This document shows, one piece after another, positions 1-64,000 of a DNA stretch of 64,000 bases. The DNA lies in assembly GCA_013166775.1 (NCBI GenBank), contig JABLTJ010000001.1:194237-258236 (forward strand). The letters are read 5' to 3'. A program made the position numbers and the translations under genes. The stretch comes from Promethearchaeati archaeon (GTDB taxonomy: Archaea; Asgardarchaeota; Heimdallarchaeia; Heimdallarchaeales; Heimdallarchaeaceae). Within the stretch, counting starts at the first letter, position 1; the number at the start of each line of letters is the position of its first letter. Under the pieces are notes generated by a model. That model worked only from the letters and a program-made list of their open reading frames with translations. It did not search any database and was not told where the DNA came from.

Positions 1-28
1 AACTGATAAAGATTTTGTAAAAGAAATT

Positions 29-130
29 TGGTAGCGCCGAATGGACTTGAACCATTGATCTTCGGGTTTCTCAACCTTTAAGGTTAGAATTTATGAGCCC
101 GACGGGTTTTCCATGCTACCCCACGGCGCT
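29..130 (-). tRNA. Initiator tRNA-Met (CAT), intron-containing, CCA encoded
   Basis: Read on the minus strand, the gene folds as a full cloverleaf. The 7-bp acceptor stem is AGCGCCG/CGGCGCT, the D-stem GGGT/ACCC, the anticodon stem TCGGG/CCCGA with loop CTCATAA, and the T-arm AATGG-TTCAAGT-CCATT. The 3' end reads A-CCA, so CCA is encoded in the genome. The A1-U72 pair and the three consecutive G-C pairs (GGG/CCC) flanking the anticodon loop are hallmarks of the archaeal initiator tRNA, so I call it tRNA-iMet rather than elongator Met or a tRNA-Ile2 precursor. A 24-nt intron interrupts the anticodon loop. Confidence 0.95.
68..91 (-). other. tRNA intron (24 nt) at canonical position 37/38
   Basis: The anticodon loop would be 31 nt long without splicing. 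Removing 24 nt directly after CTCATA restores the 7-nt loop. The intron contains the short inverted repeat AACCTT/AAGGTT, which can form the helix of a bulge-helix-bulge structure cut by the archaeal tRNA splicing endonuclease. The exact boundaries are inferred from the canonical 37/38 site and could shift by one base because of flanking A residues. Confidence 0.85.
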
Positions 131-248
131 GCGTCTATCAATTTCTTTCAACCTCATTCTTTTAAGTCTTTTTCTTACTGTTCAATTGAAGGATTTAAGG
201 ATTTAAATCATAAGATTTTTTTACTAATGAAATTTAAGATAATCAACG

Positions 249-1160
249 ATGCTGTGGATTATTGTAGCGATTTTATTGGGATTATCCTTACTCACGTGGA
301 TTTTCTTAATCTACTCTTTGTTTCAAGAATATCGCTATGCTACTCTTTTCATAGATATGTTACCTTTCTATCAGCCATTGAACTTCTTTGCTTTACTATC
401 AGTGGTTGTTAGTAGCTATCTTATCCTCTACATCTATGAGTGGTCACCTCCTCAATGGATAGCGCCTCTAGTACTCAGTATCGGATTAATATTGAACCTT
501 TCCTTAATCTATTTTTTCAGAAAATGGAGTAATTGCTACAAATTGAGTGTGTATGCTGACTTTCTAGACGAATTAAAAAAGGAACAATACTCAGTAAAGC
601 GTTTTAGTGAATTTAATCAGACTCCACAACTTGATAAAAACAAGATACATGTTTTTCTTAGACATGATGTTGATTTATCCCTCAATAGACTCTTAAACAT
701 AATAAAAATAGAAAAGGAAAAGAATATCTCTTCTACATTATTTTTCAGATTACATTCTGAAAAATATATTTTTGAGAAATCAATACCTATTATACAATAT
801 TTGCATTCAGAAGGTTTTGAAATCGGTTTTCATTACGAAGTTTTAAGCCAAACAGAAGGAAATACTGAAGAAGCCCTAGTCCTATTTACGAAGGAATTAA
901 ATAAATTAAGAGAGTATACACCAATCAAAGTGGTATCCCCTCACGGGGATAAATATTCAAACCAGAAGATTTGGTCTTTAGTAGACAAAGCAAAACTTGA
1001 TGTTTGGTCTACTTATGATATGAAAAGAGATATCTATATAACAGATGCAGGTGGGAAGAACATGTTTAAACAACATGGGTCCCACATCTTTGACAAATTA
1101 AAAGAAGCTAAATTAGGAGATGTTGTTCAAATACTAATTCACGCTGATTGGTGGTATTAG
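249..1160 (+). CDS. Membrane-anchored polysaccharide deacetylase-like protein (NodB/WbmS type)
   Basis: The N-terminal third is hydrophobic, with segments at about residues 3-24, 44-65 and 70-90. It is followed by a soluble domain resembling the NodB-type carbohydrate deacetylase fold. That domain shows the metal-binding HDVD motif (139-142), a later GFH (193-195), the SPHGD segment (about 230-234) and a terminal IHADWW. Proteins of this kind remove acetyl groups from sugar polymers or precursors, and the WbmS subgroup occurs in surface-polysaccharide loci. The FkbH-like gene starts 21 bases downstream on the same strand, so the two are likely co-transcribed. Where the soluble domain sits relative to the membrane is not settled. 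The substrate is unknown; the fold assignment is fairly sure. Confidence 0.7.
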   Translation: MLWIIVAILLGLSLLTWIFLIYSLFQEYRYATLFIDMLPFYQPLNFFALLSVVVSSYLILYIYEWSPPQWIAPLVLSIGLILNLSLIYFFRKWSNCYKLSVYADFLDELKKEQYSVKRFSEFNQTPQLDKNKIHVFLRHDVDLSLNRLLNIIKIEKEKNISSTLFFRLHSEKYIFEKSIPIIQYLHSEGFEIGFHYEVLSQTEGNTEEALVLFTKELNKLREYTPIKVVSPHGDKYSNQKIWSLVDKAKLDVWSTYDMKRDIYITDAGGKNMFKQHGSHIFDKLKEAKLGDVVQILIHADWWY

Positions 1161-1181
1161 AGATACTGGAGTAAAAAGCTG

Positions 1182-3017
1182 ATGAGTCTAAAAAGAATTC
1201 TTTCAATAATGAAGCGGATGATTACTGACAAGAAGTTTAGAAATACGGTACTTACTAGACTCACTCAAGAATATAAACAAGCAGCTCGGCCTATTAATAT
1301 AGCAACTGAACTTCTCAAAGAAGATAAAGAATTCTTAGCACAACAAAGAATTGCATTTGTTGGCGGGTGTGAATTAGAATTTATGAAAGAGTTTTTTGAA
1401 GCAAATGGCGTTTCATGTTATTTAACATTTGATTATAATGAATCACCTGATCCTAATCTGGTTTTAAGTGATTTCAAAAGTGGAGTATATACATTCAATC
1501 CAAACATTGTTGTTTTGAGTGATGTTCAGTTTATTAGAAGTGAAATAGGTTCTATTCAACATAATAAATCCGATTTCAAATCGCAAGATGAGCAGCTGGA
1601 ATTCGTTAAACAACGACTTCATAATGGTATAAAGCAAGCTAAAACAAAGCTTAATGCAATATACTTTATTATGACCTATCCTCTTGTAATAAGACCTGCT
1701 TTTGGAAGATTTGATTACAAGAATTTAGAGCGTAGTTATAGTTTAAGAGAGTTTTTGAATAGATTGGAATCCTCTTTCTATGATTTAGCAAAACAAGATG
1801 AAGATTTGTATGTTCTATCTGTCAATGAAACTTTTCTCAAAGCAGCAACTGGACTTCAAATCAGAGAAAATGATGCTGATGGCGTTTATGAGCATTTCAC
1901 AAGAGAGGGTGCAGTTACAATTTCAATGGAACTTGTAGATCATCTCAAGGTTGTGAAAGTTCATGGTCGAAAGATAAAATGCGTAGTTTTAGATCTAGAT
2001 AATACTCTGTGGGATGGAATATTGAGAGATGATGGAGTTGAGGGTATCAATGTCTATCATAATCGCTTAACAGTACTTAAATTCTTAACACGAAGAGGGA
2101 TTATTTTAGCAATTGCAAGTAAAAATGACAGCACTATAGAACCATTAGTTAACAAGGTTTTAGGACCAATTGCTGAATCTATTGTGGTCAAGAAAATCAG
2201 CTGGAATGATAAAGCCCAGAGTATTATGGAAATCGCTGAAGAGCTCAATATAGGACTAGATTCTGTAGCGTTCTTTGATGATAATCCCTATGAAAGAGAT
2301 CAAATTGAATTATTTTTGCCAGAAGTCTTAGTTCTACCAGAAACTGACCTAATACACACACTAAATAGAGTTGAATTCGAACCAGTTGGTAAATTAACTG
2401 ATGAGAGTGCAAAACGAACTCAATTGTATGTTGAGCAAAAAAAACGAGAAGTAGATGAAAAGAAGTTTGCTTTGGATAAAGATGGTTTTCTACTTTCATG
2501 TGATTTAGAGATTTGGATGAGGAAAGCTAAAGATGAAAATATTGGAAGAGTAACCGAACTCATACAAAGAACAAATCAGCTGAACGCAACTGCTGTACGC
2601 TATTCAAAAGATGAGTTATTGGAATTTCATAAGTCACAAGATTATGGAATTTATGTAGTCAATCTCTATGACCGATATGGAGAATATGGACTAATTGGTG
2701 TTACAATTGTTAAGAAAGAGGAAAATAAATGGACGATGGAAATCCTAACTTTCTCATGTAGAGCAATGGGTAAAACAGTAGAAGAAACATTCCTCTCTTA
2801 TCTGATTAAAGAAGCAATGAAAGAGGATGTAAAAGTGGTTATTGGAAAATACCAAAAAACTGAAAGAAATGAAGCTATGGAGAGGCTTTTTACTGAATCG
2901 AATTTTAACAAAATTTCGACTGAGGGTGGATTGTTAATTTGGGAATACAATGCGGAAGAAAAGGGTGTTCCAACTTTTCCTAAATGGTTTAAAATCCTAA
3001 GCAAAGAAAAGAAGTAA
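1182..3017 (+). CDS. FkbH-like HAD-superfamily protein with C-terminal acetyltransferase-like domain
   Basis: The central HAD phosphatase domain carries DLDNTLWDG (271-279, with the paired aspartates of motif I), IASKND and the FFDDNPYERD motif near residue 365. This is the signature of the FkbH family. The first 250 residues resemble the SGNH-like N-terminal region of such proteins, and the last 150 or so fit a GNAT-like domain (LTFSCRAMGKTVEE). Characterised FkbH proteins load a glyceryl unit from 1,3-bisphosphoglycerate onto an acyl carrier protein. Many homologues sit in surface-glycan clusters instead. No carrier protein gene is visible nearby. The ATG follows a GGAG at about 10 bases. 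The deacetylase gene upstream suggests a shared role in glycan modification. Confidence 0.8.
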   Translation: MSLKRILSIMKRMITDKKFRNTVLTRLTQEYKQAARPINIATELLKEDKEFLAQQRIAFVGGCELEFMKEFFEANGVSCYLTFDYNESPDPNLVLSDFKSGVYTFNPNIVVLSDVQFIRSEIGSIQHNKSDFKSQDEQLEFVKQRLHNGIKQAKTKLNAIYFIMTYPLVIRPAFGRFDYKNLERSYSLREFLNRLESSFYDLAKQDEDLYVLSVNETFLKAATGLQIRENDADGVYEHFTREGAVTISMELVDHLKVVKVHGRKIKCVVLDLDNTLWDGILRDDGVEGINVYHNRLTVLKFLTRRGIILAIASKNDSTIEPLVNKVLGPIAESIVVKKISWNDKAQSIMEIAEELNIGLDSVAFFDDNPYERDQIELFLPEVLVLPETDLIHTLNRVEFEPVGKLTDESAKRTQLYVEQKKREVDEKKFALDKDGFLLSCDLEIWMRKAKDENIGRVTELIQRTNQLNATAVRYSKDELLEFHKSQDYGIYVVNLYDRYGEYGLIGVTIVKKEENKWTMEILTFSCRAMGKTVEETFLSYLIKEAMKEDVKVVIGKYQKTERNEAMERLFTESNFNKISTEGGLLIWEYNAEEKGVPTFPKWFKILSKEKK

Positions 3018-3093
3018 GAAATTTGAGCTTGAGCTTGACCTTAGGTCGTTTTAACGAAAACTTCATAACTTTCCTCGAAGAAGATTCTATTAA

Positions 3094-3906
3094 ATGTTTC
3101 AAGACTCAGATGAATCTTTATTTGTTCAAAAGGAACGTCTTAGAGTATCAACCATATTTCTCCTTCTCCTTATAGATGCTATAGTTTATTTTATACCGTA
3201 CCGTAACAATGTTTCAATTGGAGAATTATTTGGTATATCTCTCTGGTTCTATTTCGGAGTTTTGAATGCTATGTTGTTGATCCTAGTATATACGCTTGTC
3301 AAAGGTCAAGTTATTTTGGATTTCTCATCAAAGAAATTAATTTTCAATGAATTTAAGAGAAAAAAGAGTTGGGATTTCTCTGAGCTTTTGGGTATCTACC
3401 TTTTAGCCTATGAAGGAGAATATCTGATCAGAGTAAGACCAAAACGACTTCTAACCTTGGATGTTCAAGTTAGTTTTGAACATGCATACAAACTATTAGA
3501 GAAATTTGAAGACCTAGGTTATAAATTCAAAACAGTAAGATCAAATGAACCAAAAAGAATTACCTATCCCTTTCCAGTACTCTTCTCTAAATTTGAGAAG
3601 AAATCAGGTGGTTTCAATCCTGAGATACCTGAATGGTATCGCGGAATCACATTTAGAACCAAAATGATTTCTATCACTATATCTCCCCTTCTCTATGTAA
3701 TAGGTGGAACTCTGATAGCACGAATGCCATACCTTGTCGAGGGTCTATCTGCTACAAAGGGGATCGTATATTTCATATATATTTTCACTGTCTTTCTTCT
3801 CTTCGATGGCGGTTTATATTTTCTGTTTGGTGTATCTTTTCTTGTAGTACTTGCAAAACAAATACGCAAGGTCTCTTCTGTATCCCATCAAAGCGATAAA
3901 CTCTAG
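3094..3906 (+). CDS. Membrane protein with PH-like cytosolic domain, function unknown
   Basis: Two hydrophobic segments lie at about residues 18-36 and 45-70, and two more at about 193-213 and 222-257. Between them is a roughly 115-residue soluble stretch. It begins with strand-rich sequence (VILDFSSKKLIFNEF, then a WDFSELLGIYLL segment) typical of bacterial PH-like (bPH) membrane proteins, and ends in a helix (FEHAYKLLEKFEDLGY). No catalytic motif is visible. It follows the FkbH-like gene by 76 bases on the same strand, so it may belong to the same unit. The domain suggestion rests on pattern only. Confidence 0.6.
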   Translation: MFQDSDESLFVQKERLRVSTIFLLLLIDAIVYFIPYRNNVSIGELFGISLWFYFGVLNAMLLILVYTLVKGQVILDFSSKKLIFNEFKRKKSWDFSELLGIYLLAYEGEYLIRVRPKRLLTLDVQVSFEHAYKLLEKFEDLGYKFKTVRSNEPKRITYPFPVLFSKFEKKSGGFNPEIPEWYRGITFRTKMISITISPLLYVIGGTLIARMPYLVEGLSATKGIVYFIYIFTVFLLFDGGLYFLFGVSFLVVLAKQIRKVSSVSHQSDKL

Positions 3907-3958
3907 ATTATTGTATCAGAGAGTAAAGTTAATTTTGTATGAAATTCTAAATGTGTTG

Positions 3959-4510
3959 ATGGAGTATCCTGGTTTACTTATTTCAAGTGCAAGAACTTTG
4001 GAAAGAAGTGCTTCAAGTGAGGTTTATTATTTATTATCAGAAATTCTAGGTTGCTCTGATATTGATGTAAAACCTGTTAGAGAAATACCTGGGTTATCAA
4101 TTGCAACTTTTTCTGATGACCCTATCCTTATACTTGAAAAAATAAGAACAGAGATTGAACAAGATCAATCGTTTTTCCAATATACACTGAAAATAATACC
4201 AATTCAATACAGAACAAGTACATCACTAGACAATCTTAGCCAAATAGCTTTAATCTTCAATGATATAATTGATAATGATAAAACTTGGAGGATAAATCTT
4301 CGTCGTCGACATTCGCAGCTTTCCAGAGAAGAAATTATAGGTGCTGTAGCTGAAAAAATTACTAAAGGCAAAGTAATGCTAGAAAACTCAGATTATTACA
4401 TTTATATTGAAACTCTTGGGAAATGGACCTACTTATCAATATCAAACCAACCTGAATTCTCAATCTCAAAACTAAAGATTGATGAGAATAATGATACTTT
4501 TACTTTCTAA
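3959..4510 (+). CDS. THUMP-domain protein (Tan1-like), predicted tRNA-binding
   Basis: The 183-residue protein has a THUMP-like C-terminal half. The segment WRINLRRRHSQLSREEIIGAV, the following GKVMLENSDYYIYIETLG and the terminal strand match the THUMP core, where the domain binds the tRNA acceptor end. Stand-alone THUMP proteins of the Tan1 type help install N4-acetylcytidine in tRNA; that role is inferred here. An open frame continues upstream to 3851, overlapping the preceding gene. I prefer the ATG at 3959 because the family-like sequence starts there (MEYPGLLISSARTLERSASS) and the longer form would be an unsupported extension. Confidence 0.65.
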   Translation: MEYPGLLISSARTLERSASSEVYYLLSEILGCSDIDVKPVREIPGLSIATFSDDPILILEKIRTEIEQDQSFFQYTLKIIPIQYRTSTSLDNLSQIALIFNDIIDNDKTWRINLRRRHSQLSREEIIGAVAEKITKGKVMLENSDYYIYIETLGKWTYLSISNQPEFSISKLKIDENNDTFTF

Positions 4511-4593
4511 TCTTGAAGGTTAAAGGAAAAAATAAAAAAATAAAGGGGAAAGTTTTAACTTTCTTTTACTTATCTTAGAGGTCTCTGGCTTTC

Positions 4594-4764
4594 TTAAAGG
4601 TCTCTTGCGGAAACTGTCTTTCTTCCATTTGCTTTAGCTCTGTTAGCTGCTAACTTAACGATTTTAGCTACTTTTTCGTCTAAAGCTTTTAGAAGATCTC
4701 CACCAACCTTATAATCACCGAGTTCTTTGACATAATCTCGAACTTTAGATTGCACGATCATCAT
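4594..4764 (-). CDS. Short single-histone-fold protein (56 aa)
   Basis: This 56-codon gene on the minus strand encodes a highly charged helical protein. It contains SKVRDYVKELGDYKVGGDLL, then KALDEKVAKIVKLAANRAKA, and ends NGRKTVSARDL. The layout of a short helix, a long central helix and RKTVSARDL matches the histone fold of small DUF1931-like and bacterial/archaeal short histones. The final R...D pair is typical of the loop-2/helix-3 salt bridge. It lacks the N-terminal helix length and tails of HMf-type histones. Two adjacent ATGs (4764 and 4761) could start it. It stands alone with its own TATA-like box. Role inferred: DNA binding or chromatin. The fold is likely; whether it wraps, bends or bridges DNA cannot be read from sequence. 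Confidence 0.8.
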   Translation of the reverse strand: MMIVQSKVRDYVKELGDYKVGGDLLKALDEKVAKIVKLAANRAKANGRKTVSARDL

Positions 4765-5072
4765 TTTAGATGCACTTCTGTCGGTTTTTGACTTACCTAG
4801 AGGGTAAGTACGTGATAACCTTGGAATCCTTATTAAAAACCTTTTCGGTCATGTCGAAAAATTCGCGTATTACAAACCGTCTAATTAAAGAATACAAGAA
4901 ATTAGATTTTTTTAGGGCTTTAAACATTAATATTATCAAGCTAGAACTCATTTCGCTCTTAAATTGCATTCTTTTAAGGATTCTGCCCGAGTTACAACGA
5001 TTTAAATGCAACAGAAAATCGTCTCAAATTTCACTATAAAATGAGAGAAAAAATTGTTTATAAATTAAGTTT
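4765..5072. other. Intergenic region between histone gene and aminotransferase
   Basis: About 300 bases without a convincing gene. It contains the histone promoter, and the AT-rich remainder trails into the 3' end of the minus-strand aminotransferase gene. Open frames on both strands here lack recognisable protein character. I see no RNA structure. Confidence 0.5.
4831..4840 (-). promoter_or_regulatory. TATA-like box for the short histone gene
   Basis: On the minus strand the sequence reads GTTTTTAATA, preceded by purine-rich GAAAAG that could act as a BRE. It lies 67 bases before the ATG, implying a 5' leader of about 40 bases. Assigned by pattern only. Confidence 0.4.
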
Positions 5073-6350
5073 TCATAGATTTTCGCTTAGAAGCTTTCCT
5101 AGTTTTCTAACACCAACATCAATCATTTCTTTGGGTAAGAGTGAGTAACCTATTCTCATTCCTCCTCTTATCACCTTCAGATGCTCTATTTTTCTCGCTT
5201 CTGGATCATATGAATGTCCACTAGGTGGATAAAAAGCAGAACCTGGAACAACTAGAATCTCGTTTGGGAGTAAAATTTCTTGGTTGAATTTATTGACGTC
5301 AAAGGTAAGAGCCTTTTCATCCTTTGGTTGCCACCAGATAAAGAATCCTCCTGTTGGATTAGTATATTCACCTTCTGGAAAAGTATCTAAAAGCGCATTA
5401 TATGCAGCCTCTTTTTGTCTTTTATATTTCTGAAGAATCGTGGGTAATTCCTTATCTATATATTTTACATAGTATAATTCGGCAATTCTTTGAGTGATTG
5501 TAGGAGTACACAGATCTAAATATCCTTTTGATTTTTCAGCTTCGTAATGAAGCCTATCAGGCATAAATGTGTAACCTATTCGTAATGGTGCAGCTTCTTT
5601 TGAAGATGACGATGCATAAATAACTCGTGAATTATCTTTATCTAAGGTTTTTAGAGATGGAATTCTTTCTTCGAACTGCATCTCTTTATATGCACTATCA
5701 CTGAGAATAATTACATCGTGCTCTTCTGCTATATTGTATAATTGTTCTCTTCTTCTAAATGGGAGTGTTGTACCTTTGGGATTGTCACTATCTTCGACTA
5801 CGTATAGGATTTTCACTTTCCTACCAAATTTCTTTTCCGCTTTAATGATAGTGTCTTCAACATATTCTGGTATCAAACCTTCAGAATCTGTAGGTGCTGT
5901 AACAACATGTCCTCGCTTTTTAACAATTGCAGTTACAAAACCTAAATATGCTGGTGAAGGCGTTACGACAATATCTCCAGGATTAATCAAAATATCCAAG
6001 GCAATGTAAATTGCCTGCTGAGAACCTGTGGTTATTAATATCTTCTCCCAATCTTCAGCACCACTGATATAATCTATTTTATCTCTTCTACGGATTCTTT
6101 CTGCAAGTACTTTTCTTAGTGAAGGAATTCCTGCAGTAGGACCATACTGAAATTCATTGATAACATTCTGCTCATCAGAATCATAGTAATCCGCAAGTTC
6201 TCTCAAAATCTCTGGAAAAATTTTTGTGGGGAGGTTTCCAGGTAATCCTCCTGCAAGATAATATTTAGTTTTGCTCTTTAGTAATCTTCGTATTTCGCTT
6301 TCGGGGACTTCTTGTGTCCAATCAGCTAAAATCTTCCTCATTGGATCCAT
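5073..6350 (-). CDS. PLP-dependent aminotransferase, class I/II fold (LysN/Aro8-like)
   Basis: This is a fold-type I aminotransferase of about 425 residues. Visible landmarks are GPTAGIPSLRKVLAERI (substrate-binding N-terminal region), TTGSQQAIYIALDIL, PSPAYLG, the VEDSDNPKGTT segment with the PLP-contacting Asn, SDSAYKEM, and SSSSKEAAPLRIGY, where the Lys forms the Schiff base. The pattern is closest to archaeal aromatic/2-aminoadipate aminotransferases and MocR-like enzymes without the HTH. The donor and acceptor cannot be assigned. I chose the ATG at 6350 because GGAGTG lies 6 bases before it; a GTG three codons upstream would overlap that site. Divergent from the GGR-family gene. Confidence 0.85.
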   Translation of the reverse strand: MDPMRKILADWTQEVPESEIRRLLKSKTKYYLAGGLPGNLPTKIFPEILRELADYYDSDEQNVINEFQYGPTAGIPSLRKVLAERIRRRDKIDYISGAEDWEKILITTGSQQAIYIALDILINPGDIVVTPSPAYLGFVTAIVKKRGHVVTAPTDSEGLIPEYVEDTIIKAEKKFGRKVKILYVVEDSDNPKGTTLPFRRREQLYNIAEEHDVIILSDSAYKEMQFEERIPSLKTLDKDNSRVIYASSSSKEAAPLRIGYTFMPDRLHYEAEKSKGYLDLCTPTITQRIAELYYVKYIDKELPTILQKYKRQKEAAYNALLDTFPEGEYTNPTGGFFIWWQPKDEKALTFDVNKFNQEILLPNEILVVPGSAFYPPSGHSYDPEARKIEHLKVIRGGMRIGYSLLPKEMIDVGVRKLGKLLSENL

Positions 6351-6484
6351 TTCATTCACTCCATACTCAAGTATGTGTTCTCAAACTGTGTTCAATAAAA
6401 TCTGTATATCAAAAAAACCTTTCCCTATCACACTATATAAAAAAATCCCGTTAGATTTTTGAATTACCCTCTTAAATATGAAAT

Positions 6485-7657
6485 ATGGAGGAAATTGATG
6501 TTGCAATAGTTGGCGGTGGTCCATCTGGATTGCAGGCTGCAATTTCCTTAGCTAGAAAAGGTCATTCTCCTATAGTATTTGAGGAACATCCAATTATTGG
6601 GCAACCAATTCAATGCGGTGAAGGAATAAGCTTAAACGCTCTCGAGGAATTCGATTTAGTTAAAAAGAGCAAATCCTTTGTTGTGAGAGAGTATGAAAAT
6701 TGTAAAATTTATTTTCCTTCTAATGATGTTATAATGGGGGATATCCATTCTTATACAATAAATAGGGATATTTTTGATCAACATTTAGCAAAAGAAGCAC
6801 AAAGAGCGGGTGCGGAGGTAAAACTTTCTTCAAAAATAAATGGTGCATATAAAAAAAACGAGAGTATAATCATAAAAACTACGAGTGAAAAAAAACAAGA
6901 ATACAAATGTGAAATGTTGATTCTTGCAGAAGGACCACAAGGTCGTCTTGCAAGTAATTTGGGTTTTTCTCCACCTTCTCCTTTGATAAGTGCATTCGAG
7001 TATAGGGTAGAAGGTGAATGGGGAGATACACTTGAATTTTATTTTGACAAAGAAAAATACCCTTTTGGATACTGTTGGATTTTTCCAAAGAAGGGTGAAA
7101 CTAACGTAGGTATTGTAACAACCGCAAAAGAACGAAAAACAAGGTTAGATAGATTTCTTGAAGAGAAGAAAATAACTGGAAAAAAAATCAAAATGGTGGG
7201 AGGTCAAATCCCAATGAACGGTCCATCTAACAAACTATATGACAAACAGATAATGCTTGTTGGTGATGCAGCAGGTATGGTAAATCCTATTTTCTATGGA
7301 GGAATACGATTGGCGATGCTAAGTGGGAAAATAGCTGGTGAAGTTGCTGCTACTAATCTTGAAAGAAAAGAAAATGAGTTTTCTTATTCCTGTAAAGAAT
7401 ATGAATCAAAGTTGAAGAAATATGAATTTATGAAAAAAGTAAATCTCAAGTGCCACAATTCTTTCTATGGTTTTTCTAACAAATCACTTAGTAAAATCGG
7501 AACTATATTTAATAATAAATACATTAATCGAATAGAAAAATTGGAAAAACTGGAAATCTTTTGGAAGATTCTTAAGAATCCTTCCATTTCCAGAAAAATT
7601 AAAGACTTATATTACATGTACAGAGGGTTTAAAATTGCAAGAGATTGGGGTTTCTAA
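6485..7657 (+). CDS. Geranylgeranyl reductase family FAD flavoprotein
   Basis: The N-terminus has the dinucleotide-binding GGGPSGLQAAISLARKG. It is followed by PIQCGEGIS, a motif of the digeranylgeranylglycerophospholipid/geranylgeranyl reductase family, then GYCWIFPKKGETNVGIV and the second FAD motif GDAAGMVNPIFYGGIRLAM. At 390 residues it is normal length. Family members saturate isoprenoid chains of archaeal membrane lipids or of quinones. It sits just upstream of rpo10-rps2-mvk-ipk, and the mevalonate genes add circumstantial support for a lipid role. The C-terminal 100 residues are unusually Lys/Asn-rich. The exact substrate is not determined. Confidence 0.85.
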   Translation: MEEIDVAIVGGGPSGLQAAISLARKGHSPIVFEEHPIIGQPIQCGEGISLNALEEFDLVKKSKSFVVREYENCKIYFPSNDVIMGDIHSYTINRDIFDQHLAKEAQRAGAEVKLSSKINGAYKKNESIIIKTTSEKKQEYKCEMLILAEGPQGRLASNLGFSPPSPLISAFEYRVEGEWGDTLEFYFDKEKYPFGYCWIFPKKGETNVGIVTTAKERKTRLDRFLEEKKITGKKIKMVGGQIPMNGPSNKLYDKQIMLVGDAAGMVNPIFYGGIRLAMLSGKIAGEVAATNLERKENEFSYSCKEYESKLKKYEFMKKVNLKCHNSFYGFSNKSLSKIGTIFNNKYINRIEKLEKLEIFWKILKNPSISRKIKDLYYMYRGFKIARDWGF

Positions 7658-7711
7658 ATATCTACAACCATAATAGTTAAATGTATATTAATTGAAAGAG
7701 GCTTGACTGAA

Positions 7712-7903
7712 ATGATTATTCCAGTAAGATGTTTTACTTGTGGATTCCTAATTGCTGATAAATGGGATGAGTACAAAAAGAGAATTGATGAAGGCGAAGA
7801 CTCCGATAGAATCTTAGATGATTTAAACGTGAAAAGATGGTGCTGTCGTAGAATGCTAATTTCTCATGTAGATCTAATTGAAGAATTTCTACCATTTACT
7901 TAA
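7712..7903 (+). CDS. rpo10: DNA-directed RNA polymerase subunit N (Rpo10/RPB10 homologue)
   Basis: This is a zinc-binding RNA polymerase assembly subunit of 63 residues. It shows the invariant start [11 protein letters not shown], then [13 protein letters not shown]; the CxxC and CC cysteines bind zinc. An in-frame TTG nine bases upstream is possible. I prefer the ATG at 7712 because the family begins MIIPVRC and GAAAGAGG lies 10 bases before it. It precedes rps2. In many archaea rpoK and enolase genes sit between these two, and both are missing here. Confidence 0.95.
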
Positions 7904-8019
7904 TTTTGCAGAAGAATCTAACTGAATGAACAGAAAGTTTTTAATCAAACCTTATGAGGTCTTATTGCTCAAATATAGAGAGAATAACGTGTATAATTAT
8001 AAAATATTGAGGATTTGAA

Positions 8020-8655
8020 ATGTCAGAAGAAACAGGAGAAAAAGCAGAAGAAGAAATGCTCCTGATTCCAAGAGACACATATCTTGTCTCTGGAATTCAT
8101 ATAGGAACCAGTGTATGTACAAAATTCATGGAACCCTTCAAATACAGAGTTAGAAATGATGGAATTTACGTCCTAGATGTGAATGCAACAGATGAGCGTA
8201 TTCGTATTTCAGCTAAATTCATAAGTCGTTTCGAGGCATCAAGAGTTGCAGTTTTTGCCACAAGGCAATATGCATCTGTACCAAGTACAAAAATGGCAAG
8301 ACTCTGTGGTTTCAAAGCAGTTCCAGGAAGATTTATCCCCGGAACATTAACAAATCCATCATATGATGGTTATATTGAGCCGGAAATCGTTATTCTAACT
8401 GATCCAAGAGCAGATAAGCAAGCTTTAACTGAAGCTGCCTCTCGAGGAATTCCTATTGTTGCTTTATGTGATACTGATAATGCAACAAGCTATGTTGATT
8501 TAGTATTACCTGTTAACAACAAAGGAAGAAAATCACTAGCACAAGTATATTATCTTTTAACAAGAGAAATCCTGAGAGCAAGAGGAGAACTTGGAGAAAC
8601 TGAAGAATTATCCGTCACAGTTGAAGATTTTGCATTCAAATTAATAAGAGAGTAA
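8020..8655 (+). CDS. rps2: 30S ribosomal protein uS2 (Rps2)
   Basis: Archaeal/eukaryotic-type uS2 without bacterial features. Landmarks are HIGTSVCTKFMEPF, YVLDVNATDERI, the central VFATRQYA, the GRFIPGTLTNP segment and IVALCDTDNATSYVDLVLP, followed by NNKGRKSLAQVYYLL. Length is normal at 211 residues with a short acidic N-terminal extension (EETGEKAEEE). GAGG lies 9 bases before the ATG. It forms the usual archaeal neighbourhood with rpo10 upstream and mevalonate kinase downstream. Confidence 0.96.
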   Translation: MSEETGEKAEEEMLLIPRDTYLVSGIHIGTSVCTKFMEPFKYRVRNDGIYVLDVNATDERIRISAKFISRFEASRVAVFATRQYASVPSTKMARLCGFKAVPGRFIPGTLTNPSYDGYIEPEIVILTDPRADKQALTEAASRGIPIVALCDTDNATSYVDLVLPVNNKGRKSLAQVYYLLTREILRARGELGETEELSVTVEDFAFKLIRE

Positions 8656-8710
8656 CTTTTTCTCTCCCTCTTTTGAAAAACATTTTATTTGATAACTTTC
8701 TATCTCAGAT

Positions 8711-9673
8711 ATGGATATTGAAAAAGTAACCTTCTCAGCTCCAGGAAAGGTTATTCTTTTTGGAGAACACTCTGTGGTTTACGGATATCCTGCTATAGCA
8801 TCTGCCATAGGATTACGTGCAAAGTGTTCAATAAATTCAACATCACTAGAAAAGAACTCAATTTCAATACCTAACATAATACCTGCTAGGAAATTCATAT
8901 TAGGAAACGAAATTCCTGGTGTTTTAAAATCACTTGAGTTTATTGTACATCATATTCTCAAGAAGACAAAAAACCAAAAAAAACTTGAAATGGAAATTCT
9001 TTCAGATTTACCAGTGTCAGCTGGATTGGGATCAAGCGCAGCTGTATCTGTATCAGTTGCTGCAAGCCTTTTTTCCATTTTAGGTATTGAACATAATTTG
9101 GAGAATGTAAATGAAGTTGCATTTGACGCTGAAAAGATTATTCATGGAACTCCCTCAGGGATAGATAATACGATTTCCACTTTTGGAGGAAGTATTATTT
9201 TTGAAGAGAGCAACATCAAACAAATACCAATTAATCTTCCATTATCTCACTTTATAATAGTCAATAGCTTGGTTCCAAGGAATACTAAGGATTTAGTATA
9301 TTCTCTGAGAGATAGATATAACAAAGATACAAAGAAATACTCACAGCTTTTTGAGAAAATAGGGGAGATTGTTGAAGAGAGTCAGAAGAATCTTAAGCTT
9401 GGAGATTTGGAAAGAATAGGTGATTTAATGAATAGGAATCATATCTTACTCGACGAGCTAGGGGTGGGGAACAAGCATATAAAGAAGATAGTAAGTATAT
9501 TGAATAATCAAAAAGCATTTGGTTGTAAGCTAACAGGAGCAGGGGGAGGCGGGTGCGTAATTGGGTTATTCGAAGATAGAGAAAACATCAATAATGTAAT
9601 TGAATTACTTCATCAAGAAGGATATAATGCTTTCATTACAGATATTTCCACACAAGGGGTTAGACATGAATAG
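8711..9673 (+). CDS. mvk: Mevalonate kinase
   Basis: GHMP-family kinase that phosphorylates mevalonate in isoprenoid (archaeal lipid) synthesis. It has motif 1 APGKVILFGEHSVVYGYPAI, motif 2 LPVSAGLGSSAAVSVSVA (ATP-binding loop), HGTPSGIDNTISTFGG with the catalytic Asp, and motif 3 KLTGAGGGGCVIGL. Length is 320 residues, normal for archaea. A TATA-like TTTTATTTGATAA is centred about 25 bases before the ATG, suggesting a leaderless start. The gene overlaps the isopentenyl phosphate kinase start by 8 bases. Confidence 0.95.
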   Translation: MDIEKVTFSAPGKVILFGEHSVVYGYPAIASAIGLRAKCSINSTSLEKNSISIPNIIPARKFILGNEIPGVLKSLEFIVHHILKKTKNQKKLEMEILSDLPVSAGLGSSAAVSVSVAASLFSILGIEHNLENVNEVAFDAEKIIHGTPSGIDNTISTFGGSIIFEESNIKQIPINLPLSHFIIVNSLVPRNTKDLVYSLRDRYNKDTKKYSQLFEKIGEIVEESQKNLKLGDLERIGDLMNRNHILLDELGVGNKHIKKIVSILNNQKAFGCKLTGAGGGGCVIGLFEDRENINNVIELLHQEGYNAFITDISTQGVRHE

Positions 9674-10481
9674 AGAAAGAATCGACATAATAAAACTAGG
9701 TGGTTCTGTAATCACTGATAAAACAAGTTATAAAAAACTGAAAAAAAACACACTGCAAGATTTAATTAGAATAATAAGCATATGGGATAAGAAATGCATT
9801 GTTGTGCATGGTGCTGGTTCTTTTGGGCATATTTTAGCAGAAAAATATTCTATAGTCTCAGGATATCAAAATAAAGAACAGTTAGCGGGATTAGCACAAA
9901 TAAGATATGATCTGAATGATTTAAAGCAGAAGATACTTGAGGTTTTTAATGAAAAGGGAATAAATGTTCTTGATTTTCAAACAAGTGCTTTGGCTTACCA
10001 GAAAGCAGGAAGTGCTGATAAGGAAATTTTCATAGCGCCTGTTTTGAAAGCCTTGGAAATTGGTTTGTTACCATTATTGTCTGGAGATATACTCTTCACC
10101 GATGACGAATCATTCACAATCTATAGTGGTGATTCACTTATTGATCTTCTAGCCCAAAATTTCGACGTGAGTCGTGTCATCTTTTTAACAGATGTTAATG
10201 GTTTAATGGTTACTGATTCTACTTCCAACATAGTTAAACTGCTGGAAAATGCAAGTTTTGAGGAATTCAATAGAATTGAACCTGCTGATTATTCTTCTGA
10301 AGGAAAGGCTGACGTTACAGGTGGTATGCTTGGAAAGATTGACACTATTAAAGCAATTCTCAATAATGTGGATGAAATCATTATCGTTAATGGAAATTAT
10401 CCTGAGAGAATTCAAAAAATACTTGATCGTGATAGAACAATTTGTACTGTAATCACAGGAAGAAAATCTACAAAAAGATAA
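9666..10481 (+). CDS. ipk: Isopentenyl phosphate kinase
   Basis: Amino-acid-kinase fold enzyme that converts isopentenyl phosphate to the diphosphate in the archaeal modified mevalonate pathway. It has KLGGSVITDK at the N-terminus, HGAGSFGH with the catalytic His, SGDILFTDDESFTIYSGDSL, VIFLTDVNGLM and DVTGGMLGKI. The frame is open further upstream, but the ATG at 9666 gives the family-typical N-terminus (MNRERIDIIKLGGS) and an 8-base overlap with mvk, consistent with translational coupling. Confidence 0.95.
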   Translation: MNRERIDIIKLGGSVITDKTSYKKLKKNTLQDLIRIISIWDKKCIVVHGAGSFGHILAEKYSIVSGYQNKEQLAGLAQIRYDLNDLKQKILEVFNEKGINVLDFQTSALAYQKAGSADKEIFIAPVLKALEIGLLPLLSGDILFTDDESFTIYSGDSLIDLLAQNFDVSRVIFLTDVNGLMVTDSTSNIVKLLENASFEEFNRIEPADYSSEGKADVTGGMLGKIDTIKAILNNVDEIIIVNGNYPERIQKILDRDRTICTVITGRKSTKR

Positions 10482-10553
10482 GTCTTTTAAACTCAATATA
10501 AATTCTGTTTATACCTAATGAAGGCACTTTCTTGGTGTCCGAGGTGAAATAAA

Positions 10554-10913
10554 ATGTATAAGAAGTTTGATATTCCTGAAGAAATTATTAAGGAGTCTTT
10601 GAATATTTTAGAGACTGCATCAAAAACTGGACAAATTAGAAAAGGAACAAATGAAGTTACCAAAGCTATTGAACGTGGTACTGCAAAATTAGTTTACATT
10701 GCAGAAGATGTAACTCCACCTGAGATTGTTATGCATCTCCCATTGCTGTGTGAAGAACACAAGATTTCTTTCACATTCGTAGCAACAAAGGATGATTTGG
10801 GAAAAGCTGCTAGTCTTAAGGTTGGCTCCGCTTCAGTTGCTATAGTTAATGCTGGTGAAGCAAAAAACGCTTTGAAAGGATTAAATAGTAAATTGGACGA
10901 ATTCAGAAAGTAG
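10554..10913 (+). CDS. rpl7ae: 50S ribosomal protein L7Ae
   Basis: Kink-turn RNA-binding protein of 119 residues, shared in archaea by the ribosome, box C/D and H/ACA RNPs and RNase P. Landmarks are GQIRKGTNEVTKAIERGTAKLVYIAEDV, PPEIVMHLPLLCEEHKI and LGKAASLKVGSASVAI. A GAGGTGA ribosome-binding site sits 7 bases before the ATG, and a TTTAAA-type promoter element lies at about 10486. First gene of the conserved run L7Ae-S28e-L24e-ndk. Confidence 0.96.
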   Translation: MYKKFDIPEEIIKESLNILETASKTGQIRKGTNEVTKAIERGTAKLVYIAEDVTPPEIVMHLPLLCEEHKISFTFVATKDDLGKAASLKVGSASVAIVNAGEAKNALKGLNSKLDEFRK

Positions 10914-10927
10914 ATTAGGTGAATTTA

Positions 10928-11155
10928 ATGAGCTCAAAATCTAGAGGCGATGACGAAGCTATTCCTGCAGAAATTATTCAGGTTCTTGATAGGACAGGAA
11001 GTGTAGGAGAAGTAACACAAGCAAGAGTAAAAGTGTTAGAAGGACGAGACAAGAATCGTATCCTCACTCGAAACCTGAAAGGCCCCATCAGAAAAGGGGA
11101 CATTATAATGCTTAGGGAAACAGAGAGAGAAGCAAAGAAGATACGAAGAAGGTAA
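10928..11155 (+). CDS. rps28e: 30S ribosomal protein S28e
   Basis: OB-fold ribosomal protein. It has [37 protein letters not shown] and [23 protein letters not shown] at 10919 is in frame, but AGGTGA lies correctly placed for the ATG at 10928, which gives the family-typical short N-terminus (75 residues). Only 14 bases after rpl7ae; clearly one operon. Confidence 0.95.
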
Positions 11156-11165
11156 GTGATAAACA

Positions 11166-11357
11166 ATGTCAAGAAGATCAAGAAAATGCTCATTCTGCGG
11201 AAAGGAAATTGAAACTGGAAGAGGCATGCTATTTGTTCAAAGAGCAGGTTCTGTTCTATATTTTTGCTCCAATAAATGCAAAAAATCTCAAATTAAGCAT
11301 AAAAGAGATCCAAAGAAATTAAAATGGACAGAAAGGTACGAAAGAAAAATCATGTAA
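11166..11357 (+). CDS. rpl24e: 50S ribosomal protein L24e
   Basis: Zinc-ribbon ribosomal protein of 63 residues: CSFCGKEIETGRGMLFVQ followed by YFCSNKCKKSQIKHKRDPKK. The two CxxC pairs form the zinc site. It follows rps28e by 10 bases in the archaeal L7Ae-S28e-L24e-ndk order. Confidence 0.95.
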   Translation: MSRRSRKCSFCGKEIETGRGMLFVQRAGSVLYFCSNKCKKSQIKHKRDPKKLKWTERYERKIM

Positions 11358-11477
11358 ATATCTTCTTTACCTACTTCTTTTCATTTATTCTCAAAGAAAA
11401 TTTTTCATTTTTATTGTTCAAAACAATTAATTTTTAATCTCCTTCAAAAAAGTTCCTTAATTATAAGGTGAATAAGA

Positions 11478-11927
11478 TTGGAAAAAGAATTTATCATGAT
11501 TAAGCCCGATGGAGTACAAAGAGGATTAGTTGGAGAAGTAATTAGAAGAATAGAGAAAGTAGGCTTCAAAATTATTGCAATGAAATTACATAAAGTTACA
11601 ATGGAACAAGCTGAAAAACATTATGCAATACACAAAGGAAAACCATTCTATGAAGGACTGCTAGAATATATCACAAGCGGACCTGTGGTTTCAATGATAG
11701 TTGAAGGAAAGGAAGCAGTCAAAATAACTAGAAAAATTGTTGGTGCAACTAATCCAGTTGACGCAGAGCCGGGGTCAATTCGAGGAGATTATTCATTGGA
11801 AATTGGTAGAAATATAATTCATGCTGCTGATTCACCTGAAAATGCTATTATTGAATACAAGATTTACTTTGCTGAAGAAGAATTTGAAGTTTATCAAAAA
11901 AGCGATGAAGTTTGGATATATGAGTGA
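11478..11927 (+). CDS. ndk: Nucleoside diphosphate kinase
   Basis: Transfers phosphate between nucleoside triphosphates and diphosphates through a phospho-histidine. It shows EFIMIKPDGVQRGLVGEVI, GKPFYEGLLEYITSGPVV, GATNPVDAEPGSIRGDYSL and the active-site IGRNIIHAADSPENA (His). Length is 149 residues. The start is TTG with AAGGTG 7 bases upstream. A TTTTTAAT box about 40 bases upstream suggests it may also be transcribed separately from the ribosomal genes. Confidence 0.95.
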   Translation: MEKEFIMIKPDGVQRGLVGEVIRRIEKVGFKIIAMKLHKVTMEQAEKHYAIHKGKPFYEGLLEYITSGPVVSMIVEGKEAVKITRKIVGATNPVDAEPGSIRGDYSLEIGRNIIHAADSPENAIIEYKIYFAEEEFEVYQKSDEVWIYE

Positions 11928-11996
11928 ATTATAGAACATTATTGTTCTCTTCGTCTTTTGTTTTAAAAAAAAATAAATTGTGATTTTCACAATTCA

Positions 11997-14228
11997 TCAC
12001 TTTTTAATAAGAAATTTGAGCTTTCCTTTCTTGTTAAGATAGAAAAATGCTCCAGTACCACCTCCAAGTACTATCACTGGTATTGTGAGACCAAGAGCTA
12101 ACGCTGTAGCAGGAAATTTAGGATAACTACTTGAATTGAGCGGATCTGTTCCTTTCTTTATTTCTTTGCCATCTGAATAACCGTCTCCATCAGTGTCTTC
12201 ATTAAATGGATCAGTTCCGTATGTAAATTCCTCAAGATTAGTTAAATCATCTTTATCAGGGTCCTCAGCTGAATCATTCACTAAAGCATCAGTCCCATAA
12301 AAAACTTCCCAGAAATCATTCATACCATCGTCATCGCTATCATTGTCGAGTGGATCTGTTCCATGAATATTTACCTCATCACCATCAATTAGATTATCGT
12401 CATCGCTGTCATCATCAAGTGGGTCAGTTCCATAATCAATGATCTCTTCTCCATCTAGGAGCTTATCGTCATCAGTGTCATTATAGAAAGGATCTGTTCC
12501 ATAATCAAATATTTCCTCGAGGTCATCTATTCTGTCTTTATCTGTATCACTTGATGGATAGTGATCAAAAATAGGATCCCCTTCGCTGTAGATATAATAA
12601 CTTCCAACGCCATTCCAGTCATCCCAGTAATTCCCTTCAAGCAAAAAAGCATCATACCATGTGTTTTCTGTTCCCTCATCCCTGGCTTGTGAAGAAAGCG
12701 TGATGCTATTGTTAAAGAATATGTTGTGGTCTATTTTATTGTACTCTGATAAATAATCTAAAGTTATTGCATAATTTAGATCATCTATTATTTTTGCATT
12801 ATTTAGGAAAATATTATACCTTATTGTGCTATTATCTGCATCTTCAAAGTATATTCCAATTTCCAGATTATCATAGAATTTATTATAGTTTATTGTACAA
12901 TTAGATAAATCAGAAGCATCTATTCCTATGGAATTATTAAAAAAGACATTGTTTGATATTATTGCATTATCACTTTCATCAATTACCAGAGCAGTTTCAC
13001 TGTTATCTTCAAAACTATTATTCATTACTTGTATACAATGCTGTGTATAAAGTTCTATTCCCCATCTATTGTTTCTGAAGGTGTTTCCAGTTATATTTGC
13101 TTCTAATACATAATTCATTTCACTTGACGACGCTGAAATTCCTGTATTCTCATTATTCTGAAATATATTATCTGCTATTTCTATGTAAAAAGTATCTTCT
13201 AATTCCAAACCTCTAACATTGTTATAGAATCCATTATCATGTATAAATGTATAATTCGATTTCTGAATATCTATCCCTTCTTCATTTTGTGCAAGATAGC
13301 AATTTTGAATTTCCGCACTATTCGATCCAACTATTTTCATTGCGTAATTCACTTGCTCAATATTCTGGTTAGTTATCTTGATATCTGAACAATCGAAAAT
13401 GAATAATTGACCATATATACTTTGATCTATGATAATTGAATTTTGACCTTTGAAAAAACCATGAAGCTTATCATTAACATAATTATTCTCGAAGTTATAT
13501 AAAAGATAATCATCTATTGAATACTCTTCTATATACATTCCACCATTATAGATTCTATTGTTGGTTATTTCAGAATTAAGTGCTGATCTTAATCCTATAC
13601 AATCATCTTGTTTTGTTCCATATATTTTATTATTATCAATTTTACAATTGTTGGAATTAAAAATGAAAACTGGTCTATTAGAAGTGCATTCTCTAATTTC
13701 ATTGTTTGATATAGTTGTGTTATGTGCTTCTCTTGTATATATAGCTTCATTATTTTTCTGCATAGTATTATTATCTATTATACAACCTTCTATCCACATA
13801 AGCTGGATCGCTCTGTTTCCATTGTTTACAATGGTATTGTTCACAATTTTAGCAGTAAAAGGACCAACATAAGAGAAGTAGATACCATCATTATCAGCAT
13901 CAACATAACAATTTCTTAGTATGAAATGTTCATTTGTTTGTCTAATGGAGATTCCTCTAGAATCTGTTGTCGTGACATTATAATTCTCAATGATATAAGG
14001 ATTGATTTCCGACCCATTTCCAGAAGTTGCATAAGTTGTGAAATCACTATCCGAATTAATAGTTATGTTATCTATAGAGACTAAAGATTTGATTTGAATA
14101 GGTATATGGTAATTCCCTGTTTCTGCTATTATGTCTGTTTTTTCTGAATAAATATTCAATTGTAGTATAATCAAAAAACAAATTATGAACCCTATATGCA
14201 TTTTTTTTATTTTTATTCTTTTATTCAT
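11997..14228 (-). CDS. Secreted, membrane-anchored parallel beta-helix protein with calcium-binding-type repeats
   Basis: The protein has 743 residues. The hydrophobic segment near residues 11-28 is a signal peptide or anchor. Residues about 60-530 are an Asn-rich, right-handed parallel beta-helix of the NosD/PbH1 kind, with endless variations of NNTI, ISNN and DNS turns. Residues 560-703 hold about six thrombospondin-type-3/dockerin-like Asp-rich repeats. A C-terminal hydrophobic helix (about 707-730) and Lys-rich tail would anchor it in the membrane. Such proteins are exposed on the archaeal surface and may bind carbohydrate or mediate contact. It sits on the opposite strand between ndk and infB, genes that are usually adjacent. 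Its ligand is unknown. Confidence 0.8.
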   Translation of the reverse strand: MNKRIKIKKMHIGFIICFLIILQLNIYSEKTDIIAETGNYHIPIQIKSLVSIDNITINSDSDFTTYATSGNGSEINPYIIENYNVTTTDSRGISIRQTNEHFILRNCYVDADNDGIYFSYVGPFTAKIVNNTIVNNGNRAIQLMWIEGCIIDNNTMQKNNEAIYTREAHNTTISNNEIRECTSNRPVFIFNSNNCKIDNNKIYGTKQDDCIGLRSALNSEITNNRIYNGGMYIEEYSIDDYLLYNFENNYVNDKLHGFFKGQNSIIIDQSIYGQLFIFDCSDIKITNQNIEQVNYAMKIVGSNSAEIQNCYLAQNEEGIDIQKSNYTFIHDNGFYNNVRGLELEDTFYIEIADNIFQNNENTGISASSSEMNYVLEANITGNTFRNNRWGIELYTQHCIQVMNNSFEDNSETALVIDESDNAIISNNVFFNNSIGIDASDLSNCTINYNKFYDNLEIGIYFEDADNSTIRYNIFLNNAKIIDDLNYAITLDYLSEYNKIDHNIFFNNSITLSSQARDEGTENTWYDAFLLEGNYWDDWNGVGSYYIYSEGDPIFDHYPSSDTDKDRIDDLEEIFDYGTDPFYNDTDDDKLLDGEEIIDYGTDPLDDDSDDDNLIDGDEVNIHGTDPLDNDSDDDGMNDFWEVFYGTDALVNDSAEDPDKDDLTNLEEFTYGTDPFNEDTDGDGYSDGKEIKKGTDPLNSSSYPKFPATALALGLTIPVIVLGGGTGAFFYLNKKGKLKFLIKK
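12120..12551 (-). repeat. Six Asp-rich thrombospondin type 3-like repeats within the beta-helix protein
   Basis: Within residues 560-703 a unit of about 23 residues recurs: GTDP, a variable Asn/Asp stretch, then DxDxDxxxDGxEI. Examples are YGTDPFYNDTDDDKLLDGEE and YGTDPLDDDSDDDNLIDGDE. The spacing of Asp residues fits calcium-binding TSP3 repeats, which stiffen surface stalks. Calcium binding is inferred. Confidence 0.8.
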
Positions 14229-14333
14229 TTGAAACTCTCTATAAAATTGAAAGTGTTAAATATATTAAGAATTGTTCTCTAATTTTTTGAAGTATTCATT
14301 AAAGTATGTGATTTTATGTTCAACCAATTTGTT

Positions 14334-14343
14334 TTTATTTAAA
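14334..14343 (+). promoter_or_regulatory. TATA-like box upstream of infB
   Basis: TTTATTTAAA lies 63 bases before the chosen infB start. It would give infB its own promoter, needed because the beta-helix gene on the opposite strand separates it from the ndk operon. Pattern only. Confidence 0.4.
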
Positions 14344-14405
14344 TTGTTAAGAAGTTGGATTATATTATATCTGGATTACTCTAAAAACAAAATGCAGTGA
14401 TTAGA

Positions 14406-16214
14406 ATGTCTAAAATAATTGATGAAAAGGAAGGAAAAAGAATCAGAAGTCCAATAGGAGTAATCCTAGGACATGTGGATTCTGGAAAAACAAGTTTACT
14501 TGATAAGGTAAGAGGTACAGCGGTTCAAGCGAGAGAAGCAGCTGGTATTACTCAACATGTTGGGGCATCGTTTTTCCCTTCTGAAACAATTCTAAATGTT
14601 TGTGGAGCATTGATGGAAGCAACTAAAGTACAATTGAATATTCCGGGAATATTGATTGTAGATACACCAGGGCACGCAGCTTTTATGAATTTAAGAAAAA
14701 GAGGAGCTTCAGTTGCAGATATAGCTATACTGGTTGTAGATGTTACTCGCGGTTTCCAAGCTCAAACCTATGAATCTTTAGATATTTTAAGAGCTAGAAA
14801 AACACCATTCATAATTGCAGCAAATAAAATTGACAGAATCTCTGCATGGAAATCAATTCCAAATGCAACATTTCAGGAAACCTATAGTAAACAGAATGAA
14901 AAAGCAAGTGCAGACATGGATAACAGAATATATGAGATCATGGGAGAACTATCTGAGCTAAGAATGGAGGGAGAAAGATATGATAGAGTAAAGGATTTTA
15001 GAAAATCAATTGCTATTGTACCAACTAGCGCACAAACTGGTGAAGGCATACCTGATTTGTTTTTAGTTCTTTCCGGTTTAACTCAACAATTTATGATGGA
15101 TAAGTTGGAATACAGTGAAGGACCGGGAATAGGTACTGTTCTTGAGGTGAAGGAAGAGGAAGGTTTGGGAACAACTATAGACGTTATTCTATACGAGGGA
15201 GTAATGAAGAAAAATGATAAAATAGTGGTTGGAGGAAGGGAAAAACCAGCTCTTCTCAAAATTAGAGCTCTTCTAGAGCCAAAGGATCTCGATGAAATGA
15301 GAGATCCAAGAGATAAATTCAAAGGTGTTGATTCAGTTTTTGCATCAGCTGGTGTAAAAATATCTGCTCCTGGTTTAGAGGATGCACTAGCTGGTGCTCC
15401 TATACGAGTTGCTCCACCTGGAGAAGAAGATGATGTTTATAAGGCTGTTGAGAGCGAGCTTGAGAGTTTCAGAATCGAAACAAAAACAAATGGATTAATT
15501 CTTAAAGTGGATACTCTTGGAAGTCTTGAAGCAATTGTTGATATGATAAAAGAAAAAAACATCCCAATCCAGAAAGCTGATGTTGGAGAAGTTAACAAGA
15601 AAGATGTTATTGATGCTGCAATAGTAGCAGATAAAACACCAGAATATGCAGCAATTTTATGCTTCAATGTGAATGTTCATTCTGATGCTCAAGAAGAAAT
15701 CGAAGTGAACGATATCAAAGTTTTCAGTAATAATGTTATTTACAATCTAATAGATGATTTTGAGAGATGGATGATAGACACTAGAGAAGCAATAAAAACT
15801 GATTCACTGAAAGATTTACAGATGCCAGCAAAGATTGAATTACTTCCTGATCATACTTTTCGATCAAGTAAACCTGCAATTGTTGGTGTTGAAGTGTTAG
15901 GAGGGAAAATTCACCCTCAACAAATGTTGATAAGACAAGATAACAAGAGAGTGGGAAGAATACGTCAAATTCAAGAGAGACAAGAATCAGTTCAAGAAGC
16001 TACTAAAGGTAAACAAGTTGCAATATCAATCAGGGGTCCAACAGTTGGTAGACAAATAAAAGAAGGAGATGTTCTCTATGTTGATATTCCTGAAAGGCAT
16101 GCAGTTTTACTGATGAAGAAATATAGAGATATGATAACTAATGATGATGCAAAGATTTTGGAAGAACTTGCAGTAATTAAAAGAGAAAACGTCAGTAAGT
16201 ATTGGGGATGGTAA
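14406..16214 (+). CDS. infB: Translation initiation factor aIF5B
   Basis: GTPase that promotes subunit joining and initiator tRNA placement. It shows G1 GHVDSGKTSLLDKVRG, switch I AGITQHVGASFF, G3 DTPGHAAFM, G4 ANKIDRI and G5 TSAQTGEG, then domain II, the domain III SLGSLEAIV segment and a domain IV with RPTVGRQI-like GPTVGRQIKEGDVLYVD. The length of 602 residues is typical of the short archaeal form. A GTG three codons upstream is in frame. I chose the ATG at 14406 because GTGAT, complementary to the 16S 3' end, lies just before it. Confidence 0.95.
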   Translation: MSKIIDEKEGKRIRSPIGVILGHVDSGKTSLLDKVRGTAVQAREAAGITQHVGASFFPSETILNVCGALMEATKVQLNIPGILIVDTPGHAAFMNLRKRGASVADIAILVVDVTRGFQAQTYESLDILRARKTPFIIAANKIDRISAWKSIPNATFQETYSKQNEKASADMDNRIYEIMGELSELRMEGERYDRVKDFRKSIAIVPTSAQTGEGIPDLFLVLSGLTQQFMMDKLEYSEGPGIGTVLEVKEEEGLGTTIDVILYEGVMKKNDKIVVGGREKPALLKIRALLEPKDLDEMRDPRDKFKGVDSVFASAGVKISAPGLEDALAGAPIRVAPPGEEDDVYKAVESELESFRIETKTNGLILKVDTLGSLEAIVDMIKEKNIPIQKADVGEVNKKDVIDAAIVADKTPEYAAILCFNVNVHSDAQEEIEVNDIKVFSNNVIYNLIDDFERWMIDTREAIKTDSLKDLQMPAKIELLPDHTFRSSKPAIVGVEVLGGKIHPQQMLIRQDNKRVGRIRQIQERQESVQEATKGKQVAISIRGPTVGRQIKEGDVLYVDIPERHAVLLMKKYRDMITNDDAKILEELAVIKRENVSKYWGW

Positions 16215-16261
16215 TCCGTCTAAAGCGCGGTAAGTTTAAATATTCTTTTACATTCTTTTTA

Positions 16262-16330
16262 TTAACTGAGTACTAGTTTTTCAACCTTTACTCAGTTAGT
16301 TCCTGAGGTCCACTTGGGAAGGGATTATTT
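16262..16330 (+). ncRNA. Candidate small structured RNA or terminator between infB and tiaS
   Basis: A perfect 9-bp inverted repeat, AACTGAGTA (16264-16272) with TACTCAGTT (16289-16297), encloses a 16-nt loop. A strong TATA-like TTTAAATA lies at 16235-16242, about 25 bases before the hairpin, and a run of T follows near 16326-16332. This spacing would fit a small transcript of about 60-70 nt. I recognise no C/D or H/ACA motif set. Because the flanking genes converge, the hairpin might equally be a processing or termination structure. Confidence 0.3.
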
Positions 16331-17686
16331 TTACTTACTAGCGTACTTTTTCCACCAGTTATTTACAAAATGAAAAGTGTTTTTTGAAGGCAATTTATAC
16401 CTGATTAATGGTTTAACTAGATGTCTTTGTGCTTGAGCAGGTGGAATGTATAAACCTAGTTGGATTTCTCGCACAATAGGAATTTTTAACTTGGAAATAT
16501 GACGATTTTTCTGTCCACATTTTCTACATTTATATCCCTTCTCTTTTCCATCACTAGTCATTCGTTTTCCACATTCTGGGCAGAAAGGGGATTCTTCCTT
16601 AAATTGATCTGCAATGGAAATGATTTCACATTTTTCCAATTGAATTGTAAAAGACTGAAATTCTCTTTTATATCTTACACTACCATAGGCTAGAATTTTA
16701 TCTCCAACCATTAATTTTTCAATTATTCTTCGAAAGCTCTTACTTGGCTCGAAAGCTGCTACGTCAACAATTTTGCTTGATTCTGTAACCGTACCTTTGA
16801 AAATTATATGACCTCCAACGAGAGCTCGAGGGGGATTGATAACCTCGATTTCACCCTTGAATGTATTAAAGTTGCGAATTGCTGAAGTTGAATATTTAAA
16901 GTGTTGGTCAGTACCTTGATTCGTTCTAAAAATACAATAAGCTTCCATTGGTTCTTTTATTTGTACTATCTCTAAAGCTTTCAACAGAACTTCTGCTTTT
17001 TCTCCTCTTATACCATAAAGCACTGGATCAAGTCCTGTGGGACATATAATCGCTTTTCCCGTTTCTTCATCAATGTTATTAAAAACAAGTGGTGATAGCT
17101 CACTATCCATTTTTTTTATGGATTCGAAATCTACTTTTCTTTTTGTACCAATAGAATGTGAAATCCGATATGTCAAAAGCTCGAATGTAAAATCCTCTTC
17201 CTGTGGACTAAGAGTGTTTCCAATTGCTGCTAATGCACCAATTATCCCTCTACCGTTTCCAATTAAATGATATTCTAAACACAATTTCTTAGCTACTATC
17301 TTTGCATCATTAATTGAAATGACATCTGTAAGTGCTCTCTGAGCAAATTCTTTGAGTTCCAAAGGTATACTCCCTTTAATAACAGCAATACCTGGGTTTG
17401 TATTTGGATCCTTTTGGTAAAGTTCTTCAATTGTCTCAATAGACATAGAAATGATTTCTTTCAAATCTTCTTCTTTAACCCCCAATGTCAAAGCAATGGC
17501 ACCATTACCTCTTGTTCGCCATGGAACATTGGGATTATTACGAATTAATCTTGGATAATCTAGAAAATCTACTCTGTTGTATATTTTTTCTATAATCTTA
17601 GTTGCCAAATGTGTGGTACAATTTCCTTTAAGAGAATCTGTATCATCAAAACCAATGTGCAACGTAGTTTGTGAACTAGACGTCAA
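16331..17686 (-). CDS. tiaS: tRNA(Ile2) 2-agmatinylcytidine synthetase TiaS
   Basis: Attaches agmatine to C34 of tRNA-Ile(CAU) so that it reads AUA. The N-terminal kinase-like region shows HIGFDDTDSLKGNCTTHLA, RGNGAIAL, NPGIAVIKG, GRGIIGALAAIGN and GTKRKV. It is followed by an OB-fold (GHIIFKGTV..DVAAFEPSK..) and a C-terminal zinc ribbon (CPECGKRM...CRKCG). Length is 451 residues, normal. The start is TTG (the motif begins 10 residues later, as in homologues). Convergent with infB; transcribed in the same direction as the heat-shock operon, 39 bases downstream of the HTH regulator. Confidence 0.93.
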   Translation of the reverse strand: MTSSSQTTLHIGFDDTDSLKGNCTTHLATKIIEKIYNRVDFLDYPRLIRNNPNVPWRTRGNGAIALTLGVKEEDLKEIISMSIETIEELYQKDPNTNPGIAVIKGSIPLELKEFAQRALTDVISINDAKIVAKKLCLEYHLIGNGRGIIGALAAIGNTLSPQEEDFTFELLTYRISHSIGTKRKVDFESIKKMDSELSPLVFNNIDEETGKAIICPTGLDPVLYGIRGEKAEVLLKALEIVQIKEPMEAYCIFRTNQGTDQHFKYSTSAIRNFNTFKGEIEVINPPRALVGGHIIFKGTVTESSKIVDVAAFEPSKSFRRIIEKLMVGDKILAYGSVRYKREFQSFTIQLEKCEIISIADQFKEESPFCPECGKRMTSDGKEKGYKCRKCGQKNRHISKLKIPIVREIQLGLYIPPAQAQRHLVKPLIRYKLPSKNTFHFVNNWWKKYASK

Positions 17687-17725
17687 GATTTCTCAATTCA
17701 AAATAAAAAGAGGAAATATAAAAAA

Positions 17726-18478
17726 TTATATAGAGTACCAAATCTCACCGGATCTGTCTTTTGAGATATTTATGCATCCTATTTGTTTCGCTAGATTCTC
17801 TATTCTATCTTTTAGGTCTCCTCTCCAAATTCGCATTATCTCTGCTAACTCGGAAAGAGATACGCGATTTTTTGGTTTGGTGATAATTACTTTGAAGATA
17901 TTTCTGAATATTTCTCTGTCATGGTAATCAAAGAGGATTTTTTCAATAATTTTGTTAAATCTATAGTATGCTTCATTGATTTCTTCAGCATACTTATTGC
18001 GTTTCTGATCTAATTCTTTAATCTCTTGGGCTTTGTTTTTAATAAAAACTTGAATGTCTTTTGTTTCCTTTTTAAGCTCATCTATCAGTTTATTTCTATG
18101 TGCTTCTTGTTCTGATGCCTTAACTGGTTTTGTTTTTATTTCTTCTTCTATAATTTCTCCTGTGGGTAGATATTTAACATTGAATGTGCTTTGACCTACA
18201 TCTATTATTAGTGAAAATGCTTTGTTGAGACTTGCATATCTTCTATCTGGACCTTTGCTACTTTTCTCTTCTCTAATGGAGATCAACCCTAATTTCTCCA
18301 AGTCCTCAAGATACTTACCAATAATACGCGGTGATACATTCATCATTCGAGATAATTGAAATGGATATAGATCTTCCTCTCCAAGAAGTTCAAGGAGCTT
18401 TCTTCTTGTTGAGCTAGATAAAAACTCTAATAATTCAAAAACATCCATTTCTTCTTTATCATCTGTTCTGCCCATCAT
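17726..18478 (-). CDS. Winged-helix regulator of the heat-shock operon (ArsR/HSR-like)
   Basis: Residues about 10-90 are a winged helix (FLSSSTRRKLLELL; RMMNVSPRIIGKYLEDLEKLGLI; wing with GPDRRYASL). A long coiled coil follows at about 125-175 (EAHRNKLIDELKKETKDIQV onward), then a C-terminal region (VSLSELAEIMRIWRGDLKDRI) that looks like a second helix-turn-helix. The TTA-ATG at 18490 is possible. I chose the ATG at 18478 because GGTGAG precedes it by 4 bases. It is the third gene of hsp20-cdc48-regulator. Comparable regulators in Archaeoglobus (HSR1) and Pyrococcus (Phr) control hsp20 and AAA ATPase genes. Autoregulation of this operon is therefore a reasonable inference. Confidence 0.75.
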   Translation of the reverse strand: MMGRTDDKEEMDVFELLEFLSSSTRRKLLELLGEEDLYPFQLSRMMNVSPRIIGKYLEDLEKLGLISIREEKSSKGPDRRYASLNKAFSLIIDVGQSTFNVKYLPTGEIIEEEIKTKPVKASEQEAHRNKLIDELKKETKDIQVFIKNKAQEIKELDQKRNKYAEEINEAYYRFNKIIEKILFDYHDREIFRNIFKVIITKPKNRVSLSELAEIMRIWRGDLKDRIENLAKQIGCINISKDRSGEIWYSI

Positions 18479-18509
18479 TTTTCTCACCATTAATACAAAA
18501 ATTTAGGGT

Positions 18510-20738
18510 TTAAACAAACCCTGTCTCGTCTTTTGAAATCTCTTTTCTTGCTTCTTTCACCATTGCATTGGCTCTCTCATCTGTAGGTTTAATTTGTTCC
18601 AGTGCTTCTAGAAGAATTTCTTGAGTTATTTTACATTCGCATTTTTCTTCATCGAATTCTCCACTCTCTAATTCTTCCTCATGTTCTGCAACATAATTTT
18701 TTATTGCGATAAGCTTTCCTTCACTACAAATTGCTGCAATGTCTGCCCCTGAAAATCCTTCAGTTTCACGTGCAAGGTCTTCTAAATTAACATTATCAGA
18801 TTTAGGCGCATCCTTTAAGTGTATCTTAAATATTTCCTTCCTTCCTTCAAAGTTTGGTGTTATCACTTTTACTAAACGATCGAATCTTCCTGGTCTCAAC
18901 AATGCAGGATCTACCATATCTGGTCTATTTGTTGCAGCTATTACAACTACATTCCTTAATTCTTCAAGGCCATCTAACTCAGTTAGTAATTGACTGATTA
19001 CTCTTTCAGTAACACCAGAATCAGAGCTTCTCCCTCTTATTGGGGTAATTGAATCTATTTCATCTAAGAATATAACACAGGGAGCAGCTTGCCGAGCTTT
19101 ACGAAAGATTTCTCTTATAGCTTTTTCACTTTCTCCAACCCATTTAGAAAGTACTTCTGGACCTTTTATAGAAATGAAATTTGATTCAGATTCATGAGCA
19201 ACTGCTTTGGCTATGAGTGTTTTACCTGTCCCGGGTGAACCATACAGTAGAATTCCTTTTGGCGCATCTGCTTTCATGGCTTTGTAAAGTCCTTTGTACT
19301 TCAATGGCCACTCAACTGCTTGACGCATCTCTTTCTTAACTTCGCTTAATCCTCCTATATCATCCCATGTTACATTAGGATCCTCAACAAAAACTTCTCT
19401 AAGCGCTGAAGGTTCCACTGTTTTTAGTGCATTCAGAAAATCTTCGTTTCTTACATCTATCTTCTGCAAAACATCTAGAGGGACTTCTTCATCTTCTAAA
19501 TTAATCTCTGGTAAAACTCTTCGTAATGATTGCATGGCTGATTCTTTAACTAAAGCTGAGGTATCAGCTCCTACAAAGCCATGTGTTAAATCTGCTAATC
19601 GTCCTAAATCTACATCTTTATCGATAGGCATTCCACGAGTGTGAATTAGTAGAATTTCATAACGTCCATCTCGATCAGGTATCCCTATTTCTATTTCTCT
19701 ATCGAATCTTCCTGGTCTTCGCAATGCTGGATCTATGGCGTTTGGTCTATTAGTAGCTCCGATAACAATTACTTGACCTCGAGATTCTAACCCGTCCATT
19801 AACGCAAGTAATTGAGCTACTACCCTTCTTTCAACCTCACCTGTTACTTCCTCCCTTTTAGGTGCAATAGCATCCAATTCATCTATGAATAAAATACTAG
19901 GTGCATTATCAGAAGCTTCCTTAAACAAATCTCTGAGTTTTTGTTCAGATTCGCCATAAAATTTGGACATTATTTCAGGTCCTGATAGTACATAGAAACT
20001 AGCTTCAGTTTCATTAGCAACTGCTCTAGCTAGGAGGGTCTTTCCAGTCCCTGGAGCTCCATGGAGCAGTACTCCTTTAGGAGGTTCAATTCCTAATCTC
20101 TTAAACAATTCAGGATGACGTAGAGGTAATTCTATCATCTCTCGAATACGCGAAATTTCTTCTGATAAACCCCCAATATCTTCATAGGAAATTCTCTTCA
20201 CATCTGCTGCTTTGACATCGTCCCAAGGTTTGTCACTGATTTGGACATTTGTTTCTGAAGTCATAATTACTGCATCTGCTGCTGGAGTTATCGCTGCTAC
20301 ACCAAGATAGATTCTTCGTGACATTCCCAAACCGATTGGAATAATATCCCCAGCTGTTAGAACTCTGTCTTCTAGAGTTTGTTTCAACCAGGAATCAATC
20401 CCCTTAACTTGTACCTTTTCAGTTGGAGCAAAAACAATTTTCAGTGCTTTTTTAGCTGAAGATTTTTCTATTGCTGCTCGATCATCAATTCCTATTTCAG
20501 CATTCATTCTAACCATTCGATCAAGACGAACTATGCTCTTACCAAAATCTTCTGGAGTTCCTCTCCAAGCTCTTGCATAGGTTTTCTTCCCGCCTTCAAT
20601 ACTAACAATATCTCCAGTACCTATACCTAATTCATCAGCAACATCCTGTGATATCCTAATAATACCCCTTCCAACATCTCTTTGAAGGGCTTCTTTGACT
20701 CTTAAAAACTTCTTATTTTCTTCTTCTTTTTCAGACAT
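18510..20738 (-). CDS. cdc48: AAA+ ATPase Cdc48/p97/VAT homologue
   Basis: A hexameric unfoldase that extracts and unfolds proteins for the proteasome. The N-terminal double-psi barrel domain (residues about 10-185) contains [10 protein letters not shown] and [16 protein letters not shown]. The D1 domain has Walker A GAPGTGKT (227-234), Walker [11 protein letters not shown] and [13 protein letters not shown]. The D2 domain has [18 protein letters not shown] and [12 protein letters not shown]. Length is 742 residues, standard. The C-terminus ([10 protein letters not shown]) lacks the HbYX motif (hydrophobic-Tyr-X) used to dock on the 20S proteasome. It follows hsp20 by 22 bases and precedes the HTH gene by 31 bases. 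Confidence 0.96.
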
Positions 20739-20760
20739 ATAAACACCTTGTTTTCAAAAA

Positions 20761-21426
20761 TTAGTTGATAGGGATGTCAGTTTCATCACCGTTTGCAGCA
20801 TCAAGAAGTTTTAGTTTAACTTCAAGAATACCATGTTTCATTGTAGCAGAAATTTTCTCATCCCTATCAATTACTTGTTCAATGGGAATTCTGGTATTCA
20901 CCTGTTTTTTCCCATTGTTGGCAGCAAGTAACAATCCGTTTTTTACCAGCTTCAGATTAACATGATTTTTGGCAAAACCAGGTAATTCAACAATAAGATA
21001 AAGTTCATTTTTATCTTTATCAACTTGAAGATCATAAGCTACTTCATAAGATAAATTTTCATCTTTCACAGAACTAATTGCTTCTTCTTCTTTAGCAGAT
21101 ACAAGTTTAGGTTGTTCAAAACCACCAAATATTCTATCAAAAGATGGAAAGATTTCAGCGAAACGTTCCAAAGTTTGAGAGAAAAAGTCATTATTCCAAT
21201 CAAAGGATCTAGTGATATTGGTTAAACGATCTATGAAATCATTACCAAAATCTTCTGGTATTTCACCTATTTCTCGATATTCTTCTTTTCCTTCAGAATC
21301 TCGTTTATAGTCGTAGCCATATTCTTTTTCTAAACCATTAATGTTAGAATAAAATCTTACACTTCTGAAAGCCTTATTTAATCCTTTAAGGTATTCATCT
21401 ATGTCCTTCTTATCCTTCTTATTCAT
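20761..21426 (-). CDS. hsp20: Small heat shock protein, Hsp20/alpha-crystallin family
   Basis: ATP-independent holdase. The alpha-crystallin domain (about residues 128-213) shows YDLQVDKDKNELYLIVELPG, then NHVNLKLVKNGLLLAA and ISATMKHGILEVKLKLL. The extreme C-terminus carries an I-P-I, the IxI motif that tethers oligomers. The N-terminal arm of about 125 residues is longer than usual and rich in charged and aromatic residues. First gene of the minus-strand operon with cdc48 and the regulator; an inverted repeat lies upstream. Confidence 0.9.
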   Translation of the reverse strand: MNKKDKKDIDEYLKGLNKAFRSVRFYSNINGLEKEYGYDYKRDSEGKEEYREIGEIPEDFGNDFIDRLTNITRSFDWNNDFFSQTLERFAEIFPSFDRIFGGFEQPKLVSAKEEEAISSVKDENLSYEVAYDLQVDKDKNELYLIVELPGFAKNHVNLKLVKNGLLLAANNGKKQVNTRIPIEQVIDRDEKISATMKHGILEVKLKLLDAANGDETDIPIN

Positions 21427-21458
21427 TTTTACTCACTGTAAATCGTTTTAAACAAATG

Positions 21459-21489
21459 CCCAAAACTCAAACCAGTATTTACTTTTGGG
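21459..21489. promoter_or_regulatory. Inverted repeat upstream of hsp20, possible operator
   Basis: CCCAAAA (21459-21465) and TTTTGGG (21483-21489) form a 7-bp inverted repeat with a 17-base spacer, 33 bases upstream of the hsp20 ATG. AT-rich sequence around 21490-21530 could hold the TATA element. The repeat is in the right place for a repressor of the heat-shock operon. It does not match the CTAAC-N5-GTTAG motif reported for Archaeoglobus HSR1. Weak evidence. Confidence 0.25.
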
Positions 21490-21624
21490 TTTTGAACCTT
21501 ATGTATACTACTGTCGTTTATTGATATTTAAGTGTTTGTATTCATAAAATGAATGTGATTCCTATTATAGATTTAAATTTCTTGCCTAAACTTCATTAAA
21601 AGAAGAATTAGAGATATTTGTTTA

Positions 21625-23718
21625 TTAAAGCTCAATGTTGCATCTGTCACAGAAGATTTTTATTGCATAAACTTCTTCATTGCATTTTTTACATATTGCT
21701 TTCCCACTATCAGACTTTTCTTCTTCATAAATATTCTTCAGCTTAACTATATCAATACCTGTGTCTTCGAATTGATAATCCAATAATTCAAGTCTGTCAA
21801 AATAATCCAACCATGCACTGATTGCTATGATTACTGCTCTTCTGACTTCAGGATTATTGTGTTCTAGATGTTCTTGTAGAACCCATATAACTTCGATACA
21901 ATCATAGATATCAAAATTAGTTTGATTTTCTCTATACATCCTCTGTAGTATAGATGCAATATGTATTTTAAGAAAATCATTTGACTTCTCAAATAAATCT
22001 AAGTAAGGTCTATAGAAACTATAACATTCAACCTCTTTGATTACTTCAAACAGTTCTTCTTGAACGGTTTCATCATTTATTTCAATAGCGTCTAATATTG
22101 CTAAACATAAATCTTCTTGGAAAAAAAATTCTCCAATCCTGTAACACTTTTCGAATAATTTGTAAATCAAATTTCTAGCTGTATCATCTTTAAATTTCCC
22201 TTCTTTAAATAATTCTTTTATATATGATTGCAATGATTTTCGAAAATCAAATTTTCCTACTATTTCTAAGATTTTCCAAGCAATTTCATCAGATAGTCCC
22301 CATTCAAAAAGGAATAATAATTTGATTAAATCTGATGACTCTTTTACATTATATTTATCCTGTATTTCGTATGAGAAGTAATCATTGAAAATTTCCATTA
22401 TCGCATTTAATATCAATTCCTTCATTTTGATTTCTTCTTTCGAAGCACTCTCAATAAGAGGTTTTACTACTTCTGGATTACTAGTTTTGCTTAGGAATTT
22501 CACAGCCTTTTTTCTAATGTTCCCATCTTTACTTGATAAATCTTTTATGTAAGGTTCTAATATCTCTTTATCTCCTAGCTTCCCTAGAACTCTTTCTGCT
22601 TCTTTTTGTACATCAGAATTCTGATCCTTCAGCATTTCTCGAAGAATATTTTTAGAATCATAAGTATCCAGGAAACTCAGCAGTATTATCACATTTCTCC
22701 TTATTTCCCAGGATTCATCTTTTAACAATGAAAGAAAATAATCTATTGATGTTAGATTTTTATTCATCTTTTTAATAAGAGTTCTTACAATATGGAAATT
22801 TATCTCTCCATCTGCATCTACTATTCTATTAATAAGTGAATGAGTTGCTTTTGGTTCATCTAATTCTCCTAAAGCCTTTACAGCATTTAAGTGTATAAAA
22901 CTCATCTCTTCGTTTAATGCTTGAATAAAGATATTTAATGCCTTTTTAGTTTTTAATTCTCCTAAAATTTCTACAACATTACTTCTGACATGTGGATTTT
23001 TATCTTTATATGCATTTATTAATGCTTCAATAACTTTTGAATCACTGAAATTCCCTAGAGCAAGAACTGTAGCTTCTCTTACCTCATCACTAGTATCATC
23101 TAGCATTTCTATTAAGTATGGAATAGTTCTAGAATCACTTATTTTACCTATCGACTTAATTGTCCTTATCTTAATAGCTTCATCTTCATCTTTAAGTAGG
23201 TCAATTAGCTGGTCTATAGGCTCAGATATACCTATTGAGCCAAGTGCATCAATGACTTCAATTCTAGCTTTATCCTTATTATCATATAAATTATCCAATA
23301 GAATTGGAATTGAACGAGAATCTTGCAGCTCTCCGAGAGTCTTAATGATCCAAACTGACCTTGTAATCCCTCTATTCAATATCTCTATTAAAGATGGAAC
23401 AACAGAGGAATCTCCAATTTTTCCTATTGTTTCAAGAATCTCTTCTTGAGTGAGTATTGTTTCAATTTCGAGAAGTCTTAAAAGAAATGGTAAATACTTA
23501 TTATTTCCAGATTTTCTTATATTCTTGATAATATAAGATTTATCATTGCTTTTTATTTGTCGAAAAGATTCTCCTAAAACTTCTAGAATTTCATCATTTG
23601 AATCAGTTTCAATCGCTTCATTTATCTCTTTCTCTAATTTTCTTAAATCTAGATTATACAGAAGATCGTTTTTTTTCTTTTTAATTCTTTTAGAAATATC
23701 CTCCTCATTTCCTTCCAT
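21625..23718 (-). CDS. HEAT-repeat scaffold protein with C-terminal zinc ribbon
   Basis: The protein has 697 residues. From about residue 70 to 430 it is a run of HEAT/PBS-lyase-type repeats of roughly 31 residues. Clear examples are SVVPSLIEILNRG, SIPILLDNLYDN, SRTIPYLIEMLDDTSDEVRE and SKVIEALINAYKDKNPHVRS. Repeats become weaker but continue to about 650. The last 25 residues contain CKKCNEEV and CDRCNIEL, a four-cysteine zinc ribbon. HEAT arrays act as protein-binding platforms; the partner is unknown. It is a monocistronic minus-strand gene upstream of the hsp20 operon. No catalytic motif seen. Confidence 0.75.
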   Translation of the reverse strand: MEGNEEDISKRIKKKKNDLLYNLDLRKLEKEINEAIETDSNDEILEVLGESFRQIKSNDKSYIIKNIRKSGNNKYLPFLLRLLEIETILTQEEILETIGKIGDSSVVPSLIEILNRGITRSVWIIKTLGELQDSRSIPILLDNLYDNKDKARIEVIDALGSIGISEPIDQLIDLLKDEDEAIKIRTIKSIGKISDSRTIPYLIEMLDDTSDEVREATVLALGNFSDSKVIEALINAYKDKNPHVRSNVVEILGELKTKKALNIFIQALNEEMSFIHLNAVKALGELDEPKATHSLINRIVDADGEINFHIVRTLIKKMNKNLTSIDYFLSLLKDESWEIRRNVIILLSFLDTYDSKNILREMLKDQNSDVQKEAERVLGKLGDKEILEPYIKDLSSKDGNIRKKAVKFLSKTSNPEVVKPLIESASKEEIKMKELILNAIMEIFNDYFSYEIQDKYNVKESSDLIKLLFLFEWGLSDEIAWKILEIVGKFDFRKSLQSYIKELFKEGKFKDDTARNLIYKLFEKCYRIGEFFFQEDLCLAILDAIEINDETVQEELFEVIKEVECYSFYRPYLDLFEKSNDFLKIHIASILQRMYRENQTNFDIYDCIEVIWVLQEHLEHNNPEVRRAVIIAISAWLDYFDRLELLDYQFEDTGIDIVKLKNIYEEEKSDSGKAICKKCNEEVYAIKIFCDRCNIEL

Positions 23719-23894
23719 AGAATAGATATATTTTATTCATATAAAAATATCAAGTTCATTATTTGAATATACTGCAAATATTGAAATAACTTCAACCAAA
23801 AATGAGCCAAAAGTATTTTTTTCTGGAATGGGTGAATTCTTCTCAAACAGATATCTTTAACACTTTCAAGGACCCTAGATAATATTGAAGTTAT

Positions 23895-24065
23895 ATGTTA
23901 AAGCAGAAGACAATAAGAAGAGCAAGTTATTTCTTTAATGATGAATTAGATGAAAAGGATGTTCAAGCAATAACTAAGAAGCCTACAAGATCTATTTATG
24001 AACGTGTTGCTACAAAATCTCGGAAATGGATGAAGTACATCAAACTTCGCTTGAAGAACTCCTAA
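23895..24065 (+). CDS. Possible small basic protein (56 aa)
   Basis: A 56-codon frame on the plus strand lies in a gap between two minus-strand genes. Its product begins MLKQKTIRRASYFFNDELDE and ends in a basic helix (KSRKWMKYIKLRLKNS). The Lys/Arg-rich, amphipathic composition and TATA-like AT tracts upstream suggest a real small gene, possibly nucleic-acid binding. I recognise no family. It could be a chance frame. Confidence 0.35.
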   Translation: MLKQKTIRRASYFFNDELDEKDVQAITKKPTRSIYERVATKSRKWMKYIKLRLKNS

Positions 24066-24107
24066 CCCATTTTTCCTGTTTTTCAGTAAATTCATAATTA
24101 CAATTTA

Positions 24108-24896
24108 TTATTCATTCTTGATGTTTTGGTCTTTGTCTTTCAAAGGTTTATCAAAGATAGATGGCGCAATAACAAAAGAACAATTTTCTCTCCATTCACC
24201 GATTTTCTTTGAACTTATTATAAATGGTGCTGGTGTTATTTTGTTAGCATAGATTAGAGAATCTCCATGATTTCTTTCTAAAAAGTCTTGAACAATTCCA
24301 TACAATTTTGGAGATAAATAATACTCAATCTCTGGATGATGAAGAACTGATATTATTTGATTTTTTTTATCTACTTTCTTGCTGCCTATTTTTCTTATAA
24401 TTTTAAAATCAGTGACATTCAGCTGCTCGTAAGTGTCCAAAATTTCGTGTTCTTTATCTAAAGTCATAATCCCTAAAATCTTGTTTTCATCCATAATAAT
24501 TTCAATTCCTTGAAAATCTGATACCTCTTTATCCATAATTATACCTGTTTCTTCCTCAAACTGTTCTGCAATATTTAAAATACTCATTTTTCCGCCTCTT
24601 AATATTTTTTCTAGTTCTTTCCATTTTTCGTCAATATCTTTGAGGTATTTGGAAATCTCTCTTCCTTTTTCTGTAAGTTTATACACTATACCTTCTTTAG
24701 TTATTATTGAATTCTTCAAAAGGAAATTAAGGTGATAGTTGAAATTTCCAGTACTATTTAATGGTAAAATATAGTCAGTGGAATCAAGTAAATCGGAATA
24801 AGCTGCTTTTTCAGCTTCATCCAATCTAGTAATAATAATATTTCTTGTAGGATTTGTTATTAAAGAGAAGATATCTTTTTTCCTCAAATCTATCAC
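24108..24896 (-). CDS. ArsR-type winged-helix transcriptional regulator with C-terminal sensor-like domain
   Basis: Residues about 1-75 are a winged-helix domain (DIFSLITNPTRNIIITRLDE; NFNYHLNFLLKNSIITKEGIVYKLTEKGREI). A linker helix follows, then a 160-residue domain with strands and helices that looks like the archaeal ArsR-family extension found beside membrane or metabolic genes. The start codon is GTG. Ligand and targets are not evident. The tag gene is divergent from it with a 139-base gap, so it could control that region. Confidence 0.65.
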   Translation of the reverse strand: MIDLRKKDIFSLITNPTRNIIITRLDEAEKAAYSDLLDSTDYILPLNSTGNFNYHLNFLLKNSIITKEGIVYKLTEKGREISKYLKDIDEKWKELEKILRGGKMSILNIAEQFEEETGIIMDKEVSDFQGIEIIMDENKILGIMTLDKEHEILDTYEQLNVTDFKIIRKIGSKKVDKKNQIISVLHHPEIEYYLSPKLYGIVQDFLERNHGDSLIYANKITPAPFIISSKKIGEWRENCSFVIAPSIFDKPLKDKDQNIKNE

Positions 24897-25035
24897 TATT
24901 TTATATTTTTCAGAATTTTATTTAGGGATTTTTGACTAAGAGTTAGTCTTCAAAGCAAAATTATCAAGATATTTCATTATAAAATGTTGTGAAGAAAAAG
25001 AAATTCTTATTATGTCTTAAGAGACGAGTTTAGAT

Positions 25036-25614
25036 ATGGTAAAAATAATAAAAAGATGTTGGGGAGAGAAAGATGATTTAGCTAGAGCATATCATGATGA
25101 AGAATGGGGTGTTCCTGTTCATGATGATAAAACACTGTTTGAGTTTATAATATTAGAAGGTGCTCAAGCAGGTTTAAACTGGATGACGATTCTTAGAAGA
25201 AGAAAAGGGTATCATAGAGCTTTTGATGAATTCGATTTTAATAAAATAGCAAAGTATGATCAGAAAGATGTAGAAAGATTACTTCAAGATGAAGGTATTA
25301 TACGAAATAAGTTGAAAGTAGCTGCAACTATTCAAAATGCTAAAGTATTTTTAGAAATAAGAGCGGAATTTGGTACTTTTGATAAATATATCTGGGATTT
25401 CGTAGACAATAAACCTATAAATAACAATCCTAAAACTTGGAAAGAAGTACATCCAACAACAGAAGTTTCGGATGCTATTTCAAAGGATTTAAAGAAACGA
25501 GGGATGAAATTTGTGGGAAGCACGATTATCTATGCTTTCATGCAAGCTGTTGGCATGGTAAATGATCACCTTATAGAATGTTTCAGACATAAGGAAATTG
25601 TCTCATCGTATTAA
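25036..25614 (+). CDS. tag: DNA-3-methyladenine glycosylase I
   Basis: Removes 3-methyladenine from alkylated DNA by base excision. It begins RCWGEKDDLARAYHDEEWGVP, where the Cys and His are zinc ligands. It continues LFEFIILEGAQAGLNWMTIL with the helix-hairpin-helix region, and ends in NDHLIECFRH, giving the second His/Cys zinc pair. Length is 192 residues, normal. Bacterial-type Tag proteins are uncommon in archaea. An O6-alkylguanine repair protein (ogt) lies 4.4 kb away. Confidence 0.92.
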   Translation: MVKIIKRCWGEKDDLARAYHDEEWGVPVHDDKTLFEFIILEGAQAGLNWMTILRRRKGYHRAFDEFDFNKIAKYDQKDVERLLQDEGIIRNKLKVAATIQNAKVFLEIRAEFGTFDKYIWDFVDNKPINNNPKTWKEVHPTTEVSDAISKDLKKRGMKFVGSTIIYAFMQAVGMVNDHLIECFRHKEIVSSY

Positions 25615-25703
25615 GATTAATACCTTGTTTCAATGTAAGATTTATGAACTAGTGGAATCAGCAAAATTACTAAATTCAATAAAATAAAACATAGGTAGTA
25701 ACA

Positions 25704-26342
25704 TTGCTAGAACGTGAAAGATTTGCTGTATATTCTCATTTAATTGGACTTATAATAGCTATAGGAGGTTCAGCATTTATGGTTTACACCGCTATTATAA
25801 ATGCTACTCACCGTTTTATAGCTCCTTTATACAGTTTTTCTGTTATCTTGATTTTTGCTTCTAGTACTCTTTATCATTTTTTTAAGAAAAAAGAAGACGA
25901 AATTTCTTTTTGGAGAATTCTAGATCATGTAGCTATATTTGTAATGATAGCAGGATCTTATACTCCTTTATCTTACATCTATTTATCTGGAGCTTGGCGT
26001 TGGGGTATAATATCTGCTCAATGGTTTCTGGTTCTATTAGGATTAATTCTCAAACCTTTTTCTCTCCATATACCTAGATGGATCGAGACATGTATTTATT
26101 TGCTAATGGGGTGGATGGCTATTTTTCCAATTAGACAATTTATCTCAATTATGCCAATAACTGTAATGATTTTAGTTTTCACAGGAGGCTTAGCTTATAC
26201 TGTTGGAGCAATTCTCCACATAATGAATAAACAGGTTATTCCTGGAGTTTTTAGCTTCCATGACATTTTTCATATTTTTATCATTATAGGAGCAGCTTGT
26301 CACTATTTTGCGGTCTATATTGCAATTACTACTCCTTTTTGA
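25704..26342 (+). CDS. PAQR / hemolysin III family membrane protein
   Basis: Seven hydrophobic segments in 212 residues with the PAQR hallmarks: SSTLYHFFKKKED, then DHVAIFVMIAGSYTPLSY, and near the C-terminus FSFHDIFHIFIIIGAACHYFAVY. The conserved His/Asp/Ser residues bind zinc, and relatives (adiponectin receptors, YqfA/TrhA) act as ceramidase-like or lipid-homeostasis membrane proteins. The start is TTG with AGGTAGT upstream. Nothing points to haemolysis. Confidence 0.88.
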   Translation: MLERERFAVYSHLIGLIIAIGGSAFMVYTAIINATHRFIAPLYSFSVILIFASSTLYHFFKKKEDEISFWRILDHVAIFVMIAGSYTPLSYIYLSGAWRWGIISAQWFLVLLGLILKPFSLHIPRWIETCIYLLMGWMAIFPIRQFISIMPITVMILVFTGGLAYTVGAILHIMNKQVIPGVFSFHDIFHIFIIIGAACHYFAVYIAITTPF

Positions 26343-26357
26343 TTTGACTGAATTTCT

Positions 26358-28079
26358 TTAATTAATGGGTAATAACGTGGACAAAGTCCAAGCAAATAAG
26401 AAAGCATTCAACAATGCTCCTGATTCAAGAGTTCCTGTTCTATCATACAACCAAGTAGTAATTATTGTATAAATTATAAACAAGGGCAGTAGCATAATTA
26501 TGAACAGCATACTAAAACCTAGAAACCCAGATAGTATTTTGAAGTCGAAGAGTATAAGCGGAATATATTGTATTAATAACACTAATACTAGAGGTAAGAT
26601 CTTAATTCCAACAATCTTCGCGATTGTTAATATTCTCGCCGATAATGTTTTTTCTTTAATCTTAGCTTTGTAAATACCAGAGATAAATATTCCATCTACT
26701 GAGAAAAATAAGAACATAAATGGTAGGAGAATTAAAAGCATCGCCATTCTCAACCAAGAGAAATTATTGAATAAAGGAACTATTAATTTCATACTTATTC
26801 CTGGAATTTGCTCTACTATTAGATCGATTATAACGAGAATCAGAAAGCACTCAAGAGCAAAAATTAGCATCCTCCAATTCGAGAAACGTTTTGCTATATC
26901 TTTAATTATTTCTTTATAGCCTGTATCTGGATTCTTTCGCTTAAGATTAATTAGAATCCATATACTTCCTACTATTGCTAATGAAAATACCCAAAATATA
27001 GCCGTGAAACCTAAAGAAAGTGGTATTATTACAGACCCCATACCAAACAGAAGTATAGGGGGAACAAACAGAACTATATGAAGAAAACTCCAGATTAATC
27101 CTGTTTTCCATAAACTAAACTCTACATCCACTTGTTCTTCTTCTGTTTTTTGTTTTCTGAAAAAAGAGATATCAGAAGCAATGCTAGCCAGAGGAATAAA
27201 GAATCCTACAAACAAAAAGAAGCTAACAGTAATGAAAATATCACGATAAGGATATAATAAAACGCTTTTGTTATCTTCACCATCAAAAGCTTGTAACATC
27301 CAATCAATTGATTCCTTTACTAACTTTCTATTACTAGGTTCAAAAAGATGATTGGTTTTCGGTACTATCAATTTTCTTGCAGATAAATCTGAGAAACTAC
27401 CATAAACCTGATCAATTACTACCTTTTCTGTAGTTCCAAATACTGGTTTCAGCTCGCTTTCTACTTCATCTAAATCATCAAATACTTCATCGTATTGTCC
27501 AATTGCAATTAAGAGATTGCTTGGTGTCGAATTATTTAACTCACCATAAATTGTAGCATCTGAGGAAAGAGACAAACCTCCAATGAAAATATGTGCCTTT
27601 ACATTTCCTTCTATTAAAGATGCTGCACGTATCGCACCTACTCCCATACTATGACCAGCAAGACCTATGTTACTTGAATTAACATAGGTAAGGGATCTTA
27701 GGTATTGTATTGCTGAAGATACTCCTAACGTTGAATCTTCTGTACTATCTCGTCTTCCTCCTGTATTACCATGACCTATAGCGTCTATTGTTAGAGCAAT
27801 AACACCTCTTCTAGCAAGTTCTAATGATATTCCACTCATAGTTTCTTTAGCATTCATAACACCATGAATAAGCACAACAGCTGGCAAATTACCCAATGCT
27901 TCAGCGTTTTTGGGTTCGTATAAATACCCATTCACTGGGATACCTGCGTTATCCAGAACTATAGATTGAACTCTTACTTTACCAAATCCAGAATTAAATA
28001 ATTGTGCAAACGCAATTAACGAGCTAAAAACTAAAATGTAGACTAATAGGATTATCAATAGTTTGCTGATTTTTCTCAT
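26358..28079 (-). CDS. Membrane-bound alpha/beta hydrolase with C-terminal multi-helix membrane domain
   Basis: An N-terminal signal anchor (MRKISKLLIILLVYILVFS) is followed by a serine hydrolase domain. This shows VVLIHGVMNAKETM, IDAIGHGNTGG and the nucleophile elbow GLAGHSMGVGA, with a late Asp/His around TNHLFEP. From about residue 290 on there are six to eight transmembrane helices to the C-terminus. The combination suggests an extracytosolic dienelactone-hydrolase-like enzyme acting at the membrane. An ATG 15 codons upstream exists. I chose 28079 because it directly gives the signal sequence and a TTTTTATTTT element lies about 25 bases before it. Substrate unknown. Confidence 0.75.
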   Translation of the reverse strand: MRKISKLLIILLVYILVFSSLIAFAQLFNSGFGKVRVQSIVLDNAGIPVNGYLYEPKNAEALGNLPAVVLIHGVMNAKETMSGISLELARRGVIALTIDAIGHGNTGGRRDSTEDSTLGVSSAIQYLRSLTYVNSSNIGLAGHSMGVGAIRAASLIEGNVKAHIFIGGLSLSSDATIYGELNNSTPSNLLIAIGQYDEVFDDLDEVESELKPVFGTTEKVVIDQVYGSFSDLSARKLIVPKTNHLFEPSNRKLVKESIDWMLQAFDGEDNKSVLLYPYRDIFITVSFFLFVGFFIPLASIASDISFFRKQKTEEEQVDVEFSLWKTGLIWSFLHIVLFVPPILLFGMGSVIIPLSLGFTAIFWVFSLAIVGSIWILINLKRKNPDTGYKEIIKDIAKRFSNWRMLIFALECFLILVIIDLIVEQIPGISMKLIVPLFNNFSWLRMAMLLILLPFMFLFFSVDGIFISGIYKAKIKEKTLSARILTIAKIVGIKILPLVLVLLIQYIPLILFDFKILSGFLGFSMLFIIMLLPLFIIYTIITTWLYDRTGTLESGALLNAFLFAWTLSTLLPIN

Positions 28080-28171
28080 TAGAGCATCTTTAAAATAGCT
28101 AAAATAAAAATTTAATCCAAGCATCTGAAACTAAAAAAATGCTCTGGCTATTCATTTTACAGTCGTTCAGA

Positions 28172-28858
28172 TTAATTGTTTAATGGTTCCTTAAGCTGAT
28201 TGTAAATCATATTCATACGATCATAGAACCCTTTGGTATGAAATGTGCTGTTCAGTTTTAATTTGTGTTTGTCGTAATGATGGCCCCACTCATGAATTAG
28301 TGTTCGTAGAAACGTTTTTGGTGCTACATATTTCTGTGTTTTAGCAGTTCTACTATATACCGAAACTGAATGTCTTGTTTCTTGACTTCCTCTTGTTCTA
28401 TATACACCATAATATTGACCCCCACTTCGAGTCATTCTTCGTTTTCCACCAGTATATACCTTAAGGTGTGGTAATCTGTAGATTAAATTCAATTCTGCTA
28501 TCATCTCATTAGTAAATTCATTAATAGCAGCTTCTTCACCGTTTTTTAGAGCCTCGCCTAATAATCTAACTGCGATATGAAGAGTCCTTAATCTTTTATT
28601 TGTAATTGGATTTATCACAGTTGATAGAGATTTTTGATAATCTTTAGATTGTGTTTGAGACCATTCTCTTGATTTCTTGCTTGTTTGTTTTGTTGTCTTC
28701 GGTTTGGGTGGTTTTAGCTTTGGTGTAAGCAGAGGATAAGGAACGCGAAATGTGTGTTGATCAGTCTCTACAGTAACTGTTTTTCTGTTTAATCTAATCA
28801 CAGTTCCAATTAAAGACTCACCTTTGTATGGAAAACTCACAGTTGTTTTTTCATTCAT
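28172..28858 (-). CDS. Zinc metalloprotease-like protein (HEWGHHYD) with N-terminal beta-barrel-like domain
   Basis: The product has about 228 residues. The C-terminal part shows FLRTLIHEWGHHYDKHKLKL, a HExxH zinc site with a third likely ligand downstream, as in SprT-like and related putative peptidases. The first 50 residues (SFPYKGESLIGTVIRLNRKT, TVETDQHTFRVPYPLL) look like a small SH3/KOW-type barrel. A basic Pro/Lys linker follows. The GTG at 28870 is in frame; I prefer the ATG at 28858, preceded by GTGAG. Its sequence style resembles bacterial and viral proteins, suggesting transfer. Confidence 0.7.
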   Translation of the reverse strand: MNEKTTVSFPYKGESLIGTVIRLNRKTVTVETDQHTFRVPYPLLTPKLKPPKPKTTKQTSKKSREWSQTQSKDYQKSLSTVINPITNKRLRTLHIAVRLLGEALKNGEEAAINEFTNEMIAELNLIYRLPHLKVYTGGKRRMTRSGGQYYGVYRTRGSQETRHSVSVYSRTAKTQKYVAPKTFLRTLIHEWGHHYDKHKLKLNSTFHTKGFYDRMNMIYNQLKEPLNN

Positions 28859-28925
28859 TGTAGATCTCACTTTATTGATCTCATGTAACGCTTTTAATTT
28901 CTGTAATTCTCGAATGATATAATAT

Positions 28926-29990
28926 TTATCTATTTTTTATTGAACTGATAAATTCCTCGAGTTTAGGTATGGATAAATTAGTTTTCTCTCTTACTAATGA
29001 ATATATGTTTTCGATATGGAAGACTGTGTCTTTAATTTGTTGAAGTGCTTCTTCCCTACTGCCATGTTCGTTTGGACTGAATTTAAACATTATTAAAATA
29101 TCAGAAAATCTTCTGAAAGCAGCTAAAACTTCAAAATAATCTATTTCTTCTACTTTAGAACCTAGTTTATTTTCATATGCCTTTAGGATAGCATTGCGTA
29201 TTTCACTAGAAGTGTATGCTGAAACTAACAGTAGTGTCCAACCTAGATCTTGGCGGAAATCACCTACATTACAAGATGGCCAATCGACGACAAATGGTTT
29301 TCCATCATCAGCTATAATTATATTATGAGGATGAAAATCTTGGTGAAGTACTGATATTTTTTCAGAGGGAACATTATCTCTTCTTTCCTTAAGCCAATTT
29401 AGAATAGATTGAAGTTCATGAAGTTCATACTCCTCGATCTTCTTTTCAAAGGAAGCTAATCTTCTATCAATGAAGAAATAGGGATTAATTGTTTCCTTTT
29501 TAATGATATCTGCTGGTATAATCCTCCAATCCAAATCATGTAACTCTACAAATAATTTACATACTAAGGGCAGAAGTTTTTCAGTTAGTGTTTCCATATC
29601 TTTTGTTTCAATGGCATTAAAGAATTCCTCACCCATATCGACGCCAGCTATTCTATCCATGATTATGAAGGGTTTTCCGAAGAACTCCTCATCTAATTCA
29701 AGTAAATGCGTTCTTGGAACTGGGTATCCAGCATTGAATAAAGCTATAAGAACATCATATTCCCATTTAATTTTATTTTGCATATTCTTACCTGGATAAA
29801 TGCGAAGTATCAAATGATCTACTTTTTTCTGCCCTTCTTCTTGGTAGCTGAAAACAAAAGAAAATAGTTCTGTTTCCCACCCTTTTGCAAGTGATTTCAC
29901 ATCTGAAATTTCAATATCCTTTTGTGTAAAATGAATCTTTTGAAAATACTTCTCCAGAATCTTCTTCACTCGCAAAACTGATAAGGACAT
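28926..29990 (-). CDS. Aminoglycoside phosphotransferase (APH)-family kinase-like protein
   Basis: Protein-kinase-like fold of 354 residues. It has the N-lobe RIYPG and IKWEYDVLIALFNAGYPVPRTHLLE, the catalytic VLHQDFHPHNIIIADDGK (HxDxxxxN loop) and FVVDWPSCNVGDFRQDLG with the metal-binding Asp. Family members phosphorylate small molecules such as choline, homoserine, methylthioribose or antibiotics. Resistance is not implied; the substrate is undetermined. It is adjacent to the divergently transcribed ogt. Confidence 0.8.
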   Translation of the reverse strand: MSLSVLRVKKILEKYFQKIHFTQKDIEISDVKSLAKGWETELFSFVFSYQEEGQKKVDHLILRIYPGKNMQNKIKWEYDVLIALFNAGYPVPRTHLLELDEEFFGKPFIIMDRIAGVDMGEEFFNAIETKDMETLTEKLLPLVCKLFVELHDLDWRIIPADIIKKETINPYFFIDRRLASFEKKIEEYELHELQSILNWLKERRDNVPSEKISVLHQDFHPHNIIIADDGKPFVVDWPSCNVGDFRQDLGWTLLLVSAYTSSEIRNAILKAYENKLGSKVEEIDYFEVLAAFRRFSDILIMFKFSPNEHGSREEALQQIKDTVFHIENIYSLVREKTNLSIPKLEEFISSIKNR

Positions 29991-30052
29991 TTGACAAACA
30001 ACTCTTAATTACATCTTTAAATATTAAAATAATAGAAAAACATTGTGATAAA

Positions 30053-30553
30053 ATGAAATTAATAGTTTCAAGAAATGATGATACTTGGAGTGGTATTCTT
30101 CTTAACCAAGGAAAATTGTTCTATACTGCAAGTTCCTTTAAAAGCAAAGATGAAGCCATCTCTCGTTTATCAAAGATTGCAGATGTTGAAGTGGAAATAG
30201 AGGAGAGAACCCATCCCATTATAGAAGCAATGAATGGTATTGTTAATGGTACATCATTCGATTTACCTGAAATTGAATTCGACTTTAGTGGTTTTACAGA
30301 GAAAGAAATATCTGTTTTAAAGGAACTTCTCAAAGTGCCTGCAGGTGAAATAGTATCTTATGGGGAATTAGCAAAAAGAGTTGGTATATCCCATGGTGCT
30401 CGCTTTGTTGGAAATGTAATGATGAAGAATAGATTCGGCCCTATCGTCCCTTGTCATCGTGTTATACGATCAAATGGAGATTTAGGAAAATTTGCAGGAA
30501 GATTACACCACCCCTTGAAAGAGCAGTATCTAAAACAAGAAAAGGCTATTTAG
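30053..30553 (+). CDS. ogt: Methylated-DNA--protein-cysteine methyltransferase
   Basis: Suicide repair protein that removes alkyl groups from O6-alkylguanine. The C-terminal domain holds GEIVSYGELAKRVGISHGARFVGNVMMKN and the active-site PCHRVIRSNGDLGKF. The 166-residue length fits, with a divergent N-terminal domain. The start lies about 20 bases downstream of AT-rich promoter sequence. Together with tag this gives the cell two direct or base-excision alkylation defences. Confidence 0.93.
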   Translation: MKLIVSRNDDTWSGILLNQGKLFYTASSFKSKDEAISRLSKIADVEVEIEERTHPIIEAMNGIVNGTSFDLPEIEFDFSGFTEKEISVLKELLKVPAGEIVSYGELAKRVGISHGARFVGNVMMKNRFGPIVPCHRVIRSNGDLGKFAGRLHHPLKEQYLKQEKAI

Positions 30554-30568
30554 AACATCTCAAGACTC

Positions 30569-31375
30569 TTAGCTGCTCAATTTTTTCTCTATTTTGTTTG
30601 TAATTTCCAGGAATATTTTTTCACTTTCCTCATCTACAAGAACAGCGGGTTTACCCACATCACCCGCAACACAGATTGCAGGAATCAAAGGTACTGCTCC
30701 AAGAAATTCTATTGAAAGTTCTTCAGCTATGTTCTTTCCTCCGTCTTTCTTGAAGATATTAGTTGTTTCACCACAATGAGGACATACAAATCCAGACATA
30801 TTTTCAACAATTCCTATAACAGGAGTATTTGCAACCTCTGCAAAATTAATTGATTTTGTAATATCTAGAAGAGAAACTTGTTGAGGTGTAGTTACTACAA
30901 CCATACCATCTAAGTCTTTAATGGTTTGAACAATTGAAAGCGGTTCATCTGAACTTCCTGGAGGAAGATCAACTATTAGAAAATCCAATTTTCCCCACTC
31001 AACATCAGCTATTAGTTGTTTAAGAGCTTTGATTTTCATAGGTCCTCTCCAGATTATTGCTTTACTCTTGTCTTCAAGAAGAAATTCCATAGAAACAATC
31101 TTGACACCATGAGCTTCTATTGGGATGATTTTATTATCTTCTGATGTTAATTGCTCAAATTCTGCTCCAAACATTAAAGGTATATTCGGACCTGTAATAT
31201 CAGCATCGAGAACACCAACTGCTAATCCTTTATTGGCTAGTGTTTGTGCAATATTAACGCTGACGGTAGTTTTACCAGTCCCTCCTTTTCCAGATAAAAC
31301 TGCAATTTTATGTTTTATCTTTGAAAGTGTTTCTTGAATCCTCTTGAGTTCTTCTTTCTGTATATCGGTTTGCAT
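30569..31375 (-). CDS. Mrp/NBP35-family Fe-S cluster carrier ATPase
   Basis: ParA/MinD-fold ATPase that carries and transfers iron-sulfur clusters. It shows the deviant Walker A IAVLSGKGGTGKTTVSVNIA, DADITGPNIP, LIVDLPPGSSDEPLS and the C-terminal CPHCG pair in SGFVCPHCGETTNIF, the cysteines that bind the bridging cluster. Length is 268 residues, normal for archaeal Mrp. A GAGG lies 5 bases before the ATG. Convergent with ogt with only 15 bases between. Confidence 0.93.
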   Translation of the reverse strand: MQTDIQKEELKRIQETLSKIKHKIAVLSGKGGTGKTTVSVNIAQTLANKGLAVGVLDADITGPNIPLMFGAEFEQLTSEDNKIIPIEAHGVKIVSMEFLLEDKSKAIIWRGPMKIKALKQLIADVEWGKLDFLIVDLPPGSSDEPLSIVQTIKDLDGMVVVTTPQQVSLLDITKSINFAEVANTPVIGIVENMSGFVCPHCGETTNIFKKDGGKNIAEELSIEFLGAVPLIPAICVAGDVGKPAVLVDEESEKIFLEITNKIEKKLSS

Positions 31376-31524
31376 TTCCTCACCTTCTACTAGTGATTTG
31401 TATATTCTAATATGCTTAAAAATTCAGTGATATAATAGTCATTTCATGTTTTTGGATAAACACTTTTAAATCGTTTCGATTTTCTTATTCTGTAATTCGA
31501 AGAGACGCATAAAGTGAATCTACA

Positions 31525-32868
31525 ATGAGTGAAAAAGAATATGATATAGTAATTATAGGTGCTGGATTATTCGGAATGGCAACAGCTTATCATTTAATAG
31601 AAGAGAATAATGAATTAAAGATTCTAGTTGTTGATAAAGCATCAATGGCAGGTGCGGGAAATACCGCTCAATCTGCTGCAATGTATCGTGATACATTCTC
31701 TTCAGAAGTGAATTTATTATTAAGTAGTTCAACCAGAGATTTCTTCAGGCATATACAAAACGATCTGGGGATTGAATTATCTCTCAAAGATATCAAATAT
31801 TTGTGGTTAATGGATAGAGAACAATTTGAGCATAACAAAACAGCAGTAGAAACCATGTTGAATAATAATTTAAGGATTGAAATTCTAGAGAAAGATGATA
31901 TCGAAAGAAAAATACCAGAATTAGTTACTAATTTTGATGAAAATGAAGATGCACAGATGCTTGGATTAAAAAACATTGATTACGCAATTCTTGGTTATGA
32001 TTGTGGTGAACTAGATGCTGATAAAATTACCCGAGATTTTTATGAAAATGAATACAAGAGACTAGGCGGAGACGTATTATACTCAACAAAAGTCACTAAA
32101 TTCATACTTGAACCAGTAGGTGAAAAACTTGGAATCCCAGGCGAGCCAGTAGGTTGGCAGAAAAAGAAAATTGGATTTGTGGAAACAGAAAAGGGTGAAT
32201 TACTGAAAGCAGATACATTCATCATTGCTACTGGTGCATGGGCAAATGAATTATTGTTACCTTTAGGTGTGGATAGCCATACAATGCCTCTAAAAAAATC
32301 ATTGTTCAGAGTTCAACATTCAAGACTCGCTGGTTTACTTAACAATGAAAACTTCAATGAAGAAAAGACAATTCCATTCATTATTTTTCCAATGTATGGA
32401 ATACACATGAAACCTGTAAAATACAATGACAGTATTTGGATAGGCGGGGGTAATGTTATCGGTAAACCGTTTGAGATGACTAATCCAAGAGATATAACAA
32501 AAGATGATAATCCTCTGGATAGTACAGAAGCAGATCCTCGAAAATATGAGTATGATCTCTACCTTATGCTGTCTGAATATCTGCCCGTGTTAAAAGATCT
32601 CCCACTCACAAACTGCTGGGCAGGTTTTTACGCTATGAATACAATAGATAAAAATCCTGTAGTTTTCAAACCTGATGGAATTCAGGGTTTACTTGTTGTT
32701 ACTTCTGGTTCAGGTAGCGGAATAATGAAAGCAGATGCTGTTGGAAGAATAGCTGAAGCTCTCTACAGAGATCAGAAATATGCAGAATTATTTGGTGGAA
32801 CTAAATTCAAAGTTTCGAGATTAGGATTAAAAGAAAGAAATGTAGACAAAGAATATTTTGTAATTTAA
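31525..32868 (+). CDS. FAD-dependent amine/amino-acid oxidoreductase (DAO family)
   Basis: The product is 447 residues with N-terminal IVIIGAGLFGMATAYHLIEE (FAD Rossmann fold) and AQSAAMYRDTFSSE, the region that often holds the flavin-contacting residue. Later come TFIIATGAWANELLLPLGV and the C-terminal GLLVVTSGSGSGIMKADAVG. It resembles sarcosine/glycine oxidase and related dehydrogenases. The substrate is undetermined. It stands alone, with AT-rich promoter sequence upstream of 31525. Confidence 0.82.
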   Translation: MSEKEYDIVIIGAGLFGMATAYHLIEENNELKILVVDKASMAGAGNTAQSAAMYRDTFSSEVNLLLSSSTRDFFRHIQNDLGIELSLKDIKYLWLMDREQFEHNKTAVETMLNNNLRIEILEKDDIERKIPELVTNFDENEDAQMLGLKNIDYAILGYDCGELDADKITRDFYENEYKRLGGDVLYSTKVTKFILEPVGEKLGIPGEPVGWQKKKIGFVETEKGELLKADTFIIATGAWANELLLPLGVDSHTMPLKKSLFRVQHSRLAGLLNNENFNEEKTIPFIIFPMYGIHMKPVKYNDSIWIGGGNVIGKPFEMTNPRDITKDDNPLDSTEADPRKYEYDLYLMLSEYLPVLKDLPLTNCWAGFYAMNTIDKNPVVFKPDGIQGLLVVTSGSGSGIMKADAVGRIAEALYRDQKYAELFGGTKFKVSRLGLKERNVDKEYFVI

Positions 32869-32926
32869 TAAAATATTCTCTCCTTTTCATCCAATGAAAA
32901 CAACAAAAATAAAGACAAGGAAATAT

Positions 32927-33610
32927 TTAATTTCCATTTTGAAGGTTATCAAATTCTTCTTCAATATGAGAGATTTTGATTCCTAAACTATCCATGAGCT
33001 GGAAGCACCAACCCAACCAGACATTAACGAAACCCATTGCACCTGCATCAACTACTCCAGCTTCCTTTAATACTGGAAGAAGGTTAGGAGTGTTTTCTAG
33101 TGATACAACAGCTGTTTTATAAGTTTCTGAAATCATTTCTTTCCAATCGCCACCTTTATCGGCAATTGATTTTGCTTTTGCAGCAGTATCTTTGATTACT
33201 GTAAGAATAGTTCCTTCAGTTGGATGAAGAACAGCTTCATAAGACCATTCACAACCAGCTTCAAGAGCTTTTGCGAATTCCTCGATTCCTACTTCTTGGT
33301 GATCTTCAATTTCTGCACTGAATCCTTGAAAGAACTGAGAAATTATAACACCAGAATTTCCTTTAGCTCCAAGAAAGCTCCCTTTAGTAATTAATTGCGC
33401 TGCTTCTTGAATGGATGAGGGATTAATTTCATCAAATTGCTCGACAACAGTTCGCATTGTTAAAAAGAGGTTAACGCCTGTATCTCCATCTGGTATAGGA
33501 AAAACGTTAATTTCATTGAGATGCTCTTTAGTCTGTTCGAGATTACTAGCAGCACTGATCATCATTTTTTTGAGTGTAAGTCCATCAATCTTAGAGTTCG
33601 GTAACATCAT
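32927..33610 (-). CDS. DAK2-domain protein, minimal FakA-like kinase
   Basis: The 227-residue protein is a single DhaL/DAK2 domain. It shows NVFPIPDGDTGVNLFLTMRT (the two Asp residues that coordinate Mg-ADP), SFLGAKGNSGVIISQFFQGF, LHPTEGTILTVIKD and GVVDAGAMGFVNVWLG. In bacteria this domain forms the N-terminal, nucleotide-binding part of FakA, which phosphorylates a fatty acid held by a DegV-type FakB protein. The middle and C-terminal FakA domains are absent here. A DegV/FakB gene lies at 49379. Fatty-acid kinase activity is an inference; dihydroxyacetone-kinase-like activity is less likely because DhaK is not nearby. Confidence 0.8.
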   Translation of the reverse strand: MMLPNSKIDGLTLKKMMISAASNLEQTKEHLNEINVFPIPDGDTGVNLFLTMRTVVEQFDEINPSSIQEAAQLITKGSFLGAKGNSGVIISQFFQGFSAEIEDHQEVGIEEFAKALEAGCEWSYEAVLHPTEGTILTVIKDTAAKAKSIADKGGDWKEMISETYKTAVVSLENTPNLLPVLKEAGVVDAGAMGFVNVWLGWCFQLMDSLGIKISHIEEEFDNLQNGN

Positions 33611-33856
33611 TTAATTAGCCCCATTTTGTCTTCGTATGATATAATCTATTCCGCATATTATTTCTGCCAAAGCAGTATTTAATGGTTCCGTGTTTTCATG
33701 AACAAAGAATATTTGTACATATAAACACAATTCCACTAATCCGTAATCACTCTCGTGAAAAACGTTTAAAAAATTATCCTTTGTGCTTATTATATCTTCA
33801 GAGAATATTGTTTTCTCGAGAAATAGGGAAAATGAGAAAAAAAGAAATTTCTGCAT
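33611..33856 (-). CDS. Possible small protein directly upstream of the DAK2 gene
   Basis: An 81-codon frame whose TAA stop abuts the ATG of the DAK2 gene, an arrangement typical of translational coupling. The second half (LVELCLYVQIFFVHENTEPL, then NTALAEIICGIDYIIRR) has a plausible strand-helix pattern, while the first 20 residues look hydrophobic and random. I recognise no family. It is not the Asp23 protein that precedes FakA in Gram-positive bacteria. Could be a chance frame. Confidence 0.35.
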   Translation of the reverse strand: MQKFLFFSFSLFLEKTIFSEDIISTKDNFLNVFHESDYGLVELCLYVQIFFVHENTEPLNTALAEIICGIDYIIRRQNGAN

Positions 33857-33902
33857 TTTTATAAATTTTCTATATAGCTTTCTTGTATTTTTAGTCTAAT
33901 TT

Positions 33903-36836
33903 CTACTCAAGTAGTAAGGCAGGTTTCATTGGTCTAGATTTTTGAGATTTGTTTTGCGGATCATATATATCTTTGTCATCTGATAGATGTATTAGTATTT
34001 CTGCATTCTCGAATCTACTGCTGATAAATTCTCTATATCCTAAAATTGCACTTTCTTGATCTTTTGCATTCAGCATTTCAATCCTGAAAATTGTAGGATC
34101 CCTTAACATCAGTTTTGCTTCATCAGCTATCTCTTTTATGTATTTGTTTAGTTTGTCACTCTCTTTAGCTGATGCCATTATCTTACCTATTTGCACTGCT
34201 TCATCTTTGAAGATATTTTTAGCAAGTTCGTATAGATCATTCTTCCAATCTGCGTTGATATATATGTGAACCTTCTTTGGTTTGGTTTTGACTAATTTCA
34301 CGATTTGATCAATATCATTTATCAGATCTGTCATGTACTTTGCTTGTAAAGCATATAGTATATCTTTATTATCAATCTCAATATCGGGTATTTGTTTAAG
34401 AGAAATATAGTCTTTATTTCCCATTCTTTCATTCAATTCCTCGCTAATATGAGGAATTGCAGGTGCCATGGTCACTACCATAATTTCGATAATTTCTCGT
34501 AATGCTGCTTTTTTCTCTGCTTCTGGCAAATGCTCTGCAAATTTGTGATACTCATCAATTACTCTGATGTTTGAATAGTATCCTTCTAAGATATATTCTC
34601 GAGCACTGAACCGCTCGATTGCTTCATTTGCTTTGCTTAAATTCGCTTTTACTGATGCAATGAATACCTTAGAAAGGAAGGAATATTCAACTTTCTCGTT
34701 TAGAGAGATATTGGTTACGCTCAAGGCATATTCCCAGAATTTTCTTAATCTTTGAAGTGCGAAATTCACTTCCTCTTCTTTCCACTCAAGAACAGTTTCA
34801 GGTGTAGCAATAGATGCTAGATGCAATCTTGTTAAGTCAACACTATATTTGTTTGGAACTTGTGCAATAGGGATAACATTTGGTTTACTCTTACTCATAG
34901 CTTCTCCATCACGACTCAACATTTCATTTAATGAGTAAGCAGGCAACCAATATTTCTCAGGAAAAACTGCAGCGTGATGAAATATAGCGAACGATAAGTG
35001 ATTAGATATATGATGAACAGCTGTATGTCTAAGATCGTTAGGATACCAATATTCAAATTCATTTTTCATCAGATCTAATGTTTGCTTAGATACTCCAGTA
35101 CTGTTACTTACTTCTTTGATACTTCCTTTTGACAGGAATACATAATCAAATAATTCTGGTTTTAACTGCTCGGGTTGTATTTTATTTTCCTTTATGAGTC
35201 TGATAATTGTATAATATGCCATATAAATAACTGAATCACTCAACGATTCTATTATCCAACCTTCACCTTTTGTGAAAGGAAATTCTGTTCCTAGTCCTCT
35301 TCTTCTGACACAAGGTCTCTTATCTAACCAATCAAATGTATTTTCAAAGCTTAGCCTATACTTATCTGGAGTAATGAACATCTGATTTAATGCTTTGAAT
35401 GCTTTTTCTTTCCATTCAGGATTACCATAATTTAGGAAATACTGGTTTTGAATTACTGCAACAATGATCTGACCTCCACATCTGCAAAAAGCTTTAGTTG
35501 AAGGCTCGTAAATTGGTGTAGCTAAGTTTATCTCATATAGAGTGTCCGCAACTTTGTTCTTAGCTTCTTCTACTTTCAATCCTACATAGTCTCCAGTATT
35601 ACTTTTCATAACGCCGGAATAATATTCATCCTTGTATATTGTTTGAGTTGCTTCCTCTAGTTTATCTCTGTCTTCTTGAGATTTGACTCCTAGTTTCTGG
35701 CATATTTCAACAGCAGGAAATTCTCCATAACCCTTTACTTCTATAAGAGAAATTGGTTCAATTTGTTTCAGATTTTCAGAATTTAAATTATACTTAGAAA
35801 TTGTTTTTTCATCTTTCTGCAAATCGACAATTGCTGCGCAATCATAAGGAGCATGCCCAGGAACACTATATACTACACCTGTTGCATGATTTGTGTCAAC
35901 AAAAACGGCAGGATATACAGGTATTTTTCTTCCTGTTATTGGAACTTCTACATATACATCTAATAACTCTTCACCCTTCAATTCACTCTTAATTTTAATC
36001 TCATGATTCTGTTCTAATAACTTCATGGTGGCTTCTTTTGAAACAATCCATATTTCTCCATCAATAGAGATCTCATTATAACTTGCTTTAGGGTGTATCC
36101 AAATATTGGTGGCACCAAATATTGTTTCAGGTCGAAGAGTTGCAGCAACAAGGAAGATATTGTTATCAAGTTTGAACTTAATGCCAACAAATTCATTAAC
36201 TTCTACATTAAGTTCATCCCCATCTTGTATATCATCCTCTCCAACAGCATTCTTGTCATTTACACACCATAAAATTGGATAATCTCCCTGTACTATCAGA
36301 TTTTTATTATTTAGTATAGAATATTGCCATTCAATGAATTTGTTATATTCCGGATCACCTGTTGTGAATTGCCTGGTAGTATCAAGTGAATATCCCATTC
36401 CTAAGAAATCTTGGATGATTTTTTCGGCAAAATAATTAGCAACATTTTCTGGTTCTACAAAGGAAGAGACTACTTCATCAATTCTCTCTATAGTACTTTC
36501 ATAATATGAGATAAAACCTCTCATTTTTTCCCATTCTTTCTCATCATTATTTTTAATTTTCCAAGATACTGCGAGAACTGGAGTTCCAGTTATATGAAAG
36601 CCCATTGGCCATAGAACATTGTATCCTTTTTGTCTTTTGAATCTTGCAAATATGTCTCCTAATCCATAAGTTCTGGCATGTCCTATATGAAGAGGAGAAG
36701 TTGCATAGGGATACGATACTGTTAGAAACCATTTTGGTTTTGAGCTGTCTACATTTGCGATAAAAATTTCATCTTCTTGCCATTTCTTCTGCCATTTTTT
36801 CTCTATTTTTCGAATTTCATCTAGAAAAGACACCAT
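33903..36836 (-). CDS. leuS: Leucyl-tRNA synthetase
   Basis: Class I synthetase of 977 residues, archaeal/eukaryotic length and layout. The HIGH-type motif is in ATSPLHIGHARTYGLGD, the CP1 editing domain holds VAATLRPETIFGATNIW and GVVYSVPGHAPYDCAA, WLDKRPCVRRRGLGTEFPF appears in the C-terminal half of the catalytic domain, and the KMSKS motif is AMSKSKPNV. An anticodon-binding and C-terminal domain follow. AAGGAG lies 5 bases before the ATG. The 260 bases upstream hold no convincing gene. Confidence 0.96.
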   Translation of the reverse strand: MVSFLDEIRKIEKKWQKKWQEDEIFIANVDSSKPKWFLTVSYPYATSPLHIGHARTYGLGDIFARFKRQKGYNVLWPMGFHITGTPVLAVSWKIKNNDEKEWEKMRGFISYYESTIERIDEVVSSFVEPENVANYFAEKIIQDFLGMGYSLDTTRQFTTGDPEYNKFIEWQYSILNNKNLIVQGDYPILWCVNDKNAVGEDDIQDGDELNVEVNEFVGIKFKLDNNIFLVAATLRPETIFGATNIWIHPKASYNEISIDGEIWIVSKEATMKLLEQNHEIKIKSELKGEELLDVYVEVPITGRKIPVYPAVFVDTNHATGVVYSVPGHAPYDCAAIVDLQKDEKTISKYNLNSENLKQIEPISLIEVKGYGEFPAVEICQKLGVKSQEDRDKLEEATQTIYKDEYYSGVMKSNTGDYVGLKVEEAKNKVADTLYEINLATPIYEPSTKAFCRCGGQIIVAVIQNQYFLNYGNPEWKEKAFKALNQMFITPDKYRLSFENTFDWLDKRPCVRRRGLGTEFPFTKGEGWIIESLSDSVIYMAYYTIIRLIKENKIQPEQLKPELFDYVFLSKGSIKEVSNSTGVSKQTLDLMKNEFEYWYPNDLRHTAVHHISNHLSFAIFHHAAVFPEKYWLPAYSLNEMLSRDGEAMSKSKPNVIPIAQVPNKYSVDLTRLHLASIATPETVLEWKEEEVNFALQRLRKFWEYALSVTNISLNEKVEYSFLSKVFIASVKANLSKANEAIERFSAREYILEGYYSNIRVIDEYHKFAEHLPEAEKKAALREIIEIMVVTMAPAIPHISEELNERMGNKDYISLKQIPDIEIDNKDILYALQAKYMTDLINDIDQIVKLVKTKPKKVHIYINADWKNDLYELAKNIFKDEAVQIGKIMASAKESDKLNKYIKEIADEAKLMLRDPTIFRIEMLNAKDQESAILGYREFISSRFENAEILIHLSDDKDIYDPQNKSQKSRPMKPALLLE

Positions 36837-37099
36837 TTACATCTCCTTGAATTGTGTTTTTTTCTTGTGCTCTGAAACAGCTTCTATAATTATGTTTTGA
36901 AAAGCTAAAGTAATCAATAAAAGACTTGTCTACTGACATAATAATGCTGTTAAAAACACAAGAAACCTGGAAACCACTAAAATAGCTTTCCTTCTTATCT
37001 TGAAAGAAGAACACGATACCCCATTTTGGTTTCCTCAATATACAGGTGATTGTAGCATTTATTAATATTTTCTAATTTGTTAAAAACAAATCTTACAGA

Positions 37100-38188
37100 T
37101 TAATCATGTAATATTGATTTAAAAACCAAGTATTTTTCAACCAAAACTGTCATTTCTTCTTCAGTCATATTTGGATTTAAGTCAGCTAATATGTTTTTGA
37201 TTCCTTGTTTAACGTATGCTGTAGGATTTTTACAACTAATTAAACAAATGAAGTTATCATGTTCCTCAATAATTAAAGAATAAACTCCTAAATCGATTTC
37301 TTTGGGAAAAACTTCTTTACCAATCAGTTCTCCAGCGAAAGAAGAAAAAGCTCTTGTAATGCTTGGTATCATCATTCCCTCCAAACCTGATCCTTTTTGA
37401 AGTGATGCTGAATAAACAACATAGCCATCTTTGTTATAAATAAAAATTGAGGATATTTCAGATGAGTAATAAAAAGCTTCAACTCCACCAAGGTAAATTG
37501 AATAACTCATAAGAAGAGCTCCCACAGCTACTGAAATTAATTCCATATGGAGCAAAACTATTTCGTTCGTAATTGCGAAGATTACTTTTCTTACTATGTA
37601 GATAATAATACTGGCAAAATAAGCAATAATCACACCCACAATCATAACTAATAATGTTTTTCTATGGTTTTTTTCTAAGAACAAAATCTGTCTTATCAGG
37701 TAACCGAGTAAAACTGAACCTGCAAAAATAACTAGAAATCCATCAAAGAAAATCCACACATAACCAGTATTAGCTATATAGAAATCCAGTTTACCAGAAG
37801 TGACCTCTTGTAAAATAATGCTATAATCAGATGACAAAGTTGTACCTACTAACCCTCCAAATAGGAAGAATGCTATAACAACAAGAGTTGAATTCAATAA
37901 TTGTCTCGACGTAAGGGTTCTTACAAATAATATTGTAGCAACCATTGCTATCATACTACTAATTGTGTTGAATTTTGACAAGAATAATGCAGCACTTTCA
38001 TTATGGATTTGGCTCACATAAACCAGTATCATATCCCCTATTATCCACAACATGATAAAAACAATTAATGATATGAAATAATAAACAGAGGTTGAGGAAG
38101 TTTTTATTTGCTTCATAATTACTAGGATCAAACCAATAATAAGTGCGATGATTGAAAAAATACCTATCCCGTAAGACACCCAAACCAT
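37100..38188 (-). CDS. Seven-helix membrane receptor-like protein with C-terminal roadblock/longin-like domain
   Basis: Hydrophobic helices at about residues 6-26, 36-58, 70-91, 101-117, 144-166, 176-199 and 211-232 give seven transmembrane segments, resembling the 7TM sensor part of some histidine kinases. The cytosolic tail (about 244-335) reads as strand-helix-strand: ISSIFIYNKDGYVVYSASLQ, IPSITRAFSSFAGELIG, YSLIIEEHDNFICLIS. This pattern occurs in archaeal roadblock/longin-like sensor modules. No kinase or transducer domain is attached. Asgard genomes are rich in roadblock/longin proteins that work with small GTPases, so a link from membrane signal to a GTPase is a reasonable inference. 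Located between leuS and thrS, same strand. Confidence 0.7.
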   Translation of the reverse strand: MVWVSYGIGIFSIIALIIGLILVIMKQIKTSSTSVYYFISLIVFIMLWIIGDMILVYVSQIHNESAALFLSKFNTISSMIAMVATILFVRTLTSRQLLNSTLVVIAFFLFGGLVGTTLSSDYSIILQEVTSGKLDFYIANTGYVWIFFDGFLVIFAGSVLLGYLIRQILFLEKNHRKTLLVMIVGVIIAYFASIIIYIVRKVIFAITNEIVLLHMELISVAVGALLMSYSIYLGGVEAFYYSSEISSIFIYNKDGYVVYSASLQKGSGLEGMMIPSITRAFSSFAGELIGKEVFPKEIDLGVYSLIIEEHDNFICLISCKNPTAYVKQGIKNILADLNPNMTEEEMTVLVEKYLVFKSILHD

Positions 38189-38268
38189 TGAACGAAGTTT
38201 CTATTACTTCTTTAAAATATTTACTCAACATTCATGTTATCAGGAAAAAAAGATAAATGAGTGGTGTA

Positions 38269-40188
38269 TTATTCATAATTTTCCATTTGCTTGTGAATTT
38301 TTTCAATAAGATTCTTTATTTTTACACCGAATTCAACTTTATTTCCTCTCGATCTGACAGCTATAGTTTGTGCTTCGACTTCCTTGTCTCCAACGTTTAT
38401 GATATAGGGGATTTTTTGCATAGTAGCCTGACGAATTTTATATTCCATTCTTTCCCCACTTAAATCTGCTTCAGCACGAATTCCTTCATTTTGAAAATTT
38501 AAGGAAACTTGTTTAGCATACTCTATGTGTTCATCAGTTATTGGAATGACAGTAACTTGAATTGGACTTAACCAAACTGGTAATTTACCTGCATAATGCT
38601 CTATAAGTATAGCTAGGAATCTTTCAGTTGCTCCAAAGATTACCCTATGAATAACAAACGGTCTGTGTTTCTGTCCATCTTCTCCAATATAGTTTATATC
38701 GAATCGATCAGGAAGATTGAAATCTACTTGAATTGTGGCTAGTTGCCATCTTCTTCCTATGGCATCTTTGACATCTACATCTATTTTGGGACCATAAAAT
38801 ACTCCTTCACCAGCTTTAATTTTATATGGCAGATCCAATCTAACTAGAGCATTCTTGAGAGAACTAGTTGCGTGTTCCCATCCTTCTTCAGTTCCAATCG
38901 CTTCTTCTGGTTTGGTGCTTATGAAAAATTCCCAGTCAGTAAAACCAAAAGCTTTGTAGAAATGGTTAATCATCTGAATAACATCAACAATCTCATCTTC
39001 TAGTTGTTCGGATAACATGAAAAGATGAGCATCATCTTGCGTAAAACTTCTAATTCTGAATAATCCGTGAAGAGCTCCAGAAAGTTCATATCTATATACA
39101 GTCCCCATCTCACCAATTCTGATAGGAAGTTCTTTGTACGAATAGGTACGGCGATTAAAAATCATCATGTGCCCTGGACAGTTCATAGGTTTCACGTACC
39201 ATTTTTCTCCTTTCAGATTTACAGGAAACATATTTTCAACGTAATATTCCGTATGACCACTAGTCTGCCAGACATTTTCCTTGTAAACATGAGGGGTTTG
39301 AACGATTTCGTATCCTGCTTTTTCATGTTCTTTATTCCAAAAATCTCTCATTACTTCCAATATTGCCCTACCTTTTGGAAAAATAAGTGGCATACCTGGT
39401 CCCCATTCATCGGCCGTATCGAATAGATCAAGTTGTCTTCCAATTATGCGATGATCTCTTTTCTTCGCTTCTTCGAGCATATTAACGTGCTTCCTCAATT
39501 CCTTTGGATTGAAGAATGCTACACCATAGACTCTCTGCAGGGATTCTCTATTAGCATCAGCTCGCCAAAATGCAGCTGAAGCATTAAGTATCTTTATAGC
39601 TTTAACTCTCTTTGTTGATGGAACGTGGGGTCCACGACATAAATCTTTGAAAGCTCCATTTCCATGCGAATAGAAGGAAACTTCTTCCGTTTCCATCTCT
39701 TTCAGAATCTCTACTTTGAATTTATTATCTTCTACTTTCTGATAATATTTGATAGCTTCTGCTAAAGACATTTCTTCTCTTAGAAATTTAGTATCTTCAG
39801 CTATTATTTCATCTACTTTTTTTTGAATTCGATCTAAATCCTCCTGAGTAAAAGGCTTTTCAATATAGAAATCATAGTAGAAACCAACAGGCTCTATACT
39901 TGGTCCTATAGTTGGTCTTGCATTAGGAAATAATTCAACAACTGCTTCAGCCATTATATGTGCTGCACTGTGATTAAGTACATGTAATGCTTCTTCTGAT
40001 TTCTCTGTCAAGATCTCAAAGTCTGCATCATTTTCGATTACATAATGTAAATCTACTAGCTTTCCATTAATTTTAGCTGCTATGGAAGCATCTGCTAAAC
40101 CTTGTCCAATTTGCAGTGCTGCATCTCGAACAGTTTTTCCCTTTGAAATTTCTAATATATTTTCATCTGGTAAAGTTAATTTAACCAT
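38269..40188 (-). CDS. thrS: Threonyl-tRNA synthetase, bacterial/eukaryotic domain type
   Basis: Class II synthetase of 639 residues. A TGS domain comes first (VKLTLPDENILEISKGKTVR), then the N2 editing domain with HSAAHIMAEAV and the later CRGPHVPST. The catalytic core has MNCPGHMMIFNRRTYSYKELPIR (zinc Cys) and HRVIFGATERFLAILIEH, and an anticodon-binding domain ends the protein. Most archaeal ThrRS instead carry a DTD-like editing domain. I start at the ATG at 40188 (MVKLTLPDE) rather than 13 codons upstream because the TGS domain begins there and GGTGAT lies just before it. Confidence 0.95.
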   Translation of the reverse strand: MVKLTLPDENILEISKGKTVRDAALQIGQGLADASIAAKINGKLVDLHYVIENDADFEILTEKSEEALHVLNHSAAHIMAEAVVELFPNARPTIGPSIEPVGFYYDFYIEKPFTQEDLDRIQKKVDEIIAEDTKFLREEMSLAEAIKYYQKVEDNKFKVEILKEMETEEVSFYSHGNGAFKDLCRGPHVPSTKRVKAIKILNASAAFWRADANRESLQRVYGVAFFNPKELRKHVNMLEEAKKRDHRIIGRQLDLFDTADEWGPGMPLIFPKGRAILEVMRDFWNKEHEKAGYEIVQTPHVYKENVWQTSGHTEYYVENMFPVNLKGEKWYVKPMNCPGHMMIFNRRTYSYKELPIRIGEMGTVYRYELSGALHGLFRIRSFTQDDAHLFMLSEQLEDEIVDVIQMINHFYKAFGFTDWEFFISTKPEEAIGTEEGWEHATSSLKNALVRLDLPYKIKAGEGVFYGPKIDVDVKDAIGRRWQLATIQVDFNLPDRFDINYIGEDGQKHRPFVIHRVIFGATERFLAILIEHYAGKLPVWLSPIQVTVIPITDEHIEYAKQVSLNFQNEGIRAEADLSGERMEYKIRQATMQKIPYIINVGDKEVEAQTIAVRSRGNKVEFGVKIKNLIEKIHKQMENYE

Positions 40189-40448
40189 CTTATCACCTGT
40201 AAAATTTTTCTCAAGAGGACCGCGCACCTACTTAACAGTAGGGAAATTAAAAAACTGCTATTTAATTGTTTCATATTCACCTAGCATTGTCCTCAAACGA
40301 TTTATCTCAATTTCATTTAAAAAATTTATTACTTGTTCAATTTCCAGAAATTTGATGAAAAGAAGCAAAAAGTTAATATTATTTTCGTTTTCTTTGGAAA
40401 CAGAAAATACCTTTTTGTATTTTGATACATGATATGGAGTTACTTGAT

Positions 40449-41984
40449 ATGAAACGGAAACATTTTGCTAGCCTTTCTATTTTTCAAATAATGGCTATGT
40501 TCCGAAGAGGTATTTTTTACTTTTTCCTTAGTATTTATCTTAAAGAATATCTTCACGTCTCAAATACTGAAATGACATTGTTTGCAACTCTACCAATGAT
40601 CGCTAATATTGCATCACAGTCAGGTTTATGGGGACGAATTTCTGATAAATTCAAGAAAAGAAGACTCTTGATTGTTTTTGGGGAACTTTATGCTGCGATA
40701 GGTTATTTGGTTGTATATTGGATTCACAAAGGATACGAAAAAGAAGGAGCTTTAAGAGCTGCTGCATTTGCAATTATAATAGGTTTTACAATAGTTGAAG
40801 CAGGTTGGAGTAGTAGTAATCTAGGGTGGTCAACTCTTATTGCTGACCTGACAAGAGATTCTGAAAGAAGTAGAATAATGGGATTACTTCAATTCATCGG
40901 TGGGATTGGGAATATTTTAGGAGTTACAGCAAGTGGATTTCTGTATCTTGGTGGAAAAGGTTTTTCTGAAGGTTATTTATTCTTCATCTCATCAGGAATA
41001 ATGATTTTTAGTATTGTAGCTCTATTCATGATACCGGAATCTTACGCAGATTTGGAAAAAAGTGATGATAAAGAGATTGTTGAGCTCGTAGAAGAACAAC
41101 AAAATATGATAAGGGAAGCAAAAGAGAACTCTGGTTCATTCAAATGGGAATGGAAAGTATTTGTCTGGCTTCTAGTTATCCTTGCTATAATTAATATTGG
41201 AGGAAACAGCATAAATCAAATGGTGAACATACACGTACGTTTACCTAGTACATTCAATGCTTCAGACATAATTGTTGCTCAGTTGCGGAATACTACGAAT
41301 ATATCAATGATTATTGCAGGTTTAGTAATCGGTTTTCTTGCAAAGAAATTTGGTGATGGTAAGATGTTACTTGCAGGATTTGTCCTTGCTTTTATTGGAA
41401 CCATAGCTCTACCATTTGCACCTAGCATAGTATTTGTCTTCGTCTATATGGCAACTAGAGGCTTTACAAGAGTCTGGGTACAAACAACGGCTTATTCAAT
41501 GGTTAACCGAGTGGTTCCTTTAGAAAAAAGAGGAAGAATGATGGGTTATTATAATGCTACTTTTTACCTCTCGTGGGGTTTGGGAGGAACAATACTTACT
41601 GGTCCTATTGCTGATGCTATTGTAGGATCTAATTTGATAGTCATACTTACTTATACTATTCTTGGTATAATCGCAGTTGGAGCCTGGTCTTTCCTTATTA
41701 TTTCTAAATTCACTAATATAAGGAGTAAAATGAAATTATTTATTGGAACTGCAATTGGGTGGTTTGGTCTATCCGGAGTTTTAGCTGCTTTTGTTGCTAA
41801 ATCCTTTGCTTCATTTGTTATTTCCTACGGATCTTCAGATTCTTATGCTTACAAAGTTACATTTCTTATTGCTGCTGTTTTAATCGCAATAGGAACACTT
41901 ACTTATATACTCTATCGACCCAAGAAGTATAATGTTCTGATTCTCGACAAAGCTGTTGGCACATTGAATGAAGCTAACAGTTAA
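40449..41984 (+). CDS. Major facilitator superfamily transporter
   Basis: About 511 residues with 12 hydrophobic segments in two halves, separated by a soluble linker near residues 205-235 (YADLEKSDDKEIVELVEEQQ). The MFS loop motif appears as GRISDKFKKRRLLIVFGELY, and RGFTRVWVQTTAYSMVNRVVPLEKRGRMMG fits the second half. The substrate is not recognisable. Several in-frame starts exist from 40422; the ATG at 40449 is preceded by GGAG at 9 bases. Confidence 0.85.
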   Translation: MKRKHFASLSIFQIMAMFRRGIFYFFLSIYLKEYLHVSNTEMTLFATLPMIANIASQSGLWGRISDKFKKRRLLIVFGELYAAIGYLVVYWIHKGYEKEGALRAAAFAIIIGFTIVEAGWSSSNLGWSTLIADLTRDSERSRIMGLLQFIGGIGNILGVTASGFLYLGGKGFSEGYLFFISSGIMIFSIVALFMIPESYADLEKSDDKEIVELVEEQQNMIREAKENSGSFKWEWKVFVWLLVILAIINIGGNSINQMVNIHVRLPSTFNASDIIVAQLRNTTNISMIIAGLVIGFLAKKFGDGKMLLAGFVLAFIGTIALPFAPSIVFVFVYMATRGFTRVWVQTTAYSMVNRVVPLEKRGRMMGYYNATFYLSWGLGGTILTGPIADAIVGSNLIVILTYTILGIIAVGAWSFLIISKFTNIRSKMKLFIGTAIGWFGLSGVLAAFVAKSFASFVISYGSSDSYAYKVTFLIAAVLIAIGTLTYILYRPKKYNVLILDKAVGTLNEANS

Positions 41985-42006
41985 GAATATTTACTGAATT
42001 TACAGT

Positions 42007-43158
42007 ATGAATACTATGAAAATTGAGAAACAAGATGTTATTCCAATTCTAAAGAAGCTAATTAATATTAAGACCGAAAATCCACCTGGTTTTACTATTG
42101 AAGCTGTCCAGTATCTTTCTAATATTTTCAATGAAGTTGGGATAAAAAATAGAATCCAAGCATATGGAGAAAAAAGAGCTAATATTATTGCGGAATATGG
42201 TGAGGGAGAAAAGACGATTATTCTAACTGGGCATCTCGATACGATTCCAGCAGGTGATGAAACTAAATGGAAATTTCCTCCTTTTTCAGGAAAAGAAGAA
42301 GAAGGAAGAATCTATGGTAGAGGATCAACTGATATGAAAGGAGCAATTGCTGCATATGTTGCAGTAATGACTCTATTGAAGCAAAAGAACGTGAAATTAA
42401 GTAAGAAAGTTATCTTTCTCGGAACATCTGATGAAGAACTAAACATGGATGGGTCTCTATTTGCAAAAAATGAAGGGATAATGGAGGGATGTGAGTTTGT
42501 CGTAATTGGTGAACCAACAGAGTTGAAAATTGGGGTAGCTGAAAAAGGAACTTTGTGGATTAAGATAAGGATTGAAGGAAAGTCTGCTCATGGATCAACT
42601 CCTCATTTAGGTGTCAGTGCAATTGAAGCAGCAGCTAAATTAATTCCAGATTTAAAGGAAGTAGTGCCAGCTTTTGAACATAAGATTCTAGGAAAATCCT
42701 CTCTGAATATAGGTAAAATTTCAGGCGGAACTGTTGTAAATGTGGTTCCAGAACTCTGCGAAATTGAATGCGATTTTAGACTAGTAGCTGACGATCTTCG
42801 CGATGAGATTAAGGAAAAATTCAATGCTGTTCTTAATAAATTCAATCAAGAGGAAGAAGCGAAGGCCAGTTTCGCAATTTTACATGAGCTACCTGCTATA
42901 GAAATGAAATATGTATCAAAATTCTTAGAGGATCTTAAGATTAAAGCAAAGAAAGCAGGTGCAGCAGAAATAATTGGTGTTAATTATGGAACTGATGGTG
43001 CTATGTTAGTTCCTGATTATGGAACACCATTTGTAATTATGGGGCCAGGAAAATTAGATCAATTACATGTAACTGATGAATACACGGAAATAGAAGAAGT
43101 AATTGACTACGCAAACATAATTTATGAAGCTTTAATAGACAATTTTTCTGTGACATGA
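42007..43158 (+). CDS. M20-family metallopeptidase / deacylase (ArgE/DapE-like)
   Basis: Di-zinc hydrolase of 383 residues. It shows LTGHLDTIPAGDETKWKFPP (first zinc His/Asp), YGRGSTDMKGAIAAYVAVM (bridging Asp), FLGTSDEELNMDGS (catalytic Glu pair), AEKGTLWIKIRIEGKSAHGS (dimerisation domain) and the final LDQLHVTDEYTEIEE. Relatives deacylate acetylornithine or succinyl-diaminopimelate, or act as carboxypeptidases. The specificity is not fixed, and no lysine or arginine genes are adjacent. Begins 22 bases after the MFS gene, possibly co-transcribed. Confidence 0.85.
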   Translation: MNTMKIEKQDVIPILKKLINIKTENPPGFTIEAVQYLSNIFNEVGIKNRIQAYGEKRANIIAEYGEGEKTIILTGHLDTIPAGDETKWKFPPFSGKEEEGRIYGRGSTDMKGAIAAYVAVMTLLKQKNVKLSKKVIFLGTSDEELNMDGSLFAKNEGIMEGCEFVVIGEPTELKIGVAEKGTLWIKIRIEGKSAHGSTPHLGVSAIEAAAKLIPDLKEVVPAFEHKILGKSSLNIGKISGGTVVNVVPELCEIECDFRLVADDLRDEIKEKFNAVLNKFNQEEEAKASFAILHELPAIEMKYVSKFLEDLKIKAKKAGAAEIIGVNYGTDGAMLVPDYGTPFVIMGPGKLDQLHVTDEYTEIEEVIDYANIIYEALIDNFSVT

Positions 43159-43243
43159 GCTAAAATCCTTTTTTTCCTCTTTTGTTCGGGAAATGCAAAT
43201 ATTAAAAAGAAAGAATGAGCCATAATTACCTTGAAACTGGAAT

Positions 43244-44110
43244 GTGTTTCAGATTAACGCTAATCACTCAAATCAAGAAAAATTCAAAGAAAGATATCAG
43301 AAATTGATTAAGATTACTGATATTTCAAAAAAAATTCAAAGAGATGATATTAGTCTACCTCCTAATGAATCTCGTATATTACTAGACTTTGAAGAAGCTA
43401 TTTTGGAATGTATGAATTATTCTTGGGAAATAGACTCCATGCTAGAAGATGAAAATCTCTCACCTTATGAGTATGATCAATTAGTTTCCCGTCTGGAAAA
43501 ACTATCTGAAGTAATTGATATTCTGTTGGAAAAACACAAGAGCAATGTCGAAACTCTAAACAAAGTTATTTCAATTTATAAGATTTTAAAGAGTCTAATT
43601 AAGGAAATTCAATTTGTTGAAGATATAGTAATTATCTTAACAAAGACGTACACCGTTGAAAAGAAAACTGCTTACACAATTAATGAAAGTGAATATTTGA
43701 TTGCTCTAGAGGCTTTAGATTCGTTCTTTAAGAAGAGCAAAATTAAGGCAGAGGAAAGAAAAGAATCCAAATTAGAAAGAGAATTACTTGAGCTTGCTAA
43801 AATTATTGGGAAACTAGAAGAAAAACATGCCTTCAATTCACTTTATACTTCCCCAACAATCTTAATGAATGAAATCATTTCTTCTCTGGAAATCCTTGAA
43901 GCGATGATAGAACCCTTCTATCATATGGTTAAAGGTAATTACTATTCAGAAGAAATTAGTTCTGCAAAAATTGGTTTAGTTCTACTCTCTCAAAATAAAG
44001 AACTTGATGTTGGTGAAACTATTAAGATACGAGGTTTATTTAGTAGAAAAAGAGGAATTGAGGAATTAGAAGAATTGAGTGATGTTTTACGTTCTTTAGA
44101 AATCGATTAA
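43244..44110 (+). CDS. Unrecognised helical, coiled-coil-rich protein
   Basis: The 288-residue product is strongly charged (Glu/Lys-rich) and almost entirely helical in appearance, with heptad-like stretches such as EYDQLVSRLEKLSEVIDILL and ERELLELAKIIGKLEEKH. There is no membrane segment and no catalytic motif. The start is GTG at 43244; no in-frame ATG occurs within the first 60 codons. I do not recognise the family. It lies between an M20 peptidase and tldD on the same strand, which gives no clear clue to function. Confidence 0.55.
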   Translation: MFQINANHSNQEKFKERYQKLIKITDISKKIQRDDISLPPNESRILLDFEEAILECMNYSWEIDSMLEDENLSPYEYDQLVSRLEKLSEVIDILLEKHKSNVETLNKVISIYKILKSLIKEIQFVEDIVIILTKTYTVEKKTAYTINESEYLIALEALDSFFKKSKIKAEERKESKLERELLELAKIIGKLEEKHAFNSLYTSPTILMNEIISSLEILEAMIEPFYHMVKGNYYSEEISSAKIGLVLLSQNKELDVGETIKIRGLFSRKRGIEELEELSDVLRSLEID

Positions 44111-44162
44111 CTTTTGTTTTTTCAAGAATAAAGTTTTTAACAAATACATTAAAATTGAGTGT

Positions 44163-45635
44163 ATGCAAGAAAGCTCCAGTAATTTAGAAGACCTTGTAGC
44201 TTACGGAATTAAGTGTTGCGAGAAAAAGGGAGTAGAGTATGCTGATGTAAAATATATGGATACAAGAATGCAAAATATATCTTACAAGAATGAAGCTTTA
44301 GAACAGCTAAGTAATATCGATAAGCGAGGTATAGGGATTAGATGTATACTAAATAAGAGTTGGGGATTCGCTAGTACAAATGAGTTAACAAGAGATAGCA
44401 TTACTGAATTAGCGGAAAAAGCAATGAAGATTACGAAGGCTTCTTCAATGGTTAAGAAATTTGATATTGAACTTGCTGACGAACCTGTTCATGAAGATAA
44501 TAAAATGACCCCCATTAAGAAAGATCCTTTTAAAATTGAGTTAGCTGAAAAAATGGATGTTCTTCAGCAAAGTGCTAAAATAATACGTGAATATTCAGAT
44601 AGAATCAAAGTAGCTACTAGTCATTTTGTTAGTAGACAAGATCATATGATATTGTATACAACTGAAGGATCAAAAATAGATCAAACTATTCTTTGGTGTG
44701 GTGGAGGAGTATCTGCAACAGCAGTTGAAGGTGGAGAAGTACAAACACGTAGTTTACCAGCAAGTTTCAGAGGTGATTTTCACACTGAGGGTTATGAATA
44801 CTTTGAGAATTTAAAACTCATAGAAATTTCAGAACAAACAGCTAAAGAATCTGTAAAGCTTTTATCAGCAAAGAAGATGCCTACTGAACAAGCTACTGTA
44901 ATATTAGGTCACTCTCAATTAGCACTACAGGTTCATGAGAGCTGTGGTCACCCAACTGAACTGGATAGAGCTTTAGGGTATGAAGCTGCTTATGCTGGAA
45001 CAAGTTTCCTAACAACAGACCTACTAGATACCAATTTCAAATATGGAAACGAATTAGTAACAATGGTTGCTGATGCTACGGTTCTTGGAGGATTGGGCAC
45101 TTTCTTCTATGATCACGAAGGTGTTAAAGCTCAAAGAAATATCATGGTCGATAAAGGAATTTTTACAGGCTTTATGTCCTCAAGAGAAACTGCAAAAGCC
45201 ATAGGATTGAATAGAAGTTCTGGTGCTGCGAGATCAATGGGATATGATAGAATTCCTATTGTAAGAATGACTAATGTTAATCTAGAACCTGGAGACTGGG
45301 AATTTGATGAACTAATTGGTGATACAAAGAAAGGATATTTCTTGGAAACTAATAGAAGCTGGAGTATAGATGATATCCGAATGAATTTCCAATTTGGTAC
45401 TGAAATAGGTTGGAAAATAGAAAACGGAGAAATGACCGAAATGATAAAGAATCCTACATATGAAGGAATAACACCAGAATTTTGGGGAAATGTTAGTGGA
45501 ATATGTAATAAAAACCATTGGAAGATTTTTGGAACACCAAACTGTGGAAAAGGAGAACCTGGACAAGCAGCTTACGTAGGTCATGGAATCGCTCCTACAA
45601 GATTCGATAATGTTCGTGTAGGAATTCTAAAATAA
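44163..45635 (+). CDS. tldD: TldD-type metalloprotease subunit
   Basis: Catalytic partner of the TldD/TldE protease, which in bacteria matures microcin B17 and degrades unfolded peptides. The zinc motif HESCGHPTELDR starts at residue 258 (HExxGHxxE). Further landmarks are YKNEALEQLSNIDKRGIGIRC, YDHEGVKAQRNIMVDKGIF and GYDRIPIVRMTNVNLEPGD. Length is 490 residues, normal. A GTTTTTAAC box about 28 bases before the ATG suggests a leaderless message. Its partner gene lies 12 kb away, on the other strand. Confidence 0.92.
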   Translation: MQESSSNLEDLVAYGIKCCEKKGVEYADVKYMDTRMQNISYKNEALEQLSNIDKRGIGIRCILNKSWGFASTNELTRDSITELAEKAMKITKASSMVKKFDIELADEPVHEDNKMTPIKKDPFKIELAEKMDVLQQSAKIIREYSDRIKVATSHFVSRQDHMILYTTEGSKIDQTILWCGGGVSATAVEGGEVQTRSLPASFRGDFHTEGYEYFENLKLIEISEQTAKESVKLLSAKKMPTEQATVILGHSQLALQVHESCGHPTELDRALGYEAAYAGTSFLTTDLLDTNFKYGNELVTMVADATVLGGLGTFFYDHEGVKAQRNIMVDKGIFTGFMSSRETAKAIGLNRSSGAARSMGYDRIPIVRMTNVNLEPGDWEFDELIGDTKKGYFLETNRSWSIDDIRMNFQFGTEIGWKIENGEMTEMIKNPTYEGITPEFWGNVSGICNKNHWKIFGTPNCGKGEPGQAAYVGHGIAPTRFDNVRVGILK

Positions 45636-46526
45636 AATATTCCGAATAAACTCTCCTATTTTCTTTATAGCTTTCTTGCTCTCAGGCATGAGATTTCCAA
45701 AAATTTGAAACACATGCCACATTCCTGGCCAAATGTCAGCTGTTACATCCACTTTTGCTTTTATTGCTTTTTCAGCGAAGCGTGTCGTATCATCAAGAAT
45801 AATCTCTTCTGTACCTGTTTGTAGTAATAGAGGTGGTAATCCTTCTAAATCTGCATAAAGTGGAGAAGCTAGCGGATTCTTACTGTCTGTGCCCTTAAGA
45901 TATATTTCAGCTGATTGTTGAAGTTCAATCTTAGTTGCCATTATTTCCTCCTTTGTTTTCGTCTCAACAGAATCACCAGTTAATGCTAAATCTGTCCAAG
46001 GAGATAGACATACTGCAGCAGCTGGAAGAGATATAGTTTCCTCACGTAGTTTGATCAAAGTTGCTAGTGCTAATCCTCCACCAGCAGAATCTCCCGCAAT
46101 TATTATTTTGTTGGACTTAATCCCTTTTTGATCTATTAACCATTTGTAAGCAGTAATTACATCCTCTAAACCAGCTGGAAATGGATTTTCTGGGGCAAGA
46201 CTGTAATCCAGACACAGGACTGGAATTTCTGAAGTTTTACCTATGCGAGCTGCTATACCTCGATGAGTATTTAGGGAACCTGCATTATAAGATCCTCCGT
46301 GTAGATATATGATTGCGCAATCTTTGTAACTCTTTGGAGGAAACAGCCACTCACCAGAAATTCCTTCGATCGATACTTGTTCAACTTTTACATTTTTTGG
46401 CTTTCGAAATAGAAAAACTCTGTTTTCTAGATTTTTTCTGTTTTCTTCTACATTCAAAATACCTTCATCTTTCATTGACATTAATCTCATGATTATGATG
46501 AATAATCTTGCACGTAAGCTAACCAT
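45627..46526 (-). CDS. Alpha/beta hydrolase, hormone-sensitive-lipase-like esterase
   Basis: The 299-residue enzyme shows the oxyanion motif YLHGGSYNAGS (HGG), LDYSLAPENPFPAGLED and the nucleophile elbow IAGDSAGGGLALATL (GDSAG). The acid is probably in the LLLQTGTEEIILDD segment, and the His in WPGMWHVFQIF. These are the landmarks of the HSL/family IV esterases. The natural ester substrate is unknown. It overlaps the 3' end of tldD by 9 bases tail to tail. Confidence 0.88.
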   Translation of the reverse strand: MVSLRARLFIIIMRLMSMKDEGILNVEENRKNLENRVFLFRKPKNVKVEQVSIEGISGEWLFPPKSYKDCAIIYLHGGSYNAGSLNTHRGIAARIGKTSEIPVLCLDYSLAPENPFPAGLEDVITAYKWLIDQKGIKSNKIIIAGDSAGGGLALATLIKLREETISLPAAAVCLSPWTDLALTGDSVETKTKEEIMATKIELQQSAEIYLKGTDSKNPLASPLYADLEGLPPLLLQTGTEEIILDDTTRFAEKAIKAKVDVTADIWPGMWHVFQIFGNLMPESKKAIKKIGEFIRNILF

Positions 46527-46593
46527 GATAGATTTGAAATAAAAAGAAAGTAAATAAATGTTAGTTCTTCATCAAGGTTTTGCTAAAGAATAG

Positions 46594-48324
46594 TTATAGA
46601 AGTAGTTTGAAATACTTTGTAAATTTCAAAATATACTTCAGGCCTTTAACTTTCAGATTTCCTGTGAGAATTGCTATTACAGGATTTGTTTTTCCTAAAC
46701 CTAAACCCATGAAAGTAGATCTATTTGTAGTGATTGATCCATCACATTCTTTCTTAGCTTTTTTAACTCTGCTTGTTGTGTTTTCAATTTGAGTGAAATC
46801 AATCTTTCCATTTCCTATATCCAAGATTACAGCCTTTGGATCTTCTTTTGCAACAATGAGTAGAGTATATTTATCTTCCTTAAATTTCTGAAATTCAGGA
46901 TTTACGTTAAGTGATTTAAGCATTGCAAAGATTAGAGATGCAAACCCCTCGTAATCTTTGATTTGATTGTATAAAGGCAGTATCATTTCCATTGCTTTTT
47001 CGTAGCGTTTTACAATTTCATCAACAACTGATTCATCCATGGGAGTTGAAAGAATGAATGCTGTTACTCCTCTAGATACTGCGTAAATTCCATTGATGGC
47101 TAATGATAATGTCAAATACTTTGATAGCTCTAAAGTGGGTATAAGCTTGAAAACAGTCTGTCTTCCATCTTCAACTGGTTCCTCAAATAGATAAACATAA
47201 ACAAGTGATTGGAGTCCACTAACCTGTCCCTTGATATCTAGTTCTTTTAACACATTTCGTAATCCTTCTCTTAGTCTATCACCCAGTTTTCCTAGTCGCT
47301 CAACCTCTTTTTCATTATACAACTCCATAGCTGTTTTCCCAGCAATCATAGTCATAGCATTTCCACTAAATGTCCCTGAATGAGTTATGAATTCCTTCTT
47401 TGTCGGATTAAATTGATTGATTATTTCGTGTTTTCCTCCAAAAGCCCCTACTGGTAAACCTCCACCTATTGTCTTTCCAAGAGCAGTTAGGTCAGGTACA
47501 ACTCCATAGTACTTTTGCATCCCTCCAGTTGATATACGGAAAGTGATGACTTCATCAAAAATTAGCAAAATATTATATTTTATAGTTAGCTCTCTTAATC
47601 CTTGGAGATATTCTTTGGTTGCAATTGCTCCTCCACCTGATCCCATAATCGGTTCGAGAATCATTGCTGCAATTTTCTTATGATGTTTTTTCATTACCTC
47701 TTCAGCAGCTGCTAAATCATTAAAGGGTACAATAAATACATCTTTCAGAATTGTTTTTGGTACGCCTTTTTCCACAGTTGCTATCGGCATCTCATCAGCT
47801 GTTAGATTTGGAGTAATATTGACTTCTACATAGTCATGAGAACCGTGATAGCCACCTTCTGTTTTTATGATTTTATCTTTTCCAGTGTATTTCCTCGCAG
47901 CCCTGATTGCAAACATTGTTGCTTCTGTTCCGGAATTGCAAAATCTAAGCAGCTCGATTGATGGTGTTCTTTCACATATTATCTTTGCAAGTTGGTGTTG
48001 AACTTCCATTGGAGCTGCATGAGCTGTTCCTTCGCTTGCTTGTTTTTGCATATTTTCAACAATTTTTTGATGAGCATGACCATGAATGTTCACAGTCATA
48101 CTATTAAGACAGTCAATGTATTCATTGCCATCAAAATCATAAAGATAGCAACCTTCTCCTTTAGTTACGAAGAAAGGATAGGGGTAAAAATGTGCTACAT
48201 TTCTTGTTCCTCCTCCTGGAAGCCATTTCTGTGCTTCTTCAAAATGTTTCTTTGATCCTTGCGTCTTATTTTTGTATTCATTTATAATATTGCTCTTTAT
48301 ATTCTCTAAATCTTCAATAGACAT
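46594..48324 (-). CDS. Class III aminotransferase / glutamate-1-semialdehyde-aminomutase-like enzyme fused to SCP2 domain
   Basis: Residues 1-455 are a PLP fold-type I enzyme. Landmarks are FVTKGEGCYLYDFDGNEYID, CNSGTEATMFAIRAARKYTG, LLIFDEVITFR (D257 holds the PLP pyridine), ALGKTIGGGLPVGAFGG (catalytic K284) and SGTFSGNAMTM. This is closest to glutamate-1-semialdehyde 2,1-aminomutase and related amino mutases or transaminases. Residues about 458-576 form a separate domain with DPKAVILDIGNGKIDF, NPVIAILTGNLKVKGLKYIL and a final hydrophobic helix. That fits the SCP2 sterol/lipid-carrier fold. No haem-pathway genes are near, so a lipid-linked amine or amino acid substrate is my inference. The fusion is unusual. 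Confidence 0.8.
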   Translation of the reverse strand: MSIEDLENIKSNIINEYKNKTQGSKKHFEEAQKWLPGGGTRNVAHFYPYPFFVTKGEGCYLYDFDGNEYIDCLNSMTVNIHGHAHQKIVENMQKQASEGTAHAAPMEVQHQLAKIICERTPSIELLRFCNSGTEATMFAIRAARKYTGKDKIIKTEGGYHGSHDYVEVNITPNLTADEMPIATVEKGVPKTILKDVFIVPFNDLAAAEEVMKKHHKKIAAMILEPIMGSGGGAIATKEYLQGLRELTIKYNILLIFDEVITFRISTGGMQKYYGVVPDLTALGKTIGGGLPVGAFGGKHEIINQFNPTKKEFITHSGTFSGNAMTMIAGKTAMELYNEKEVERLGKLGDRLREGLRNVLKELDIKGQVSGLQSLVYVYLFEEPVEDGRQTVFKLIPTLELSKYLTLSLAINGIYAVSRGVTAFILSTPMDESVVDEIVKRYEKAMEMILPLYNQIKDYEGFASLIFAMLKSLNVNPEFQKFKEDKYTLLIVAKEDPKAVILDIGNGKIDFTQIENTTSRVKKAKKECDGSITTNRSTFMGLGLGKTNPVIAILTGNLKVKGLKYILKFTKYFKLLL

Positions 48325-48483
48325 ATTCTCTACCTTCTTTATCCTCTCTTAGGTAATGTAATGCTGGAAACTAAATCTTTAGAAGAATAGTGTGATAAAA
48401 GATTTTCCTCTTAACCATATTCAAATACTTTTGATATATGATAGTTCTTAAAAGCTTAAAATTAAATTGTTTCTTTGATTTAA

Positions 48484-49305
48484 ATGAAATTCATTGCAAA
48501 AATTATAATTCAAATAGGTATAGTACTTGGTTTCATTGGAACAGTAGTAGTTAATGCGCTTTCTTCTGTTGGACTTATTAACAATGTAGATCCTGGAACA
48601 CTGTCTGACAATATACCCAATTTCTTTGTTCCATCAGGTTTGACTTTTTCAATATGGGGCGTAATTTATATTGGATTGGCTGCTTTAGCAGTTTATAGTA
48701 CTGTAGCTCTTTTCAAGAAGAGGGAAGAAGAGAGTTATTTTCTAAATAAAATGGGTATTGAGTTCATCGTAGCTTCAATAGCAAATATAACATGGATTTT
48801 CTTATGGCATTATCAAACTCCAGCAAACTATATGGTAGAATTTTCCCTTGTTGCTATGGTAATTCTATTAGCAGCTTTACTCACAATGTATATTAGACTT
48901 GGTATAGGCAAAGAAGAAGTATCAAAAAAAGAAAAATGGTTTGTACATATCCCAATTAGTCTATATCTAGGATGGATTACTATAGCTACAGTAGCTAATG
49001 CAACAGCTGTATTAGTTGACTTATCTATCAATAAATTATTGTACTTAAGTTATGGTTTAACTGAAGTATACTGGACTAATTTTATGCTTCTAGTTGCTAC
49101 AATTATCACATTATTGATGCTCTTTATTAGAAAAGATATTGCGTATAGTTTAGTTGTTATTTGGGCTTTTGTAGGAATATTAACTAAAAGAATTAGTGAT
49201 ATTCCAACTCAACTTGAAATAATAACAACCTCTGCAATTGGTATAGGTTTAATATTAGTTATGATTGGTTATATTACTTATAAATTGATAAAGAAAAAAT
49301 CTTAA
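48484..49305 (+). CDS. TspO/MBR-related membrane protein
   Basis: The 273-residue membrane protein has seven hydrophobic segments. PSGLTFSIWGVIYIGLAALA matches the family motif PxxxFxxxWxxxY, and ANITWIFLWHYQTPANYMVE and LYLGWITIATVANATAVLV follow the family's Trp-rich pattern. TspO proteins bind porphyrins and steroids and affect stress and tetrapyrrole handling; here that is inferred. This longer variant is like the TspO-related proteins of some bacteria and eukaryotes. The start is ATG, with AT-rich promoter sequence about 25 bases upstream. Confidence 0.7.
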   Translation: MKFIAKIIIQIGIVLGFIGTVVVNALSSVGLINNVDPGTLSDNIPNFFVPSGLTFSIWGVIYIGLAALAVYSTVALFKKREEESYFLNKMGIEFIVASIANITWIFLWHYQTPANYMVEFSLVAMVILLAALLTMYIRLGIGKEEVSKKEKWFVHIPISLYLGWITIATVANATAVLVDLSINKLLYLSYGLTEVYWTNFMLLVATIITLLMLFIRKDIAYSLVVIWAFVGILTKRISDIPTQLEIITTSAIGIGLILVMIGYITYKLIKKKS

Positions 49306-49378
49306 ACTATTTCTTATTCTTTTTTTTGTTTCTGATAACATTTTTAAATTAGAGAAATATATATTTATAATGATTTAA

Positions 49379-50263
49379 ATGGTAAATTTTGCTGTTATCA
49401 CAGATTCAGGTGCTGATCTTAGCAAAGAACTAATTGAAAAATACAACTTAAAAATAATGCCTTTCTCTGTTATATTACCCGATACTAATGAAGTTCTAAA
49501 AGAAAAAATAGATATAACAAATGAGGAATATTATGAAAGAGTTATTACTGCAAAGAAGCACCCTAGTACGTCACAGCCAAATCCTAATGATATGCTGGAA
49601 ATTATTAATGAAGTAGATGAAAAAGAAATCGAGAATATCCTGTATATAACAATGGCTGCAAGTATCACAGGTACCTATAGTACAGCACATTTAGCAAAGA
49701 AATTGTATGAAAAGAAAGGTGGAAAAGCTAGGTTAGAGATTTTTGATTCTTATCAAGCTTCCATGGCGGTAGGCTTACAAGCAATTAAAGCACATATTCT
49801 TTTTCAACAAGGTAAAAGTATGGATGAAGTGATTGAAACGCTCAATTATTTTAAATTGAATGAATTAAAATCAACATTAACGGTTGAAACGCTCAAATAT
49901 TTGATGAAAGGAGGAAGGGTGAGTAAATTCAGATATGCTATTGGTTCCTTATTGAATCTCACACCATGTTTAGAAGGAACCTATGAAGGTAAATTGGAGG
50001 GTTTTGCAGCTGCACGATCTTATGAGGATGCAATTAAAAAAATAATTGATCACGCATATGAAGATATAAAAGTTAAAGAGAACCTCGCAGTGTATTTTAA
50101 TGCAGGAAAAGCTGAAAGGGGGATAGAAATCGCTAAGAATTATCTTGCAGAGAAATATCCAGAGATAAGAATAATGGATGTCTTACAGATTGGTTCTGCT
50201 ATTTTCACTCACACAGGACCAGGAATTGTTGCTTTAATACTTTTCAAATATTTTGAGCATTAA
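49379..50263 (+). CDS. DegV-family fatty-acid-binding protein (FakB-like)
   Basis: The 294-residue protein starts VNFAVITDSGADLSKELIEK. It has KKHPSTSQPNPNDMLEII (substrate-contacting Thr/Ser), ITMAASITGTYSTAHLAKKL, a middle helical part TLKYLMKGGRVSKFRY and the C-terminal ILQIGSAIFTHTGPG-type strand ending GIVALI. DegV proteins bind a fatty acid in a tunnel and present its carboxyl to FakA for phosphorylation. The only FakA-like gene in the window is the one-domain DAK2 protein at 32927. A TATA-like AT stretch sits about 25 bases before the ATG. Confidence 0.9.
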   Translation: MVNFAVITDSGADLSKELIEKYNLKIMPFSVILPDTNEVLKEKIDITNEEYYERVITAKKHPSTSQPNPNDMLEIINEVDEKEIENILYITMAASITGTYSTAHLAKKLYEKKGGKARLEIFDSYQASMAVGLQAIKAHILFQQGKSMDEVIETLNYFKLNELKSTLTVETLKYLMKGGRVSKFRYAIGSLLNLTPCLEGTYEGKLEGFAAARSYEDAIKKIIDHAYEDIKVKENLAVYFNAGKAERGIEIAKNYLAEKYPEIRIMDVLQIGSAIFTHTGPGIVALILFKYFEH

Positions 50264-50316
50264 ATATTTTTAAGAAAAATATTTAAATTTCTATATGGTT
50301 TTTTTTTCTGATAATT

Positions 50317-50718
50317 ATGACTGTAGTCGAAGAAGAAATTCTTAAGGAGTTAACAAAAATACGAGAACTCCTTGAACCTAAAGAAGAGCTAAAAGAAGAA
50401 AAAGAAAAACCAAAAGGAATAAAGCATCGAGCTTTAAGATTCAAAGATGATTTCGTTAGTTTCCTCAAATCTTATGGAGTTATTGGATTAACTGTAGCTT
50501 TCATCATGGGTCTTTATTTAAAAGATCTAGTTGATGCCTTAGTAGGTGATTTAATCATGCCTATCATTGCTTATATTCCTGGAGTAGAAACTTGGGATAC
50601 TTTTCTAGTGGGTGAGTTTGCAATAGGTCATTTTCTTGGAATTTTATTGATGTTCATAATGATAACATTGGTTGTTTTCTCACTAGTTAAAATCTCAAAG
50701 AGAATAGGATTAGATTAA
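50317..50718 (+). CDS. mscL: Large-conductance mechanosensitive channel, MscL family
   Basis: The protein has 133 residues. It starts with a charged, Glu/Lys-rich helical arm of about 45 residues, then the MscL core: KDDFVSFLKSYGVIGLTVAF with FIMGLYLKDLVDALVGDLIMPII (first transmembrane helix and pore region), and a second membrane helix FLGILLMFIMITLVVFSLVK. The bacterial cytosolic C-terminal helix bundle is replaced by the N-terminal arm. Osmotic-downshock release valve. Starts 54 bases after the DegV gene. Confidence 0.88.
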   Translation: MTVVEEEILKELTKIRELLEPKEELKEEKEKPKGIKHRALRFKDDFVSFLKSYGVIGLTVAFIMGLYLKDLVDALVGDLIMPIIAYIPGVETWDTFLVGEFAIGHFLGILLMFIMITLVVFSLVKISKRIGLD

Positions 50719-50785
50719 ACATTCTCCTTTATTTTCTTTTATTTCTAGAGAAAAATTAAAGATATGATTTCACTTTAGTTTACCA

Positions 50786-52243
50786 ATGATAGATTTAAGT
50801 ATAGACGAAATTGAGTTAAAAGAAGCTGTAGAAAGAGCTCAAGAAAAAAACATAATCATACCAACTTTTGCACAACAAAGGAATCCAAATTTAATAGAAA
50901 AACACATAGTTGAGGAATTAGCACAAATAGGGCTTTGGGATATTCATCCAAGAAATTTGTTCAGAATCACATGGAAAAATGAACCTATAATTAAGGGAGG
51001 ACGATTTGGTGACGTAAATTATATTGAGTTACCTCCAGAGTTGACTGGTGTTGAAGCACGAATCATTGGATTAATAGGAAAATATTTTCCAACTGGTGCT
51101 CATAAGGTTGGAGCAACTTTTGGATGTTTAGTTCCTAGGTTAGTAACTGGACAATTCAATCCTATAGTACATAAAGCAGTGTGGCCAAGTACCGGAAATT
51201 ATTGTAGAGGAGGTGCATACGATTCAACACTCCTTGCTTGTGAATCTATAGCTATCCTTCCAGAAGAGATGTCACTGGAGAGATTTGAGTGGTTGAGTTC
51301 CGTAGCTGGAGAGATTATTAAAACACCTGGAAGTGAGAGCAATGTTAAAGAGATATTTGACAAAGTCTGGGAACTCAGGCGAACTAGAGAAAATATCTTT
51401 GTATTCAATCAGTTTGAGGAATTTGGCAATTACTTGTGGCATTATGATATTACTGGTCATGCAATGGAAGAAGTACTGGAAAGGGAGCTGAAAGGTTGTA
51501 AATTCAAAGGAATTGTATTAACTACTGGCTCAGCGGGAACAATAGGTTGTGGAGATTATCTGAAAAATAAATATCCTTCAATGAAAATCGCAGCAGGTGA
51601 AGCTTTACAATGTCCAACTATGCTTGTAAATGGATACGGAGCACATGGGATTGAAGGAATTGGTGATAAGCATATTCCCTGGATTCATAATGTGAAGAAT
51701 ACTGATATGGTTATAGCAATTGATGATAATGACACAAAAAGAATTATGCGATTGTTTAACGAAAAAGAAGGTCAACTGTATTTAGAAGAGATAGGTGTTC
51801 CTAAGCACATAGTAGAGAAATTGCCACTTCTAGGAATTTCGAGCATAGCGAATCTACTCATGGCTATAAAATTTGCTAAATATTATGAGTTAACAAGTAC
51901 TGATGTTATCCTAACTGTATTTACTGATTCTATGGAATTATACCAATCCAGATTGAAGGAAATGCATGCTGAATTTGGTTCTTACAAACGTGATGATGCA
52001 ATTAGGGATTCCAATACTAATCTTCAAGGTCAAAAAATTGACAACATGCTTGAACTAGACTACTATGGTAAGAAAAGAATACATAATCTGAAGTATTTCA
52101 CTTGGATCGAACAACAAGGGAAGGATTTGGATGAATTGAATAAGCAATGGTATGATCCTAATTACTGGAAATCAATACAATCATTGTCACAACCAATCGA
52201 TGAGTTAATTGATGATTTTAACAAAAAAGTTGGATTGATTTAA
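50786..52243 (+). CDS. PLP-dependent enzyme of the cysteine synthase / tryptophan synthase beta fold
   Basis: Fold-type II PLP enzyme of 485 residues. FPTGAHKVGATFGCL carries the Schiff-base Lys (K107), WPSTGNYCRGGAYDSTL matches the substrate loop (TSGNT in CysK), and LTTGSAGTIGCGDYLKNKYP is the phosphate-binding Gly-rich loop. It is longer than CysK (about 310) and has an extra C-terminal region of about 130 residues with helices. It belongs to a prokaryotic subgroup without a defined reaction, as far as I recognise. Substrate unknown; no sulfur-metabolism genes are adjacent. Confidence 0.75.
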   Translation: MIDLSIDEIELKEAVERAQEKNIIIPTFAQQRNPNLIEKHIVEELAQIGLWDIHPRNLFRITWKNEPIIKGGRFGDVNYIELPPELTGVEARIIGLIGKYFPTGAHKVGATFGCLVPRLVTGQFNPIVHKAVWPSTGNYCRGGAYDSTLLACESIAILPEEMSLERFEWLSSVAGEIIKTPGSESNVKEIFDKVWELRRTRENIFVFNQFEEFGNYLWHYDITGHAMEEVLERELKGCKFKGIVLTTGSAGTIGCGDYLKNKYPSMKIAAGEALQCPTMLVNGYGAHGIEGIGDKHIPWIHNVKNTDMVIAIDDNDTKRIMRLFNEKEGQLYLEEIGVPKHIVEKLPLLGISSIANLLMAIKFAKYYELTSTDVILTVFTDSMELYQSRLKEMHAEFGSYKRDDAIRDSNTNLQGQKIDNMLELDYYGKKRIHNLKYFTWIEQQGKDLDELNKQWYDPNYWKSIQSLSQPIDELIDDFNKKVGLI

Positions 52244-52348
52244 CACATTTTCTATTTTTTCAATTTATGTTTATTGAAAATACTATTTTTTGTTTTTTTC
52301 TCTCTCCTATTTAAACCAAATTACGGATATTGGTTTTGAGGATATGGC

Positions 52349-53164
52349 ATGAGTGAAGTCACAAGAGATGATTTTGATGATATAAAGGATGGTATAATTT
52401 CATCTCTTGTAGATTCTGAATTAGAAGACCAAACACGATTTACTAGCTCCTTAGAAAGGATGGAGGAACGAGTTCAAGAATGCATAGATGAGATAATTGT
52501 CATTTTACAGGATTATATCCCTAAGGAAATATTAATTCAAGCTGTAACTCAGTTTGAAAGTATTCAACTTTTACTAATAACAGATAAGATAAATCGTAAA
52601 AAACACTTTACAAAAAATCAAATCGTAACTATCTTTCTAGCTATTTTAGACAATGTTTTATCTTTGATATATGAAAACATTGCAAGCTTCCATTTCAAAC
52701 TTCTCAGAAAAAATATGAGAGGATTGAGTAATGGAAAATCTTTCAGCTATAACAACATGAAAAAAATACAAATTGAATTAATTCAATCAGAATCTATAAC
52801 AAAGATTAGAAAAATTGGTTATACTTTAAAACTAAAAGACAGTTACTGTCAAATCATCAGTAATATGATGTCTGTTTATCCACAATATAAGAATCAACTG
52901 AGTGAAATAGAAGTAGCAGGCTATGATTTAATTCACTCAAGAGCCATTCCTAAACTCGAAGTGACGAAATCAGCTGTTGTTGTCATAGCTTCTCTTCTCC
53001 CAGTTTATTTTAAGAAAAAGGAGGAAAAACAAAATCTATGGAAATATATTGAGGAAATTGTAGATGAAGATGAAGATCAATTGAAAAGAAAAATCTATCG
53101 TTTTCGATCCAATCTTCGAAAAATGGAAAATGTTGACTTATTTAGTTATAAAAATGAGCTGTAG
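52349..53164 (+). CDS. Unrecognised helical protein
   Basis: The 271-residue protein is acidic at its N-terminus (TRDDFDDIKDGIISSLVDSE) and becomes basic toward the C-terminus (DQLKRKIYRFRSNLRKME). It appears all-helical, with helices of 15-20 residues and the hydrophobic stretch SAVVVIASLLPVYF, which could be a buried helix rather than a membrane segment. The GAGG before the ATG fits a real start. The helical layout loosely suggests a cyclin- or TFIIB-like box repeat. I do not claim that function. Confidence 0.55.
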   Translation: MSEVTRDDFDDIKDGIISSLVDSELEDQTRFTSSLERMEERVQECIDEIIVILQDYIPKEILIQAVTQFESIQLLLITDKINRKKHFTKNQIVTIFLAILDNVLSLIYENIASFHFKLLRKNMRGLSNGKSFSYNNMKKIQIELIQSESITKIRKIGYTLKLKDSYCQIISNMMSVYPQYKNQLSEIEVAGYDLIHSRAIPKLEVTKSAVVVIASLLPVYFKKKEEKQNLWKYIEEIVDEDEDQLKRKIYRFRSNLRKMENVDLFSYKNEL

Positions 53165-53215
53165 GGGAAATTTTGTAGTTAAATTACTCTTATTAGAGAT
53201 TAATTCGTTGTTAAA

Positions 53216-53620
53216 ATGATTGAGATGAGTATACCAGAAGACTATGTAGATTTACTTCTCAACCCTAATTTCGCTCATGTAGCTACAGTTAATCCTGATG
53301 GATCTCCGCAAGTCACTCCAGTCTGGATAGATTACGATAAAGATAGAAACGAAGTGCTTGTTAATACAGCGTTGGGAAGAAAGAAGTCTCGAAATCTGAA
53401 AATTGGTTCCTATGTTGCTTTAAGCATACAAGATCAAGAGAAATCTTACAGATATATAGGAATTCAAGGTGAAGTTGTGGAGTTAACAGAAGAAGGTGCA
53501 AGAGAACATATAGATAAATTGGCCCTGAAATACTTAGGAAAATCAGAGTATCCCTTCTATAGAGGAGAAACTAGGTTACTAGTAAAAATAAAACCCAAAT
53601 ATGTGCATATAATGGGTTGA
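53216..53620 (+). CDS. PPOX-class flavoprotein, probably F420- or FMN-dependent oxidoreductase
   Basis: Split-barrel protein of 134 residues resembling pyridoxamine 5'-phosphate oxidase. It shows FAHVATVNPDGSPQVTPVWIDY, VLVNTALGRKKSRNLKIGSYVALSI and YIGIQGEVVELTEEGAREHI. This class in archaea often uses coenzyme F420 to reduce small substrates. The cofactor cannot be determined from sequence here. It stands alone, 51 bases after the preceding gene. Confidence 0.85.
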   Translation: MIEMSIPEDYVDLLLNPNFAHVATVNPDGSPQVTPVWIDYDKDRNEVLVNTALGRKKSRNLKIGSYVALSIQDQEKSYRYIGIQGEVVELTEEGAREHIDKLALKYLGKSEYPFYRGETRLLVKIKPKYVHIMG

Positions 53621-53692
53621 AATCTATTTTTTTCCGATTACCAATTCCACAAGTCTTTTGTATTCAAAATCGAATATGTTTTTTTGATTTAA

Positions 53693-56182
53693 ATGAAAAG
53701 AAATCAAAAAGTATTTACTTTTGGAGTTATTGTCGCTTTTCTCTTAGCATTTTCTATTTACTCTCCGATCAGATCATATGCATATGATTGGAATGTCACA
53801 CACAGTACTTTACTAGAGGAAATTGATAATGTTGGTTACGGATATCTGACAGGTAATCATGATTTAGAAAATCAATATCTTGAAGCAGATTATGCAACAG
53901 ACATTCGATATGTAAGAGAAGGAGCAGGAAATCCACGTGTCGATTCTATGGATAATGGCTCTTCAGAATTCAGATCTACTATTTTTTCTTCCTCCTTTTA
54001 TCGATCCTATGATAAGTTTAACTATCTTGATAATGAATGGGAAACATACCCAACATACATACAAGCTTTCAATAAAACAAATCTTGGTCCTAATCTAAAT
54101 TTCACAACAGGCTTTAACGATATGGGGATATTACCACTTAACAGTAAGACTTCTCTTGTGTTAGAAGGAGGTATTGTTTATGTTTTCAATGTAAATCTCA
54201 AAGCAAATGACATCTATGATCTTAATATTAAAACCACTAGAACATTATATTACATAATATACTATGAGGATACCTTTTCTTTCTTTGGTGGTGTAGATGG
54301 CGTTGTGAGATTTATCCAACCATTAATAGCTAGAGGATCTGGAGATCATATCATATACTTATATTCTGATTTCGAAAATGATGTAATTATTAATCCTAAG
54401 GAAATTGAAATCCAGAAAATAGGCTCTGGAGATACAGTTTCAAAAAGATTTGTTAATGAACCTGATGAGATATGGAATGAAACTAGAAACATTGATCAAG
54501 ATAATCTAAACAGAGAAACTACCCATGCGTATTTCATAGACATACCAAAGGGTGATTATCAGATAAAATATGTAAGATTCGATACCGGTATTGATGCTTG
54601 GGCGGATATATTCTCGTCTTCGAAATATTATGAAGAATCAATACAATCTTCCTTTATGGATTTTTCATTAGGAACTGACATGCCTACTGGTTATATTGAT
54701 AAATATAAACTACATTTTGAACAAGATTTTCAAGCTATTGTGTTAATCACTGCAGAATCTCATCAAACAGATTACATAGAATTTGACTATATTTTCTCTA
54801 TAAAGGAAATTGAGATTCCAATTCTGGAATCTGGTGTAGTTTATGAATATCAAGATGATATTATATCATTTGGAATTAACATCCAGCAGACTCAAGCAGT
54901 TTATTTCAATCTATCAACTGGAGATAATTACGATCTAGATGTTGTGAGATATGCTAATGAAGGAAAGAACTTTGGATTTAGTTATACTCTGGAGGAGATG
55001 TTTGCAGAGGACGCTATAAAGATATTATTAGAACCAGGGCTATACTACTTCTACTTTGTAGAAGATATTTTCGCGCCAGTTAATTATGACTTTGAAATAG
55101 TTATGAACTCCATAGATTATGAAGTCTTTACTGATAATATGGAACTCACTTTAGAACAAGAGAATGGTGATCCTCTAAACTACAAATTAATCATGCTAAA
55201 CTATACCCAATTTGAGTTCTATTGTTACAATTTCAGTTTATTTATGAATGAAAACTATTCTGTCGATGTTAACTATGAACTCTTCCTGGAGAAATTTGAC
55301 TCGAGTATAGATAGTAGATCTTTCACACTAGGTAACCAAGAAGACATTAATGGAACATTCCAAGCGTTCGATTTTAATAACACCCAAGAATTGACACTAT
55401 ATTCTCCTGAAATAGAGAACATTAGATATCTACTAGTTAGTGTAACAGAAGTTTACAATACCACTGAAGAACTATCTTCACCTGGAACACCCTTCGTAAA
55501 TCAAACTAGCGTAACATTAAATCTATTTCTTGATACAGGATATCCTGATGATTTCAATGATATTAACATAGTAGAAATAGAACTAACACTCGATGATCTA
55601 GGATATGCAATCATCAATCAAGATTTCAACACATCTATAAACGAGAAAGAGCTCTATGTTATTTCAGTAACTTTTCCTGAATATACTTGGTACAAAGTTA
55701 ATATAACTATAACAAATGGAACAATGGATCTATCAGATTACTATTTTGCTAATAGTGAACTACTAAGACCACAACGTTTTACAAGCGCACTTATTTACAG
55801 CAAAGCCTACTGGAAGCGAGAAGATTCTAATAGCTATATTCATCAATATTGGGAAAATACAACCGGTCCAACTTATGAAGCATTGGATTTAGTTGAATTT
55901 GGCATTCTTTCTCCTGATGCTGTATTTATGTATGCTATAGATCATACTCATCTAACTGCTATGAACGGTTCCGTAATCTTTGAGTTTATTCCATTTAATT
56001 GTACTGAAATTGGGTCAATTGTTTTTGTTTCGAAAGGATTGTCTAAAGGAGTAATCATTGGTCTTTCAGTAGCCGGTGGTGTTATTGTAGTAGGAACAGC
56101 AGCTGGAGTGATGGTACGATACCTTGGTCCAAAGGGTAAGACTCCCTCTCAACCCGCAACTCCCCCACCTCCAAGATATTAA
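53693..56182 (+). CDS. Large secreted or membrane-anchored surface protein, unknown
   Basis: The 829-residue protein has a signal peptide (about residues 7-30, hydrophobic, ending RSYA). It has a long extracellular part rich in Tyr, Asp and Asn with many potential N-glycosylation sequons (for example near FNNTQ and VNQTS), a hydrophobic anchor at about 793-817 (GVIIGLSVAGGVIVVGTAAG) and a Pro-rich tail ending TPPPPRY. The extracellular part looks like beta-sandwich material (repeated YxFxV strands). I recognise no enzyme motif. It is likely an envelope protein. The final PPPPRY could be a docking motif for a small cytosolic partner, though this is speculative. Confidence 0.75.
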   Translation: MKRNQKVFTFGVIVAFLLAFSIYSPIRSYAYDWNVTHSTLLEEIDNVGYGYLTGNHDLENQYLEADYATDIRYVREGAGNPRVDSMDNGSSEFRSTIFSSSFYRSYDKFNYLDNEWETYPTYIQAFNKTNLGPNLNFTTGFNDMGILPLNSKTSLVLEGGIVYVFNVNLKANDIYDLNIKTTRTLYYIIYYEDTFSFFGGVDGVVRFIQPLIARGSGDHIIYLYSDFENDVIINPKEIEIQKIGSGDTVSKRFVNEPDEIWNETRNIDQDNLNRETTHAYFIDIPKGDYQIKYVRFDTGIDAWADIFSSSKYYEESIQSSFMDFSLGTDMPTGYIDKYKLHFEQDFQAIVLITAESHQTDYIEFDYIFSIKEIEIPILESGVVYEYQDDIISFGINIQQTQAVYFNLSTGDNYDLDVVRYANEGKNFGFSYTLEEMFAEDAIKILLEPGLYYFYFVEDIFAPVNYDFEIVMNSIDYEVFTDNMELTLEQENGDPLNYKLIMLNYTQFEFYCYNFSLFMNENYSVDVNYELFLEKFDSSIDSRSFTLGNQEDINGTFQAFDFNNTQELTLYSPEIENIRYLLVSVTEVYNTTEELSSPGTPFVNQTSVTLNLFLDTGYPDDFNDINIVEIELTLDDLGYAIINQDFNTSINEKELYVISVTFPEYTWYKVNITITNGTMDLSDYYFANSELLRPQRFTSALIYSKAYWKREDSNSYIHQYWENTTGPTYEALDLVEFGILSPDAVFMYAIDHTHLTAMNGSVIFEFIPFNCTEIGSIVFVSKGLSKGVIIGLSVAGGVIVVGTAAGVMVRYLGPKGKTPSQPATPPPPRY

Positions 56183-56202
56183 TTCTTTTCTCTTTTTCTT
56201 TT

Positions 56203-57165
56203 TTATTTTATTTTGTTTCTTATTAGTTCAAAAAAATTAGTTAAATCAATATTTCCTCCTGATATTACTACACCTACTCTTTTTTGATGTAGATCTATTT
56301 TGTCTGATAAAACACCTGCTAATGATACAGCTCCAGAAGGTTCTACGACATGCTTCATTCGTGCCCAGAGAAATTCCATTGCGTTTACAATTTCCTCTTC
56401 AGTTACTGTGATTATCTTATCTACATTTTCACGTATAACCTTGAATGTATAGTTGCCAAGAGATGTTTTTAATCCATCAGCAATTGTATTTGGATTAATT
56501 GATGGATAGATTTTACCGTCTCTAAAAGACCTAAAAGCATCATCCGCGTTCTTAGGTTCTACACCAATAACCTTACCTTCTGAACAGAGGCTTTTTGTGG
56601 CTATGGCAGTACCAGAAAGCAGCCCTCCACCACCACATGGAGCAAAAACATAATCTAACTCACCTACTTCCTTGATTAATTCATAGGTTGCTGTGCTTTG
56701 ACCGTAAATTATGTTCATATCGTTGGATGAATGAATCAAAGTATAGTCATATTCATCGATCAAAGATTGTGCCATTTCTTCCCTATCTCCTGGTTTTGTA
56801 CCACAAAAAACAACTTCAGCACCATAACCTTTTGTTGCCGCTACTTTGATTTTTGGCGCGTTTTCTGGCATAACTACCGTTGCTTTCACTCTAGCCATTT
56901 TAGATGCTAAAGATAATGCTTGTGCAAAATTGCCAGAAGAATGAGTTGTGACTCCCTTTGCTTTTTTTTCCTCTGATAAACAGATTATGGCGTTTAAAGC
57001 TCCCCTGATTTTAAATGAGCCAGTTCTCTGATAGTTTTCCATTTTGAGGAAGCAAATTGCATTTGTTTCGTTGTTTAGAGTTGTTGATGTCATAACAGGA
57101 GTATGATTTATGTCCTCTCTAATCCTACTGTATACTTCTTCTATTTTCTCGAGCAATAATTTCAC
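56203..57165 (-). CDS. Threonine/serine dehydratase-like PLP enzyme
   Basis: Fold-type II PLP enzyme of 320 residues. The Lys lies in RTGSFKIRGALNAI (Schiff base). TTHSSGNFAQALSLAS matches the SSGNH-type substrate loop, and FAPCGGGGLLSGTAIATKSL is the Gly-rich phosphate loop. Length matches the single-domain catabolic threonine dehydratase/serine racemase group, without the ACT regulatory domain. It makes 2-oxobutanoate or pyruvate with ammonia, or interconverts serine isomers. It begins 3 bases after the tldE stop, so both are probably one unit. Confidence 0.87.
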   Translation of the reverse strand: MKLLLEKIEEVYSRIREDINHTPVMTSTTLNNETNAICFLKMENYQRTGSFKIRGALNAIICLSEEKKAKGVTTHSSGNFAQALSLASKMARVKATVVMPENAPKIKVAATKGYGAEVVFCGTKPGDREEMAQSLIDEYDYTLIHSSNDMNIIYGQSTATYELIKEVGELDYVFAPCGGGGLLSGTAIATKSLCSEGKVIGVEPKNADDAFRSFRDGKIYPSINPNTIADGLKTSLGNYTFKVIRENVDKIITVTEEEIVNAMEFLWARMKHVVEPSGAVSLAGVLSDKIDLHQKRVGVVISGGNIDLTNFFELIRNKIK

Positions 57166-57168
57166 CGA

Positions 57169-58530
57169 TTAATGTTTACTTTTACCAGTAAATCTGAATG
57201 AATTTAATTTTAAGGCTGGAGTGACTGTTGTAATTCCTGCTTCTTCATCTCTCCCAATTAAAGCTACTTCTTTGAGAAATCTTGGAATATTATCAGTGAA
57301 TCTAAAATTCTTAGCAGCAGAAACAACCTCACCGTTTTCTATGTATAATAAACCATCTCTAGTTAAACCAGTAATGGCGCCTAATCTTCTATTAACGAAA
57401 TTTGTATAATGTAATCTATTAATGTAGAAACCTTTTTCGGTCTCTTCAATCATTTCAGGTACTGAAGAATCACCAGGATAAAGAATAAGATTTATAGGCA
57501 TAACCATTCCGAAGATGTAATCTGAAAAAGGTATTACTTGGTGTCCTGTTGTTCTACTTTTATCATTCAGATATCTTGATGCCATAAATGTATTGTAGAG
57601 AATTGTTTTAGGTACTCCATCCTCAACAAGGAATATAGGTTTTTTAGTAACACCTTCTCCATCTATTGAGGAAGCTAATAGAGTACTATCATTAAGTGGG
57701 TCATCTAATAATGTTAATTTTTCATCGAAGAGTTGTGCTCCAATCTGATCAGCAATAAAGCTTCGAGATTCATGGTATTGTGCTCCAATGTAACCAAATG
57801 ATAGAAAACGCATTAGAGTTCTAACAGCTGCTGGAGATAAAATAACTTCATAATCTCCTGAAGGATAATCTTTCGCTGAACAAGTATTCACCGATAATTC
57901 AGTAGCTTTTCTTGAAAGCTCAACTGGGTTGAGTTTACTTGGATCTCTTACATGTTGTTCTTCTTTTGCGTATCCTTTGTTTTCACCTTCAGTCAAAGAA
58001 TTAATTGTTAAACTATTGTAAGTCAATCTATGAGAAGAATCAATTCCATTAGAATTAATGATTCTAAAGCGAAGATCTGTTATTGAAACCGCACCAGCTA
58101 ATTTTACTTTTTTCTCTATTTTTTCAGCTTCATTTATAGCTGCTTCCACAACATCTGCTCTCTGAAATTCATCCAGTAAATTATCAACTGTTGAGAGATT
58201 TTGTGCTTCTATATCCTTAGATTCAGGAAAACCTTGGAAAAAGGGAATGGCAGGAACAAATTCAAGTGAAGTATCTAGTTGTGTTATAGTTTTATCTATG
58301 GAAGAAAGTGTAAGCACTGTCAAAGAACTTGAGTTCATCTTTTTATCCTTCTCAACTCTAAAGAGAAATCTATATGTGTGATCAGAAACATTCTGATGGA
58401 TGGTTGAATTAGCGAATCTAGTTAAGGCTTCCAATCTATCAATGCAACTCATTTCATAAGAATCAAAATCCCTAGATTCAAGTTTCTTTAAAGCATGTTC
58501 AATTACTGTATTTATTTTATCTGAAAACAT
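57169..58530 (-). CDS. tldE: TldE/PmbA-type protease subunit
   Basis: Non-catalytic partner of TldD, 453 residues. The HExxH motif is missing, as expected for TldE. Recognisable parts are YEMSCIDRLEALTRFANSTI, LSPAAVRTLMRFLSFGYIGA, LTLLDDPLNDSTLLASSIDGEG with EGVTKKPIFLVEDGVPKTIL and RRLGAITGLTRDGLLYIENGEVV. Its gene is 12 kb away from tldD and on the other strand, unlike many genomes where they are adjacent. It is read with the downstream dehydratase gene. Confidence 0.9.
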   Translation of the reverse strand: MFSDKINTVIEHALKKLESRDFDSYEMSCIDRLEALTRFANSTIHQNVSDHTYRFLFRVEKDKKMNSSSLTVLTLSSIDKTITQLDTSLEFVPAIPFFQGFPESKDIEAQNLSTVDNLLDEFQRADVVEAAINEAEKIEKKVKLAGAVSITDLRFRIINSNGIDSSHRLTYNSLTINSLTEGENKGYAKEEQHVRDPSKLNPVELSRKATELSVNTCSAKDYPSGDYEVILSPAAVRTLMRFLSFGYIGAQYHESRSFIADQIGAQLFDEKLTLLDDPLNDSTLLASSIDGEGVTKKPIFLVEDGVPKTILYNTFMASRYLNDKSRTTGHQVIPFSDYIFGMVMPINLILYPGDSSVPEMIEETEKGFYINRLHYTNFVNRRLGAITGLTRDGLLYIENGEVVSAAKNFRFTDNIPRFLKEVALIGRDEEAGITTVTPALKLNSFRFTGKSKH

Positions 58531-58687
58531 TTTATCACATTCAAATTACATGCTAAGAACATAGTTTCTTTTGCATTCTAAACGGATTTCGCATCAATTT
58601 AAATATTTCTCTGATGAGTTCGTTCTTCGAGAAGATTTCGGGTAAATCACCACAACTGTTTTATTTCATATGTTTTCATTGAGAGAT

Positions 58688-59320
58688 ATGTCCGAATCAT
58701 CTCATTCTGGATTCTTTGTTTGTATTGAGGGTATTGATGGTTCTGGAAAAACCACTCATGCTAGACTCCTTGTTAAGAACTTATGTTCTCTTGGGTATGA
58801 TGCTGTATATACAACTGAACCAACGAGATATTCCATTCCAGGAAGAAAGTTGCGGGAAAGCTTCTTTGCTCCTGAGAGGTTACCTGTAGAAGAAGAGTTT
58901 AGGCTTTTTCTTGACGATAGGGTTATTCATCTTAAAGATGAAGTTATACCTCAATTAGAACAAGGTAAAATTGTTGTAACTGATAGATATTATTTCTCAT
59001 CAGTTGCTTATCAAGGGTCAAGAGGTTTGGACTGGAAATATATTCTTGAAGAAAATTTGAAAGTCTCTATTAAACCCAATATTGTTATTCTACTGGATAT
59101 ACCTGTTGATGATGCTATTGAGAGAATAGCTTCTGATCGAACAGAAGGAGTTAACACATTTGAGAAAAAAGAAACCCTTCAAAAGGTTAAGAAAATCTAC
59201 TTACTTCTTGCTGAGGACGATCCATATTCTATCTATATAGTCAATGGTTCAAAACCGATTCCTACAGTTCAAGATGAAATAAAAGATCTTTTCTTGAGTA
59301 GATATAGTAAACCTAGTTAA
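58688..59320 (+). CDS. tmk: Thymidylate kinase
   Basis: P-loop kinase converting dTMP to dTDP. The Walker A is FVCIEGIDGSGKTTHARLL. The TTEPTRYSIPGRKLR region carries the dTMP-binding Arg, and VTDRYYFSSVAYQGSRGLDW is the DRY/DRx motif. Length is about 210 residues. The frame also opens at 58670. I prefer the ATG at 58688 because a TTTTATTT box lies about 27 bases before it. It abuts the ecfT gene tail to tail without a gap. Confidence 0.93.
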   Translation: MSESSHSGFFVCIEGIDGSGKTTHARLLVKNLCSLGYDAVYTTEPTRYSIPGRKLRESFFAPERLPVEEEFRLFLDDRVIHLKDEVIPQLEQGKIVVTDRYYFSSVAYQGSRGLDWKYILEENLKVSIKPNIVILLDIPVDDAIERIASDRTEGVNTFEKKETLQKVKKIYLLLAEDDPYSIYIVNGSKPIPTVQDEIKDLFLSRYSKPS

Positions 59321-60061
59321 TTATATCTTAAGAAAAATAATTATCAAAACAACAGAGGTTATTGATAGAAGTATACAGAACACATCAAATAAACTAATTC
59401 TTAGATTCAGAACATGATTTTTTCTTCTTTTAGGTCTGAAACCTTTTACAACCATTACTTCAGCTAAGTCAACTCCTCGATTTATCGCTCCCGTAATTAG
59501 AGGATTTAGTGTTTTTTTCAATACATAGAAATGTCTTTTAAAATTCCACTTTTCTGAAACTAACCCTCTAACTTTTCTAATGTCATTAATTGTCTTTGCT
59601 TCCTTGCCCAGTACAGGAACTAATTGGTAAATGGTAGTTAAGAACCATACAAATTTACCTGGAAAATACATTTTCTCTAAACTTACTGCTAGTTCATATG
59701 GGTCAACTGTATAGAAAAACCATGCAATGAAAAGAAAAGAAGCGATGAATCTGCATTCAATTATTCCAAAAGTTGTATAGGGATTCTCTTTGCTTATCAT
59801 GAAATATGCTATTACGGTTGCAATTAATGAAAAGAAAGTGAACAAGACTAGTGACCCAACTAGTATTTTAAAACTAATTCGTGCAATCAATGTTACAAGT
59901 AATGAAAGGATTAGAACTCCTATGAGAACATACAGATTTTTTGTATATAGTACAATGATGAGAGATGAAATGACAATAATCATTTTTGAACGGGGATCAA
60001 GATAGAAATTTCCATCGTATTTTTGTAAGGAAATGCTCCCATCAGTGCTTATTGTTGTCAT
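59321..60061 (-). CDS. ecfT: ECF transporter T component (EcfT/CbiQ-like)
   Basis: Membrane protein of 246 residues with five hydrophobic segments. The C-terminal cytosolic coupling helices carry NDIRKVRGLVSEKWN and INRGVDLAEVMVVKGFRPKR, the two xRG-type motifs that contact the EcfA ATPases. It couples ATP hydrolysis to a substrate-binding S component. Its start overlaps the end of ecfA by 4 bases. No S-component gene is visible in this window, so the vitamin or metal carried is unknown. Confidence 0.88.
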   Translation of the reverse strand: MTTISTDGSISLQKYDGNFYLDPRSKMIIVISSLIIVLYTKNLYVLIGVLILSLLVTLIARISFKILVGSLVLFTFFSLIATVIAYFMISKENPYTTFGIIECRFIASFLFIAWFFYTVDPYELAVSLEKMYFPGKFVWFLTTIYQLVPVLGKEAKTINDIRKVRGLVSEKWNFKRHFYVLKKTLNPLITGAINRGVDLAEVMVVKGFRPKRRKNHVLNLRISLFDVFCILLSITSVVLIIIFLKI

Positions 60062-61563
60062 ATCTCCACCTCATTCTTCTTATTTCCAAATCGGTTTAGT
60101 TGTTCATTTAGAAAAGAAGTGAACTGCTTTACATCCATTTTAGATTTGATTTTGCCTTCATCAAGATAAAATACTCTATCAACTAATCCCTCTAACCACT
60201 CCCAATCATGAGATATCGCAAGAATAATCTTCCCTTTTTGTTTCAAATCAAATAATTTGTTCCTTATCCAGTTCTTGTTGGACTTATCAAGACCATTTGT
60301 TATTTCGTCTAATATTATGATTTCAGGATCATGGAAGGTTGATGCAAGAAAGGCCAATCTTCTTTTTTCTCCATGTGAAAGTGAGTGGGGATTATTCTCC
60401 TCGTATTTCTCTAAACCACTTTCTTTTAGTAAATTAGTAATGTCAGAGATTACAATTTCGTCCCCAACATTCCTTTTTGTTAAAGCAATTTCGTCCTTGA
60501 CTGTTTCCTCAAAAAATTGTAGTTCTGGGTTTTGAAAAACTATTCCAAGGTTTTTAGACCTTTCCTGCCAGCTTAAATCCTTGGAATCTTTGTTATTTAT
60601 TTCAAGCATACCTTGCTTTGGTTTTAATATTCCTCCTATAATATTAAGCAAAGTGGTTTTTCCAGAACCATTGTCACCTATAATCCCAATTATCTCACCA
60701 CTACTTACAGAAAGTGATATATTTGACAGTCTAAATGAATCTGAGAAGTTAAACAAGATTTCCTTCAAATTCAACAAGGTTTTATTAGATCCTGCAGGAA
60801 GTTTTCTTTTAAGAGAATCTCTTTTCTCAATCCCAATTTTTCTTGATTTAGATATATCTAGATGATCTTCATCTATAGGAGAAATTTCTTCTATTACTGT
60901 TCCTTGTTCAAGGTTTACAATTTTTGAAGCAATTGGTAAGTATTCCTCATACTCATGTGATGCTATAATAATTGTTTTTCCTTCTTCTTTCAATTTTCGG
61001 AAAATTGATTTAATCATAGTCCTATTTTTTTTATCTAAATTTGCTAGAGGTTCATCAGCTAAAATGATACTAGGATTTCTAATAAGAGCACAGCCAATTG
61101 CTATTTTCTGTTTTTCTCCTTCTGATATTTTTTGTGGATTTCTTGGTAGTAAGGATTCCAATTTTAATTGCTTGGAGACACTTTCTATCCTTTCATGCAT
61201 ATCGTTCTCTTTGTAATCATGATATTCAAGCGGGAACGCTAGTTCTGTAAAAACATAAGGGGTAATAAGAGAACTTTCAACTCTCTGTGGAATATAGCCT
61301 ATTAATTCTGATACTGAGAAAATTGATTGGAGATTTGTATTTTGATTATCTATTGTTATTCTCCCTTTTAGCTCACCAGCATAGAAATTGGGTACTAAAC
61401 CAAGTATAGAATAGCATAGAGTACTCTTTCCTGATCCACTCGAACCTGTTATCACAATAAACTCTCCTTTTGAAATTTGAAGATTAATATTCTTAAGAGC
61501 CCAGTTTTCTCTCAGATGAAATCTAAAACTAAAATCTTCAAAAGAGATTACAGGGGTGGTCAT
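60058..61563 (-). CDS. ecfA: ECF transporter ATPase, two ABC domains in one protein
   Basis: About 501 residues holding two nucleotide-binding domains. Domain 1 has Walker A ITGSSGSGKSTLCYS and signature SEGEKQKIAIG, with IILADEPLANLD as Walker B. Domain 2 has GDNGSGKTTLLNIIGG, SHGEKRRLAFL and IIILDEITNGLD. Together they replace the EcfA1/EcfA2 heterodimer. A GTG four codons upstream (61575) is in frame; the ATG at 61563 is preceded by GTGAG and starts the domain (MTTPVISFEDF). It sits 20 bases after the DHH gene, on the same strand as pfdB and DUF3194. Confidence 0.9.
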   Translation of the reverse strand: MTTPVISFEDFSFRFHLRENWALKNINLQISKGEFIVITGSSGSGKSTLCYSILGLVPNFYAGELKGRITIDNQNTNLQSIFSVSELIGYIPQRVESSLITPYVFTELAFPLEYHDYKENDMHERIESVSKQLKLESLLPRNPQKISEGEKQKIAIGCALIRNPSIILADEPLANLDKKNRTMIKSIFRKLKEEGKTIIIASHEYEEYLPIASKIVNLEQGTVIEEISPIDEDHLDISKSRKIGIEKRDSLKRKLPAGSNKTLLNLKEILFNFSDSFRLSNISLSVSSGEIIGIIGDNGSGKTTLLNIIGGILKPKQGMLEINNKDSKDLSWQERSKNLGIVFQNPELQFFEETVKDEIALTKRNVGDEIVISDITNLLKESGLEKYEENNPHSLSHGEKRRLAFLASTFHDPEIIILDEITNGLDKSNKNWIRNKLFDLKQKGKIILAISHDWEWLEGLVDRVFYLDEGKIKSKMDVKQFTSFLNEQLNRFGNKKNEVEI

Positions 61564-61583
61564 AGAGTTTCTCACATTTATTG

Positions 61584-62591
61584 CTATTTTTTAATTTCTT
61601 TTAGAAATAGATCCACAATTAATTCCAATTGCTTTTCTTTTTTTTCTGGAAAATCTTTGTTTTTTGAAATATTCATTCCAGCTGCAGTTTGGTGACCTCC
61701 ACCTGATCCACCTAAATGTAATGCTAGATTATTGGATATATCTCCTAAGTTTAGATTATTTTTTTCAGCGAAACTTTTAGTGCATCGAAAACTGATTCTA
61801 TACTCATCAATATTTGGGTTGGCTAGAACAATAGAGCAATTTGCTCCGAGTTCGATAAGTGATCTAGCTACTGAAGATTCAAAAGTACTGACATACGATG
61901 AAGCTATAATGAAAGGATCATCTTTGTAAATTCTTACTCTTGTAGCAGCTTTCAGTCTAGCAATTCTTTCAGAAACTGAAAGAGGAGATTGAAGCATAGA
62001 TAAGGCATTTTCATAATCCCCCCCTGTATCAATTAGATAGTTAACTATCGAGAAAGTAAACTTAGATAAATGGATGAAACGTCTAGTATCAAACAGAATC
62101 CCTGCGATAAGTATGGTTGCAATATCAGCAGGAATAGAGACCTTCAATTCCTTGAACAAATTCACCATTATTTCTGCTGTAGATGTTATTGGGAGTATAA
62201 TTGAATGACGTGCGCGATTGGTAAATTCATGATCTGAATGATGATCGATTATGAAAATTGGTAAATTCTTTTCCAATTTGCTTTCTAAATCCGAAAATCC
62301 AACTTGTTTTAGATTGTTTACATCACATAAGAAAAACGCATCTAAATCTTGATTGGAAAATTCTTCGCAAATTTGTTCTTTTCGAAATGAAAAGAGGTTT
62401 TTTGAAAGCGTATTTGATGATTTTATATATAGTTTTACAGAAACATTCGTAACTAGATGTTCAATCAAATATTTTAGGCTAACAACACTAGCAACTGCAT
62501 CTGGATCTGCATTTTGATGAGTAAATATTCCTACATTCTTTATTTTCTTTTGCTTTAGAATGTGAATTATTTTTGAGAATTCTTGCGACAT
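61584..62591 (-). CDS. DHH-family phosphoesterase (NrnA/RecJ-like)
   Basis: Manganese-dependent phosphoesterase of 335 residues. GIFTHQNADPDAVASVVSL carries the first motif (DPDA), PIFIIDHHSDHEF is the DHH signature, and the C-terminal DHHA1 domain ends with LGGSGGGHQTAAGM. Members degrade short oligoribonucleotides, pAp or cyclic dinucleotides. In archaea this gene is commonly next to DUF3194 and prefoldin beta, as here. Its start overlaps the end of the DUF3194 gene by 25 bases. Confidence 0.9.
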   Translation of the reverse strand: MSQEFSKIIHILKQKKIKNVGIFTHQNADPDAVASVVSLKYLIEHLVTNVSVKLYIKSSNTLSKNLFSFRKEQICEEFSNQDLDAFFLCDVNNLKQVGFSDLESKLEKNLPIFIIDHHSDHEFTNRARHSIILPITSTAEIMVNLFKELKVSIPADIATILIAGILFDTRRFIHLSKFTFSIVNYLIDTGGDYENALSMLQSPLSVSERIARLKAATRVRIYKDDPFIIASSYVSTFESSVARSLIELGANCSIVLANPNIDEYRISFRCTKSFAEKNNLNLGDISNNLALHLGGSGGGHQTAAGMNISKNKDFPEKKEKQLELIVDLFLKEIKK

Positions 62592-62878
62592 ATAAGTTCC
62601 TCTTTTAAATTCTCATTACCATAATTAGATAATTCTTTCTGTAAATCATCTAATTGCTCTTCAGTAAGTTCCCCAGAGATGTCAAAGTCTAATGTTAAAG
62701 TTAGAAGATTGTTGGAAGATTGTATTAAACCTACCAATATATCAAAATCAGTAACAAGCTCCCAGACTGGAGATTTTTCAAACTGCGAATAGATTTTCTC
62801 CTCAACAAAGGTAGCAAGTTCTTCAAGTTCATCATCTGTTAGGGATTTAAGACCAACATCTATAATATCAGTAGTCAT
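62567..62878 (-). CDS. DUF3194-type small archaeal protein
   Basis: Acidic 103-residue protein. Its middle section (LTDDELEELATFVEEKIYSQ, TLDFDISGELTEEQLDDLQK) and its location between prefoldin beta and a DHH phosphoesterase match the archaeal DUF3194 family. No catalytic residues are evident. Possible role with translation or RNA turnover is inferred only from the conserved neighbourhood. Confidence 0.7.
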   Translation of the reverse strand: MTTDIIDVGLKSLTDDELEELATFVEEKIYSQFEKSPVWELVTDFDILVGLIQSSNNLLTLTLDFDISGELTEEQLDDLQKELSNYGNENLKEELICRKNSQK

Positions 62879-62927
62879 GGAATATCATCTCTCATCTTAC
62901 TAGTTTTTAAGGGAAATTTAAGGATGG

Positions 62928-63272
62928 TTAACTTTGTCCCATTAATTTCTCTTGAAGTTCCTTGACTGAAGCAACTAATTTCTTTTCTCTATTAGTTAGA
63001 GAAGAAAGCCTAACTTCAATTTGCTCTTGCTGTTCTGAAAGATGTTTCTTCACTTTCTCAATATTAGTTTGGAACAATAGTCGTCCAGCTGAACGATATA
63101 TATTGGATTCAGCATCTATGGTCTTTGTTTCTTTTATTGCACTTTCTACGTCTCTTTTCTCCATTTCTAACTGTTGAAGATTTGCTCTAATGATTTCTAA
63201 TTGCTGAACTAATTGATTAAATCGTTGAAATTCTTCTTGTTGTTCAGGTGTTAATTGTGGAGTTGCCATCAT
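62928..63272 (-). CDS. pfdB: Prefoldin beta subunit
   Basis: The 114-residue protein has two long coiled-coil helices: FNQLVQQLEIIRANLQQLEM near the N-terminus and NIEKVKKHLSEQQEQIEVRL toward the C-terminus. The hairpin between (SNIYRSAGRLLFQT) is the beta-strand linker of type II prefoldin. With the alpha subunit it forms the jellyfish-shaped hexamer that delivers unfolded chains to the thermosome. Two ATGs (63272 and 63269) follow GAGG. Known eukaryotic prefoldin clients include actin, whose gene is adjacent here. Confidence 0.92.
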   Translation of the reverse strand: MMATPQLTPEQQEEFQRFNQLVQQLEIIRANLQQLEMEKRDVESAIKETKTIDAESNIYRSAGRLLFQTNIEKVKKHLSEQQEQIEVRLSSLTNREKKLVASVKELQEKLMGQS

Positions 63273-63483
63273 TTTTCCTCTTTTAATTACTAATCAACGC
63301 TAAAGAAAACTCAAATAAATCTTTTGATAAAAGGGAAAGAAAGTTCAGAAAAACATTATTTTGATGATAATTCTCAGATAGCTATTAGATAGTAGACGGA
63401 TAGTAAAACTAATTAAAAATAATGAAATCAAGAAAAATGGTTAAGGCTTTTTGAAAGGAAAAAAAGAAAGATTGGAGAAACGC

Positions 63484-64000
63484 TTAGATACAACGATATA
63501 CTGAGGTTGGACCGATCTCTTTGTATTCCTTACGAGTTACCCACAATTTAGCAAAGGTCTTTAGGGAGCTTAAGATACTTCCACCAATCCAGACTGAATA
63601 TCTTCTTTCAGGGGGAGCAATAATCTTTACTTCCATTGTCTCTGGAACTAATTCTGTTAGTTCTTTGTGTAGACGTTCCTTAAGACCGGGGAACATTGTT
63701 GAACCACCAGAAAGTACTATATTAGCGTATAAATCTCGTCTAAGATCTACATCACAATTCTGAATGGACCTGTAAATTAATTCGTCTAGTGGGTTTTCTT
63801 CTGAACCAATAGCACCTGGATTGAAGAACAATTCAGGAGCCATGAAACGTTCAGCGCCTATTGTAAGTGTTTCACCATCAGGTAAGGTATATGTTTTCTC
63901 CATTCCAGAAACTTTTTCTGCAAGTTTTAGTTCTTTCTCTGGATCTAGAGCAACATAGCAAAGACGTTCCTTAATATCACGAACTATTTCTCTTTCAGCA
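63484..64000 (-). CDS. Actin (Asgard actin), C-terminal part; N-terminus beyond window
   Basis: The frame runs to the window edge and gives about 172 residues. Near the edge the minus strand encodes [19 protein letters not shown], as in eukaryotic actins. Then come [40 protein letters not shown] (nucleotide-phosphate loop) and [18 protein letters not shown]. The tail [14 protein letters not shown] resembles the actin C-terminus. About 200 N-terminal residues are missing. The conservation is much closer to eukaryotic actin than to MreB, ParM or crenactin, which marks the organism as probably an Asgard archaeon. It could be one of several actin genes. Confidence 0.95.

Follow-up and report, generated by a model that had tools for sequence, protein, structure and literature searches.

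The locus raises the question of what an archaeal PLP-dependent aminotransferase would do with an SCP2 domain of its own. In the window (the 64,000-nucleotide stretch of a Heimdallarchaeial contig that was analyzed), positions 46594 to 48324 of the minus strand form a single uninterrupted ORF of 576 codons with an ATG start. The 576-aa product had been described in an earlier note, made from the sequence alone, as a class III aminotransferase fused to an SCP2 domain; both domains were found to exceed their Pfam cut-offs, and the two catalytic residues and the tail peptide quoted in that note are all present. The aminotransferase part comprises residues 1 to 445 (46990 to 48324, minus strand), has 6K8H as its nearest solved structure by sequence and fold, and is matched by Pfam Aminotran_3 (PF00202) over residues 49 to 383 at 222.9 bits (cut-off 30.5, E-value 7.3e-66). 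The SCP2-fold module, delimited by predicted structure and fold search, spans residues 460 to 575 (46600 to 46947, minus strand) and includes the Pfam SCP2 (PF02036) match at residues 487 to 572 (46609 to 46866, minus strand). Four residues of the enzyme part were located by alignment, all on the minus strand: (i) Lys284 (47473 to 47475), the Schiff-base lysine, aligned with K282 of StoTA, the Sphaerobacter thermophilus omega-transaminase of 6K8H; (ii) Asp257 (47554 to 47556), the PLP-pyridine aspartate within an FDEV motif; (iii) Arg41 (48202 to 48204), aligned with StoTA R36 and VpAT R41, for which substrate-carboxylate binding has been proposed or described; and (iv) Asn74 (48103 to 48105), aligned with StoTA N70 near the PLP phosphate. 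K284 and D257 match the PLP lysine and aspartate of class III enzymes and, like R41 and N74, are invariant among the orthologues (18 sequences for the latter pair). An assembly or frameshift artifact can be dismissed, since numerous separately assembled MAGs carry the fusion.

The earlier note had proposed a survey of Asgard genomes, and in such a survey (97 genomes, the window's own included) the fusion proved to be conserved and confined to two related genera. Of 30 genomes sampled from two Heimdallarchaeial genera, 27 had the fused gene (20 of 21 from the genus of the window and 7 of 9 from genus g12 of family f6, same class), with the gene cut by a contig end in four of the 27; none of the 67 other Asgard genomes surveyed carried it. 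A profile of the tail run over 196 Asgard genomes likewise returned fusions of about 580 aa only in these two genera. Named relatives of 59 to 87% identity belong to Candidatus Heimdallarchaeota MAGs and one Asgard group archaeon MAG, while the nearest unfused relatives (475 aa, about 43% identical) could be aligned only up to residue 457. The fusion is thus real, conserved, and lineage-restricted. Two subtypes of about 62% identity were distinguished, both of which coexist in one genome (G013). In the tree, the second subtype from the window's genus nests among the sequences of family f6, so a gene transfer between the two Heimdallarchaeial families is suggested and appears probable. Beyond the Asgard genomes, no relative was found in the viral contigs, and 1,917 plasmid records carried relatives, all of less than 60% identity. 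Among the best 20 of these 1,917 records, 19 relatives end at residues 442 to 461, the top one (Caballeronia, H1) extends to residue 493, and the combination of an aminotransferase with SCP2 was not found. Nothing relevant emerged from the literature when the fusion, or SCP2 in archaea of the Asgard or Heimdall groups, was searched for. Within the sampled Asgard genomes, the viral contigs, the best 20 plasmid records, and the literature searched, no second case of a PLP aminotransferase with its own SCP2 domain was found, and both the architecture and its lineage appear new.

Structure prediction and an HMM search, both suggested in the earlier note as checks on the tail, gave concordant results. 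Pfam SCP2 scored 25.3 bits in the whole protein and 29.1 bits (E-value 1.3e-6) when the tail alone was the query, against a gathering cut-off of 21.3; each of the 18 aligned orthologues gave a match at an E-value of 0.01 or better, and an HMM built from the tail independently retrieved mammalian SCP2 (E-value 1.5e-4). An AlphaFold2 model of the isolated domain, based on the 18-sequence tail alignment, had a mean pLDDT of 88.6 and an SCP2 fold in the order helix-helix(-helix)-beta1-beta2-beta3-helix-beta4-helix-helix-beta5-helix. When this model was compared with the PDB by Foldseek, ranks 1 to 46 were all SCP2, UbiJ-SCP2, MFE-2 SCP2-like, or alkylsulfatase-type C-terminal domains (best E-value 1.6e-6; 41 of the 46 at 0.001 or better; TM-scores of about 0.5 to 0.7; probability 1.00 for nearly all), including structures of known SCP2-enzyme fusions. 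Nor is the tail a portion of the ordinary aminomutase, as it is absent from the unfused homologues (the 475-aa relatives in L034 to L036 and the 441-aa Asgard HemL in L114). We conclude that the tail is a genuine SCP2 domain, for which hydrophobic-ligand binding is predicted.

Whether the domain has kept such a function bears on a further explanation, in which the tail derives from SCP2 but has lost ligand binding and now has a structural or dimer-stabilizing role. Its identity to the solved SCP2 domains among the PDB fold matches is only about 12 to 24%, and for most pairs it diverges faster than the catalytic part, as this explanation would have it; against it, nearly all copies retain the core motif of SCP2, F-x-G ... 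G ... A-x-L ... L-x-x-x-G. By pairwise Nei-Gojobori estimates, dN/dS was 0.04 to 0.11 for the enzyme part and 0.07 to 0.20 for the tail in estimable pairs, the tail value of one pair being inestimable through saturation. The tail is therefore no decaying linker and is under purifying selection, usually weaker than that on the enzyme, and the loss of ligand binding is accordingly considered quite improbable. Because the active-site loops were of low confidence in the full-length model, that model was not used to position the SCP2 pocket relative to the active site.

The identity of the enzyme part was examined next to that of glutamate-1-semialdehyde aminomutase (HemL, GSAM), since the earlier note had called it GSA-aminomutase-like. 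The family similarity stands: the class III family and the overall fold are shared, and HemL models head the NCBIfam matches of the fusion protein. The further reading of the protein as HemL with an accessory tail does not, and several lines of evidence make it highly improbable. The score against the HemL model TIGR00713 was 368 bits, well below the equivalog cut-off of 527. The substrate motif differs as well, with R-N-V-A in the fusion where two GSAMs of the PDB and the Asgard HemL of L114 read S-P-V-R; the GSAM arginine thus sits three positions later than R41, within the S-x-x-R motif whose arginine is invariant in the GSA subfamily (PMC3870968). Neither HemA (TIGR01035) nor HemB (PF00490) was matched in the window's genome, which is 88.7% complete, such that one absence would be weak evidence and the two jointly are weighty; control searches found the two in 14 of 14 and 11 of 14 genomes, respectively. 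Finally, the bona fide Asgard HemL of L114, which is encoded in a hem gene cluster, groups in the tree with the GSAMs and away from the fusion, with StoTA as a long branch joining at an open fork, which leaves StoTA no more than a candidate sister of the fusion. The HemL/GSAM identity was therefore rejected.

In place of this identity, the evidence points to an enzyme of the beta-amino-acid type. StoTA (6K8H) was the closest solved structure by sequence (E-value 1e-98) and the top Foldseek match (E-value 3e-36), with the same fold and an identity of about 39 to 40% over 434 to 436 aligned columns. The family motif of the fusion aminotransferase, LPGGGTRNV...PYPFF...NSMT, includes the invariant R41 at the carboxylate-arginine position of VpAT R41 and StoTA R36, so that the carboxylate-pocket arginine and asparagine and the PLP lysine are the same as in StoTA; unlike the fusion, StoTA is bacterial and without an SCP2 domain. 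The role of this arginine is tentative for StoTA, whose paper states that R36 "might be" the binder of the substrate carboxylate, and for VpAT an ionic bond between R41 and the carboxylate is described. StoTA accepts beta-amino acids of the aromatic, branched, and aliphatic kinds as well as a gamma-amino acid. By its predicted pocket, the fusion enzyme is best read as a putative beta-/gamma-amino-acid-type omega-transaminase. In family f20, the gene of the nearest unfused aminotransferase relative has a conserved arrangement with genes for an aspartokinase and a semialdehyde dehydrogenase (L099 5295 to 10526, L100, and L103; both neighbors confirmed by Pfam in L099), so that a semialdehyde-related substrate is suggested for that relative.

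Fusions of SCP2 to enzymes occur in eukaryotes and bacteria, and the domain is otherwise a marker of sterol, fatty-acid, and isoprenoid handling. MFE-2 (HSD17B4), the SCP-x thiolase, and the bacterial alkylsulfatases SdsA1 and Pisa1 resemble the present protein in having an enzyme followed by a C-terminal SCP2-fold domain, yet their catalytic domains are a dehydrogenase/hydratase, a thiolase, or a sulfatase rather than an aminotransferase. The closest relatives of the tail are instead Asgard proteins: among the 196 Asgard genomes, they are the SCP2 subfamily of L079 to L096 (E-values 1e-30 to 1e-15), whose members differ from the fusion in being standalone or placed on a URO-D-type protein. 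The small standalone members (family f23) reach 1e-30, and seven URO-D-type proteins of about 530 aa with the same SCP2-like tail were inspected in families f8 and f5 (L090 to L096). Since these are the closest relatives, the SCP2 domain of the fusion was probably captured from the Asgard gene pool as a reused module. In three of the loci examined (L090 3687 to 5921, L092 8275 to 10522, and L095 8754 to 11004), the URO-D-type fusion is adjoined by a gene for a B12-binding, corrinoid-protein-like product, Pfam-confirmed in L090; the arrangement is as in methyltransferase systems, and we know of no description of a URO-D-type SCP2 fusion beside a B12-binding gene.

The genome of the window itself has six SCP2 matches, the fusion tail included. 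The others are (i) an old-yellow-enzyme/2,4-dienoyl-CoA-reductase-like protein with a C-terminal SCP2 (L002 1 to 1800); (ii) an arylsulfotransferase with an N-terminal hydrophobic segment and SCP2 (L003 1 to 2022); (iii) an SCP2 behind N-terminal hydrophobic segments (L001); (iv) a further match in L004; and (v) a standalone SCP2 gene adjoining ferredoxin-like and FAD-dependent genes (L006 1492 to 3299). The FAD-dependent gene is possibly geranylgeranyl-reductase-like, which would fit a putative role in archaeal lipid saturation. The presence of SCP2 on several Asgard enzymes, and as a standalone gene beside FAD-dependent and ferredoxin-like genes, is consistent with a reusable hydrophobic-ligand module. 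That SCP2 is found not only in the fusion but also joined to a reductase, a sulfotransferase, and URO-D-type proteins suggests a wide distribution of SCP2-assisted metabolism among Asgard archaea, which are close to the origin of eukaryotes; the fusion itself is lineage-specific.

By computation, the protein has both folds, a complete PLP site (K284 and D257), a carboxylate pocket of the beta-amino-acid type (R41 with N74), and no GSAM motif; the function is one that we infer from these features with moderate confidence. Our tentative proposal, to which we give somewhat less than an even chance, is an aminotransferase of the beta-amino-acid type in which the SCP2 domain takes up a lipid or the hydrophobic end of the substrate and either serves the active site or docks the enzyme on lipid. 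PLP would accept the amino group from a donor and exchange it with a substrate that has its keto or amino group beta or gamma to a carboxylate gripped by R41, while SCP2 would deliver the bound substrate to the active site or keep the enzyme at the lipid. The likely substrate class would be a hydrophobic beta-keto/beta-amino acid, and if so, this would point to an as yet undescribed Asgard metabolism of beta-amino acids or amino-lipids. A bolder version, which we regard as a long shot, holds that the enzyme aminates the heads of lipid-borne beta-keto acids, with its own SCP2 gripping the chain, and thereby makes or recycles beta-amino lipids as part of a wider Asgard system in which SCP2 modules supply various unrelated enzymes with hydrophobic substrates.

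Counter to the tentative proposal, the predicted free-carboxylate pocket would fit beta-amino acids better than lipid thioesters, and SCP2-family domains are not in every case lipid shuttles. An alternative is that the aminotransferase acts on small soluble beta- or gamma-amino acids and that SCP2 anchors it to membranes or partners, or senses lipid, with no part in substrate delivery. The likeness of the pocket to those of enzymes for small beta-amino acids agrees with this, as do the SCP2 domains of the same genome on proteins with N-terminal hydrophobic segments (L001 and L003), the related tails on apparent membrane proteins of other Asgard genomes (L097 and L098), and the presence of the same tail subfamily on unrelated proteins. 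However, the fusion protein has no obvious transmembrane anchor, and the SCP2 domains of the known enzyme fusions (MFE-2, SCP-x, and the alkylsulfatases) are generally discussed as hydrophobic-ligand binders. We consider the alternative somewhat unlikely, albeit one to be taken seriously.

Thioester substrates were weighed in the same manner. Acyl-CoAs are known ligands of SCP2 domains, and the enzyme could be a beta-transaminase of 3-oxoacyl/3-aminoacyl thioesters, bound to CoA or to a carrier, with SCP2 gripping the acyl chain or the CoA ester. A precedent is Kat, a bacterial class III 3-aminobutyryl-CoA aminotransferase that is active on CoA esters only and was originally labeled HemL in a genome that lacks porphyrin genes (PMC3149608); another is the bacterial MycA aminotransferase domain, which acts on an ACP-bound beta-ketothioester (PMC3870968). 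Both are class III enzymes that perform carrier-linked beta-amination of acyl thioesters. They differ from the fusion in that they are bacterial and their carrier is CoA or ACP rather than SCP2, and Kat is likened to it by description. In opposition to a thioester substrate, a free carboxylate is implied by R41, neither a thiolase nor an acyl-CoA gene was recognized adjoining the fusion, and BKACE (PF05853), a step of the Kat lysine fermentation, was not found in the window's genome. The last result makes a Kat-type lysine fermentation unlikely; thioester chemistry of the Kat kind stays among the rival explanations, although as a decidedly improbable one. Kat and MycA also bear on the earlier note, which had suggested amination of a lipid-linked or acyl substrate, a chemistry not known to be described in archaea. 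A lipid-linked substrate can plausibly be inferred, and the statement on archaea is uncontradicted in the literature searched; by analogy, however, the chemistry is not new in kind, because acyl-CoA and carrier-bound beta-transamination are known from class III enzymes of bacteria.

The neighboring genes were compared across the loci examined, and outside the subclade of the window the neighborhood was not conserved and revealed no pathway. The next gene downstream of the fusion encodes an Abhydrolase_3/hormone-sensitive-lipase-type esterase by Pfam and NCBIfam (45627 to 46526, minus strand), a pairing found in 8 examined loci, all from the window's subclade, and absent from the second subtype. 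Under the proposal of a hydrophobic beta-keto acid substrate, this esterase might release the substrate in the window's subclade, giving a speculative route of ester hydrolysis followed by transamination; this is the weakest step of the mechanism and is given little weight. The same order of reactions with beta-keto esters is cited as a laboratory route (PMC10589169). On the upstream side of the fusion and on the opposite strand lies a PLP-dependent PALP/cysteine-synthase-like enzyme (50786 to 52243, plus strand) that accompanies the fusion in 12 loci of the subclade; it is divergent, cysteine-synthase/TrpB-like, and far below the NCBIfam cut-offs. Pfam matched neither of two further products: a multi-helix membrane protein, TspO-like by eye, at 48484 to 49305, and a 271-aa protein at 52349 to 53164 that adjoins the PALP enzyme in 11 loci.
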